DNA from: an uncultured Spirochaetales bacterium
GTDB taxonomy: Bacteria; Spirochaetota; Spirochaetia; DTKZ01
Assembly: GCA_937991975.1 (NCBI GenBank)
Contig: CALKLC010000031.1
Coordinates: forward strand, 1 to 43,986
Reading direction: 5' to 3'
Length of the DNA: 43,986 nt
Shown: positions 1 to 43,986 of the stretch, one piece after another
Layout: each line of letters opens with the position of its first letter
Position numbering within the stretch: the stretch's first letter is position 1
The notes under the pieces: model-generated
Told to the model about the DNA's origin: nothing
What the model saw: only the letters and a program-made list of their open reading frames with translations
Database searches by the model: none
Program-made: the position numbers and the translations under genes

Positions 1-1
1 C

Positions 2-265
2 CTCCTATCGATCCTGGATGACCGGGAGGCGAAGAGGATCGCCGAGGAAAAACGGAAGAAGGAGGAAGAGGAAGCGAGACGGATTGCGGAGGAACGTCGC
101 AGGCAAGAGGAGGAAAAACGGAGGCAGGAGGAAGAGGCTAGACAAAAAGCCCTCCTGGAGGCTGTCTTGAGCTCCTTGAAAGCTTCTACGGAAGGGGTAG
201 GGAACCTTTCTGCAGAAAAGGAAGACATCCGGGAGAAAAGGGAAGAAACGGATATCGAAGAGTAA
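2..265 (+). CDS. C-terminal end of a charged coiled-coil protein (partial)
   Basis: Only the last 87 codons lie in the window; the gene starts upstream. The first 55 or so visible residues are almost entirely Glu, Lys, Arg and Ala, as in a long single alpha helix or coiled coil. They are followed by a less charged stretch (LLEAVLSSLKAS) and an acidic tail ending in DIEE and TAA. The stop is 17 bases before the ATG of the TPR protein, and the downstream Shine-Dalgarno site lies just after this stop, so the two genes are probably co-transcribed. No function can be assigned from this part. It could be a TPR or FlaA-type accessory protein tail, but nothing visible shows that. Confidence 0.7.
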   Translation, partial: LLSILDDREAKRIAEEKRKKEEEEARRIAEERRRQEEEKRRQEEEARQKALLEAVLSSLKASTEGVGNLSAEKEDIREKREETDIEE

Positions 266-282
266 GGGAGGAGAGTTGAGGT

Positions 283-2190
283 ATGATGGATCGAAAAGTG
301 TGGATCGGGATCGGTCTTGTGGCTCTGATCCTATTGCTGGGAATCGGATATCTTACGTTAAAACCCAGGGGAGGATCGGTACAATCTGCCCGCAAAAACA
401 CTATCCTGTTAGCGGAGGATTACAGTAAGAACGGAGAATACCAGCGGGCATTGGATCTCCTGGATCGAATCTTGATCGAGAATGCCAGCGACCAGGAAGC
501 AAGGGCGCTTAAGGAGAGGATCCTGGCAGCCAAGAAACAGGCAGAGGAAGAAGCGAAAAACCGGGAGCTGCAGACCCTGCAGGCTCAAAAGGAAGCCCTT
601 GAGAAATCCCTCGAACGGTTGGCTAAAACAGCAAGACCTTCTTCGGGGGATGATGCAGTGGCAAAAATGTTGGAAGCGCAGCGGTTACAGGCAGAACAGG
701 AACGGAAGGCCCGGGAGGAGCAGGCCCGCAAAGAGGAAGAAGCTCGACTGGCCAAACTGAATGCGGAGCAGAGGGCCAGGGAGGAGAAATTGAAATCTCT
801 CCTCAAGCAGGGGGATGAGGCCTTGCAGATCCCCAACTACCTTCAGGCCCGAAACCTCTACGAAGAGGTTATCCAGATGGAGAGGGATTCTGCCCGTTCC
901 CCCTATGCGGCGAAAGCATATGCCCGGACAGCCGAAGCCTACTTCCGAGCAAATCCAGAGAGTTCCGAAAATCGACAGAAGGCCCTGGAGGCGGCGAATG
1001 AGGCTGTAAAAAGGGACCCAAACCTGTGGGAACCTTACTTTACCCTGGGGAAGGTGTATGCAGCGGCCCGGAACAACGATGCGGCCATCAAGGCTCTCAC
1101 CGATGCTGCCCGGCTAAATCCCCAGAATGCGGAGATCTTCTTCGAACTGGGGAAGGTCCAGTTTCGGGCAACTCTTTTTCGGGAAGCTCGTCAGAGTTTT
1201 GAAACCTGCGTCCGTTTTGATCCGAACAATGCCGTAGCCTACTTTAACCTGGGAGCCACACTCCTCCGCCTGAGAGAGTCAGATCGGGCGTACGAGGCTT
1301 TCCTGAAGGCTACAAAGGTAAAGCCCGATTACGGGAGGGCTTACTTCGAGATGGGAGAGATCCTTCGGGCAAAGAACGATTTTACCGGTGCTGCTTCTGC
1401 CTATGCGCAGGCTTTGAAGTATGAACCGAACGAGGCGAGGAATGCACGGGGGCTGGCCACGGCTCTGTACAGGGTGGGAAAACTGGAGGAAGCGGAAACC
1501 TGGTTTCAAAAAGCTGTGGAGCTGGAACCGGAAAGCGATGTGAATAACTATAACATGGCCCTGATCAAACTGGAGTTGAAAAAACCCCAGGAAGGTCTTC
1601 CCTATATCACCAAAGCGGTTAAACTCAACCCCCAATCAGCGGAGTATGCCTTTACCATGGGACAGATCAGCGAAGCTCTGGGAAGTAAAGAGGCAGCGAT
1701 TGCTTCCCATCAACGGGCAGTTCAACTGGATAGGAACTACATCAAACCTCGGATCGAGTTGGGCAGATTGTACGATGAGGCTGGACAGTACGATAAAGGG
1801 CTGGAACATTTACTCACTGCGTACCGTATCGATCCGGATTCCGTGGAAGTGAACAACAATCTGGGAAGTGTGTACCTTCACAAGGAACTGTACCAGGACA
1901 GTATCAAGCATTATCTGAAGGCTATTTCCAGGCAGCCGAACGTTTCCCTCATGCGCTACAACCTGGGGTTGGCATATGTGGGAGCCGGAAACTATACTGA
2001 GGCACGAGATACGTTCCGTCAATTGCTCAAGATGGACCCCTCGTATTGGGATGCCTACTTCGATCTGGGGAAAGTATTGGTTACCCTGCAGGATAAGGCA
2101 GGTGCAAAAGCGATTTTGCAGGAGCTACTATCCAAACAACCCAACTACCCAAAGCGGAAGGATGTGGAGAGAATTCTATCGGGCTTGTAA
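283..2190 (+). CDS. Membrane-anchored TPR-repeat protein
   Basis: This 635-residue protein starts at ATG 283 (a second ATG follows at once) with AAGGGAGGAG at 264-273 as ribosome site. Residues 7-26 form one hydrophobic segment with few charges before it, so it is probably a signal anchor in the inner membrane, with the rest in the periplasm. Residues about 70-175 are Glu/Lys/Arg/Ala rich and look coiled-coil. From about residue 175 to the end there are repeated 34-residue units with the TPR pattern (for example AYFNLGATLLRL, ending in a Pro such as DPNN), roughly a dozen in all. TPR arrays are protein-binding scaffolds, so a role in envelope assembly or secretion is possible but not shown. 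The convergent mutL gene ends 35 bases beyond its stop. Confidence 0.88.
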   Translation: MMDRKVWIGIGLVALILLLGIGYLTLKPRGGSVQSARKNTILLAEDYSKNGEYQRALDLLDRILIENASDQEARALKERILAAKKQAEEEAKNRELQTLQAQKEALEKSLERLAKTARPSSGDDAVAKMLEAQRLQAEQERKAREEQARKEEEARLAKLNAEQRAREEKLKSLLKQGDEALQIPNYLQARNLYEEVIQMERDSARSPYAAKAYARTAEAYFRANPESSENRQKALEAANEAVKRDPNLWEPYFTLGKVYAAARNNDAAIKALTDAARLNPQNAEIFFELGKVQFRATLFREARQSFETCVRFDPNNAVAYFNLGATLLRLRESDRAYEAFLKATKVKPDYGRAYFEMGEILRAKNDFTGAASAYAQALKYEPNEARNARGLATALYRVGKLEEAETWFQKAVELEPESDVNNYNMALIKLELKKPQEGLPYITKAVKLNPQSAEYAFTMGQISEALGSKEAAIASHQRAVQLDRNYIKPRIELGRLYDEAGQYDKGLEHLLTAYRIDPDSVEVNNNLGSVYLHKELYQDSIKHYLKAISRQPNVSLMRYNLGLAYVGAGNYTEARDTFRQLLKMDPSYWDAYFDLGKVLVTLQDKAGAKAILQELLSKQPNYPKRKDVERILSGL

Positions 2191-2224
2191 CAATTTTTGG
2201 TCGGCGGTAGGGCCCGGATATCCC

Positions 2225-3979
2225 TCAAAGAATCCGTCTTACCCCCCGAAGGAGTTCCTCCCGGGAAATCTGAACCCAGAGGGGCCTGCCATGGGGGCAG
2301 CGGGGGTTGTCCAGGGAAAACACGTACCGGAGGATTTCGTAGGCAGAGAGGGGGTTGATCCCTTCCCCATCTTTTATGGCTTTTTTACAGGCGATCCGGG
2401 CAAAGAGTTCCTGCTTCAAAACTTCTACTGTCCCGATTTGAGTCTTCATGATCGTCACGATCTCTTCTTCTGCTCCCTGATACGCTGCCGGGAGGGCTAT
2501 CAAGGCCCACCTTCCCGGTCGGATCTGTTCGACCTTCACCCCTAGCGGTTGTACTTTCGGGGTGTTTTCTGTAACCCTTGCCTCCTCATCCGGATCCACG
2601 GAGAATTCCAACGGTATTAAAAGAGGTTGAGGAACACTGTCCCGGATCAGGGCATCGTAGATGAACCGTTCATGGGCCGCGTGTTGATCCACGAGATATA
2701 CCTTATCTTCCCACTCCACCAAAAGGAACAACCCAAACACTTGCCCCTTGTACAGAAAGGGAGTCGGGGTCGGAGTAGAAGAAGGTTCTAATGAGGGGGA
2801 ATTCTCCCTTTCCAGAGCCGAAGAGTATATGGGGCTTGTAGGGAGCCCTCCTTTTGTAGGTTCCTCCCTTACCCAAAGGGTGGCCTGATCCCTCGTAAGA
2901 GAAGTGGGATCCATCGAAAGGCTATAACCGGCGAATTGCAGGCTTCGAAGGGAGGTCCGGCCCTGGGAGGTAAGGAATGAGGAGAGTACCTCCGAGATCC
3001 GTTTTCGAATATCCTCAGTGTTCCGGATTCGGGCTTCCTTCTTTGCCGGGTGAATGTTGAAGTCTACCCATTCGGGGTCGATTTCGATGAACAGATAGCA
3101 GAGAGGGAAAGTGCCTCCGGGAAGATAGGAGGAGAAAGTGAACTCTACCACCTGGAGGAGGGAGAAATCCCAGATCCGCCTCCGATTCACATAGAGCTGG
3201 AGGTGCTTTCGATCCTTTCTGAAGCTTTCGGGAGACCCTGTAACAATGCGAAACTGGAACCCTGCGCCCGATCCTACCAGCTCATGTAGTTTTGTGTGTC
3301 GGGTTTCATCAGGGTAGGCCTGGGCGACCCGTTCCGAAAGGGTCGAAAGGGGAAGAAATTGGGTCATCTTCCCATCGATGAAGAGTTTGAACTCACGGTC
3401 GGGAAAGGGAAGGGCCTTTTCCAGGAAGGTACTTCTACAGAGGTTCGTTTCCGTAGAGGGACGTTTCAAGAACTTTCGTCGGGCAGGAAGGTTATAGAAT
3501 AGATCGGAAGCGGTAACGACTGTGCCTGCCCTTGTCGCATGGGGTTCCAGGGTGATCAATTGACCCCCGTAAACCACCAACCGATGACCGGATTCCTCTT
3601 CGGCGGGCTTACTAAGGATCTCCAGCCGGGCGACATTGGCCAGGGCGGAGAGGGCCTCCCCCCGAAAGCCGAGACTCTGGATACGGAAGAGGTCCTCTTC
3701 GGATTCGATTTTCGAGGTAGCATGGGGGAGCCAGCAGAGTCGTAAGTCCTCTTCCGTCATTCCCCATCCATTGTCCACGACACGGATAGAGTCGATCCCC
3801 CCCCCTGTGATGTAGAGGGCGATCTCGGTACTTCCTGCATCGAGGGAATTGTCCAATAGTTCCCGAACGGCCGAAGCAGGTCTATCGATGACTTCGCCGG
3901 CCGCAATCTTACGGGCTACGGAGTCCCGAAGGACCCGTATGGGGGCCCTTCGGATGGTTGGTTCCAGTGACACAGGCAA
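2225..3979 (-). CDS. mutL: DNA mismatch repair protein MutL, endonuclease type
   Basis: MutL links mismatch recognition by MutS to strand removal. The GHKL ATPase motifs are clear: ELLDNSLDAG near residue 40, DNGWGM at 70-75 and GFRGEAL at 104-110. The C-terminal dimer domain carries DQHAAHE at 431-437, ACKKAIK near 535 and CPHGRP near 563, which are the metal-binding motifs of nicking MutL proteins in bacteria without MutH. The last acid of DQHA-x2-E-x4-E is Asp (D442) rather than Glu. The length of 584 fits the family. The start is uncertain: the open frame begins with TTG at 3979, GTG lies two codons later at 3973, and neither has a ribosome site. Its start is only 5 bases past the stop of the FecR-barrel gene, so translational coupling is likely. 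It is the last gene of the minus-strand envelope cluster. Confidence 0.95.
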   Translation of the reverse strand: MPVSLEPTIRRAPIRVLRDSVARKIAAGEVIDRPASAVRELLDNSLDAGSTEIALYITGGGIDSIRVVDNGWGMTEEDLRLCWLPHATSKIESEEDLFRIQSLGFRGEALSALANVARLEILSKPAEEESGHRLVVYGGQLITLEPHATRAGTVVTASDLFYNLPARRKFLKRPSTETNLCRSTFLEKALPFPDREFKLFIDGKMTQFLPLSTLSERVAQAYPDETRHTKLHELVGSGAGFQFRIVTGSPESFRKDRKHLQLYVNRRRIWDFSLLQVVEFTFSSYLPGGTFPLCYLFIEIDPEWVDFNIHPAKKEARIRNTEDIRKRISEVLSSFLTSQGRTSLRSLQFAGYSLSMDPTSLTRDQATLWVREEPTKGGLPTSPIYSSALERENSPSLEPSSTPTPTPFLYKGQVFGLFLLVEWEDKVYLVDQHAAHERFIYDALIRDSVPQPLLIPLEFSVDPDEEARVTENTPKVQPLGVKVEQIRPGRWALIALPAAYQGAEEEIVTIMKTQIGTVEVLKQELFARIACKKAIKDGEGINPLSAYEILRYVFSLDNPRCPHGRPLWVQISREELLRGVRRIL

Positions 3980-3984
3980 AGGTA

Positions 3985-6204
3985 CTAGAAGTGAATCCGG
4001 GTTTCAATCCCGATAGAGGTGGATCGTTTGGGTTTTCCGTCCGGGTCATAGAGGATCGCTCCCGAAGAATCACGGTCGACCGTAGTAGTAAAAGATATTG
4101 CCACATCCAGGGTAGGCGCGATGGGGTATACGAGCTCTCCCTTAACTACTGTATTCGCATCGAAAAGTTCAAGGTTCTTGCTTTCCCCGTGGAGGATGGT
4201 GGGCATAAATTGACTTCTTCGGTATAGGAGGCTGAACCGCATCCCGCTGAAGGGGGCAACAGGCAAAAGCCCCTTATCCAGGAGGAGGTATAGATCCAGT
4301 TGATCGTTATCCGAAGCGCGGATCGTGTTCCCTTCCATCTCCCAGGGCCAGAAGTAACCCATCTTGAAGGTTAGTTTCTTGAAAAGGGTGAAGCCCCCAT
4401 CCCCATACACCCCCAGCGTAATCTTGTCGTAAGCGGGATCCGAAGGGTTGGCGAGGTAGTCGAGAATTTTCTTTGCTTCGAGGGGCCGGGAACGGTCGTA
4501 CAGGCTGTCGAAATACCCCAGACGGAAAATCCCATGGTACTGCCGATACTCCAGTCGCCAGTTGAATAAGGAGATGTTCCCCAGTGCTCCTGCCATGAGT
4601 CCATAGTTTCTCACCTCGAGGGTTCCATCCGTCTGATCGAAGAGAGCTTTGGTGATGAACCCCCTCGTGCCCAGTACACTGGCGTTAAACTCTCGCCGGA
4701 GGTAGGGAATCAATCCTGCCGCATCGGCAAAGAGTACAAAAGACACCAGATCCCCTTGCAGAATCGGTAGGTCGAGGTCAACTCCGAGGGTTACCGGCAT
4801 GGGGTCCACGCTCTGAATGATAGGGGATACGGGTGTAGTTCCAATCAGGGCTGGTAGATCCCCCGCAGGATCGGAATCCAGGGCAGCAGAGAATCCCAGC
4901 GACAGTTTCCAGGGATAGAAGGGGCGGAGGTAGATTCGGCTGGCAAAGATCTCTGGTTCTGCCAGATCTGCGGTCAGAGCTTCCAGCCCTACAGGACCCA
5001 GATCGAAGCCGACATTGACACCCACCCTTCGAACAGCGGGAAAATCGGTATCGTTCGCATAGTCCCGGACGAGGGATCCATGTCCCAGGGTGATGTTATG
5101 GATATTCCCCACCTTGAAGAAGAAGGGATCCCGCTGGGAACCATACTCGATGTACTGAATCTTCAATGCAAGATCCCGGAACAGGTCTTTGACCCCTTCG
5201 TCGGGTTCCCTGTTCCAGTTCTTATCGGTACCAAAGGACCATTCATTGTTCCCTTTTGGGCGGTAGTAATCGTTTGGATTGAACAGGTCTCCCGAGTAGA
5301 TGATGGGCAGGTAGAGAGCTGCCCGGAGTTTCCCGATCGAAAGGGTTGGCTGCAGGATCAAGCGGGAGTAGGTTTGTTTGTTGATCGTAACCGAACCAAT
5401 TTCCATGGCTAAACGGTCTTTCAGGAAGTCGAAAGGTCCGGGTTTAGGGGGAGATGGAGGAACTTCCGTTTTCGGTGGAGGGGGGGGAGGTGTTTCTACC
5501 TTCGGAGGAGGAACTTCCCGGGGTACGTTGGCAGGATTGAGTTTCTCGAAAGCGAGATCCTTGAATAGTTCTTCTATCTGCTCAGGAGTCAGGGGTATAG
5601 GCTGGAACACAGGGGCAAACGCATCGGCAGCCTGACCGGCGGTGAGGGAAATGCGTTCTCCCGTCTTTTTGGCAAACTCTACTACTCCCTCCCGGATTGC
5701 CACACCTTCCCGCACTCCTTCCAGTACTTCCATCCCGAAATCGGTTCCCCGGACTCCGCAAACAGCGGAGGGCGTGCGTACCTCGTAGGCTGTCCCCGGC
5801 TTCCTGGCCACTACAGTTCGAAACTTTCCAGAAGCAAGGGAAAAGGCGTTGGTATCGAGACTCTTTCCTCCACTCAAGGATTCGATACGAAACTCGGTGT
5901 TTCGGGCGAGTTTTATGATGCTTCCGTGGGGGGAAAGGCGAAGTTCTGCTGTTGAGGCGGTGGTGCGGATTCGATCTCCTTCGGAAAGCTGCATACCGAA
6001 GTAAACTTCCACCATTTTGAAGCCGTCTGCATCCTGGATCTCGATTCCTTTGGAATTGTCGAAATATTCGAGGACGGCAATGGGTTTACCCTGGGCAAGG
6101 ATCCAGGAGCTGGACCCACAAAGTAGGATCCATAGAATAGCAACCCGCCAGAATTTATTTGTGTATTTCCAGAACCGATAGTCCTTTGTTTGGCTCGTCT
6201 TCAT
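3985..6204 (-). CDS. FecR-domain protein fused to an outer-membrane beta-barrel
   Basis: This is a 739-residue exported protein. Residues 20-38 form a hydrophobic signal segment ending at LAQG. Residues about 43-195 match the FecR sensing domain: EGDRIRTTASTAELRL, then SGKFRTVV and TPSAVCGVRGTDF. A proline-rich linker (about 228-257) leads to a region of about 480 residues with alternating hydrophobic and polar strands, ending in the aromatic IHF typical of BamA-inserted barrels. The segment YIEYGSQRDPFFFKVG (351-366) and what follows match the neighbouring 460-residue protein (YIRYGVKGDPLYVKMG). GGAGGTAACCGT precedes ATG 6204. FecR domains usually tie iron-citrate sensing to a sigma factor. 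Here the domain may instead sit in the periplasm next to its own barrel. That is inference; the ligand is unknown. Confidence 0.8.
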   Translation of the reverse strand: MKTSQTKDYRFWKYTNKFWRVAILWILLCGSSSWILAQGKPIAVLEYFDNSKGIEIQDADGFKMVEVYFGMQLSEGDRIRTTASTAELRLSPHGSIIKLARNTEFRIESLSGGKSLDTNAFSLASGKFRTVVARKPGTAYEVRTPSAVCGVRGTDFGMEVLEGVREGVAIREGVVEFAKKTGERISLTAGQAADAFAPVFQPIPLTPEQIEELFKDLAFEKLNPANVPREVPPPKVETPPPPPPKTEVPPSPPKPGPFDFLKDRLAMEIGSVTINKQTYSRLILQPTLSIGKLRAALYLPIIYSGDLFNPNDYYRPKGNNEWSFGTDKNWNREPDEGVKDLFRDLALKIQYIEYGSQRDPFFFKVGNIHNITLGHGSLVRDYANDTDFPAVRRVGVNVGFDLGPVGLEALTADLAEPEIFASRIYLRPFYPWKLSLGFSAALDSDPAGDLPALIGTTPVSPIIQSVDPMPVTLGVDLDLPILQGDLVSFVLFADAAGLIPYLRREFNASVLGTRGFITKALFDQTDGTLEVRNYGLMAGALGNISLFNWRLEYRQYHGIFRLGYFDSLYDRSRPLEAKKILDYLANPSDPAYDKITLGVYGDGGFTLFKKLTFKMGYFWPWEMEGNTIRASDNDQLDLYLLLDKGLLPVAPFSGMRFSLLYRRSQFMPTILHGESKNLELFDANTVVKGELVYPIAPTLDVAISFTTTVDRDSSGAILYDPDGKPKRSTSIGIETRIHF

Positions 6205-6217
6205 ACGGTTACCTCCA

Positions 6218-7600
6218 TCAGTAGAGGGAAATGGTACTGGATAGGCCCGACGTTACGATCCACTTGTTGTCTCCAGGAGCAGAGGGATCGTACCGGAGGT
6301 TGTACACGAGGGAGATCACCGCAGGGCCTGTGCGATAGTTGATCCGCGCACGGATCAAAGCATCCTCCCTCCATCGCTGGAAATCCTTCCAGTCATCCAT
6401 ATTCTGTTTTTCGTACAGAGCATCGAAAGAGAATCCGGGAACGATCCCTTCTTTCAGAACGACGATCCCTCGCCAGGTAAAGTAGTTTCCTTCGATTTCT
6501 CCCAGAGGGCCTTCCGCATTGGTGGTGAAACTCACTTTATCCTGTAAAGCGGAGAATCCCAGGGAGGCAAACCAGCCCATCCCTCCTTTTTTCTCCACTG
6601 TGCCGTCATACACCCGGTATTGCAGGGGTCGGAAGAGATCGTAGGAAGTTCCAAAGTATGTAGGAATGAACTGGTCCCGAAGGTAACGGAGTTGAGCTCC
6701 ATACGTAATGAAACGGAGGATCCGTCCTCCGGTGCCGAGCATGGAGCCCCAGCCTTCCTTCTGTACCACTCCGTCTCCGAAAAGTGCCAGGCTGAATAGG
6801 TCTCCTGTAAGTAATGGGAGTCTGAAATCTACCCCGTAGATGAGAACAGAAGCATCACCGGGAGGGAGCAGAGCAGGGGGATAGTTGGAGTCTCTCTTTG
6901 CGAAGTATCCAGGATCCTGGTCAGTGGCTACCGTGGCTCCGATCTGAAGGTCTTTTAAAAGGGGAAGGGAAGACCCTACCCATGGATGGCTATAGAGGCG
7001 GGCAGCCACAAGATCGAAAGCGGCAAGGTTGGACACAAAGGTTTCCAATCCGATGTAGGGAGCAGAAAGGAGCCTGCCATCCAGGTCAAAGGCAAGTCCA
7101 AATATCCGGGTTTCAGGAAGGTAGAGGGCATTTGAATAATTCCCCACGATGAACCCGTTCCCCAGGGTAGCATCTTCGATGGTACCCATCTTTACATAGA
7201 GAGGATCCCCTTTTACTCCGTATCGGATGTAACTGATTTTGGGCAGGTAGGTTTCAAGGAACTCCTTAAAGGAGCCCACTTCCCAATCTTCCCTACGAAC
7301 CTCGAACTCATTCCCCGAGCTACCGCCGGTGAAGCGGTAGTTCAGGATGAAGGAAAGACCTATGGCAAACTTTCCCCATCCGAACTCAGGGCTCAAAGCC
7401 AGACTCTGGTATGTGATGAACTCAGGCTCTGTACCTATCCCCGTGTACTTTGGATTGGGAAAGTTCTGGACTCCGATTCCCAATCCCAAACCAAAGGAAA
7501 ATCCAGCTTCTGAGCTTTCTTTTAAGTCTCCATATATGGAAAAGGACCAGAGAGAACAGAGAAAAAGAATACTTACCCATAGGATACGATGGTATTTCAT
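6218..7600 (-). CDS. Outer-membrane beta-barrel protein, paralogue of the FecR-linked barrel
   Basis: This is a 460-residue protein with a signal peptide (about residues 5-23, ending SIYG) and a body of alternating amphipathic strands, ending in the aromatic SLY. Residues 123-160 (YIRYGVKGDP, then YVKMGTIEDATLGNGFIVGNY) align with residues 351-383 of the neighbouring FecR protein. A second block, GVDFRLPLLTGDLFSLALF, aligns with GVDLDLPILQGDLVSFVLF there. The two genes therefore share a barrel fold by duplication, and this copy lacks the FecR domain. A strong ribosome site (GGAAGGAGG) precedes ATG 7600. Its stop is 13 bases before the start of the FecR-barrel gene, so the two are one transcription unit. 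The transported or bound substrate is not apparent. Confidence 0.75.
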   Translation of the reverse strand: MKYHRILWVSILFLCSLWSFSIYGDLKESSEAGFSFGLGLGIGVQNFPNPKYTGIGTEPEFITYQSLALSPEFGWGKFAIGLSFILNYRFTGGSSGNEFEVRREDWEVGSFKEFLETYLPKISYIRYGVKGDPLYVKMGTIEDATLGNGFIVGNYSNALYLPETRIFGLAFDLDGRLLSAPYIGLETFVSNLAAFDLVAARLYSHPWVGSSLPLLKDLQIGATVATDQDPGYFAKRDSNYPPALLPPGDASVLIYGVDFRLPLLTGDLFSLALFGDGVVQKEGWGSMLGTGGRILRFITYGAQLRYLRDQFIPTYFGTSYDLFRPLQYRVYDGTVEKKGGMGWFASLGFSALQDKVSFTTNAEGPLGEIEGNYFTWRGIVVLKEGIVPGFSFDALYEKQNMDDWKDFQRWREDALIRARINYRTGPAVISLVYNLRYDPSAPGDNKWIVTSGLSSTISLY

Positions 7601-7628
7601 CGATACCTCCTTCCAGTCGTACAGTTAC

Positions 7629-7660
7629 AATATACCACATTTTAGTGGAAACGTTGGCAA
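7629..7660 (-). promoter_or_regulatory. Possible internal promoter before the 460-residue barrel gene
   Basis: On the minus strand an extended -10 (TGGTATATT, the hexamer at 7629-7634) lies about 30 bases before ATG 7600, with a -35-like TTGCCA at 7655-7660. The spacer is 20 bases, longer than usual, so the extended -10 would have to compensate. The inverted repeat CCAC-ATTTTA-GTGG (7635-7648) lies between the two elements and could be a repressor site. This would let the two smaller barrel genes be expressed apart from the 1612-residue gene. Confidence 0.35.
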
Positions 7661-7682
7661 GTATACCAGAAGCACAGGACTG

Positions 7683-10600
7683 TTAGAAGGTAAAGTGTGC
7701 CGAGATCCCTCCCGAGAGACCCATAAGGATTCTATAGCCGGGGGGGAGCCCCGAGTAGTCTTCTTCGAATCCGAGTCCTAACTTTATTTCGGCTTTTATG
7801 TATCCATACTTGGGGAAGGTGAGGGCTGTTTCGTGCCCCAGCACCAGGTACTGCTTCCACCCTTCCCTGTCTTCGTACCGGTACTCCAGCTTTTCCGTAT
7901 GCAGGTAGTAGGCTCCCAGATCCCGAGCCTTGCGAAGGGTTGAAGTACCAAAATCGTTCAGGACAAGACCTTTCCATGTGTACCCGAGGATGAGTGAGCC
8001 ATAGAAGGAAAATCCTTTGAGTCCCTCCAGGTACACACTATGTTCTGCCGTCGCTTTTTGTTCTTTTTCACCAAATAGTGTGACTTTCTGCTGGGAAGAA
8101 ACCTTCCATTGCCAGGAGGATTCCTCTTCTCTGTGAAGGATGGAGAGTGTATGCTTATGCTGGTACTCATCCGTGTACCAGAGGGTAGTGAAAGGATGCG
8201 CTCCAACTTTTCCAAACAGGTTCAGTGCGGAATACAGGAGGGATAGGTCAAACTGGTTGGTGGTGGTAAGGGTGTCCCTATCCCGCGAGAGAGTTTTTTT
8301 GAAGGAGCTTTCTCCTTGAGCGGGGATAAGGAGGTCCCTCAGGTAGGAACCATAAGGCCGGGAAAAAGATAGACGGAATTGTGAAATATACTCGGCAGAG
8401 GCAAGACCCCTGGTATCAGAAGAGAAGCGGGACCATCTTCCGGGAACTCCCAGCTCATAGAATGGGTAAGACCGATAGAAGTACTCCTGGTCATAGAGCG
8501 CGTCTTTTAAAGTAGATAGATCCGAACGAAAGTCTCCGTATGAGGGAACCGATCGAGTGTTCGTTCCTTGTCTGAGGTAGGAAAGGACGATGGAGGTAGC
8601 GGGACCTGTATCCTGTGTCCGGAAGCGGAGGGGAACCTCCAGCAGGAGCTTTTCCATTGTCCGTTGAAGACCATCTTTCTCACCTGTATTTACATACGAT
8701 ACTTCGGGTGTAATCCGCAAGCCCAGAACATCACCCTCTGCCTGGGTCTCCCATCGAAAGAGCCCTTCCCGCTGGATGTTGCTCCCTTCGGTGTAGGGGA
8801 AGATCAATCGATAGGAGTGGATCCAGGAATTTGCATAGGGCTCTGTTTCCAGGGAATATCCCTCTGCGCTGTGGGAAAGCTTTCCGCTGATTCGGAGTGA
8901 AAGGGCTGATACGGGAATACTGGTCAGATTTGCGTCCCATGTTTGGGTTAAGATCCTGGTAGAATAGGAAGCTTCCGATCCTGTGGCAAGGTTGAAAAGG
9001 GGACCAAGGTTCATATCTATCCGATTGGTCCGACTGAGGAAGGCTGCTTCCGCATAGTAACTCCGCTTGAACTGATCCCGTACTGTCACCACACCCCCTT
9101 CTGCGGGAAACTGTAAACGATGTCCTCCCTCGTATTGCATCCGATCCAGGAGCCGGTCAAAGGCGAAGGAGCCCTCTGTTCGGAGAAGTCCCAAAAGATC
9201 TATGGATCCTTCGGAGCTGGAACTCAAAAGGCTGGGGGTTTCCTCTTTGAGTCTGGCCTGAAATGCCTGGGTACGGGTGGAAAGTTTTTGGGAAACCAAA
9301 AGGTTCTTCACCAGAGGCACATCTCCGATCGTTACGACAGTTCCCGGTACCGAGAAAGATCCTTCAAAGGAGGAAGCGAAACTCCAGCCTGCCCGGGGAC
9401 TGGAAAGGTAGAGTTCGTCCAGGTATAGGGTGCCTTCCTGAGCTCCCCTCCCTTCGAACAGGAAACGGGTGATTTTCCCGAAGTTGGAATCCACCCGAAC
9501 ATTCGAAAGTTCTCTTTCCCCCAGGTACGCCTTCCTGCGGGAAAGATCCACGGTCAGCTTCTCCCATCGATTCTCTGCTGTTGCGGGAATCTCTACATAG
9601 GCGCCCTTTCCATCCGGATCGGTAAACTGGAAGCTGTACCGTGCTTCTGCTGGTGTTCCACTTAACGCGCCTGTACGGATGTAAAGGTTCACCTCCCGAT
9701 ACTGTTCGGGGGGGATTTCACGGATGGGACTGTACAGTACCCATCTATCGCCAGAGCCGAGGTTTTTCCACTTTACTTCCAGGACCTTTTGAGTCGTGTC
9801 TCCCGAGTGGAATGTGTTGATTCGATCAGGATCGACTTTATCTAAAGGGATAGAGGGTTGAACATCGGAGAGGGATTCATAGATCTCCCGAACTTCCATT
9901 TCCCCCTTTCCCACTACCTGATGGGGAAGGGTGGTTCCTTCAAACACAATGGGGCCGATCAGGATTTTCCCTTCCGCGTCACCGGACCCTACTTTCCGAA
10001 CTATGAAGCGAACCGACCGAACTGCCTTTAACCGGCTCCGCTCCATGTAGGGAATCCGGATAAGGGCGGTTTTCCAGTCCCCTCCTGAGGATGCATCCAG
10101 GAGAAAGCTCCCTTCGGAAGATCCCGGACCCGGAAAGATCAGGGGTGGATTCTCCGCTTCCAGAATCCCATTTCGGTTGGCGTCTTCCGAATCTCGTTGA
10201 TTGTTCCCCAATCCCTCCTGTCCTGCACCCACGTACAGGGTAAGGGTTCCCTGGTTGAAGGCGTAACCCCGGGAACTGGGACCCACTTCCTCGTCCAGCA
10301 CTCCATCTCCATCGAGGTCTTCATCGATGGATCCTGCCTGGAAGTTCAGGGATACCTGGGAGCCCGTATGGGTAACCACTTTGTAGGCGAACCGGATGGC
10401 CGTGACCTCTGAAAGGTCCAGGGAAGAACCGAACCCTGTGTTTAGATTCATTTGAGCCCCTACCCATAGCTCAGAGGAGTTTAACTGGTAATCCAGGACA
10501 AGCACCCGACTAAACCCTTCGGCTGAGGCAGAAGCGGTGTAGGGGCCGGGTAAGGAGCCGTTCTCATAGGGGAAAATGGCTCCTGAAGGAGGATTCCATG

Positions 10601-12521
10601 TATAGGGATTCAGTACAGTTCCTCCCAGTAGATCTACCGTTTCGTAGTTTTTGAATAAAAGTCTGCCCCGGTTGTCCTGATTCAACGTGCCTCCAAAGAA
10701 GGAAGGATCAGGGATAGAAGAGGGGAAGGCGTTGTTCTTTGAGATTTCGAGGGTCAAATTGTACCCTTCCATGCCCAATAAACGAAGGAGGCCAGACGTA
10801 TCAGGGTTGTAGTACACAATAGCCCCATCGGCAATGAGATTTAGATTCTCTTTTTTATAGGAGACTTGTGAAGAGATTCCCACGATTCCCGGATGGTCGG
10901 TGGGTTCTGAGCTGTAACTTCCCTTCAGTACGTTCCATCTTACCCCAAGGGCAATTTTGCCTTCCAGAGCATCGCTCCACTGTATGGAGTTCCCCATTCC
11001 AAACAGGATATCTCCACCAGCCCCCTGTCCCGAGGCGGTACGGTAATAGATCTCGATCCGATCGGAGGAAGCAGGCTCGTAAGGAAGGCTCACCGTTCCT
11101 TTTTCGTAATCCACACTGAACAACTGTTCTTCCCGGCCGTTTCGAAACACCCGAACAGATCCGGGGATCACATCGGTAGCAACACTGTAGGATTGAACAG
11201 GAGTGTACGTTTGAATCAGGATCTCGAAGTCTATAGTACTTCCAGGCTTTCGGGAGTCCGGCCCGTACAGGAGGGGTGCCTCTTCGGCAAAGGGGAACCG
11301 GGCTCGGAAGGAACGGCGGTTTTCTTCAGGGAGGGCCATTCGTAGGATCGATTCACCGGGATTGTACACAGGTTGGACAGGGTAAGCCAGGGAAAGGGGA
11401 GTGTCGGATCCACGCTTCACTATCCGGCTTCTCACGTTCGACCCTGATGGGGTGGTAGTACTCTGGGTGGAGTAGGTACCGTAATCCTGGAAAGGAGAAA
11501 AGGCTCCGGGATCGTACAGAAGTAGGGATGTCTTTCCCCCCAGGGTTACCTTGAACCGATCGATGGGTGCATTAAGGTAGTCGCCTCTGTACCAGGAAAA
11601 GTCCTCGCCTTCGGCCAGAGGATCCACCTGCCAGGGAGCGTTTGGGGCCGTCTTTATGAACGTGGGAAGGGCTTTTTTCCCTAAAGAGGAGGAACCAACC
11701 GGTAAACCGTTCTTCTCGTAGTACACCACCACTCGCCCGGCCGAGGGTTTCTGTAAGCTTACCAATCCTTCGCTCCGTGATAGGGATACATCGAACTCGG
11801 TTGCCTTCCTATACCTGCGACCGTCGCTACCCGAAACAGAGCCTTTGTTGTCCTCGAGGTATACTTCCACTGCATCCACTTCTGTATCCGGAAGGACAAA
11901 GAACCTCCCCTGTACGAAGGAAGAGGGATCGATCCGCAGTTCCTCTACCGAGTTCTTACCCACATAGGTTTTCTTCACAGGTTGGGAGGGATCGTATCGG
12001 AGGAGGAACTCATGCCGCGTGCGTTCTGTCTGAAGACGAGCTGCGATTCCAGGCGAACTCCTGCTGCCCCCGGGAAAGTCCATATAGGGATACGGAGAGA
12101 TCTCGATCCCCATGTTCCCCGCTCGAACGGATTGAAGTACTTCTCCTTCCTTGCCCTGGTACCCGAGCACATAACTATTCAGCTGTCGTTTTTCCTGTAG
12201 GGTGGTTTCGAAGAAGTATCGATCCATCAGCCAGAGAGCGAGGGTCAGGTTTGGTTTTTGCTCATAGATCACTCCGTCGGAAAAACCAGGAAAGACGAAA
12301 GGGTACTGGATCCCTTTTCCAGGAACTACAGACAGGCCGATGGATCCGCTCAGGGAAGCATCCCAGTACCCGTCCAGCCGTAGATCTACATCCGCGTCTC
12401 CCACTTTGGTCTGGAACACTGTTTCCGGAGCCTCCTGTAAGGGGTTCTTTGGCAGTGTTTGTGCAAGGAGAGAGTACGCAATGGTACAGAGCAGTAAAGC
12501 CAGAAGAGAGAGCCGTTCCAC
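7683..12521 (-). CDS. Giant outer-membrane protein of 1612 residues, possibly SprA-like
   Basis: The protein begins at GTG 12521 with a signal peptide (hydrophobic residues 4-19, cleavage near LLA-Q). Nearly all of the rest is beta-strand-like, and it ends in the aromatic HFTF. Residues 200-275 and 455-495 contain repeated modules of the form 'DYEKGTVSLPYEPASSDRIEIYY'-like strands. Two Asp-rich loops, DEDLDGDGVLDEE (733-745) and DSEDANRNGILEAE (777-790), look like calcium-binding turns. Around residues 950-1090 there is a beta-sandwich-like section, and the last 500 residues have the long aromatic-rich strands of a barrel. Size, Asp-rich loops and sandwich-plus-barrel layout recall SprA/Sov, the type IX secretion translocon, but no other type IX gene is visible here. 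It is the first gene of the minus-strand cluster that runs to mutL, with an 82-base gap before the next gene. Confidence 0.7.
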   Translation of the reverse strand: MERLSLLALLLCTIAYSLLAQTLPKNPLQEAPETVFQTKVGDADVDLRLDGYWDASLSGSIGLSVVPGKGIQYPFVFPGFSDGVIYEQKPNLTLALWLMDRYFFETTLQEKRQLNSYVLGYQGKEGEVLQSVRAGNMGIEISPYPYMDFPGGSRSSPGIAARLQTERTRHEFLLRYDPSQPVKKTYVGKNSVEELRIDPSSFVQGRFFVLPDTEVDAVEVYLEDNKGSVSGSDGRRYRKATEFDVSLSRSEGLVSLQKPSAGRVVVYYEKNGLPVGSSSLGKKALPTFIKTAPNAPWQVDPLAEGEDFSWYRGDYLNAPIDRFKVTLGGKTSLLLYDPGAFSPFQDYGTYSTQSTTTPSGSNVRSRIVKRGSDTPLSLAYPVQPVYNPGESILRMALPEENRRSFRARFPFAEEAPLLYGPDSRKPGSTIDFEILIQTYTPVQSYSVATDVIPGSVRVFRNGREEQLFSVDYEKGTVSLPYEPASSDRIEIYYRTASGQGAGGDILFGMGNSIQWSDALEGKIALGVRWNVLKGSYSSEPTDHPGIVGISSQVSYKKENLNLIADGAIVYYNPDTSGLLRLLGMEGYNLTLEISKNNAFPSSIPDPSFFGGTLNQDNRGRLLFKNYETVDLLGGTVLNPYTWNPPSGAIFPYENGSLPGPYTASASAEGFSRVLVLDYQLNSSELWVGAQMNLNTGFGSSLDLSEVTAIRFAYKVVTHTGSQVSLNFQAGSIDEDLDGDGVLDEEVGPSSRGYAFNQGTLTLYVGAGQEGLGNNQRDSEDANRNGILEAENPPLIFPGPGSSEGSFLLDASSGGDWKTALIRIPYMERSRLKAVRSVRFIVRKVGSGDAEGKILIGPIVFEGTTLPHQVVGKGEMEVREIYESLSDVQPSIPLDKVDPDRINTFHSGDTTQKVLEVKWKNLGSGDRWVLYSPIREIPPEQYREVNLYIRTGALSGTPAEARYSFQFTDPDGKGAYVEIPATAENRWEKLTVDLSRRKAYLGERELSNVRVDSNFGKITRFLFEGRGAQEGTLYLDELYLSSPRAGWSFASSFEGSFSVPGTVVTIGDVPLVKNLLVSQKLSTRTQAFQARLKEETPSLLSSSSEGSIDLLGLLRTEGSFAFDRLLDRMQYEGGHRLQFPAEGGVVTVRDQFKRSYYAEAAFLSRTNRIDMNLGPLFNLATGSEASYSTRILTQTWDANLTSIPVSALSLRISGKLSHSAEGYSLETEPYANSWIHSYRLIFPYTEGSNIQREGLFRWETQAEGDVLGLRITPEVSYVNTGEKDGLQRTMEKLLLEVPLRFRTQDTGPATSIVLSYLRQGTNTRSVPSYGDFRSDLSTLKDALYDQEYFYRSYPFYELGVPGRWSRFSSDTRGLASAEYISQFRLSFSRPYGSYLRDLLIPAQGESSFKKTLSRDRDTLTTTNQFDLSLLYSALNLFGKVGAHPFTTLWYTDEYQHKHTLSILHREEESSWQWKVSSQQKVTLFGEKEQKATAEHSVYLEGLKGFSFYGSLILGYTWKGLVLNDFGTSTLRKARDLGAYYLHTEKLEYRYEDREGWKQYLVLGHETALTFPKYGYIKAEIKLGLGFEEDYSGLPPGYRILMGLSGGISAHFTF

Positions 12522-12528
12522 GCTCTAT

Positions 12529-12557
12529 ATAGTATGCCCTTGTTCCCCCTTGTGCAA
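12529..12557 (-). promoter_or_regulatory. Promoter of the giant OMP gene (leaderless geometry)
   Basis: On the minus strand TTGCAC (12552-12557), 17 bases, then TACTAT (12529-12534). Seven bases separate the -10 from GTG 12521, so the transcript would begin at or beside the start codon. No ribosome site is present. The -35 overlaps the -35 of the divergent gene at 12585. Confidence 0.55.
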
Positions 12558-12578
12558 ATTAAAAATTATGAGAATACT
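12550..12578 (+). promoter_or_regulatory. Promoter of the 309-residue protein operon (leaderless geometry)
   Basis: TTGTGC (12550-12555), a 17-base spacer, then AATACT (12573-12578), with six bases to ATG 12585. No Shine-Dalgarno sequence precedes the ATG. It shares bases 12552-12555 with the -35 of the opposite promoter, so only one polymerase could bind at a time. Confidence 0.5.
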
Positions 12579-12584
12579 CTGTCT

Positions 12585-13514
12585 ATGCCATCGGAAGTCG
12601 ACAAAGCAAAGGTTTTTCTGGGGAGACTTCTGTCCAATCCGATGTTGCAAGGGTATACTCCTCTTCAACGGGAAGAACAGATCCTCCAGCTCTTTACTAC
12701 CCATGCTTCTCAACTGGCTCCCCTGTTGACCTCGAATGAGTTCTTCCCGGGGAAAAGCTGGACCACCCTCCTGCCTATTCTAATCCAGGCCCTATTCGAA
12801 CTCACCGATCAAGATCTCTGGACTGTCCTCGAACCGTTCCTTCAGTCCGGCTTATCCCTGTCTTTCCTCCCCTTTCTTACCAAGCAGGCTGTGCCGGAAA
12901 AACAGGTAAGGGCACAACTAACCGCTCTCTTGAAGGAAATTCTCCAGTCTCCTGAAGGAAGAAGGGTGTCTACCGGACCTCTCACTGCGGTCCAGCAGGG
13001 AGGATGTTTCAGGTACATTGACGCAATCTTTGAGCGTAGATCCTATATCCATTTCGAGATCACCAAAGTACAACGGTTACGGATGAGTAAAGAAGAAATA
13101 AAAGGCATTCTCACTGTGACCCTCTTATTGAAGAGCGCCTACGTCCTCTATGTATCGGATGGGATGCATACCTATACTGATCGAATCGCTGGCGTGATCC
13201 AGGGTTCCTTTGCCGAAAAGGTCATCCGATCTTTACACAAACGAATATCTCTCCTGCCTCTTTCCATCCTTGAGAGTGCCATTCATGCGAACATGTCTTT
13301 TGGGGAGAATAGATTCATAGAAGCTACAGCTCGTCTGGCCAGTATTTTCGCTTCCCGCTACCGGACCTTTCGCGCAGGGTTACCAGTGGACCGTGGAGCT
13401 GATACTCCTGATAAGAGTTGGTTCAGTGTAGCGCGGAAGAACTATAAGTTCTATGGATTCGATATCAAAATGTTGGATGAATTGTACATGATCGCTGCAG
13501 AGATGGGGTGGTAA
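12585..13514 (+). CDS. Conserved-looking hypothetical protein, 309 residues
   Basis: I do not recognise this protein. It is soluble, mostly helical and rich in Leu, with no signal peptide or membrane segment. The middle part, GGCFRYIDAIFERRSYIHFEI, is followed by a Lys/Arg-rich turn and a hydrophobic stretch (ILTVTLLLKSAYVLYVSDG). The end has FYGFDIKMLDELYMIAAEMGW. The frame is open from 12534, but ATG 12585 is chosen because a promoter ends six bases before it and the 17 extra residues would precede the predicted transcript. It is followed after three bases by the voltage-sensor gene, with GGGGTGGTAAGG as that gene's ribosome site. The two are certainly one operon and may work together at the inner membrane. 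Confidence 0.75.
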   Translation: MPSEVDKAKVFLGRLLSNPMLQGYTPLQREEQILQLFTTHASQLAPLLTSNEFFPGKSWTTLLPILIQALFELTDQDLWTVLEPFLQSGLSLSFLPFLTKQAVPEKQVRAQLTALLKEILQSPEGRRVSTGPLTAVQQGGCFRYIDAIFERRSYIHFEITKVQRLRMSKEEIKGILTVTLLLKSAYVLYVSDGMHTYTDRIAGVIQGSFAEKVIRSLHKRISLLPLSILESAIHANMSFGENRFIEATARLASIFASRYRTFRAGLPVDRGADTPDKSWFSVARKNYKFYGFDIKMLDELYMIAAEMGW

Positions 13515-13517
13515 GGT

Positions 13518-14630
13518 ATGAAACGATCCTTCTGGGAACATGTAGTAGTGGGGGCCATCATCCTCGTACTCATTCAGACTGTAGTGGACGATATGGCAAC
13601 CTTAGCCGATTGGCCCTGGAATGTCCGAAGGGTACTCCTTTACCTGGGATTCTTATTCGATCTATTCTTTTCCGTCGAGTTTCTCGTTCGTTTGTACCTT
13701 GCCTATGTAGACGGACAGGCGAAAGAGTACTTCTTCCGTGGGTATGGATGGATAGATCTACTAGCCTCGATCCCGCTTTTACTGTTCAATTCCGGCCCTG
13801 TTGTCTATGGACTGCTGGGAGGCGGGGTACCTGTATTTGGAATGGGCAGATCCCTGAACCTGCTGAAGACCGTCAAAGTTGTACGGGTAGCGCGCATTCT
13901 CAGGGTACTTCGGATGTTAAAAGTAGTGAGAAGACTTAAACAAACCGATTCGGTAATGGCACAGCGGCATATCGGAAAGATCGTTACTTCTGTCCTGGCT
14001 ACCTGTATTCTGGTGTTTTCTATCGGAACCTTTTTACTCCAGAGTAGATCGGGAAAATCATTCGAACAGATGTACTGGGAGGCTGTAGAATCAGCGTCGG
14101 ACACTCTGGGGAAGGTATCGAGTGCCGAACTCAATGCTACTGTACAGACAATTGCTCGTGTTCTTCCCCCTCTCCTCAAGGTCAAGGCAGAAGGCAAGGA
14201 CCTATTCTTCAGGCACGACTCGTTCTATCTGGCTACTCGGTTTGGGCCCTACGATTATTTCTATGAACGACGAGGTTCTGTGGAGTTATTCTTCGATTAT
14301 CGACCGATCACTCGATTACAGGCGGAGGAAAGCCTCCTTATTCTCACCATGGTGCTTGGGATTCTCCTTATTCTTCTTTTCTACTATGCTCCTCACTTTG
14401 CCGTCACTGTGTCAGACCCCCTCTTTGTAATGCTGAAAGGATTCAAAGAACCTTCGTACAACCTCGAAGTCAAGATCCCTCCTCACCTGAAAGAGGACGA
14501 GGTGTTCCGCCTGGCAGCGCAGTACAATGAAGAGTACCTTCCTATCAAACAGCGGAATTTGAGCATGGGGGAAGGGAAAACATCCGACATACAGTGGGAG
14601 GCGGTTTCGGAACTGTTCAAGAAAGGGTAA
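13518..14630 (+). CDS. Voltage-sensor membrane protein with degenerate channel pore and HAMP-like tail
   Basis: This 370-residue protein has six predicted membrane segments: S1 9-26, S2 38-63 (with D48 and E54), S3 78-90 (D80), S4 114-140, then 152-174 and 272-290. S4 carries basic residues at every third position: K117, K120, R123, R126, R129, R132, K135 and R138. This is the hallmark of voltage-gated cation channels (ion transport family). After the fifth segment SFEQMYWEAVESASDTLGKV (181-200) lies where a pore helix and filter would be, but the TVGYG or similar selectivity filter is absent. About 70 extra residues follow outside the membrane before the sixth segment. Residues about 296-345 (DPLFVMLKGF, then EDEVFRLAAQYN) resemble a HAMP linker. 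It may be a voltage-responsive signalling protein rather than a channel; that is inference. Confidence 0.8.
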   Translation: MKRSFWEHVVVGAIILVLIQTVVDDMATLADWPWNVRRVLLYLGFLFDLFFSVEFLVRLYLAYVDGQAKEYFFRGYGWIDLLASIPLLLFNSGPVVYGLLGGGVPVFGMGRSLNLLKTVKVVRVARILRVLRMLKVVRRLKQTDSVMAQRHIGKIVTSVLATCILVFSIGTFLLQSRSGKSFEQMYWEAVESASDTLGKVSSAELNATVQTIARVLPPLLKVKAEGKDLFFRHDSFYLATRFGPYDYFYERRGSVELFFDYRPITRLQAEESLLILTMVLGILLILLFYYAPHFAVTVSDPLFVMLKGFKEPSYNLEVKIPPHLKEDEVFRLAAQYNEEYLPIKQRNLSMGEGKTSDIQWEAVSELFKKG

Positions 14631-14634
14631 CTGT

Positions 14635-14922
14635 ATGGTGATCTCCATGATTCAACTGATCATTGAACTTCCGGACATTGGATCCATCAAAGAAAAGAGA
14701 CGGATTGTAAACTCCCTGCGAGAAAAACTACGGGTTCGGTTCAAAATCTCCGTTGCAGAGGTGGATTTGCAGGATTCCCTTCGTTTTTCCCAGATCGGAG
14801 GTGCGGTAGTTTCCAATTCCAGGCAGTATGGTGAACAAGTGATGATGAAGGTTCTCAATTTTGTGGAAAACGAAGTGCCTGGCAGAATTCAGGACGTCCA
14901 GATTCGCTCAGAGATCTACTGA
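14635..14922 (+). CDS. DUF503 family (YlxP-like) protein
   Basis: This small protein of 95 residues matches the DUF503/YlxP family: IKEKRRIVNSLREKL (17-31), then FKISVAEVDLQDSLRFSQIG and VVSNSRQYGEQ. YlxP-like proteins are often encoded near nusA, infB and rbfA and have been linked to ribosome maturation, but their exact role is not settled. Here it lies apart from those genes. AAGAAAGGG inside the end of the upstream gene serves as ribosome site, and the ATG is only four bases past the upstream stop, so it is the third gene of the 12585 operon. A second ATG four codons in is possible, but the longer start fits the family's beta strand better. The next gene is convergent, six bases away. Confidence 0.88.
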   Translation: MVISMIQLIIELPDIGSIKEKRRIVNSLREKLRVRFKISVAEVDLQDSLRFSQIGGAVVSNSRQYGEQVMMKVLNFVENEVPGRIQDVQIRSEIY

Positions 14923-14928
14923 GTTTGG

Positions 14929-15615
14929 CTACTTAGGAATCAGGAATAATTCGGGTAATTTGTAGTCAGGATTTTTCCATGGATTGGCTTCCAGGTCCTC
15001 TTCTGCGACTGCTTCGATTTTAAAGTAGTGATGAAAGGGTTCGAATCGATCGTCTTCAACCCGGATTTCCAGTTCGAAGGTTCTCTGTTCCCCGGCTTTC
15101 GAGGCCTGGACGGGTCGGGGAAGGAACAGGAAAGTCCCTTCCAGCTTCTCGTCGAGAAAGAAGGGGTTCTGCCATCGTTTGTCGATCATGGGAAGGAGTT
15201 CATCTTCCCAGCATAACTCTATGGAAACCCCTTGCACAGGTTCGAAATTCGTGCAGTTAAGGAGTTTTCCTTTGATGGTGGGCAGAAAGAAGGCAGGACC
15301 TTCGATCGATTTGGCCTCCAGCGGAGCGTCATAGTAAGGTCTTTTCACCGTTTCGATCCGTTTAAGGCCCTCATGGATAAGAGTGACGATATCAACCCGA
15401 AGCTGCGGGTTTTCTTTGAGGGCTCGTTCTGTATGAGCCATTCCGCGGCCCGAGGTGACGTAGTACTGAGGAATACGGTTTAACACATAGCACGCTAAAT
15501 CCATCCGGCATTGAGGGCTCAACAGGTACTCTATTTCCTTTTTTTTCGATTCTTCCTGCAGAATTTCATTCACCATCCGCAGGACAATATCCTCCATGAG
15601 GTTATGTATCTCCAT
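14929..15615 (-). CDS. ComFB-like domain protein, possible cyclic-di-GMP receptor
   Basis: The first 65 residues match the late-competence ComFB family: MEIHNLMEDIVLRMVNEIL, then CRMDLACYVLNRIPQYYVTSGRG. ComFB-domain proteins in cyanobacteria bind cyclic-di-GMP; the Bacillus protein has several zinc-binding cysteines, which are reduced here. Residues about 95-228 form a second domain I do not recognise, with beta-strand character and an acidic end (ELFLIPK at the terminus). The frame is open to a GTG at 15639, but ATG 15615 is preferred because AAGGGAG lies seven bases before it. It overlaps the end of the upstream 152-residue gene by 14 bases, so the pair is translationally coupled. Placement next to two PilZ genes supports a second-messenger role, by inference. 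Confidence 0.75.
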   Translation of the reverse strand: MEIHNLMEDIVLRMVNEILQEESKKKEIEYLLSPQCRMDLACYVLNRIPQYYVTSGRGMAHTERALKENPQLRVDIVTLIHEGLKRIETVKRPYYDAPLEAKSIEGPAFFLPTIKGKLLNCTNFEPVQGVSIELCWEDELLPMIDKRWQNPFFLDEKLEGTFLFLPRPVQASKAGEQRTFELEIRVEDDRFEPFHHYFKIEAVAEEDLEANPWKNPDYKLPELFLIPK

Positions 15616-16060
15616 GAGATTCTCCCTTGCGGTACTCACTCTTGATTTCTGTCAATTCCCGAATATCCCCAACAGCGGCCTTGAAATCCTTCAAAGTCTC
15701 TTTCAGGGAGTAATAGTTCAATCCTGCGTAGTAAATCTTTGAAAAGATTGAAAGGGATGTTTCATTCTTGGTGAATTGTATGTTCATGTAGCATCCATAC
15801 TCGTAACAGGTACGAAAGATGTCTTCGATCCGCGATCTGAGATACTCCTGCAAGGTGTTGGAAAAAGTGAAAGTATACACGATTTCGAGGAACTTGCTAT
15901 CCTCATCGATGAAGAAACTGCCCTGGTACCCTTCTTCGTTTTGAAAGGATGCGGTAAAGGCTCCGTCGCTTTCATCAGGATCTATAAGATTAAAACCCAG
16001 CTCTTTGAAAAGAACCTGGGTTCTCTGAATCCGTTCTTTCATTAGTTTGGAGTATTTCAT
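15602..16060 (-). CDS. Hypothetical protein, 152 residues, YbjN-like in outline
   Basis: I do not recognise this with certainty. It has an N-terminal helix (MKYSKLMKERIQRTQVLFKE), then two acidic beta strands with aromatic residues (GAFTASFQNEEGYQGSFFIDEDSKFLEIVYTF), more strands, and a final charged helix. That alternation of helix and sheet is reminiscent of the YbjN/type III chaperone-like fold, but the match is only by outline. There is no signal peptide. A promoter with leaderless geometry ends six bases before ATG 16060. The downstream ComFB-like gene overlaps it by 14 bases, so the two products probably act together. Confidence 0.7.
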   Translation of the reverse strand: MKYSKLMKERIQRTQVLFKELGFNLIDPDESDGAFTASFQNEEGYQGSFFIDEDSKFLEIVYTFTFSNTLQEYLRSRIEDIFRTCYEYGCYMNIQFTKNETSLSIFSKIYYAGLNYYSLKETLKDFKAAVGDIRELTEIKSEYRKGESHGDT

Positions 16061-16066
16061 GCATTA

Positions 16067-16095
16067 AACATATTCCAGAATCTTTTTCTGATCAA
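16067..16095 (-). promoter_or_regulatory. Promoter of the 152-residue and ComFB-like genes (leaderless geometry)
   Basis: On the minus strand TTGATC (16090-16095), a 17-base spacer, then TATGTT (16067-16072), six bases before ATG 16060. The -35 overlaps the last codons of the HD-domain gene. There is no ribosome site before the ATG. Confidence 0.5.
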
Positions 16096-17375
16096 GTTCG
16101 GAAATACTCTTTCAGGAGAGAGGATACATGGGGTAGAGAATCGAGAACTTCGGGGATCACCGCTACTCGCAGGACCCGAAGGGTTCGTACGAATCCTTCA
16201 ACCACGGGGGGCGAAAATACGGATCCTGCATCCGCATATTCCACAAGGTTCCCTTCTGGGAGAAGGATAGGGATGTCTATTTCGAAAGAGATCTGTTCAG
16301 GAATATCGATCACCACATCCTCCGATTCGATGGACTTCCCTGTTTTCTGGGAAAGGATACGGGCGATTTCCTCCTCTTTCGCATTTCGGTATTCCATGTC
16401 CAGAAGTTGTGTCATCTCGGAGGAAGACGGATCGAAGGGAACCTCCCAAACGGATTTCAAGAGCCTTCGGGAGGCGACCCTGCGGATGAGGGAAAAAGGT
16501 CTGTAGGACTGCTCGATAGTGGTGTGGAAGAACTCTTCATCGTCCAGCCCGTAGAGATCGTCCGGGCTAAGCATTCCATCCCGGAGCCCGAGAAACACGG
16601 CTTTCTTGATCATAGCAGTGGCAATACGCACTGTGCGGTGCCAGTACACGGTCCGATACATGAGGTATTTGGAGAACAGTACGTTTTCCGCTGCAGGCAA
16701 ACCAGTGAGATCCAGCGATATCCCCCGCTGGGGATGGGGATGGATCCTTCCGATCACGAAGTCTGTATCCTGAATACCGTAGGGCACTCCGCAGAAGTAG
16801 GCATCCCTGTTCAGGTAGTCCAGTTTGTCCGGATCCAGTACTCCCGAAAGGAGGTTGCGGAAAAAGGGGATTTCGGAAGACCCTTCATCATCCAGATGGT
16901 GGTCTACGATGGCGGCTACCATCCAGGGCTCGGTTCCTGCCTGTTGCTTCAAAAGGTTCTCCAGGGGGGGAGAGTAGATCAAATCGGCTGTAAGAGATTC
17001 ATGCTCCCGAAGGGGAAGTTCCTTTAACGAATGGGTAAAAGGGAAATGTCCAATATCGTGGAGCAAAGCTGCACAGAGGAAGGCTTTTACTCCTTCCAGA
17101 CTTAGGGCTGGAGCCTGTTCGGAGGATAGTAATCCCCTGAGGATCCGTTTGGCGAGGTGGAACACCCCCAGGCTGTGAACGAATCGGGTGTGGGTAGCTC
17201 CTGGATACACGAGGTGAGTGATCCCTAGCTGTTTGATTCGGTAGAGCTTCTGGAAAGGTTCCGATGCTACAATGGCCATCATCTCGGGAGATAGGTAGAT
17301 GTGTTTCCAGAGAGGGTCACGAATGGGTTCGGTGTAGTCCTGGTCCAGATGCTGGATGATCGAGTTCCCCTGCAT
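16092..17375 (-). CDS. HD-domain phosphohydrolase, dGTPase-like (YwfO/SAMHD1 type)
   Basis: This 427-residue protein matches the HD-superfamily phosphohydrolases related to YwfO and SAMHD1. It has HTRFVHSLGVFHLAKRI near residue 60, with the first metal-binding His, then AALLHDIGHFPFTHS near residue 100 with the HD pair, and DHHLDDEG and LDPDKLDYLNRDAYFCG further on. Members hydrolyse nucleoside triphosphates, often dGTP, in the cytoplasm, but the substrate cannot be read from sequence. The frame can be opened at a TTG at 17411, but ATG 17375 is chosen because a -10 ends seven bases before it. It is transcribed away from the lipoprotein gene. The last bases overlap the promoter of the next minus-strand gene. 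Confidence 0.87.
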   Translation of the reverse strand: MQGNSIIQHLDQDYTEPIRDPLWKHIYLSPEMMAIVASEPFQKLYRIKQLGITHLVYPGATHTRFVHSLGVFHLAKRILRGLLSSEQAPALSLEGVKAFLCAALLHDIGHFPFTHSLKELPLREHESLTADLIYSPPLENLLKQQAGTEPWMVAAIVDHHLDDEGSSEIPFFRNLLSGVLDPDKLDYLNRDAYFCGVPYGIQDTDFVIGRIHPHPQRGISLDLTGLPAAENVLFSKYLMYRTVYWHRTVRIATAMIKKAVFLGLRDGMLSPDDLYGLDDEEFFHTTIEQSYRPFSLIRRVASRRLLKSVWEVPFDPSSSEMTQLLDMEYRNAKEEEIARILSQKTGKSIESEDVVIDIPEQISFEIDIPILLPEGNLVEYADAGSVFSPPVVEGFVRTLRVLRVAVIPEVLDSLPHVSSLLKEYFRT

Positions 17376-17382
17376 ATACTGG

Positions 17383-17411
17383 AGTGTACAGGGAGCTTCA
17401 CCCCTCTTCAA
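17383..17411 (-). promoter_or_regulatory. Promoter of the HD-domain gene (leaderless geometry)
   Basis: On the minus strand TTGAAG (17406-17411), 17 bases, TACACT (17383-17388), then seven bases to ATG 17375. No ribosome site is visible. It lies back to back with the lipoprotein promoter; the two -35 boxes are six bases apart. Confidence 0.5.
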
Positions 17412-17417
17412 GAGGCT

Positions 17418-17446
17418 TTGACCATTTGTTAGAACATGGGTACCAT
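17418..17446 (+). promoter_or_regulatory. Promoter of the lipoprotein gene (leaderless geometry)
   Basis: TTGACC (17418-17423), 17 bases, TACCAT (17441-17446), then seven bases to ATG 17454. An in-frame ATG at 17436 lies inside the spacer and would be upstream of the transcript start, which supports 17454 as the true start. Confidence 0.55.
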
Positions 17447-17453
17447 AGAGAAG

Positions 17454-18167
17454 ATGAGGATATTAAGAAGGGTTCTTGGAATTGTGGGATGTATTTCCAT
17501 TTTACTGGGCGGATGCTCGGGAAGAACTTCTCAGAGTGACCAAACCCCATCCCAACCCGCCGCCTCCCAATCGCAACCTGAAGTGCAACCTCCAAATGTA
17601 ACTGCAAAGGAACCGAAGGTGCCCATGGTGGGAAAGAACGATGCTCTAAAAAAACCATCTCCCCATCCCCCTTCGATCGAAGGAAAGTCTATTTCCCTGG
17701 ATCCCCTATTTGGAGTGCCCACAAAACGAATTTACCCTATGGATTTCGAACTGGGGGCGCTTACCCCTGTGGATCCCGCAGTTCAGGATGCAGTAAGGGT
17801 GGTGGAAGAGTTCTTCGAGCGTATGCAAACAGGAAGGGCATTGAAAGAACTTCTCCATCCCGAATACCGGTGGTTTCTGGAAGGTGATCTGGAACAGTGG
17901 GAAGGAAAGCCGATTTCTTTCGGGGATATTCGATTTGGAACAGTGAAGGATTCTCCTTCGGGTGTAGTCGAGATTCCTTTCCGAATCATGAAGGAAGGAA
18001 AAAGCCTTACAGGCTCTATTCTCGTAGAAAAGAAAGAAACGGAATGGTATGTAGCCGACTTCACTCTGGACTGGAATGAACTCTCCTCGATGGGCACTCG
18101 CCAATCAGCCCAGAAAGGGGCCACCGAAAAAGAGAGATTCGATCCCTTTGCAGAAACTCGTCAATAG
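17454..18167 (+). CDS. Predicted lipoprotein of unknown function
   Basis: From ATG 17454 the protein has 237 residues and an ideal lipoprotein signal: MRILRR, a hydrophobic core, and LLGGC as lipobox with the lipidated Cys at residue 19. A low-complexity Ser/Gln/Pro linker (to about residue 70) tethers a globular domain. Residues about 110-225 (AVRVVEEFFERMQTG, EYRWFLEGDLEQW, then three or four strands ending EWYVADFTLDW) look like a small alpha-plus-beta fold of the NTF2/SnoaL type, but I cannot confirm this. The 18-base extension to ATG 17436 would spoil the signal peptide. The lipoprotein probably sits on the periplasmic or outer surface. The PilZ-like gene begins 43 bases downstream with its own -10. 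Confidence 0.82.
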   Translation: MRILRRVLGIVGCISILLGGCSGRTSQSDQTPSQPAASQSQPEVQPPNVTAKEPKVPMVGKNDALKKPSPHPPSIEGKSISLDPLFGVPTKRIYPMDFELGALTPVDPAVQDAVRVVEEFFERMQTGRALKELLHPEYRWFLEGDLEQWEGKPISFGDIRFGTVKDSPSGVVEIPFRIMKEGKSLTGSILVEKKETEWYVADFTLDWNELSSMGTRQSAQKGATEKERFDPFAETRQ

Positions 18168-18196
18168 GAAAGAATGATTTTTTTTCGGTTCTTTGC

Positions 18197-18202
18197 TATT
18201 AT
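18197..18202 (+). promoter_or_regulatory. -10 element of the DUF1577-like gene
   Basis: TATTAT, a five-of-six match to the -10 consensus, ends eight bases before ATG 18211. The -35 position (ATGATT near 18174) is poor. No ribosome site is present, so a leaderless or almost leaderless transcript is likely. Confidence 0.45.
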
Positions 18203-18210
18203 TTAAGTCG

Positions 18211-19452
18211 ATGAGTACAGCAGTATCCCGCATAGAGAAAGAATTCATCCTCAAATCCCTCTCTGAAAAAGCAGCACCGATGGAGATGCGGTACAGGAAC
18301 CATTGGATATCCTGTGCTTTGAAAGCAGTGAACCCCTCGGATATCGTATTGCGGTTCGTGGATATTCCCAAGGAACCTTTGAGAAGTGGGGAAAAGGTAG
18401 ATCTATTCTTCAAGTTCCGGGGAGCTCGGATGACTTTCCGTTCCCATCTGATAGCCTTTGATCAGGAAGAGGCAAGAGTGGCGTTTCCGAAGGGGATCTA
18501 CCGGGATCTGTCCCGCGGGTATGAGCGGGTTACCCCGCCGGGGGATGTAAAAATTTCTTTCCTCATTCAGGGGGAAAAAGTAGAGTTGAACTTTCCTAAA
18601 TCGGAAAATTACGACATTCCTGAAGAACCTGCCACAACGGCGAACTTCGATGCTTCGAAGATCACGAACCTTCTTCAAGCTTTCAGGGAGAAAGCAAGGG
18701 AACTAGCCTCGGAACACAAAATCGTGATGTTCCGGGAACGCAAGCCAGAAACCTTCGAAGAACAACTCATTGCTCACACAGGCAAGATCTTCCTCTACCC
18801 CCAGAGCATCAATACCAATATTCCAGAAAAGGATCTGATCCTCTCTGCAAAGATCCTGACCCAGGAAGAAGTGATCCTTTCCGAAACGAATCGGGGTAAA
18901 GAACTGTTCGACGTGCTCCAGACCATTGCCACGGTGAACAAAGAGAAGGAGCGAAAAGGGATCCTGCAGGAGTTGTACTGTCCCATCCTATTTCACCAGT
19001 ACGTGGTCGGCTACCTCTATTTAGTGATGTTCAAGGAGGGGGGCATCCGCTACACGCAAAAAGTGGTGGAGTTCGTAAGCCAGTTTGCCCGCCTGCTGGC
19101 CTACAGCCTCATGGTAAATGGGTATTTCAAAGGAGAACCGGTCAAGGAAAAAGTCGATGCAGCCGAGATCGTCGATATCAGTGCCTCGGGAATCCTATTC
19201 GCCCTCCCACGAGAACCGTACGAATCCCTATTTCAGTTGTTCATGGACCTGGAGTTTGCCCTGTACATAGGAGGGCGGAATCTTAAGATCGGAGGCCGGG
19301 TGATGCGGAAGTTCACCGATCAGACTCATCTATACATTGGAATCATGTTTCTCGATATCGAAGAAGCAGACCGGCTCTTTCTGATGGAGTACCTCTATGG
19401 TACTACAGAACTTCCCGACTTTTACCCCTCAGCGGAAGAATGGGATCTGTAG
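18211..19452 (+). CDS. DUF1577-like PilZ protein with an inserted GAF-like region
   Basis: This is a 413-residue cytoplasmic protein. Residues 1-130 resemble a YcgR-type N-terminal barrel and contain RGYER (102-106), which fits the RxxxR cyclic-di-GMP motif. Residues about 150-300 look like a GAF domain (LFDVLQTIATVNKEKERKG, then YCPILFHQYVVGYLYLVMF). Residues about 315-400 have the PilZ strand set with DISASG (322-327), matching DxSxxG. In ordinary PilZ domains the two binding motifs are some 20-35 residues apart; here they are about 215 apart. This arrangement resembles the spirochaete DUF1577 family. The frame is open from a TTG at 18193, but ATG 18211 follows a -10 closely. The gene overlaps the convergent PilZ gene by 31 bases. 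Expected role: nucleotide-controlled motility or envelope regulation, by inference. Confidence 0.78.
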   Translation: MSTAVSRIEKEFILKSLSEKAAPMEMRYRNHWISCALKAVNPSDIVLRFVDIPKEPLRSGEKVDLFFKFRGARMTFRSHLIAFDQEEARVAFPKGIYRDLSRGYERVTPPGDVKISFLIQGEKVELNFPKSENYDIPEEPATTANFDASKITNLLQAFREKARELASEHKIVMFRERKPETFEEQLIAHTGKIFLYPQSINTNIPEKDLILSAKILTQEEVILSETNRGKELFDVLQTIATVNKEKERKGILQELYCPILFHQYVVGYLYLVMFKEGGIRYTQKVVEFVSQFARLLAYSLMVNGYFKGEPVKEKVDAAEIVDISASGILFALPREPYESLFQLFMDLEFALYIGGRNLKIGGRVMRKFTDQTHLYIGIMFLDIEEADRLFLMEYLYGTTELPDFYPSAEEWDL

Positions 19453-19775
19453 AGGGAAAGAAGGGTATCGTATGCCATTTTCTTCCCTTCTTCGAGACAA
19501 TTCAATCGGGCTCCGATGCTGGTAAAGAGAGGATCTGTGCGAATCCATCGGATCTCGATCTCGGCTGTAAAAGGTTCGAATAGTGCATCTCCTTCCGGTA
19601 GGATTTTCACGGCGCAAACGTCGAGGGGATTCACCATGGGTTCGAAGGGAAGGGGAACATCGATCCGCATCCCCTGTTCGCTGATATCCCGGATATACGC
19701 AGGAACATCGGTAGCTTGAAAAATCAACTTCCCATAGCAGGGTTCTCTCTTTTCTTTTCTCTTATTTTGACCCAT
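19422..19775 (-). CDS. Single-domain PilZ protein
   Basis: This 117-residue protein has the PilZ signature in normal order and spacing: RKEKR near residue 5 (RxxxR), then DISEQGMRI near residue 29 (DxSxxG), followed by strands ending in SIGARLNCL and a C-terminal helix. PilZ domains bind cyclic-di-GMP and relay it to motility, adhesion or polysaccharide machinery. The open frame extends far upstream, but ATG 19775 starts the conserved part and has GAGGCGGGA before it. The start overlaps the end of the HATPase gene by 14 bases, so the two are translationally coupled. Its 3' end overlaps the DUF1577-like gene by 31 bases on the opposite strand. Confidence 0.85.
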   Translation of the reverse strand: MGQNKRKEKREPCYGKLIFQATDVPAYIRDISEQGMRIDVPLPFEPMVNPLDVCAVKILPEGDALFEPFTAEIEIRWIRTDPLFTSIGARLNCLEEGKKMAYDTLLSLYRSHSSAEG

Positions 19776-20349
19776 ACTTTGTTCCCGCCTCACTTTCAGG
19801 GATGTTTTCTGTATCAAATTGCTCCAATTCTGCAATGATATGCGTACCCACGATCGATGGATCTCCCCAGGGTCTTGGACGGCCTTCCCCGTCGACGAAC
19901 CGTAGGGTAAAATGGGGAAAAACTCGCTTTGCAATGAGGAGACCCATACCGAACCGTTTATTTTCATGGATCCTTCGATACTGAAGGAATGGATCGGCAT
20001 TCATGTTTTCCGGGATGTTTTTATCGAAAAGATTGTAAGGAAGCTTCTGGGGGTCGAATCCGCCCCCTTTGTCTTTTATCTCGATTTGAAGATTCGAGCC
20101 TCCCCCCTGGAGCCTGACCACAATCGGATCCTGTATTCCTCTTTCCTGATGGGCCCGGAGGGAATTGTTGATGAGTTCCAGCAAAGCGTATGAAACATGA
20201 TCTTTCCTATGCAGGTGGGGATGGAAAGAAATGGCATTCAGAACAGGAACGATCTGGTGAATTCTGCAATGGGGAAAGATCTTTAATCGCAGTTCGCGTA
20301 AGCGTTTTTTCTTGAATAGAATAGCGTATGTATTTTTCTGTGTTCCCAT
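19762..20349 (-). CDS. Orphan histidine-kinase-like ATPase (HATPase_c) protein
   Basis: This protein of about 195 residues contains a complete GHKL ATP-binding domain: N box YALLELINNSLRAH (near 55-68), G1 DKGGGFDP (near 93), G2 RFGMGLLIAK (near 131) and a G3-like VGTHI (near 170). It has no dimerisation/phosphoacceptor helix with a His, no membrane segment and no receiver. It may be an anti-sigma-type kinase or an ATPase that acts with the PilZ protein encoded next. Start choice is uncertain: ATG 20349 lies nine bases after a TATACT -10, whereas ATG 20379 and a TTG at 20412 lie upstream of that promoter. None has a ribosome site. Confidence 0.75.
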   Translation of the reverse strand: MGTQKNTYAILFKKKRLRELRLKIFPHCRIHQIVPVLNAISFHPHLHRKDHVSYALLELINNSLRAHQERGIQDPIVVRLQGGGSNLQIEIKDKGGGFDPQKLPYNLFDKNIPENMNADPFLQYRRIHENKRFGMGLLIAKRVFPHFTLRFVDGEGRPRPWGDPSIVGTHIIAELEQFDTENIPESEAGTKYGSK

Positions 20350-20471
20350 TTTCCATAGAGTATATATAAAAAGATCCATTTTTGCGAGGTGATTTTTTAG
20401 TTGTGGTGCCAAAATTGTGGCGGGGTAAAACGCTTCCCTATAAACCGTATTGTCTCCCCAGTTTTTTATAC

Positions 20472-20870
20472 TCAGGAAGAGGGTTTCAATTCTTCCGAGG
20501 AGAACTCCGGAGGAAGGGGAGTCGGTTTGCCTTCGCTATTCACGCAAAACCAGCTCACTTCAGCCGTTGCCAGTAGAGTATCTTCCCTAAACACTTCTTG
20601 CCTGAAGACTCCAAAAGCTCCTCGGAAACGGATCGGTTCCGTAACAATGGAAAGTTCATCCCCATAAAGGGCAGGCTGTTTATAGGTGATACACACACGT
20701 GCTACCACTAGTCCCAGACCTCCCTTTCGGAAAGCTGTGTAGTCGAACCCCAGGGCTTTCAAGAACTCCATTCGGGCGTACTCCAGATACTGGAGGTATA
20801 CTGCATTGTTTACATGTCCGTAGCTATCGCATTCATACGTACGTACTGTCAATGTACAGGTGTGTTTCAT
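20472..20870 (-). CDS. Acyl-CoA thioesterase, 4HBT hot-dog family (YbgC/FadM type)
   Basis: This 132-residue protein matches the 4-hydroxybenzoyl-CoA thioesterase family: VRTYECDSYGHVNNAVYLQYLEYARMEFL, with the active-site Asp in DSYGHVNN and the strand GLGLVVARVCITYKQPA. Such enzymes hydrolyse acyl-CoA thioesters in the cytoplasm; the chain specificity is not evident. Starting at ATG 20870 gives the usual family length. A weak GAGG lies ten bases before the ATG. The gene is divergent from tRNA-Met, whose promoter lies in the 65-base gap between them, and it runs on the same strand as the HATPase gene 120 bases downstream. Confidence 0.88.
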   Translation of the reverse strand: MKHTCTLTVRTYECDSYGHVNNAVYLQYLEYARMEFLKALGFDYTAFRKGGLGLVVARVCITYKQPALYGDELSIVTEPIRFRGAFGVFRQEVFREDTLLATAEVSWFCVNSEGKPTPLPPEFSSEELKPSS

Positions 20871-20887
20871 CTGTGCAACCTCAACTC

Positions 20888-20917
20888 TTGACAGAGATTT
20901 CGCCCTGTTGGTATAGT
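20888..20917 (+). promoter_or_regulatory. Promoter of tRNA-Met
   Basis: A perfect -35 TTGACA (20888-20893), an 18-base spacer and TATAGT (20912-20917). Transcription should start near 20924, some 12 bases before the mature tRNA. Confidence 0.7.
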
Positions 20918-20935
20918 TTCCCTGCTTTCAAGCAG

Positions 20936-21008
20936 GGTGGCGTAGCTCAGTCGGTAGAGCAAGCGGCTCATATCCGCTTGGTCAGGGGTTCAAGTCCCTT
21001 CGCCACTA
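20936..21008 (+). tRNA. tRNA-Met (CAT), elongator type
   Basis: A full cloverleaf can be drawn. Acceptor GGTGGCG (20936-20942) pairs with CGCCACT (21001-21007), with a G-T first pair. The D stem is GCTC/GAGC, the anticodon stem AGCGG/CCGCT has loop CTCATAT giving anticodon CAT, and the T stem AGGGG/CCCTT has loop TTCAAGT. The discriminator is A21008 and no CCA is encoded, so CCA must be added after transcription. It lacks the C1-A72 mismatch and three G-C pairs of an initiator. A tRNA-Ile with lysidine at C34 cannot be excluded by eye, but the body resembles elongator Met. Its last three bases form the stop codon of nrdG on the other strand. Confidence 0.93.
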
Positions 21009-21710
21009 GTAATCCAAAACTTGTCCTTCTCCTCGAATGCGGCAGGGGATTCCCGCCGCCAGGAACTGGTTTTTTACCTCCCGTAAGAAAGAAGAAGGAT
21101 AGGGGGCTACACGAGTCTTATAGTTCGGATCCAGGGTATGATGGAGCCGAACGCCCGTTAGAACTACCTGCATCCCTCCCTTCAAGTAAGATGCCCACTC
21201 TCTAGCATCGGAGAGGTCGAAGATCTCTGGTGCCACTGTGATACGAAACTCATGGGCAATGTCTCGATGCATGAGAATATGGGCCGATTCCTGCACCCAG
21301 GCACCCATTTCTTTGCTTCCCCCTACAAGGGGGTATTTGTCTGGAGAGGTTTTTACATCCATCGCGATGTAATCTGCCGGAAGTGTTTCCAGGATCTCCG
21401 GTTTGGTACCGTTGGTATCCACCTTCACCTTGTACCCCAGCTTGTGGATTTCATCTATCAAAGTAGGTAGTTCGGGAACAAGGAGGGGCTCTCCGCCGGA
21501 AATGCACACCCCTTGCAGGATGGATCTCCTCTTTTCGAGGAATGGGAGGATGGTTTCCCAACTCTCCATCCCTTCCGGTTCCGGGCCCTCTACCAGTTCC
21601 GGGTTGTGGCAGTAAGGACACCGCAGGTTACATCCCCGAACGAAGAGAACAGCGGCGACGAATCCCGGATAGTCGATGAGGCTCGTTTTTTCTAAAGCGA
21701 GTCGGACCAT
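21006..21710 (-). CDS. nrdG: Anaerobic ribonucleotide reductase activating enzyme NrdG (radical SAM)
   Basis: The 234-residue protein has the radical-SAM cluster CNLRCPYC (27-34, CxxxCxxC) in FVRGCNLRCPYCHNPELV, then CISGGEPLL (SAM binding) and VDTNGTKPE. This is the longer NrdG type that pairs with bacterial class III reductases. It uses a 4Fe-4S cluster and S-adenosylmethionine to form the glycyl radical. Here its target glycine lies on the separate protein encoded just upstream (21692-22171), whose last codons overlap this gene by 19 bases, which suits a dedicated pair. The stop codon TAG is read from the last bases of the tRNA-Met gene on the other strand. It is the last gene of the nrdR operon. 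Confidence 0.92.
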   Translation of the reverse strand: MVRLALEKTSLIDYPGFVAAVLFVRGCNLRCPYCHNPELVEGPEPEGMESWETILPFLEKRRSILQGVCISGGEPLLVPELPTLIDEIHKLGYKVKVDTNGTKPEILETLPADYIAMDVKTSPDKYPLVGGSKEMGAWVQESAHILMHRDIAHEFRITVAPEIFDLSDAREWASYLKGGMQVVLTGVRLHHTLDPNYKTRVAPYPSSFLREVKNQFLAAGIPCRIRGEGQVLDY

Positions 21711-22171
21711 TGTAAAGACAATCGCGGCTGCAAATCCTCCAATTGATCTACCGAATGGGCTTCATGGATGGGCCGGCCGTTTCTGTCGAAAAAGATTACC
21801 GTTGGAGTAGACAGGACCTGGTAGGTCTGGGCTTCCGACAATCCCTCCTCTGTATCCACATCCACCTGTTTCCCTGCCAGCTTAAGCTGGGAAACGTACT
21901 CTTTCACGGGCGGACAATTGGGACAGGTCTTTCGGTAGAAGTACCGGTATTCAGTGACTTCCCGGATGGACCGTTTTTCCGGATCTTCCTCCTTCGGCGG
22001 ATCAAAGGTTACCCGTAATCGGTATTCTTCTTTCTTTCCTTTGTTCCAGTTCCGGAGGGAACGGTAGTATCCCACGATGCGGGTGTACACTTCACATTCT
22101 GTTCCCCGCACCGATTCCAGTTGAGCCCTCAATTGGGCTAGTTCTGCATCTATTTCCTGTAAAGTTCTCAT
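21692..22171 (-). CDS. Detached glycyl-radical domain of class III RNR fused to a thioredoxin-like domain
   Basis: This 159-residue protein begins with a charged helix (LQEIDAELAQLRAQLESV, 4-21). It then carries CEVYTRIVGYYRSLRNWNKGKKEEY (26-50), which is the motif normally found at the very end of NrdD; Gly34 corresponds to the radical glycine. From about residue 72 there is a redoxin fold with KTCPNCPP (Cys83 and Cys86 as the active pair) and the cis-Pro segment STPTVIFFDRNG. So the radical segment and the likely reductant for the reductase are on one chain. The start is firm: AGGGGGAG lies eight bases before ATG 22171, 18 bases after the nrdD stop. This is a proper gene, not a frameshifted nrdD end. 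The closest known comparison is the redoxin-using NrdD group with a NrdH-like partner; the fusion itself I do not recall. Confidence 0.82.
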   Translation of the reverse strand: MRTLQEIDAELAQLRAQLESVRGTECEVYTRIVGYYRSLRNWNKGKKEEYRLRVTFDPPKEEDPEKRSIREVTEYRYFYRKTCPNCPPVKEYVSQLKLAGKQVDVDTEEGLSEAQTYQVLSTPTVIFFDRNGRPIHEAHSVDQLEDLQPRLSLQWSDSL

Positions 22172-22189
22172 GTCTATGCTCCCCCTGGT

Positions 22190-24283
22190 TTATTCAGCAT
22201 TGATCAAAATTAGTTCACGTTCTTTTTCCAGATCCCGGATCTTCCTTTGCAAAGCTTCCTTCTGTTCTGCCTCGCACCTGGGGCAGGTAACGTGTTCTCC
22301 CGAAAGGTACCCGTGCACCGGGCAAATAGAGAAGGTCGGTGTGATGGTGAAGTAGGGAATACGGTAATTCTCCGCTATGGCTCTAACCAGATTCCTACAA
22401 GCTCTCCAATCCTCGATCGCTTCTCCTATAAGTGCGTGGAAGACTGTCCCCCCGGTGTATTTCGTCTGGAGTTCTTCCTGATGATCCAGTGCATCGAAGA
22501 TATCCATGCGATAGTTTACCGGGAGTTGGGTAGAGTTCGTATAGTAGGGTTCCTGTTCGCCGGCGGTGATGATATCTGCAAACTTCTCTTTATCGTGTTT
22601 TGCCAGCCGATACGAGGTGCTTTCTGCGGGAGTGGCTTCCAGGTTAAAGAGGTCTCCCGTATCGGTTTGATAGAGCACTAACCGTTCCCGCATGTGATCG
22701 AGAATCTCGAGAGCGAACTGTTTTCCTTCTGGAGAAACGATGTCTTTCCCCAGGAAGTTCAGTAAACACTCGTTCATTCCACAGATGCCGATGGTGGAGA
22801 AATGGTTGTTAAGGTTTTGAAGGTACCTTCTTGTGTAGGGGAAGAGCCCTGCCTCCAGAAGCCGGCTGATCACTTTTCTTTTGATGGTGAGGGATTCGGC
22901 AGCCAGATCCATCAGGTAGTCCAACCTCTGGAAAAAGTCCCTTCGGGACTCTGCCAGGTACCCGATCCGGGGTAGATTGATGGTTACCACTCCGATGGAT
23001 CCGGTGAGTTCGTCCGATCCAAATAGTCCTCCGCCCCGTTTCCGTAGCTCGCGCTTGTCCAGCTGCAACCGGCAGCACATGGAACGAACATCTCCTGGCC
23101 GAAGATCCGAATTTAGGAAGTTCTGGAAGTAGGGAGTTCCGTATTTGGATGTCATCTCGAAGAGCAGACGGGCATTCTCGCTTTCCCAATCAAAGGTGCA
23201 GGTAATGTTATAGGTGGGAATCGGGTACTGGAACCCCCGTCCATTGGCGTCTCCCTGAATCATCAGTTTTATGAAGGCTCTGTTGATCACGTCCATCTCT
23301 TTCTGGCAGTCACCGTACGTGAAAGAAGCAGGTTTCCCGCCTACGATGGCGGGCTTGTCTTGTAGATCGGGGGGTACCGTCCAATCGAGGGTGATATTCG
23401 TGAAGGGAGCCTGGCTTCCCCAGCGGGAAGGAGTGTTCACCCCAAAGACGAAGCTCTGGATACATTGGGTAACTTCATCCTCCTTCAGCCCATCCGCTTT
23501 CACGAAGGGGGCCAGGTAGGTGTCGAAGCTGGAAAAGGCCTGTGCACCAGCCCACTCGTTCTGCATGATGCCGAGAAAATTTACGATCTGCTGGATCAAT
23601 GTAGAGAGGTGACGCGCCGGTCTGGAAGTGATCTTGTCAGGCACTCCTCCCAGTCCTTCTTCTATGAGCTGACGCAACGACCAGCCGGCGCAGTACCCGG
23701 AGAACATGGAAAGATCGTGGATGTGAAAATCTGCATTTCGGTGGGCTTCGGCGATCGGTTCGGGGTAGATGTTCTTTAACCAGTAGTTTGCGGTGATGGT
23801 ACCGGAGTTGTGGAGAATGAGACCTCCCAGTGAAAAATTGACATTCGCATTCTCATTCACCCTCCAGTCTGTCTGGTTCAGGTACCCGTCCATCGTACTG
23901 TTGATGTCCAGCATCAATTTCTGCGTGTCCCGCATCACCTCATGCCGCGCCCGATACAGGATGTATGCTTTGGCAATATCCACCTGCTTTGCCTCGATCA
24001 GAACGGTCTCCACCAGGTCCTGGATTTCTTCGATGGCAGGGGCAGAATTGGGGTGCCTGCTTTTCATGAAATCCTTCAGTTTGTTTTCCACTTGCCGGGT
24101 CAATCCTTCGGCTAACTCGGGATCCTCCTGGTTCCGCACTGCGCGGATCGCCTTGTGGATAGCGTTGAAGATCTTCTCCCTGTTGTACTTCTCCAGAGTA
24201 CCGTTTCGTTTCACCACGAAGCGGATACCCACAGATGCAGGATTTTCCCGAACACCACTGGCTTTCAACCACTGAATACTCAT
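22190..24283 (-). CDS. nrdD: Anaerobic ribonucleoside-triphosphate reductase NrdD lacking its glycyl-radical segment
   Basis: The enzyme makes deoxyribonucleotides without oxygen. The 697-residue chain has an N-terminal ATP cone (about 21-112, VKRNGTLEKYNREKI), and a catalytic body with FHIHDL, WAGAQAFSSFDTYLAPF, SMCCRLQLD (401-409) and GSIGVVTINLPRIGY. Near the end lies ITPTFSICPVHGYLSGEHVTCPRC (zinc site C654, H657, C667, C670). In ordinary NrdD proteins the radical-bearing EVYSRVVGYYRP segment follows at once. Here the chain instead ends in a charged helix (EALQRKIRDLEKERELIL) and a stop. The missing piece is the next gene. Enzyme function probably needs both chains. It overlaps nrdR by ATGA and is read from the nrdR promoter. 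Confidence 0.95.
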   Translation of the reverse strand: MSIQWLKASGVRENPASVGIRFVVKRNGTLEKYNREKIFNAIHKAIRAVRNQEDPELAEGLTRQVENKLKDFMKSRHPNSAPAIEEIQDLVETVLIEAKQVDIAKAYILYRARHEVMRDTQKLMLDINSTMDGYLNQTDWRVNENANVNFSLGGLILHNSGTITANYWLKNIYPEPIAEAHRNADFHIHDLSMFSGYCAGWSLRQLIEEGLGGVPDKITSRPARHLSTLIQQIVNFLGIMQNEWAGAQAFSSFDTYLAPFVKADGLKEDEVTQCIQSFVFGVNTPSRWGSQAPFTNITLDWTVPPDLQDKPAIVGGKPASFTYGDCQKEMDVINRAFIKLMIQGDANGRGFQYPIPTYNITCTFDWESENARLLFEMTSKYGTPYFQNFLNSDLRPGDVRSMCCRLQLDKRELRKRGGGLFGSDELTGSIGVVTINLPRIGYLAESRRDFFQRLDYLMDLAAESLTIKRKVISRLLEAGLFPYTRRYLQNLNNHFSTIGICGMNECLLNFLGKDIVSPEGKQFALEILDHMRERLVLYQTDTGDLFNLEATPAESTSYRLAKHDKEKFADIITAGEQEPYYTNSTQLPVNYRMDIFDALDHQEELQTKYTGGTVFHALIGEAIEDWRACRNLVRAIAENYRIPYFTITPTFSICPVHGYLSGEHVTCPRCEAEQKEALQRKIRDLEKERELILINAE

Positions 24284-24759
24284 GTTTCCTCCTCTCTGGT
24301 AAAACTTGTACCGAGGGACTCGATCTCCCGTATGAACTCATCCACATCGGAGAATTTACGGTACACCGAAGCAAACCGTACGTACGCTACTTTATCCAGA
24401 TCGTGCAGTTTGTTGAGGACCATTTCTCCCAACTGGCGGGAAGACACTTCATGGGTCGTTTTCCCCAGCATGGCTGCCTCATCTTCGATCTGGTTGATCA
24501 GTTCCTCGATCGTGTTCTGGGATATGTTTCGTTTTTCACATGCCCTCTGGATCCCCCGTTCCAGTTTGCCCCGATCGAACGGTTCCCTCCGACCGTCGGA
24601 CTTGATGACCATCAACTGTTTTTCTTCGATCCGTTCGTAGGAGGTGAAACGGTAACCGCAGGAAATACATTCCCTTCTCCTTCGGATACTTTCTCCCCCC
24701 GCTAATGTACGGGACTCCAACACTTTATCCTCTAAACTACCGCAATGCGGGCAACGCAT
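24280..24759 (-). CDS. nrdR: Transcriptional repressor NrdR
   Basis: NrdR represses ribonucleotide reductase genes when dATP is plentiful. The 159-residue protein starts MRCPHCGSLEDKVLESR, with the zinc ribbon CPHC near residue 3 and CISCGYRF near residue 37, followed by an ATP cone (VIKSDGRREPFDRGKLERGI) and the usual C-terminal helices. Length is typical. It heads the operon nrdR-nrdD-redoxin-nrdG; its stop overlaps the nrdD start by ATGA. A near-perfect NrdR box lies between its promoter and ATG 24759, so it should repress its own operon. Confidence 0.95.
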   Translation of the reverse strand: MRCPHCGSLEDKVLESRTLAGGESIRRRRECISCGYRFTSYERIEEKQLMVIKSDGRREPFDRGKLERGIQRACEKRNISQNTIEELINQIEDEAAMLGKTTHEVSSRQLGEMVLNKLHDLDKVAYVRFASVYRKFSDVDEFIREIESLGTSFTREEET

Positions 24760-24764
24760 TTCTC

Positions 24765-24780
24765 ACCCTATATATAGTGG
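24765..24780. promoter_or_regulatory. NrdR box
   Basis: The 16-mer ACCCTATATATAGTGG matches the NrdR-box pattern acaCwATATATwGtgt, with the palindromic core CTATATATAG intact. It sits in the leader of nrdR, 6 bases before the ATG and downstream of the expected transcript start. A second, poorer site with CAC-N5-GTG lies near 24807-24817 inside the promoter spacer. Confidence 0.65.
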
Positions 24781-24799
24781 CATTTGACGTACAAACTGG

Positions 24800-24828
24800 A
24801 TTATATCACGCTAAGTGTTGAGTTGCAA
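24800..24828 (-). promoter_or_regulatory. Promoter of the nrdR-nrdD operon
   Basis: On the minus strand TTGCAA (24823-24828), a 17-base spacer and a perfect TATAAT (24800-24805). The leader is about 33 bases and contains the NrdR box; GGGTGAG precedes the ATG. Confidence 0.7.
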
Positions 24829-24844
24829 GAGTAAAAAAAGCTAC

Positions 24845-24873
24845 TTGACGACTCGAAGAGGGGTATTTACAAT
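24845..24873 (+). promoter_or_regulatory. Promoter of the TRAP transporter operon
   Basis: TTGACG (24845-24850), 17 bases, TACAAT (24868-24873). A leader of about 27 bases follows, with AAGGAGG (24894-24900) six bases before ATG 24907. This is an example of the ordinary, leader-bearing type of promoter in the window. Confidence 0.7.
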
Positions 24874-24906
24874 CAAAGCCTATTTTAAGCTCTAAGGAGG
24901 ATTGGA

Positions 24907-25866
24907 ATGAAACGGTTAGCGGCAGTTTTACTGTGTGTCGGCGTGTTGGTAGCTCAATTGGTAGCCATTGATATCAAGGTTGCCCATGTGGTGAATGAAC
25001 AGGATGCTTTCCATATCGCAGCGGTCAAGTTCAAGGAACTTACGGAAAAGTACACAAATGGGGAAGTGAAGATTACGATTTTCCCCAATGCGGTCCTGGG
25101 GGATGAACGAACCCTTCTGGAACGGATGAAGATGGGGATTGTGGATGCAGGAGTCATTACCTCCGGTCCCTTTGTAAACTTCGTACCCCAGTTTGGCGTG
25201 GTGGATATGCCCTTCCTGTTCCGGGATCCGAATCATGCATACAAAGTGCTGGACGGCCAGATCGGAGATAATCTGTTTGCAGTGCTGGAATCACAGGGCT
25301 GGAAAGGTCTGGCCTGGGCCGAACGGGGATTCCGTAACCTTACCAACAATAAACGCCCTGTGAACAGGCCGGAGGATGTGGCTGGCTTGAAGATTCGCCT
25401 TATGCAGAACCCGATTTATGTGGATTCCTTCAAGGCTCTGGGAGCGAACGCCGTACCCATGGCCTGGACCGAAGCGTTGACTGCCCTTCAGCAGAAAACG
25501 ATCGATGGGCAGGAGAACCCTCTCAACGTAATCGTTGCCTTCAAGCTTTATGAAAGCCAGAAATACCTTGCCCTGACCCGGCACGCGTATGCGCCGGCTC
25601 CCATCATCATGAGCCTCGTTACCTGGAAAAAACTAACCCCTACCCAGCAACAGGCTGTGGTAAAGGCTGCCCGGGAAGCTGCGCAGTTCGAGCGGGATTA
25701 CGACAATCGGAACGAAGCTACCTGGTTAAAGGAACTGGAAGGTAAAGGGATGGTGATCACCCGCCCCGACCTTGCCGCGTTCCTCAAGGCGGTACAACCA
25801 GTGTATGACTCCTATGCGAACAAATTCGGGAAAGATCTGCTCGATTCGATCCTCAAGACGAACTAG
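24907..25866 (+). CDS. dctP: TRAP transporter substrate-binding protein (DctP type)
   Basis: The 319-residue protein has a signal peptide (about 1-21, core LAAVLLCVGVLVAQLVA) and the DctP fold: IKVAHVVNEQDAFHIAA, then GEVKITIFPNAVLGDERTLLERMKMG, and the key segment GLKIRLMQNPIYVDSFKALGA with the conserved Arg that clamps the substrate carboxylate, followed by TIDGQENPL. It captures an organic acid or similar solute in the periplasm and passes it to the DctQM membrane units encoded next. The substrate cannot be deduced. A strong ribosome site and promoter precede it. Confidence 0.92.
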   Translation: MKRLAAVLLCVGVLVAQLVAIDIKVAHVVNEQDAFHIAAVKFKELTEKYTNGEVKITIFPNAVLGDERTLLERMKMGIVDAGVITSGPFVNFVPQFGVVDMPFLFRDPNHAYKVLDGQIGDNLFAVLESQGWKGLAWAERGFRNLTNNKRPVNRPEDVAGLKIRLMQNPIYVDSFKALGANAVPMAWTEALTALQQKTIDGQENPLNVIVAFKLYESQKYLALTRHAYAPAPIIMSLVTWKKLTPTQQQAVVKAAREAAQFERDYDNRNEATWLKELEGKGMVITRPDLAAFLKAVQPVYDSYANKFGKDLLDSILKTN

Positions 25867-25875
25867 GAACTCCGT

Positions 25876-26379
25876 ATGGGATCGCTCAAGGATAAACAGG
25901 GCAGTGTAAGGTTCCTCCATCGTCTGAGCGATAGGGTCAATACGGTTACAGAAGGGACACTCTTCGTGTCCCTTCTCGTTCTTGTGAGCGTCACCTTTCT
26001 ACAGGTTGTATTCCGATTCTTCTTCACAGCCCTCACCTGGTCAGAAGAACTTTCCAGCTTTCTTCTGGTATGGGTCAGTCTCCTGGGAATGGCGGTGGGG
26101 TTCAAGCGGGGTAGCCATATTGCCGTTACCTTCCTGTTGGAACAACTTGGTCCCTCTGTTCGAAAGGGGGTACAACTCTTTATCGCCTTGCTGGGCCTGG
26201 GATTTTTTGGAATAGTGTTCTGCTTCGGTTGGGTGATGATGGATACGGAAGCCTCCCAGGTTACACCGGCAATGGGATTGTCCATGCGATGGATTTACCT
26301 GATGTATCCCCTAACCGGAGCGGTAACTCTTCTCCATATCTTTGATTCTATCGTGGTCGTATTCGAAGGGGGGAAATAA
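25876..26379 (+). CDS. dctQ: TRAP transporter small membrane subunit (DctQ type)
   Basis: The 167-residue protein has four hydrophobic segments (about 32-50, 57-74, 92-112, 135-153) and the family pattern LTWSEELSSFLLVWVSLLGMAVGFKRG near residues 52-79. DctQ is the small partner that, with DctM, forms the Na+-driven permease. The ATG lies nine bases after the dctP stop, with AGGAAC as a weak ribosome site. Its stop TAA shares one base with the dctM start. Confidence 0.9.
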   Translation: MGSLKDKQGSVRFLHRLSDRVNTVTEGTLFVSLLVLVSVTFLQVVFRFFFTALTWSEELSSFLLVWVSLLGMAVGFKRGSHIAVTFLLEQLGPSVRKGVQLFIALLGLGFFGIVFCFGWVMMDTEASQVTPAMGLSMRWIYLMYPLTGAVTLLHIFDSIVVVFEGGK

Positions 26380-27662
26380 TGGGCTACCTACTCTTTGGTG
26401 CGTTTTTCCTTCTCATGCTGATCGGGGTACCTATCGGGTTGGCGATTGGACTATCAGCGCTGATCGTTTTCATCAGTATGGGAATCCCCCTCCAGATGGT
26501 ACCGCAGACATTGCTGGAGGGTAACAATTCCTTTGCCCTCGTGGCAGTGCCCTTCTTCGTATTGGCGGGCGATATTCTGGCAAAGGGAGGTATTTCCGAA
26601 CGGATCGTTTCCTTTGCAGAAGCAGCCCTGGGAAGGATCCGCGGGGGGCTTTCTGTGGTGTCTGTACTGGCCTCCATGTTTATCGCAGCTATCTCCGGAT
26701 CCGGAGCTGCCACCACAGCGGCTGTCGGAGCTTCCCTCCTCCCTGATATGAAGGCCAAGGGGTATGACCTTGCCAATTCCGCGGCTCTCATTGCATCTTC
26801 AGGCACGATAGGAGTCGTTATACCCCCCAGTGTACCGATGGTCCTCTATGCGGTGATTGCCGGTGAGTCGGTAGCAAAGCTCTTTGTGGGGGGCTTCATT
26901 CCGGGAGCCCTGATGGGGTTTGGTCTCATTGCCTGGGCCCTGTATACGGCCAGATCGCGGAATTATCCAGGGGGTTCATCTTTTCCACTGAAGGAAGTGT
27001 GGAAAAAGTTCCTCGATTCCTTCTGGGGATTGCTTACTCCTGTGATCATCCTTGGAGGGATCTTTTCGGGTGTCTTTACCCCATCGGAAGCTGCAGCCAT
27101 CGCGGTAGTGTATTCGATATTCGTGGCAATATTCGTCTATAGGGGCCTGGACTTCAAGAAATTCTACCGGCTCGTGATCGGTTCGGGAGTTACATCCGCA
27201 TTGATCATGTTCATCATCGCGACAGCGAAACTATTCGGCTGGGGTCTCGCTTTCTATCAGATTCCCCAGGCGGTTGCCTCTACGCTGCTTGGAATCACGG
27301 GAAATGTCCCTGTTCTTGTGTACCTGGTTATCGGCGTTATCATCCTCCTTGCTGGGATGTTCATGGAGACTGCCTCCGCTCTCATCATCCTTACTCCCAT
27401 CTTCATTCCAGCGGTAACAGGAGTGGGGGGGAATCTTCTCCATTTCGGCGTAGTTCTCACCATCGGCCTTGCTATCGGGATGGCCACACCTCCTGTGGCC
27501 ATAGACATCTATGTGGCATCGGCCATTACGGGCCTTCCGATGGGAAAAATCGCAAAACCGATTCTCCCGATGGTAGGCATCCTGATCGTTGTGTTCTTTC
27601 TTGTCATGTATATTCCCGATATCGCGCTTGTATTGCCTCGAGTGTTCATGGGGACTGGATAA
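26379..27662 (+). CDS. dctM: TRAP transporter large permease (DctM type)
   Basis: The 427-residue protein is almost all hydrophobic, with about 12 segments, including FVLAGDILAKGGISERIVSFAEAALGRIRGGL and AAISGSGAATTAAVGASLLPDMKAKGY, which are signatures of DctM/SiaM, and ITGLPMGKIAKPILPM near the end. It carries out Na+-coupled import of the solute delivered by DctP. It starts at an ATG overlapping the dctQ stop by one base, with GAAGGGGGG as ribosome site. The operon ends here; the following 56 bases are AT-rich and no clear terminator hairpin is seen. Confidence 0.94.
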   Translation: MGYLLFGAFFLLMLIGVPIGLAIGLSALIVFISMGIPLQMVPQTLLEGNNSFALVAVPFFVLAGDILAKGGISERIVSFAEAALGRIRGGLSVVSVLASMFIAAISGSGAATTAAVGASLLPDMKAKGYDLANSAALIASSGTIGVVIPPSVPMVLYAVIAGESVAKLFVGGFIPGALMGFGLIAWALYTARSRNYPGGSSFPLKEVWKKFLDSFWGLLTPVIILGGIFSGVFTPSEAAAIAVVYSIFVAIFVYRGLDFKKFYRLVIGSGVTSALIMFIIATAKLFGWGLAFYQIPQAVASTLLGITGNVPVLVYLVIGVIILLAGMFMETASALIILTPIFIPAVTGVGGNLLHFGVVLTIGLAIGMATPPVAIDIYVASAITGLPMGKIAKPILPMVGILIVVFFLVMYIPDIALVLPRVFMGTG

Positions 27663-27718
27663 CTTTATAGATCACAAATCCATTAGCCGGTGTAATCCTC
27701 TGTTATTATATTTATAAC

Positions 27719-28363
27719 ATGAATACTCAGATATATTCTTTGCTCCTGCTTGTTAATGCCCTAAGTGTTATACCGGTAGGGGCATACCCTTCAAAAGAGC
27801 AGGGAGCAACACTGAAAATGGAGGAAGAATCCATGGAGACCCTCGTGATGAAAGCAATAAAGGAAGGGAGGGATACAGTAGAGGTTGGCCTGAAAAAGAA
27901 GATCCGTTTCACCCTCGTGTCGGATTCTTTACTATTTCCTGTCCAGTTGGCGGAGCAGCAGTGGCGGGAACGTCTTACTCCCGAGCAGTACTATATCCTG
28001 CGGAAACGAGGAACAGAACGTGCGTTCACGGGTGCCCTCTATAAGAACCACGAGAAGGGAACGTACTATTCGGCCGCAACAGGACAGCCTCTTTTCAGCT
28101 CCAGTGCAAAGTACGATTCCGGAAGCGGTTGGCCAAGCTTCTGGGAACCGATCGACCCCGATGCGGTACGGTATCGGGTGGATTTCGATATCGGGTACCC
28201 CAGGGTAGAGGTAGTGGACAGTTTGAGCGGAAGTCATTTGGGACATGTGTTTGGGGATGGACCGGAACCGACAGGACTTCGATACTGCATCAATTCTTTA
28301 GCCCTTCTATTCGTCCCCGAAGGAAGGAATCCTCCACAGTTATTGAATCCTGGTAGCAGGTGA
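27719..28363 (+). CDS. msrB: Exported peptide methionine sulfoxide reductase MsrB, single-cysteine form
   Basis: MsrB reduces methionine-R-sulfoxide. The 214-residue protein has an N-terminal hydrophobic segment (6-22) that suggests export to the periplasm or membrane anchoring. The MsrB domain is clear: LTPEQYYILRKRGTERAFTG, LFSSSAKYDSGSGWPSFWEPI, SGSHLGHVFGDGP and RYCINSLAL with the catalytic Cys. The four zinc cysteines are replaced: the first pair reads YYSAATGQ. The usual resolving position in the SGSGWPSF loop is Ser. The catalytic Cys appears to be the only one in the protein, so an outside thiol must complete the cycle. No ribosome site precedes ATG 27719; TATATT ends six bases before it. 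The next gene is convergent, 20 bases away. Confidence 0.9.
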   Translation: MNTQIYSLLLLVNALSVIPVGAYPSKEQGATLKMEEESMETLVMKAIKEGRDTVEVGLKKKIRFTLVSDSLLFPVQLAEQQWRERLTPEQYYILRKRGTERAFTGALYKNHEKGTYYSAATGQPLFSSSAKYDSGSGWPSFWEPIDPDAVRYRVDFDIGYPRVEVVDSLSGSHLGHVFGDGPEPTGLRYCINSLALLFVPEGRNPPQLLNPGSR

Positions 28364-28383
28364 TTCGTTAGTGCAATAACGAT

Positions 28384-29523
28384 TCAAGGCAGCAGGATCA
28401 ATTTAAAGACAAACGGCAGAATCGTAAGGATACTGAGAAGCCGAGCCGTGTGGAGGACACTTACTACCAAGGGGTCTGCACCCACCTCTTCCGCAATGAT
28501 ACTCATCTGCGTGATGCCCGCAGGGGAAGAGACAAGAAGGCAGGTTCCCGTGTCCCATCCCGTAAGACGCTGGATGAACCTGCTGAGTAGAAGCCCTGAG
28601 GCTACCATCAGTGCCCCCAGAAGGGCAATGGGAAGGATCAATGTGGAAAGTCTTTCGAGGGTCTCGGGAGTCAACTGCTGAGCCATGGCAATTCCTATAG
28701 CGATTCGGGCGTAACTTCGAAGGAGGGGAGGCACAGGGGGCAAACTGCCGTAGAGGGTATTGGCGATCCCCACTCCGAACATGGCCCCCAGCATGTCGCC
28801 GGCAGGGATCCCGAGGTATTTCCCCAGGAAACCGCCAGACAAAGTGGCCAGCAGGAGCAGAACAGTAGAAAAACATATAGGGTTTCCACGGCAATGGTTT
28901 CCAGCTCGATCGGTTTCAGGATCTGGGTGTAGGGGAATGGTGTCTAGAGGCCCTTCCTTGTGGGCTGTTCCACCCTTCTCCGATGCCTTACCCACTTTCC
29001 ACCGGGCAACGATCGGCATGGCCACGAGAAACAGGAGAACCCTGAACAGTTGGAGGACCGTGATGGTTACCGTATCCGCATGGAAGGCAAAACCGAGAAT
29101 GGCCATTTCCGCGATTCCTCCCGCTGTAGATCCCAGGAAAGCGGTCTCGATAGAAAGATGGGAAACCCTGTAGAGGATGTACCCGGAAACGAGGGAAAGA
29201 ATCAGCATCCAGGAGGAAACGATTCCTGCAGGGATCACTACTTTTTTCAATTGCCTGAGGGTTGTACGATCCACCATCAACCCCAGATAACAGCCGAGGA
29301 TTAGTTTACTTACCAGCGTAATCGGATTCGAAGGGAAAGGCAGGTCGTATCCGAGGATCGAAAGAACCGAAACCACCAAGAGAGCTCCCAACATATCAGG
29401 GGCCGGTACATGGAATCGGTCGAAGAGTTTCCATCCCAGAGTGCCTAGAAGGAATAAAAGGAAGGTGCCGTACAACCATCCAGCATGCATGCTGGCTTCT
29501 ACTATACCGGATATGCGATTCAC
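28384..29523 (-). CDS. AbrB-family membrane protein (Gneg_AbrB duplication, permease-like)
   Basis: This 379-residue protein is almost entirely hydrophobic with about 10 segments. It shows the internal duplication of the AbrB (formerly 'ammonia monooxygenase') family: FHVPAPDMLGALLVVSVLSILG with STAGGIAEMAILGFAFHAD in the first half, and LGIPAGDMLGAMFGVGIANTL with SSPAGITQMSIIAEEVGADP in the second. The family is a putative transporter of unknown substrate and is not the AbrB DNA-binding protein. Start is uncertain: GTG 29523 lies 14 bases after a good -10, while ATG 29490 begins just before the first membrane segment. Neither has a ribosome site. Confidence 0.85.
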   Translation of the reverse strand: MNRISGIVEASMHAGWLYGTFLLFLLGTLGWKLFDRFHVPAPDMLGALLVVSVLSILGYDLPFPSNPITLVSKLILGCYLGLMVDRTTLRQLKKVVIPAGIVSSWMLILSLVSGYILYRVSHLSIETAFLGSTAGGIAEMAILGFAFHADTVTITVLQLFRVLLFLVAMPIVARWKVGKASEKGGTAHKEGPLDTIPLHPDPETDRAGNHCRGNPICFSTVLLLLATLSGGFLGKYLGIPAGDMLGAMFGVGIANTLYGSLPPVPPLLRSYARIAIGIAMAQQLTPETLERLSTLILPIALLGALMVASGLLLSRFIQRLTGWDTGTCLLVSSPAGITQMSIIAEEVGADPLVVSVLHTARLLSILTILPFVFKLILLP

Positions 29524-29537
29524 AGGAAAGGGATGTT

Positions 29538-29565
29538 TTTATATGTAATGTCTAGCGGTCGTCAA
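29538..29565 (-). promoter_or_regulatory. Promoter of the AbrB-family gene
   Basis: On the minus strand TTGACG (29560-29565), a 16-base spacer, TATAAA (29538-29543). Transcription would begin near 29530, leaving about seven bases before GTG 29523. Confidence 0.55.
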
Positions 29566-29624
29566 TGATGGACTTGGCTACCTTACAAGCGCTTTGTAGG
29601 GAGACCAATAATGGGGCATGTACA

Positions 29625-30587
29625 TCAGGAGTTTGAAAACCGAACCCGTTCTCTTACAGCTGCCTCCCAGGCGAGGATCGCTTTCTTCCGGAAAGGGCCT
29701 TCCCCGTAGTTCCCGAACTCTCCGCTCTTCCGCAGAACCCGATGGCAGGGAATGAGGAAGGGGATCAGGTTTTCCCCTACAGCACTTCCCACGGCCCTCG
29801 AGGCTTTTGGGTCTCCCACCCTTCGGGCAAGCCCTTCGTAACTTACCCCTTCCCCCAGGGGAATCTGAATCAAAGCTTCCCATACCTGGATCTGAAAGTT
29901 GGTTCCCTGTACGTAGAGGTGCAGAGGGCCGGGTGATTGAATGTTCGTTTCCAGGACAATCCTATGACTTTCCCTGTTAGATTCCGCTTCTGTCCATGCC
30001 CATAGGGGATAGGGGAATACACGGTCCAGTACCTGCTCGCCAGGATGCGGATCGTGCAGGATCTGAGCTTCTGGCCATTTCTTCTTGAGATGGAAAACGA
30101 GGTCGTCCTCCTCCATTCCCTCTTGAAGAAAACGGAGAGCGCAAATCCCTCTTTCAGTTACTCCGATGAGGCATTTCCCAAAGGGGGAGGGGTGAAATCC
30201 GTACCGTATTTCCAGACCTTTCCCCCGGCTACGGATGTCGCCTGGTTTTACAGCCTCTGTGGTAATGAATAGATCATGAAGTCGGGAAGGACTGGATAAC
30301 CCGCTTTCATACGTGGTATCCAGCACACTGGAGGATCTTGAAAGAAGTTGTCTCGCATACTCCTTCGTCAGGTACTGGCAGAATCGTTTTGGGCTGATCC
30401 CTACCCATCGGCTGAATAAGCGTTGAACTTGAAACACGCTCAAGCCCACTATACTGGATAGCTCCTCCAGGGATGGCTGCAGGGTGGGATGGGATTCTAG
30501 AAGCCGAATGATCCTTTCCACCAATTGGTAATCCTTCGAGGCAGTTTCCAATGTGCTCCTGACAGAGCTTGCCGGGTGATCCCTCAT
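29625..30587 (-). CDS. Ada-like protein: AraC-type HTH plus O6-methylguanine-DNA methyltransferase
   Basis: This 320-residue protein repairs alkylated DNA by a suicide methyl transfer. Residues about 20-90 are an AraC-type helix-turn-helix (SLEELSSIVGLSVFQVQRLFSRWVGISPKRF). Residues about 120-215 match the spacer domain of methyltransferases. The C-terminal part has GTNFQIQVWEALIQIPLG, SYEGLARRVGDPKASRAVGSAVG and the acceptor PCHRV (near 283-287). The N-terminal AdaA domain, with the methylphosphotriester-accepting Cys, is absent, so it cannot sense phosphotriesters as E. coli Ada does; regulation of other genes is uncertain. A promoter (TTGCAG-18-TAAACT) ends ten bases before ATG 30587. An out-of-frame ATG lies in between. 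Confidence 0.9.
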   Translation of the reverse strand: MRDHPASSVRSTLETASKDYQLVERIIRLLESHPTLQPSLEELSSIVGLSVFQVQRLFSRWVGISPKRFCQYLTKEYARQLLSRSSSVLDTTYESGLSSPSRLHDLFITTEAVKPGDIRSRGKGLEIRYGFHPSPFGKCLIGVTERGICALRFLQEGMEEDDLVFHLKKKWPEAQILHDPHPGEQVLDRVFPYPLWAWTEAESNRESHRIVLETNIQSPGPLHLYVQGTNFQIQVWEALIQIPLGEGVSYEGLARRVGDPKASRAVGSAVGENLIPFLIPCHRVLRKSGEFGNYGEGPFRKKAILAWEAAVRERVRFSNS

Positions 30588-30597
30588 CTTGAGTCAT

Positions 30598-30627
30598 AGT
30601 TTAGCGAAAGAGGAAGGGGCCCTGCAA
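30598..30627 (-). promoter_or_regulatory. Promoter of the Ada-like gene
   Basis: On the minus strand TTGCAG (30622-30627), 18 bases, TAAACT (30598-30603), ten bases before ATG 30587. The leader would be three or four bases, with no ribosome site. Confidence 0.4.
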
Positions 30628-30649
30628 CCCGATTCTTGCAGGAACCTCT

Positions 30650-32743
30650 CTATCCTACAAGGAATCCTTTGATTCTTCGAACGAGACTTATTTTGCGAAC
30701 AGGAATTTCCATTCTTGTTCCTTCAGAGAGGGTAGCCCCACACACGAGGAGATCGTTCCCTGCTTTCTTCAGTTCCTGGGGCCGAAGGATGTACCGTTCA
30801 GGGGCTCCCTGTTGCCCTCTAACCAGAATCTCCAGGTAATCAGAGGGGGAAGAGATGGTTTGCTCGATCACTACCGCCTTCCCTGCATAGTCCAGCCCTT
30901 TTGCCTCTGTTCGTTCCCTCCGCTTCAGGTCAGGTCGAATCTGATCGGGGACTATCACCACTTTAGAAAGGATCTTCTGTTCCCACTCTTTACGCTGCTC
31001 TTCCCCCAATTCGAGGGATTTCAGCCGGGCCAGGAGTTCGCCCTGGATGGCAGAAGGAGAGAGGGCGTTTCCGCTTTCGTCAACCGCCGGAAGTGTGGAC
31101 GATAAGCTGAACGAGCCTCCTCCGCTAGTTTCTCTTTCGGAAACATCGAGACTCTTTTCGGGTAGGTTCAGTAGTATCTGCTCAGGGGGAAAGTTCCAGG
31201 GAAGAAAGTATATGTATGAAGGACGTTCGGCGGATTCGGATGGTTCGCTCGAGCGAAAAATACCCTCTTCGGAAAGAGGAGGGGGAACCGTAATTCCCAT
31301 ATCCTGTAACAATCGGATGAACATTTCGAGTTTTTCTTTCTTTACCAGGTACACACCAGGGGCAAGGAATAGGTGGATGCACTCTTTGATCCTTTCGTGC
31401 CGTTCGATCGTGGTTCTTCTGTTCTCGTCTACCTGAACGAGGACCCCTTCGATGAAGGATATGCTTCGGTACTCGGTTTCCCAGCTTCTCAGTTGAACCG
31501 CTACATTCTGAGGAACTTCTTGCTGGGTAAGTCTCCCTACTATGTGCTCCACTATCCCGGCAGAAAGGCCTTCGGCAAGGCCCCGGAAATAGGAATATTT
31601 CGTCAGTTCGAAGGTAGGGTATACGTCGTACTTTTGCACGGTGCTAATAATAGCGAGAGCGAGGGCATCGGACAGTTCGATGTGGGGTGTGAGGCTCAGT
31701 TCGAAGTTGGGTTGGAGGATCGCCTTCGGCTCTGCATGAAGCACTGCAGCAGAGAAGAGAGCAGGATTCAGTACCCAGTACTCATCGTCTTCCGAGGGTA
31801 GGAATACACCGCTGGTACATAAATCCTCTATCCAGCGTTCCTCCAGTGCAGGATCTTCTTCCTGCCGGAAAGCAGTCAGCATGGCAAGCCGGTAGAGAGT
31901 TGTACCGGTATAGGCGGTTTCTGGAGACAGGGTCTGCAGGAATCCCATAAGCCAACGAGCTTCTTTCCAGATTCGTTCTCGTTCGGTTTGCCCAAACGCT
32001 CTAAGGATGAGTAGGATGCGTTCCAGGGGCGTAAGTGTAGCGAACTCTTTCCATACAGGCAGATCGGCAAGAAGAGCATGTTCCTTCTGGAACACAAGGC
32101 CCAGTCTCTGGAGGGCGCTCAGGATCTTGTATAGGGTTTCTTTCTCGTCCTGGAAAAGGGGAAAGACGGTGAGGATTTTCGATTCCGTCTGTTTCCGAAG
32201 AGTTCCATCGGACTTCAGGTTCGCTTCCTGATGGAGGAGAAAGGAAAGGATAGAGGCCCATAATGGATCGTTCAACCGTGGGGTTTTGGGTTGTATCCGG
32301 GAGATAGGGATCCAATGGAGGAGTAGAGAAAGCTGAATGATTTGTTCCTGAAGCTTATCCTGCAGGAGGGGATTTAGATAAAAAAGTTCCACCCCTTCCT
32401 CACGGTCCAGATAGATCAAGAGACGATCCTGTAGATTCCTGAGTTTGTTCATTAGTTGAAGAAATGGGTACTGATCTGCCAACAGCCTGTGCAGCTTCTT
32501 ATGGGTAGGTTTGGGAGTATAGAAGATGGCGGTGAGGATGAGTGCATCCTCCTCCTCGATCAAGGAAAGTATCCGCTCCTGTATACTCTTCTTCCGTAGA
32601 AAGGCTTCCAACCCTTCCAGGATAGAATGTTTGTTATAGGGGGTCTTCAGCTCCCCAAGATAGTTTCGCATGAGTTCGAAGAAGGCAGAGTCTGGGAGCT
32701 TGAGAAGTGCCGATTTCCAGTGGGAAATTCGATCATCCATCAT
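30650..32743 (-). CDS. Helicase_C_3 (XPB/Ssl2-associated) domain protein
   Basis: This protein of about 697 residues is encoded right after the XPB helicase and overlaps it by ATGA. Most of it is helical and winged-helix-like. Residues about 390-500 (AIISTVQKYDVYPTFELTKYSYFRGLAEG, VAVQLRSWETEYRSISFIEGVLVQVDE, LVKKEKLEMFIRLLQDMGI-like end) match the Helicase_C_3 (XPB/Ssl2) family. The last third has a Ser/Glu-rich linker and a small beta domain (VVIEQTISSPSDYLEILVRG), which looks like a WYL-type or nucleic-acid-binding fold. Start ATG 32743 overlaps the stop of the helicase gene; an alternative ATG at 32764 lies inside it. It probably forms a complex with the helicase in DNA repair. The same pair is known next to XPB in other bacteria. 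Confidence 0.8.
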   Translation of the reverse strand: MMDDRISHWKSALLKLPDSAFFELMRNYLGELKTPYNKHSILEGLEAFLRKKSIQERILSLIEEEDALILTAIFYTPKPTHKKLHRLLADQYPFLQLMNKLRNLQDRLLIYLDREEGVELFYLNPLLQDKLQEQIIQLSLLLHWIPISRIQPKTPRLNDPLWASILSFLLHQEANLKSDGTLRKQTESKILTVFPLFQDEKETLYKILSALQRLGLVFQKEHALLADLPVWKEFATLTPLERILLILRAFGQTERERIWKEARWLMGFLQTLSPETAYTGTTLYRLAMLTAFRQEEDPALEERWIEDLCTSGVFLPSEDDEYWVLNPALFSAAVLHAEPKAILQPNFELSLTPHIELSDALALAIISTVQKYDVYPTFELTKYSYFRGLAEGLSAGIVEHIVGRLTQQEVPQNVAVQLRSWETEYRSISFIEGVLVQVDENRRTTIERHERIKECIHLFLAPGVYLVKKEKLEMFIRLLQDMGITVPPPLSEEGIFRSSEPSESAERPSYIYFLPWNFPPEQILLNLPEKSLDVSERETSGGGSFSLSSTLPAVDESGNALSPSAIQGELLARLKSLELGEEQRKEWEQKILSKVVIVPDQIRPDLKRRERTEAKGLDYAGKAVVIEQTISSPSDYLEILVRGQQGAPERYILRPQELKKAGNDLLVCGATLSEGTRMEIPVRKISLVRRIKGFLVG

Positions 32744-34428
32744 GTGAGTTCTTTTGGATCCCATAGTTCTATTCTATACTTATAACCCTGTTCGGTAAGG
32801 AACTTCTGCCGATGGGCACCGAAGGTCTCTTCGGTAGTATAGCGGGAAATGATAGAGTAAAAGTAGGCGTTCTTCTGTTTCGGTCGCAGAATCCGTCCCA
32901 ATCGTTGAGCTTCCTCCTGCCTGGAGCCGAAGGTACCCGATACCTGGATGGCAACGGAGGCATCGGGAAGGTCGATCGCGAAGTTCGCCACTTTCGAAAC
33001 AACGATCCTTCGGATGGCTCCCCTTTTGAACTCCCCATAGATCCGTTCCCGCTCCGGATTGGGGGTCTTTCCTGTAATTAGAGGTGACTGCAGTTCTCTG
33101 GCCAGTTCCGCCAGTTGGGCAAGATACTGACCGATGATCAGAACGGAATCGTCTGGATGATTCTTGAGAATTTCTCTACAAATCATGAGCTTATAGGGGT
33201 TTTCACTGGCTATACGGAACTTTCCCCGTTTGTCTGCCAGGGCATAGGATAGTTTCAGGTTCTCCGGCAGATCCACCCGTATCTCGATGCATTCCGCTTC
33301 TGCGATCCATCCCTGTGCTTCCAGCTGTTTCCATGGAACATCGTACCTCTTCGGCCCTACGAGGGAAAAGACATCCGCCTCCCTCCCATCTTCCCGGATA
33401 AGGGTAGCTGTCAGCCCCAACCGGCGGATACTCTGAATTTCCGCCGTGATCCGGAAGATGGGGGCAGGCAGGAGGTGCACTTCATCGTAGATGATGAGCC
33501 CCCATCTCCGTTCCCGAAAAAGCCGAAAATGGGGAAACTCTTCTTCTTTGTTGGATCTCCATACAAGGATCTGATAGGTGCATACGGTAACAGGGCGAAT
33601 GGTTTTAAGGGAGCCGGTATACTCGCCGATCTCCTCTGGAGTGAGGGTGGTTTTATCGAGGAGTTCGTCAATCCACTGATGGACAGCAGCCACGTTAGTG
33701 GTAAGGATCAGGGTATGGGTCTTCAACGCAGCCATGATGGCCATGCCAATAACGGTTTTTCCCGCACCGCAGGGTAGCACGAGGGTCCCAAAACCAGTTC
33801 CAGGCTTATTTCCCGCAAGGAAGGCCTGAGAAGCATCCTGCTGATAGTCCCGGAGGGAAAAGGGACGGCCACTAGAAGTTTTGGGCCTAAGCTCGATCCC
33901 GAGGTATTCTCCTTCCAGCAGGGGAGCTTCATCCTGGACAGGATATCCGAGGTGGATCATCTCCTGTTTGAAGGACCCCCGGTGTATTAAAGGCACCAGG
34001 ATCTGTTCGCCTTTCAGAAGGAGGTACTTCTCGAGTTTTCTGGTATGGAGGATCTCTTCCCGGATGGCCGAATCTGTCACCTCCACTTGCAGGAGGTTTG
34101 GATTTGACGACCGGCGCAATGTTACTTTCCCGTACCTTCCGATTGTTTCTCGGATAGTTTCGATCACATTCTGCGGTATGGGATAGCGGGAATAGGTTTG
34201 AAGGATCTTTAGTATCCTATCGACAGATAATCCTGCGGATGCAGCATTCCATAGGGATAGGGGGGTGATACGGTATGTATGGATATGTTCGGGGGATTTT
34301 TCCAATTCGGCAAAGAGAGAGAGCTCTTCCCGGGCCTCCTCGAATCCAGGGTCGTGTACATCGAGGAGAAGAGAGCTGTCACTCTGCACAATGAGAGGCT
34401 TAGGTGCCGATGACGTCTGCTTGCTCAT
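32740..34428 (-). CDS. XPB/Rad25-type DNA repair helicase
   Basis: This superfamily 2 helicase of 562 residues has the XPB layout. An N-terminal damage-recognition-like part is followed by RPFSLRDYQQDASQAFL (Q motif), LPCGAGKTVIG (Walker A), TTNVAAVHQW, IIYDEVHLLPAP (DEVH box), LGLTATLIREDGRE (motif III with the RED sequence typical of XPB), then the second RecA-like domain with IASENPYKLMICREIL, LITGKTPNPERERIYGEF and the arginine finger in EEAQRLGRILRPK. XPB opens DNA in eukaryotic nucleotide excision repair; bacterial forms pair with a nuclease or a Helicase_C_3 partner. A MSKQ start at 34428 is preferred over ATG 34446: an extended -10 (TGGTATACA) ends eight bases before it. Confidence 0.92.
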   Translation of the reverse strand: MSKQTSSAPKPLIVQSDSSLLLDVHDPGFEEAREELSLFAELEKSPEHIHTYRITPLSLWNAASAGLSVDRILKILQTYSRYPIPQNVIETIRETIGRYGKVTLRRSSNPNLLQVEVTDSAIREEILHTRKLEKYLLLKGEQILVPLIHRGSFKQEMIHLGYPVQDEAPLLEGEYLGIELRPKTSSGRPFSLRDYQQDASQAFLAGNKPGTGFGTLVLPCGAGKTVIGMAIMAALKTHTLILTTNVAAVHQWIDELLDKTTLTPEEIGEYTGSLKTIRPVTVCTYQILVWRSNKEEEFPHFRLFRERRWGLIIYDEVHLLPAPIFRITAEIQSIRRLGLTATLIREDGREADVFSLVGPKRYDVPWKQLEAQGWIAEAECIEIRVDLPENLKLSYALADKRGKFRIASENPYKLMICREILKNHPDDSVLIIGQYLAQLAELARELQSPLITGKTPNPERERIYGEFKRGAIRRIVVSKVANFAIDLPDASVAIQVSGTFGSRQEEAQRLGRILRPKQKNAYFYSIISRYTTEETFGAHRQKFLTEQGYKYRIELWDPKELT

Positions 34429-34436
34429 TCCAGCTC

Positions 34437-34445
34437 TGTATACCA
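34437..34445 (-). promoter_or_regulatory. Extended -10 of the XPB helicase operon
   Basis: On the minus strand TGGTATACA, with the hexamer at 34437-34442, eight bases before ATG 34428. No good -35 is visible, as is normal for an extended -10. There is no ribosome site. Confidence 0.4.
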
Positions 34446-34476
34446 TGGAAGAATCGGTTCTGGGAAGGAAGATGTG

Positions 34477-34506
34477 TTGACGGACGTCTTACCCCTGTAG
34501 TATAGT
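34477..34506 (+). promoter_or_regulatory. Promoter of the epimerase-like gene
   Basis: TTGACG (34477-34482), 18 bases, TATAGT (34501-34506). A leader of about 55 bases follows, ending in GGAGGCGAAAGCT before ATG 34567. Confidence 0.65.
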
Positions 34507-34566
34507 AGGCTGTTTCCCGATGGGTAGTAAGTGTATGAACCATTTATCGATACGGAGGCGAAAGCT

Positions 34567-35565
34567 ATGCGTATTTTATTCGTGGGAGGTACTGGCAATA
34601 TTTCTCGTGCCTGTACCGATGCTTGTCTCGCTCTGGGGTGGGAAGTTTACCACCTGAATCGGGGGACGAGAAAGGAAGAGGTTCGTGAGGGCGTTATCAC
34701 CCTTACCTCTGACATCCATGATCTTGCCCGCGTGAAAGAGCTTCTCAAAGGTCTACGGTTCGATGCGGTGGTAGATTGGATCGTGTTCAAGGAAGAGGAT
34801 GCGAAGAGGGATCTAGACCTATTCGAAGGGAAGACAGATCAGTACGTGTTCATCAGCACAGCCTCTGCCTACGAGAAGCCGCCCCGGTCTCTGCCAATCA
34901 CAGAATCTACCCCTTTAAAGAATCCTTTCTGGAAGTATTCACAAGACAAGATCGCCTGTGAAAAGGTGTTTCTCGATGCCTTCAAGAGTAAAGGATTCCC
35001 GATAACCATTGTTCGGCCTAGTTACACGTATGGAGACGGGTGGATTCCCTCCCAGTTCGGATCGGCCGAGTATACTATTGCACAGCGTATCCTTTCAGGA
35101 AAACCTATTGTCGTTCCAGGGGATGGAACGAATTTCTGGACCCTCACCCACAACTCAGATTTTGCCAAGGGGTTACGGGGACTCCTGGGGAATAGCGGTG
35201 CCATTGGGGAAGCCTTTCACATCACCAGCGACGAAGCCTACAGCTGGGACGAGATCTATCGTACCCTGGGAAGAGCATTGGGAGTCGAACCGCAACTGAT
35301 TCATATTCCATCGGAACTGATTGTGGATCGATATCCCGATTGGACCGGGAACCTGTTAGGGGACAAATCCTACACTGCTCTGTTCGATAACTCCAAGATC
35401 AAACGGTTCGTTCCGGACTTTGTCTGTACTACGCCCTTTTCCAGGGGACTCCGCTCTTCCCTAAAATGGTTCGAAAGGCATCCAGAGAAGAAAGTGGTGA
35501 ACCCTGAAACAGACAAACGCCTGGATGCCCTGGTCGAAGAGTGTATCACTATACGGGGAAGATAG
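34567..35565 (+). CDS. NAD-dependent epimerase/dehydratase family protein
   Basis: The 332-residue protein is an extended short-chain dehydrogenase: MRILFVGGTGNISRACTDAC carries the GxxGxxS dinucleotide site, YVFISTASAYEKP the active-site Ser region, and YSQDKIACEKVF the YxxxK catalytic pair. WTLTHNSDFAKGL and the rest agree with nucleotide-sugar epimerase or isoflavone-reductase-like proteins. The substrate is not obvious. The frame is open from 34531, but ATG 34567 has GGAGG eight bases before it and starts the Rossmann strand, so it is chosen. It is a single-gene unit; the next gene is convergent, 141 bases away. Confidence 0.9.
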   Translation: MRILFVGGTGNISRACTDACLALGWEVYHLNRGTRKEEVREGVITLTSDIHDLARVKELLKGLRFDAVVDWIVFKEEDAKRDLDLFEGKTDQYVFISTASAYEKPPRSLPITESTPLKNPFWKYSQDKIACEKVFLDAFKSKGFPITIVRPSYTYGDGWIPSQFGSAEYTIAQRILSGKPIVVPGDGTNFWTLTHNSDFAKGLRGLLGNSGAIGEAFHITSDEAYSWDEIYRTLGRALGVEPQLIHIPSELIVDRYPDWTGNLLGDKSYTALFDNSKIKRFVPDFVCTTPFSRGLRSSLKWFERHPEKKVVNPETDKRLDALVEECITIRGR

Positions 35566-35706
35566 ACCGCTCTCTACACGGCGCATCCCCTCTGTACAAA
35601 TCCACGGACAAAGGAAAGAGGATGCAAGGGAGGGGAAAGGGGATGCTGCGGCAGAAGGGCGTTGAAGGACAACAATTTTGGCACCACTACGTAAGAACTC
35701 CAGGGG

Positions 35707-36918
35707 TTAAGAGGTCTTCCCTTCTCCAAATACGAGCTGGTAGGTATCCCGGGCGATCTGGAGTTCCTCATTCGTGGGGATTACGAGGATCGCAATAGGG
35801 GAGTATTCGTGGGACACGATTCCTTCCCGGTTCCCCAGTTCACGGTTCTTCTCATAATCCATAAAGATCCGAAGGTTTTCCAGGTTTCGACAGATCCTTT
35901 CCCGCATTTTCACGTTATTCTGTCCAACGCCCCCGGTGAACACGATGGCATCCACCTTTATGAGGTTCGCCGCATAAGCTCCAATATACTTACGTACTCT
36001 ATAAGCGTAGACATCCAGAGCCTGCTGAGCATGCACATTCCCTTCGGCTGCTGCTTTCTCTACATCCCGCATATCGTTGGAAATGCCGGACAGTCCCAGT
36101 ATCCCGCTTTTCTTGTTGAGGATCGTGTCCAGATCCTGAGCGGTATATCCCCGTTTCATCAGGTAGAGAAGAACCGCGGGGTCAAGATCCCCCGAGCGGG
36201 TTCCCATTACCAGCCCTTCCAGGGGGGTAAACCCCATCGATGTATCGATCGATTTCCCGTGATAGATGGCCGTGATGGAGGCCCCATTTCCCAGATGACA
36301 GGTAATGAGGTTCGTGTTCTCCTCAGAGCGTTTGAGTATATGTAGCGCCCGTTCTGCCACATACCGGTGACTGGTTCCGTGGAACCCGTACCGGCGGATC
36401 TTGTACTTTTCGTAGAACTCCCGCGGTATGCCGTAGAGGTATGCGGCAGGCGGGAGAGTCTGATGGAAAGCCGTATCGAATACAGCCACCTGGGGTTTCC
36501 CGTTCAGGAGACGGACCGCTTCCCGGATCCCCATCAGGTTCGCGGGGTTGTGGAGGGGTGCAAGTTCAGACACTTCTTCCACTGTACGAATCACGTTCTC
36601 GTCGATCAGAACGGATGAGGCATACGCTTCTCCCCCATGAACCACCCGATGCCCTGCTGCGGCTATCTGAGCAATGTCGTGAAGCATCCCAACCGTGGGA
36701 TCTGTCATAGCCTTTCTTACCAGTTCCATCGCTTCTCCATGGTGGTGAATGACCTTCTCTTCCTCGTACACTCCCCGGGCGGTTTCTTGCTTGATCTTTC
36801 CTTTTGGTTCTCCGATCCGTTCTACCAACCCTTTACCCAAACTGATCCCTTCGGGCATCTCGTATACTTCGTACTTCAGGGAAGAGCTCCCGCAGTTGAT
36901 CACTAAAATCTTGTGCAT
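35707..36918 (-). CDS. ackA: Acetate kinase
   Basis: The 403-residue protein has all acetate kinase signatures: MHKILVINCGSSSLKYEVYEMPEG, AAGHRVVHGGEAYASSV, FDTAFHQTLPPAAYLYGIPREFYEKYKIRRYGFHGTSH and ITCHLGNGASITAI. It converts acetyl phosphate and ADP to acetate and ATP, the usual energy-gaining end of fermentation. ATG 36918 is preferred because GGAG lies seven bases before it; the longer frame to 36945 has no such site. The promoter on the minus strand has TTTTCA (36969-36974), 17 bases and TAGAAT (36946-36951), and its -35 overlaps that of phoH. Confidence 0.95.
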   Translation of the reverse strand: MHKILVINCGSSSLKYEVYEMPEGISLGKGLVERIGEPKGKIKQETARGVYEEEKVIHHHGEAMELVRKAMTDPTVGMLHDIAQIAAAGHRVVHGGEAYASSVLIDENVIRTVEEVSELAPLHNPANLMGIREAVRLLNGKPQVAVFDTAFHQTLPPAAYLYGIPREFYEKYKIRRYGFHGTSHRYVAERALHILKRSEENTNLITCHLGNGASITAIYHGKSIDTSMGFTPLEGLVMGTRSGDLDPAVLLYLMKRGYTAQDLDTILNKKSGILGLSGISNDMRDVEKAAAEGNVHAQQALDVYAYRVRKYIGAYAANLIKVDAIVFTGGVGQNNVKMRERICRNLENLRIFMDYEKNRELGNREGIVSHEYSPIAILVIPTNEELQIARDTYQLVFGEGKTS

Positions 36919-36945
36919 AGCGTCTCCTGCAATGTAGTTTTGCAT

Positions 36946-36974
36946 ATTCTACACCCATTTGCCGTGTTTGAAAA
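36946..36974 (-). promoter_or_regulatory. ackA: Promoter of ackA
   Basis: On the minus strand TTTTCA (36969-36974), a 17-base spacer, TAGAAT (36946-36951). The leader is about 20 bases and contains a GGAG ribosome site. Its -35 overlaps the TTGAAA of the opposite promoter (36968-36973). Confidence 0.5.
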
Positions 36975-36996
36975 TAAAAATAACGAGTGGTACAAT
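36968..36996 (+). promoter_or_regulatory. Promoter of the PIN-PhoH gene (leaderless geometry)
   Basis: TTGAAA (36968-36973), exactly 17 bases, TACAAT (36991-36996), then six bases to ATG 37003. No ribosome site is present. It is the clearest leaderless promoter in the window. Confidence 0.65.
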
Positions 36997-37002
36997 ACAC
37001 AT

Positions 37003-38307
37003 ATGGCTAATCCCACTATAAAGACATTCGTGATCGATACGAACGTGTTCATCCATAGGCCGGATGCTGTTCTGAGCTTCCGGGACAATGAGATCGTGAT
37101 TCCTCTCTGGGTACTGGAGGAATTGGATCATTTAAAGAGTTATAGCGATGAACGGGGAAGGAACGCTAGAAGGGCCATTCGTCTACTGGATGAACTCAGT
37201 CGGAAGGGTAAATTGTACGAAGGGGTCAAACTGGAGAATGGATCCGTCCTCTCTGTGGCTCTCCAGTATGCGAAGGATACTCCCATCGATTTCCCGGCAG
37301 ACAAACCAGACAACAAGATTATCTTAACGGCTTATGAACTTCAGCGGAAGGGCAAACAGGTATTCTTCGTTTCCAAGGACATCAATGCCAGGGTAAAGGC
37401 TACTGCTCTGGGGATTCGAGCGGTAGACTATGAAAAGCAGAAGGTCAACATCGAAAAACTCTACTCAGGATATACAGAATTGAACGTTTCTACAGAAGTG
37501 TACCGAACAGTTCTTTCCGAAGGGGAGATCCCCTGGGGAGAAGAGTTTTTTCCCAACCAGTTCATAGTGATGAAATCGAAGGACGAGCCAGGCCCCCTCG
37601 TAGCCCGGTATATCAAGCGTAAGGGGGTATTGAGACGGGTTTCTCTAGAGGGAGCGCCTGTGTGTGGAGTAAAGTCATTGAATTTGCAGCAACGGATGGC
37701 GTTCGAACTATTGCTGGATCCGGAAGTCTCCCTCGTTACTCTTGTGGGCAAAGCCGGTACAGGGAAGACCCTTCTGGCCATTGCCGCCGGCTTGAAGACA
37801 GCCATTGAAGAGCAGGTGTTTTCCCGTGTGTTGGTAAGCCGCCCTGTAATCCCCCTGGGAAAGGACATCGGGTATCTGCCCGGAGCTAAGGAGGAGAAAC
37901 TCTCTCACTGGATGCAACCTATCTTCGATAATCTGGACTACATCCTCAGTGTGTACAAGAGGCCCAACCTGAAGAATCTCGATCAACTTCTGGCCAGCAA
38001 ATATATCGAAATCGAGGCAATCACCTATATTCGGGGCCGTTCGTTGCCAGGTCAGTACATCATCATCGATGAAGCGCAGAATCTTTCCCCTCATGAGGTG
38101 AAAACCATCGTCAGCAGGGCCGGTCAGGGATCCAAGGTAATCCTTACAGGGGATCCTTACCAGATCGATAGCCCCTATCTGGATGCTAATTCCAACGGAT
38201 TGTCCTACCTGGTGGAGGTGTTCAAAGGGCAGGAATTGTTCGGACACGTAACCCTGCAGAAATCTGAACGGAGTATACTGGCAGAGTTGGCAGCTGAGTT
38301 GCTGTAG
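37003..38307 (+). CDS. PIN domain-PhoH family ATPase (PhoH2/YlaK type)
   Basis: The 434-residue protein joins two domains. Residues about 5-135 form a PIN ribonuclease domain with the acids DTNVF (near 12), EELDHL, RNARRAIRLLDE and DKPDNKII. Residues about 215-434 form the PhoH ATPase: VGKAGTGKTLLAIAAGLK (Walker A), VSRPVIPLGKDIGYLPGAKEEKL, and YIIIDEAQNLSPHE (Walker B) then RAGQGSKVILTGDPYQID. PhoH2 proteins unwind and cut RNA in vitro. The frame is open from 36913, but ATG 37003 lies six bases after a strong -10, so the 30 extra residues are rejected. Confidence 0.93.
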   Translation: MANPTIKTFVIDTNVFIHRPDAVLSFRDNEIVIPLWVLEELDHLKSYSDERGRNARRAIRLLDELSRKGKLYEGVKLENGSVLSVALQYAKDTPIDFPADKPDNKIILTAYELQRKGKQVFFVSKDINARVKATALGIRAVDYEKQKVNIEKLYSGYTELNVSTEVYRTVLSEGEIPWGEEFFPNQFIVMKSKDEPGPLVARYIKRKGVLRRVSLEGAPVCGVKSLNLQQRMAFELLLDPEVSLVTLVGKAGTGKTLLAIAAGLKTAIEEQVFSRVLVSRPVIPLGKDIGYLPGAKEEKLSHWMQPIFDNLDYILSVYKRPNLKNLDQLLASKYIEIEAITYIRGRSLPGQYIIIDEAQNLSPHEVKTIVSRAGQGSKVILTGDPYQIDSPYLDANSNGLSYLVEVFKGQELFGHVTLQKSERSILAELAAELL

Positions 38308-38433
38308 GAAGGGCTATACTGCCCATATTTTCTTTCAAAGTGCCGTTGTGAAAAATGCCCTAGTACCTGCCTCTTTTAGCAGAGCATCCTGGCTGAGCCT
38401 CGCGGTCAAACTCTGCAAGGGGTGCCCGGCTCG
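38308..38433. other. Convergent intergenic region with interleaved inverted repeats
   Basis: This 126-base gap lies between the PhoH and MinD/ParA-like gene ends. GCAGAG (38379-38384) pairs with CTCTGC (38411-38416), and GAGCC (38395-38399) with GGCTC (38428-38432). The pairs are interleaved as in a pseudoknot. No run of T follows, so it is not a plain terminator. It may be a structured 3' end or small RNA; I see no match to SRP, tmRNA, RNase P or 6S RNA. Confidence 0.3.
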
Positions 38434-40122
38434 CTACACCACCAATTCTCTCTGGAGAACGTCCTTTTGATTGAATTCTGCCAGGAGATTCTTGGCCCCC
38501 TGCTTGATCGCTTCCGAAGCGGTGTTGAACTTGAAACCGATGAAGACACCCAGGCCTGCATGGATGGCATCATGTACGAAACCGGTGAGGAGTTTGAGGT
38601 AAGCGGCCCGGTTCGCCTCTCCAGAACGATCCTTCAGGATCCAGGTTTTCAGTGGGGGGTAGGTCCGAATCAGTGTAGAGAGTTGCGTGAGCAACACGGG
38701 AAATAATTTCTTGATGAGAAGGAAGTACCGTTTGTGATACTCCAGGTCTTTTTCTACCAGGTACAGAATCTGCCGGTTCTTGTCTCGAACCCAGGCACCT
38801 TTGGCGTTCTTTCGCCTGGGAATGAAATCGAAGAATAACTGCTGTACCGAAGGAGATACGATGATCTTGGAAAGGGCAAAGTAGAAGAGGATCAATCCAA
38901 GCAGGTTTCGGTCAAAGGGCTCTAAAGATCTATCCTCAACTGCCTCAGAGAGGAGGGTCACTATCTTTTCATGAATCCGTTTCGAATAGGATCGAGAAGG
39001 GGATATGGCAAACAATCTGCCCGCATCTTTCAAGGACTCGATGGACTCTTCCAACAGGGGTATAACCTGAAGCAGGCGGTTCCGTAATCGGTGGTGATGG
39101 ATCTGTTCGATATAGTCGAAAAGTTCTTTTCGCAGGAGAACGGAAAACTCCGACAACTTCTTCTTGGCCAGGAACTTGCCAATTGTAGGCGTACTGGTAC
39201 TTCGATAGAAAGCACCATAGTATTCCTCCAGTTGCTTGACTGCTTCTTTTGAAGGAGGTAGTTTTCGCAAGGACCCGAGATAATGCTTGATCAGGTTTTT
39301 GCCGTTCTCATCGAGGGAAAGGTGTTCGGGGATTTCTGCCAGGAGTTTTTTCTGTAATACTTCGCAGGATTCGAGCAATTTCAAGAGGGTACTTCCCTCG
39401 AGAGATAGGTTGTTCTGGAGTAGATCGAGGGAAGGATCGTGGGGGATGAAGGCAATATCCTTTACGATACGGAGTTTGCTGCGGTCGATCTGTAATTCTT
39501 CGGGCACATGCCGATTGTAGTTCTCGATCACCTGCCTCGGGTTGAACCCATTTTCCTGCACCAGAGAATATTTATTATGCCAGAAGTAGAGTTTTAGGTG
39601 GGGAGCAACTTCCAGGGCAGCCCGTATGTATCCGCCTGCCGACACATGGGATGTAGGTTCAGCGTTTGTTACGATGACCAGTTTGTCCACGTAGGCTAGA
39701 AAGTCGAGGTTCTCTTCCTGCCCGATCCCCGCAGGTAGGTCGTAGATAAGGAGATCGTACCGGTGGTTCCAGAGTTCTCCATCCTCCTGCAGGGCCTTCT
39801 GAAGAAGCCTCTGGGATTCCCCTTGCCGGAGCTTCGAACGGGGAAAGAGTAGATCCAGATTGGTGAAAACCGGTTGAGTGTAGGACGATACAGGTAACTT
39901 TGCCCTGTCTTTTGTCAGCGCAGATTCCGGGGATTCCAGGTCCAGGATTGTGGCAATGTCGGACAGAGGATCCATATCCAGCAGGGCCACTCGGATGCCA
40001 ACCTTGGCGTAGTAGATGGCCAGATTCAACGCGGTGGTAGATTTGCCCACCCCTCCTTTTCCTGATGCGATGGCGATAGATTTCTGTCTTAGAGTATCCA
40101 GGAGTTCTTCTTTTTTTTCCAT
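38434..40122 (-). CDS. MinD/ParA-like ATPase with a long C-terminal helical extension
   Basis: The 562-residue protein begins with a deviant Walker A (SGKGGVGKST, 20-29), typical of MinD/ParA/FlhG, followed by VALLDMDPLSDIATIL (Walker A-prime) and DLLIYDLPAGIGQEENLDFLAYVDKLVIVTNAEPTS. This ATPase part ends near residue 250. The remaining 310 residues are mostly helical, with many Leu, Lys and Arg, and I do not recognise them. MinD-like ATPases switch between monomer and dimer to place proteins or plasmids at a cell position. Such a long tail may carry the cargo- or membrane-binding activity, but this is inference. GAGGAG lies ten bases before ATG 40122. It shares a 60-base region with the divergent acyl-CoA ligase gene. 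Confidence 0.8.
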   Translation of the reverse strand: MEKKEELLDTLRQKSIAIASGKGGVGKSTTALNLAIYYAKVGIRVALLDMDPLSDIATILDLESPESALTKDRAKLPVSSYTQPVFTNLDLLFPRSKLRQGESQRLLQKALQEDGELWNHRYDLLIYDLPAGIGQEENLDFLAYVDKLVIVTNAEPTSHVSAGGYIRAALEVAPHLKLYFWHNKYSLVQENGFNPRQVIENYNRHVPEELQIDRSKLRIVKDIAFIPHDPSLDLLQNNLSLEGSTLLKLLESCEVLQKKLLAEIPEHLSLDENGKNLIKHYLGSLRKLPPSKEAVKQLEEYYGAFYRSTSTPTIGKFLAKKKLSEFSVLLRKELFDYIEQIHHHRLRNRLLQVIPLLEESIESLKDAGRLFAISPSRSYSKRIHEKIVTLLSEAVEDRSLEPFDRNLLGLILFYFALSKIIVSPSVQQLFFDFIPRRKNAKGAWVRDKNRQILYLVEKDLEYHKRYFLLIKKLFPVLLTQLSTLIRTYPPLKTWILKDRSGEANRAAYLKLLTGFVHDAIHAGLGVFIGFKFNTASEAIKQGAKNLLAEFNQKDVLQRELVV

Positions 40123-40182
40123 AACTCAGGGCTCCTCTGTAGTATGGCACTCTAGATACTTTTCGGCTATAATATACCCAAC

Positions 40183-42099
40183 ATGAAGCGAACAATTACA
40201 GCTTGCTTGGCCAGAGCAGCGGAGGAGTTCCCGGACAGGGTATATGTTGCCCGTAAGACAGATGAAGGATGGAAGACTTACGGCTTCGGGGATGTGTACC
40301 AGAAAGCCTGTGCAATGGCATCCTGGTTTCGGACTCATGGAATCGGGAAGGGAGACCGGGTAGCCATCCTTGCGGAGGGAAGTCCCCAATGGGTGATCAC
40401 CGAGTTTGGAACCCTTTTGGCTGGAGCCATCGCTGTACCCCTTTCCATTAAACTGCTTCCCGAAGAAATTGCCTTTCGGTTGAACCACTCGGAAGCGAAG
40501 TTCATTGCTGTATCCCACCTTACCCTGGAAAAGTTTCTGGATGCCTTGACTGAAGTGAACCATTCCCTTCAGATCCTCTATCTGGATGAGTCAGGTGAAG
40601 AGTTCATCAAGCAGTTAGAGCAGAAGGGAATAGACCGGAAACGTGGATACCTGTTCTTCTCTTCAGTGGAGGAGGGTATGAGGGAAGCTCCGGAGGGCAT
40701 CTCCTTCGAGGAGACAATCTCAGAGGAGGACGTCGTCACAATCTCGTATACTTCGGGAACTACCGGGAATCCCAAAGGGATCATGCTTACCCATAAGAAC
40801 TATTACACCAACACGCAGGATTCCGTGGAGATCTTCCAGGTGCCCCCCCTGCAATACCAGACGTTGTTGATACTCCCTTGCGATCACTCTTTCGGGCATA
40901 CGGTAGGACTGTTCTGTGCCGTGTTACGAGGAATTTCCCTCTACTTTGTCGATTCCAGAGGAGGAGGTGTGGGGATGGTCCGAAACATCCCGGTGAATTT
41001 GTTAGAGACCAATCCCGTGTTCCTCCTGACCGTTCCAACCCTTTCGGGAAATTTTATGCGGAGGATCCAGCAGGGTATTCAGGAAAAAGGCCCCTTCGTT
41101 AAAGCCCTGTTCGATCTGGGGATTCAGGCAGGGATCAAGTACTACGGGGATGGGTTCAATCGTCCTCCGTTTAGAGTCAGGGCAAAGTATTTCTTAGTCC
41201 ATCGGATTTTAGATCTTCTCATCTTCAGGAAAGTTCGAAAGATCTTTGGGAATAAGTTCCAGTTCTTCGTGGGGGGAGGAGCTTTACTGGACATCCGGCA
41301 GCAGGAATTCTTCAATGCCCTGGGGATTCCTATCTATCAAGGATATGGACTCACCGAGGCAGCTCCGGTGATTTCTTCCAACACCCCCTTCATCCATAAG
41401 TTTGGAACGGCAGGCAAGGTGTGCCCTTCTGTCACCTGTAAGATCATCCGGGAAGACGGAAAACCCGCAGGGATCGGTGAGCTGGGAGAGATCTGTGTGC
41501 AGGGCGAAAACGTGATGAAGGGGTACTACCGGAACGAGGAAGCCACCAGAGCCGCCCTAAGGGATGGATGGCTACATACAGGAGATCTAGGATACATCGA
41601 TGAGGATGGATTCCTCGTTGTGGTAGGAAGGGAAAAAGCCTTACTGATCTCCTCTGATGGGGAAAAGTATTCTCCAGAAGAGATGGAAGAAGCCATACAG
41701 ACCCTGTCGCCCTTCGTGTTCCAGATCATGCTCTACAATGATCACCGTAAGTATACCTCTGCATTGGTAGTGCTGGACGAGGGAGCGGTACGGACTCTTG
41801 TGGCGAAGGAAAAGATTCAGTCCGAGATTTTTCTTCTGGATCGGATTATCGATTCCATCCTTTCCTTGAGGAGAGATCCCACATACGGGAAGAGGTTCCC
41901 TTCCTGCTGGTTACCCGTAACCTTTGCCATTCTTCCGGAGCCTTTTACGGAACAGAACCGAATGATCAATTCAACCTTGAAGATGGTCCGCTACCGTATT
42001 GTGGAGGCCTACAGGGATACCATCGAATATCTGTATACCGAGGAAGGGTCCCGTCCCAAGAATCCACGGAATCTGGAAGTTCTAAAACGGTATTTCTGA
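40183..42099 (+). CDS. AMP-dependent long-chain acyl-CoA ligase family protein
   Basis: The 638-residue protein has the AMP-binding signatures: ISYTSGTTGNPKGIMLTHKNY, YQGYGLTEAAPVISSN, WLHTGDLGYIDEDGFLVVVGREKALLISSDGEKYSPEEMEEAI. It activates a carboxylic acid as acyl-AMP and then acyl-CoA, and fits the long-chain (FadD15-like) group by length and sequence. The exact substrate is unknown. The usual C-terminal catalytic Lys is not obvious to me in the shortened end, so activity cannot be assumed. A -10 TATAAT ends nine bases before ATG 40183, with no ribosome site. It ends four bases before the stop of lysC on the other strand. Confidence 0.88.
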   Translation: MKRTITACLARAAEEFPDRVYVARKTDEGWKTYGFGDVYQKACAMASWFRTHGIGKGDRVAILAEGSPQWVITEFGTLLAGAIAVPLSIKLLPEEIAFRLNHSEAKFIAVSHLTLEKFLDALTEVNHSLQILYLDESGEEFIKQLEQKGIDRKRGYLFFSSVEEGMREAPEGISFEETISEEDVVTISYTSGTTGNPKGIMLTHKNYYTNTQDSVEIFQVPPLQYQTLLILPCDHSFGHTVGLFCAVLRGISLYFVDSRGGGVGMVRNIPVNLLETNPVFLLTVPTLSGNFMRRIQQGIQEKGPFVKALFDLGIQAGIKYYGDGFNRPPFRVRAKYFLVHRILDLLIFRKVRKIFGNKFQFFVGGGALLDIRQQEFFNALGIPIYQGYGLTEAAPVISSNTPFIHKFGTAGKVCPSVTCKIIREDGKPAGIGELGEICVQGENVMKGYYRNEEATRAALRDGWLHTGDLGYIDEDGFLVVVGREKALLISSDGEKYSPEEMEEAIQTLSPFVFQIMLYNDHRKYTSALVVLDEGAVRTLVAKEKIQSEIFLLDRIIDSILSLRRDPTYGKRFPSCWLPVTFAILPEPFTEQNRMINSTLKMVRYRIVEAYRDTIEYLYTEEGSRPKNPRNLEVLKRYF

Positions 42100-42103
42100 A
42101 ACA

Positions 42104-43444
42104 CTATGTTTCGAAGAACTCACGGTGCAGGGATCGAATCGCTTCCTCACAGTTCTCCTCTTGCACCACGAGGGACAGATTGATGTGAGATCCCCCATAA
42201 CTGATCAACTTCACCGGGATGGAACGGAGAGCGGAGAAGACCCGAATGAACCATTCCCCCTCGTCCCAGATGTTCTTGCCCACAAGGCACAGAATGGCAC
42301 GGTTTCGACGGATATCTACATCCCCGTACTGCTGTAGTTCATGGGTAATCTCTTTCAAACGGCTGGTATTGTCCACGCTCATGGTGACCGATACTTCCGA
42401 TGTAGCGATAAGGTCCACGGGAGTACGGTATTTTTCAAAAATTGAGAAAATTTTACTCAAGAAACCATAGGCGTTCAGCATGCGGGAAGAAACCACATTG
42501 ATCAGGGTGATGGATTTTTTGGCTGCAATGGCCCGTAATCCTTTTGACTCCACATCGGGGAGAATCACTGTCCCTGGATGGTCCGGGTTATGGGTGTTCT
42601 TTACCCATACAGGAATTTTCAGTTCGATGGCTGGCTGGATGGAAGAAGGATGGACAACTTTCGCACCAAAGTAGGCCAGCTCGGCAGCTTCCTGGTAGCT
42701 GATTTCGGGAATGCTCTGTGCGGTTGGGATCACTCGCGGATCGGTAGTCATGATTCCATCCACATCTGTCCAGATCTCTACGGAGGAGGCGCCTAATGCT
42801 GCTCCGATCAGTGTGGCAGAGTAATCGGAGCCCCCTCGCCCTAGGGTGGTAGTTACTCCTTCGGCAGTCGACCCAATGAACCCCTGGCAAACAATCAGTT
42901 TGCCTGGTACAGGTTTTAGATGCTTTTTGGCAAGCTTTCTGATCTCCTTCATCAGGGGAGTGGCGTTAGTGAATGAATCGTCGGTGCGCATAAAAAGGCG
43001 GGAATCCAAAAAATCGGATTGGATCCCTCGTTCTTTTGCCCGGTAAGCGATGAGAGTCGTAGATAAAAGTTCTCCGAAGGCAAGGATCGTATCGATGGTT
43101 CGTTTGGAACACTCTTTCAATAAAGTAACCCCCTTGACGAGAGAGTAAAGTTCCTGCCTGTAAGCATCCAACCGTTTAGTTGCTTCCACAAGATTGGCTC
43201 CCGTGAGAAACTCCTTCGCCACATTCGTATGCCGTTTCATGATTTCGTCCAGTAAGGCGAAAGCTGTTTCTCCATCCCCATCCGCGGCCGCTCCGGAAAG
43301 TTTGATCAACGAGTCGGTGATTCTGGACATAGCGGATGCTACCAGGATGGGAGCATCGTTGATGCGGTTGTGAGCGATATCCAGGGCACGATCCATCATG
43401 GTGGCATTCTGAACCGAAGTGCCACCGAACTTGAGCACGATCAT
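42104..43444 (-). CDS. lysC: Aspartokinase (aspartate kinase)
   Basis: The 446-residue protein starts MIVLKFGGTSVQNATMM, the aspartokinase signature, and has GFIGSTAEGVTTTLGRGGSDYSATLIG and EIWTDVDGIMTTDPRVIPTAQSIPEISYQEAAELAYFGAKVVHP. The C-terminal part (from about 300) has the tandem ACT regulatory fold (INVVSSRMLNAYGFLSKIFSIFEKYRTPVDLIATSEVSVTMSVD). It phosphorylates aspartate, the first step to lysine, methionine and threonine. It is a single-function enzyme with no fused homoserine dehydrogenase. ATG 43444 is preferred over GTG 43447 because GGAGG is seven bases before it. The convergent acyl-CoA ligase stops four bases away. Confidence 0.94.
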   Translation of the reverse strand: MIVLKFGGTSVQNATMMDRALDIAHNRINDAPILVASAMSRITDSLIKLSGAAADGDGETAFALLDEIMKRHTNVAKEFLTGANLVEATKRLDAYRQELYSLVKGVTLLKECSKRTIDTILAFGELLSTTLIAYRAKERGIQSDFLDSRLFMRTDDSFTNATPLMKEIRKLAKKHLKPVPGKLIVCQGFIGSTAEGVTTTLGRGGSDYSATLIGAALGASSVEIWTDVDGIMTTDPRVIPTAQSIPEISYQEAAELAYFGAKVVHPSSIQPAIELKIPVWVKNTHNPDHPGTVILPDVESKGLRAIAAKKSITLINVVSSRMLNAYGFLSKIFSIFEKYRTPVDLIATSEVSVTMSVDNTSRLKEITHELQQYGDVDIRRNRAILCLVGKNIWDEGEWFIRVFSALRSIPVKLISYGGSHINLSLVVQEENCEEAIRSLHREFFET

Positions 43445-43523
43445 CACCTATCCTCCGTTGTAATTTGTATATTTAACAGAAACATCGCATATTTATACAT
43501 TATTTGTCAATATAGGGTGTGAC

Positions 43524-43552
43524 TTGACCCCTCCGGGAGCTTCCTGTAAGTA
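43524..43552 (+). promoter_or_regulatory. Possible promoter of the JAMM-motif gene
   Basis: TTGACC (43524-43529), 17 bases, then TAAGTA (43547-43552), a weak -10, with seven bases to ATG 43560. The spacing equals that of the better leaderless promoters in this window. A better-looking hexamer, TATACT (43551-43556), is too close to the ATG and 21 bases from the -35. Confidence 0.3.
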
Positions 43553-43559
43553 TACTCCC

Positions 43560-43986
43560 ATGGGGGCGGGAAAAAGAGACAGGATAGAGGAGCGGTTCCA
43601 TCCGCATGTTGTGGCTCGCCTTCGCCAGGAGATCCAAGAAGCAGGGGGAAGAGAGGTTCTCTGTACAGGACGGGTGGATCCCGATGGCAGAGTGGTTTCT
43701 ATCCTCGCTGTAGCACGTGGGAACGAAACAGCCGTACCTGCTCTGTACCCTCACATGGAGCGGGGAGATATAGTGATCCATAACCATCCAGGAGGTCGGT
43801 TATTCCCCAGCGAAGCAGACATTGGAGTGGCCTCCCGATTGGGGAACGAAGGAATCGGGTTTTTCATCATAGACAACGCAGTCCAGCATCTGTACGTGGT
43901 AGCTGAGCCTGTGCCACTAACAGAACGGGTTCTATTGGACCTGGAAGGGCTACGAAAGATCCTCCAACCCAACGGTGAGCTGTCCA
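43560..43986 (+). CDS. N-terminal part of a protein with a JAMM/RadC-like metalloprotease motif (partial)
   Basis: Only the first 142 residues are in the window. They read HPHVVARLRQEIQEAGGREVLCTG, then ARGNETAVPALYPHMERGDIVIHNHPGGRLFPSEADIGVAS. HNHPGGRLFPSEAD (74-87) fits the JAMM zinc motif HxH-x7-SxxD, as in RadC and MPN proteins, and an upstream Glu is available in HMERG. In some spirochaetes I recall such a segment at the front of a DinG-like (helicase c2) protein, so a helicase could follow beyond the edge. That cannot be seen here. There is no ribosome site, but a promoter with leaderless spacing fits ATG 43560. Confidence 0.7.
   Translation, partial: MGAGKRDRIEERFHPHVVARLRQEIQEAGGREVLCTGRVDPDGRVVSILAVARGNETAVPALYPHMERGDIVIHNHPGGRLFPSEADIGVASRLGNEGIGFFIIDNAVQHLYVVAEPVPLTERVLLDLEGLRKILQPNGELS

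Follow-up and report, generated by a model that had tools for sequence, protein, structure and literature searches.

The known voltage sensors that lack a pore are mainly a small number of animal proteins, and the part of a 2024 review that deals with them (PMC13095418) names phosphatases, SLC9C1 and TMEM266. Ci-VSP, SLC9C1/sNHE and TMEM266, animal proteins whose outputs are given in that part of the review as a phosphatase, an exchanger or unknown (PMC13095418), resemble the spirochaete sensor described here in combining a voltage-sensor domain with an output other than a pore. In contrast to these proteins, the output here is a bacterial TM-Cache-TM-HAMP-like module together with a separate partner protein. 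The WalK-type sensor histidine kinase (PDB 9a5d) is the best match to the predicted fold, with TM, extracytoplasmic Cache/PDC-like domain, TM and HAMP; unlike WalK, however, the present sensor lacks a kinase domain, carries a four-helix voltage sensor in front, and would pass its signal to a separate all-helical protein. Kv, KCNQ and Nav channels share with it S1-S4, the gating charges and the charge-transfer centre, whereas the sensor has neither pore helix nor selectivity filter. Among open-licence PMC papers we found no bacterial voltage-sensor receptor of such design, no paper joining a HAMP domain with a voltage-sensing domain, and nothing for BB0674/BB0675.

In the window, by which we mean the whole stretch of 43,986 nucleotides that was analysed, the sensor is encoded by a genuine open reading frame of 370 amino acids (c0; 13518-14630, plus strand), which spirochaetes share with identities mostly of 36-84%, and its layout as a voltage-sensor, Cache-like and HAMP-like protein was drawn from the reading frame, Pfam, alignment and an AlphaFold model. 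The model (72 sequences, pLDDT 85) places in order four voltage-sensor helices, TM5 (146-177), two extracytoplasmic helices, a sheet at residues 219-260, a continuous helix (262-310) comprising TM6 and the first HAMP-like helix, a connector and a helix at 328-349. A Foldseek comparison of the model with the PDB ranked a WalK model first, with a probability of 0.99 but an E-value of 8.9e-3, followed by KCNQ, Nav and Kv voltage sensors and further down by the dCACHE protein TlpC, all with modest E-values; the parts of the sensor are thus those of a voltage sensor placed before a receptor-like module. A profile search of solved-structure sequences returned no relative of the sensor or of its partner. 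We consider it fairly probable that the protein is a membrane transducer, responsive to voltage and signalling through its HAMP-like module to the partner, and not an ion channel.

The voltage-sensor domain (S1-S4, residues 2-140; 13521-13937, plus strand) was recognised by Pfam Ion_trans, which matches residues 5-188 with 59.8 bits (cut-off 25), and forms four helices in the model. A preliminary description of this DNA had pointed to eight basic residues at every third position of S4 (117-138) and to matching acids in S2 and S3, and both observations hold, the basic run extending one step further. The S4 gating-charge helix (117-141; 13866-13940, plus strand), delimited from its sequence, its conservation and a shuffle test, carries nine consecutive basic residues at 117, 120, 123, 126, 129, 132, 135, 138 and 141; when the protein was shuffled 100,000 times, no run of this kind exceeded eight, a length reached three times, and nine never occurred. 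Seven of the charges are kept at a level of at least 69/72 among the relatives (117, 69/72; 120 and 123, 71/71 each; 126, 129 and 132, 72/72 each; 135, 71/72), and that at 138 in 51/72. The F-x-x-E...D arrangement is the gating-charge transfer centre of Kv channels, and its residues are likewise kept (F51, 71/72; E54, 68/72, with D in three; D80, 72/72), as is, towards the end of S1, an acid at position 25 (72/72; D in 67, E in 5). Mean majority identity across the family is highest in S4 (0.77), followed by S3 and the S4-TM5 linker (0.71) and the HAMP-like part (0.67). The conserved linker (13938-13970, plus strand), in which S145, M147, Q149 and H151 are invariant in 20 relatives, leads into TM5 (152-177; 13971-14048, plus strand). 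Judged by its conserved charges, S1-S4 is a canonical and intact voltage-sensor domain, whose S4 would be expected to move with the membrane potential.

Outside the membrane lies a domain at residues 178-262 (14049-14303, plus strand), modelled as two helices and a four-stranded sheet and assigned as Cache/PDC-like through Foldseek matches to WalK and dCACHE with modest E-values; Pfam Cache matched none of the 20 members scanned. An insertion at this point had been noticed earlier, and it stands, although its length is about 85 residues and not about 70. The domain probably adds a second input, chemical or from the envelope. In three Brevinematales loci (L125, L126 and L128) a TM5-TM6 loop of about 13 residues replaces the whole domain, which is therefore optional, and these loci retain the voltage sensor, the HAMP-like part and the partner. 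Cache-less versions consisting of voltage sensor, short loop, TM6, HAMP-like part and partner were also seen in the more divergent L157 and L208. The simplest explanation for an intact voltage sensor beside a variable extracytoplasmic domain is selection for a voltage response. In a rather unlikely alternative, the voltage-sensor domain is a structural or dimerisation module, and the protein takes its actual input through the Cache-like domain, as ordinary sensor kinases do. Such a role would suit a Borrelia-like relative (L032/L052), which keeps the Cache domain, the HAMP-like part and the partner despite replacement of E54 by isoleucine and a reduced set of S4 charges; in the other relatives, however, the S4 charges and their countercharges rank with the best conserved residues, and the Brevinematales proteins that lack the Cache domain retain every S4 charge except the last.

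TM6 (272-296; 14331-14405, plus strand) lies in the model within the single helix 262-310, which runs on into a divergent HAMP-like helix-connector-helix (297-346; 14406-14555, plus strand) defined by hhalign, its calibration and the model, and in which D300, P301, Y336 and N337 are invariant in 20 relatives. The cytoplasmic end does fit the HAMP pattern proposed for it, at the level of a profile match and the predicted structure and not by Pfam, whose HAMP family matches 0 of 20 members even at E-values up to 10. A profile of the family tails, aligned by hhalign with 15 HAMPs of the same genome, gave a probability of 50% (E 1.6e-4, score 24.7) with a proline, an acidic pair and an asparagine in register, while the highest value was 1.2% for six other protein segments and 0.7% for 20 column shuffles. 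Taken as single sequences, the tails had a median HAMP score of 14.2 and left-out true HAMPs one of 51; the weakest true HAMP reached 27.9 and 80% as a single sequence, and the level of the tails was also attained by 5.6% of unrelated membrane segments. We name the tail HAMP-like and divergent and not a member of the HAMP family. Pfam found no phosphatase domain in the 74-residue cytoplasmic end, which thus lacks the PTEN-like domain of voltage-sensing phosphatases. The same weak similarity and Pfam failure would fit a tail that serves as a membrane anchor or docking site localising the partner, and not as a functional HAMP, but the Pro, D/E and Y-N motifs in register, the profile match, the continuity of the helix with TM6 and the rank of WalK as best fold match make this distinctly unlikely. 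A signalling role for the HAMP-like module is preferred.

No pore helix or selectivity filter was found between S5 and S6 in the protein or in 23 aligned relatives; the absence of a TVGYG-like filter, recorded in the preliminary description, thus extends to every aligned relative. In contrast, the proposal that YWEAVESASDTLGKV (186-200) marks the pore helix is rejected. The lowest mean majority identity in the family (0.25) is that of residues 178-217, the extracytoplasmic helices, and residues 186-200, within this least conserved stretch, are absent from the Brevinematales relatives that lack the extracytoplasmic domain; they are therefore no channel relic. A TM5-TM6 loop of about 13 residues leaves no space for a pore helix and filter, and the description of the protein as a voltage-sensor domain without a pore is upheld, with a Cache-like domain or a 13-residue loop found instead. 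Continued conduction, through an Hv1-like proton pathway in the voltage sensor (the voltage-sensor domain of Hv1 can carry protons alone) or an unusual oligomeric TM5/TM6 pore, would accord with the acidic residue at position 25 and the reach of the Ion_trans alignment to TM5, but is most unlikely with pore helix and filter absent and the TM5-TM6 gap taken up by an 85-residue folded domain or a 13-residue loop. The sensor would rather act as a signal transducer that conducts no ions. As to ancestry, the Ion_trans alignment through TM5 (5-188) allows an S5 origin of that helix, and hence descent from a channel, and the sensor-kinase-like predicted fold of TM5-Cache-TM6-HAMP equally allows a voltage sensor fused to a receptor.

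The stop codon of the gene directly upstream (c1; 12585-13514, plus strand) lies 3 bp ahead of the start codon of the sensor gene. The 309 amino acids assigned to its product earlier are correct, and its true start, supported by conservation of the start and of the family, is the ATG at 12585 and not the position 12534 given by the ORF lister. AlphaFold models this putative cytoplasmic partner as all helical (pLDDT 92). No Pfam family was found for it, and NCBIfam gave scattered, non-specific matches, none of them convincing. Foldseek ranked HD-GYP domains first (top match DvhD, E 1.2, probability 0.69). An identity as an HD-GYP or HDOD enzyme was considered and rejected: the profile alignment runs in order, but its hhalign P of 0.17 is no better than that of shuffles, and the HD...GYP catalytic motif is absent from c1.

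A possible control of the protein encoded just before the sensor had been suggested from the window, and a tight linkage of the two genes recurs across the family. Of the 103 informative HAMP-bearing loci, 92 have the partner immediately upstream, and of the 14 informative HAMP-less loci none has it; a single genome can contribute several loci to these counts. Four loci with c1 that had been scored as truncated stop at the edges of their contigs. L158, which was scored as lacking HAMP while having a partner, ends in 76 residues that show a degenerate HAMP-like pattern. Genome-wide, no partner gene was found in the HAMP-less genomes G005, G292, G333 and G358, nor in the genomes of L117, L119, L124 and L127. 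On the tree, HAMP changes three times, and its joint loss with the partner amounts to about one to three events, so that the linkage is not statistically independent; since a single clade accounts for the majority of HAMP-less proteins, the co-loss represents few events and is not proof. In L088/L122 the HAMP is kept and the partner was undetected genome-wide. Partner-HAMP coevolution was also considered: HAMP gave the highest mirror-tree value of three sensor segments, with a partial r of 0.315, but this lies below that of a neighbouring control gene (0.41) and is suggestive at best.

Several loci depart from the usual arrangement. The HAMP-less L117, L119, L124, L127, L129, L051, L161, L162 and L211 encode a voltage sensor and a Cache-like domain with no partner upstream (in L129 the upstream sequence is too short). 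Distant HAMP-bearing copies without the partner adjoin cytoplasmic genes that are RsbRD_N/HisK_N-like (L151) or weakly GGDEF-like (L148), and in two further copies of this set a caspase-domain (PF00656) gene replaces the partner directly upstream (L149:4458-5327; L153:4275-5207). A polysaccharide deacetylase gene lies downstream in L145 and, by size, in L146. By Pfam, the gene directly downstream of the sensor gene in L150 (4114-5454), another of the distant HAMP-bearing copies without the partner, encodes a cyclic-nucleotide-gated Ion_trans channel, and a similar reading frame occurs at L160:3548-4927.

As a voltage sensor joined to a receptor-like module and inherited with a partner, the protein may enable bacteria to translate the voltage across their membrane into chemical signalling. 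In the mechanism that we propose, S4 of the canonical voltage sensor would shift with the membrane potential, and the conserved S4-TM5 linker would pass this movement to TM5 and TM6, which carry the Cache-like domain. TM6, a single helix into the divergent HAMP-like module, would relay the signal, and the module would alter the state of the cytoplasmic 309-residue partner, presumably by direct contact. HAMP-type signalling, control of the partner and the action of the partner itself are what we infer from the combined evidence.

The family spans Spirochaetota. A scan with two conserved patterns across one genome per species (84,980 species) confirmed 87 loci, of which 77 were kept, all from records named as spirochaetes; a single-sequence scan of contigs had given no match, and the alignment-based scan succeeded. 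Among 393 Spirochaetota genomes, 119 have the sensor and 105 the partner, and both are absent from genomes of treponeme-like size (f25). A Borrelia-like genome (identity inferred; 906-kb chromosome) keeps both genes (L052:8325-10231), with reduced S4 and S2 charges and a convergent CheA-CheW-CheX-CheY operon beside the pair. Very divergent pairs occur at L155:6041-7824 and L156:5038-6935 (family f44, 2-3.4 Mb, perhaps Brachyspira); what can be recognised in them is mainly the HAMP end of the sensor and, in the partner, the C-terminal part. FliG is present in 338 of the 393 genomes and in nearly all of those with the sensor family, and the FliG-less genomes all belong to one family among the matches listed. 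As independent losses are lacking and treponeme-like genomes have FliG and not the pair, a flagellar link through FliG is uninformative.

Around the pair, a DUF503 protein (14635-14922, plus strand) is a conserved neighbour that follows it in many relatives. A ComFB-domain protein (14929-15639, minus strand; Pfam E 5e-20) is also conserved near the pair in the majority of relatives, and its distances track those of c1 (r 0.66); ComFB is reportedly a family of cyclic-dinucleotide receptors. A divergent protein of 1612 amino acids (7683-12521, minus strand), which has a signal-like N-terminus and matches no Pfam family, is a conserved neighbour of the pair in most Spirochaetia loci.

Goulbourne and Greenberg are said to have reported, in 1981 and 1983, that voltage clamping blocks chemotaxis in Spirochaeta aurantia, in papers listed among the references of PMC4841586. 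In spirochaete cells longer than 10 micrometres the motors at the two ends reverse more quickly than diffusion of CheY-P would allow, and the signal that coordinates the two ends is listed as unsolved (PMC7225975). That the family reads the membrane potential directly throughout the spirochaetes, is possibly the sensor behind the S. aurantia reports and is a candidate for electrical coordination of motors is, taken as a whole, quite unlikely. Its last part, long-range electrical coordination of the motors at the two cell ends, is speculation, since no motility gene linked to the pair was seen except the convergent che operon in the Borrelia-like genome, and treponeme-like genomes lack the pair. 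A phylum-wide family that joins a canonical voltage sensor to a receptor-type module would convert membrane potential directly into intracellular signalling. It provides a concrete and testable candidate, among others, for the unsolved motor-coordination signal, and its natural variants, whether Cache-less, HAMP-less or charge-reduced, permit each part to be dissected.
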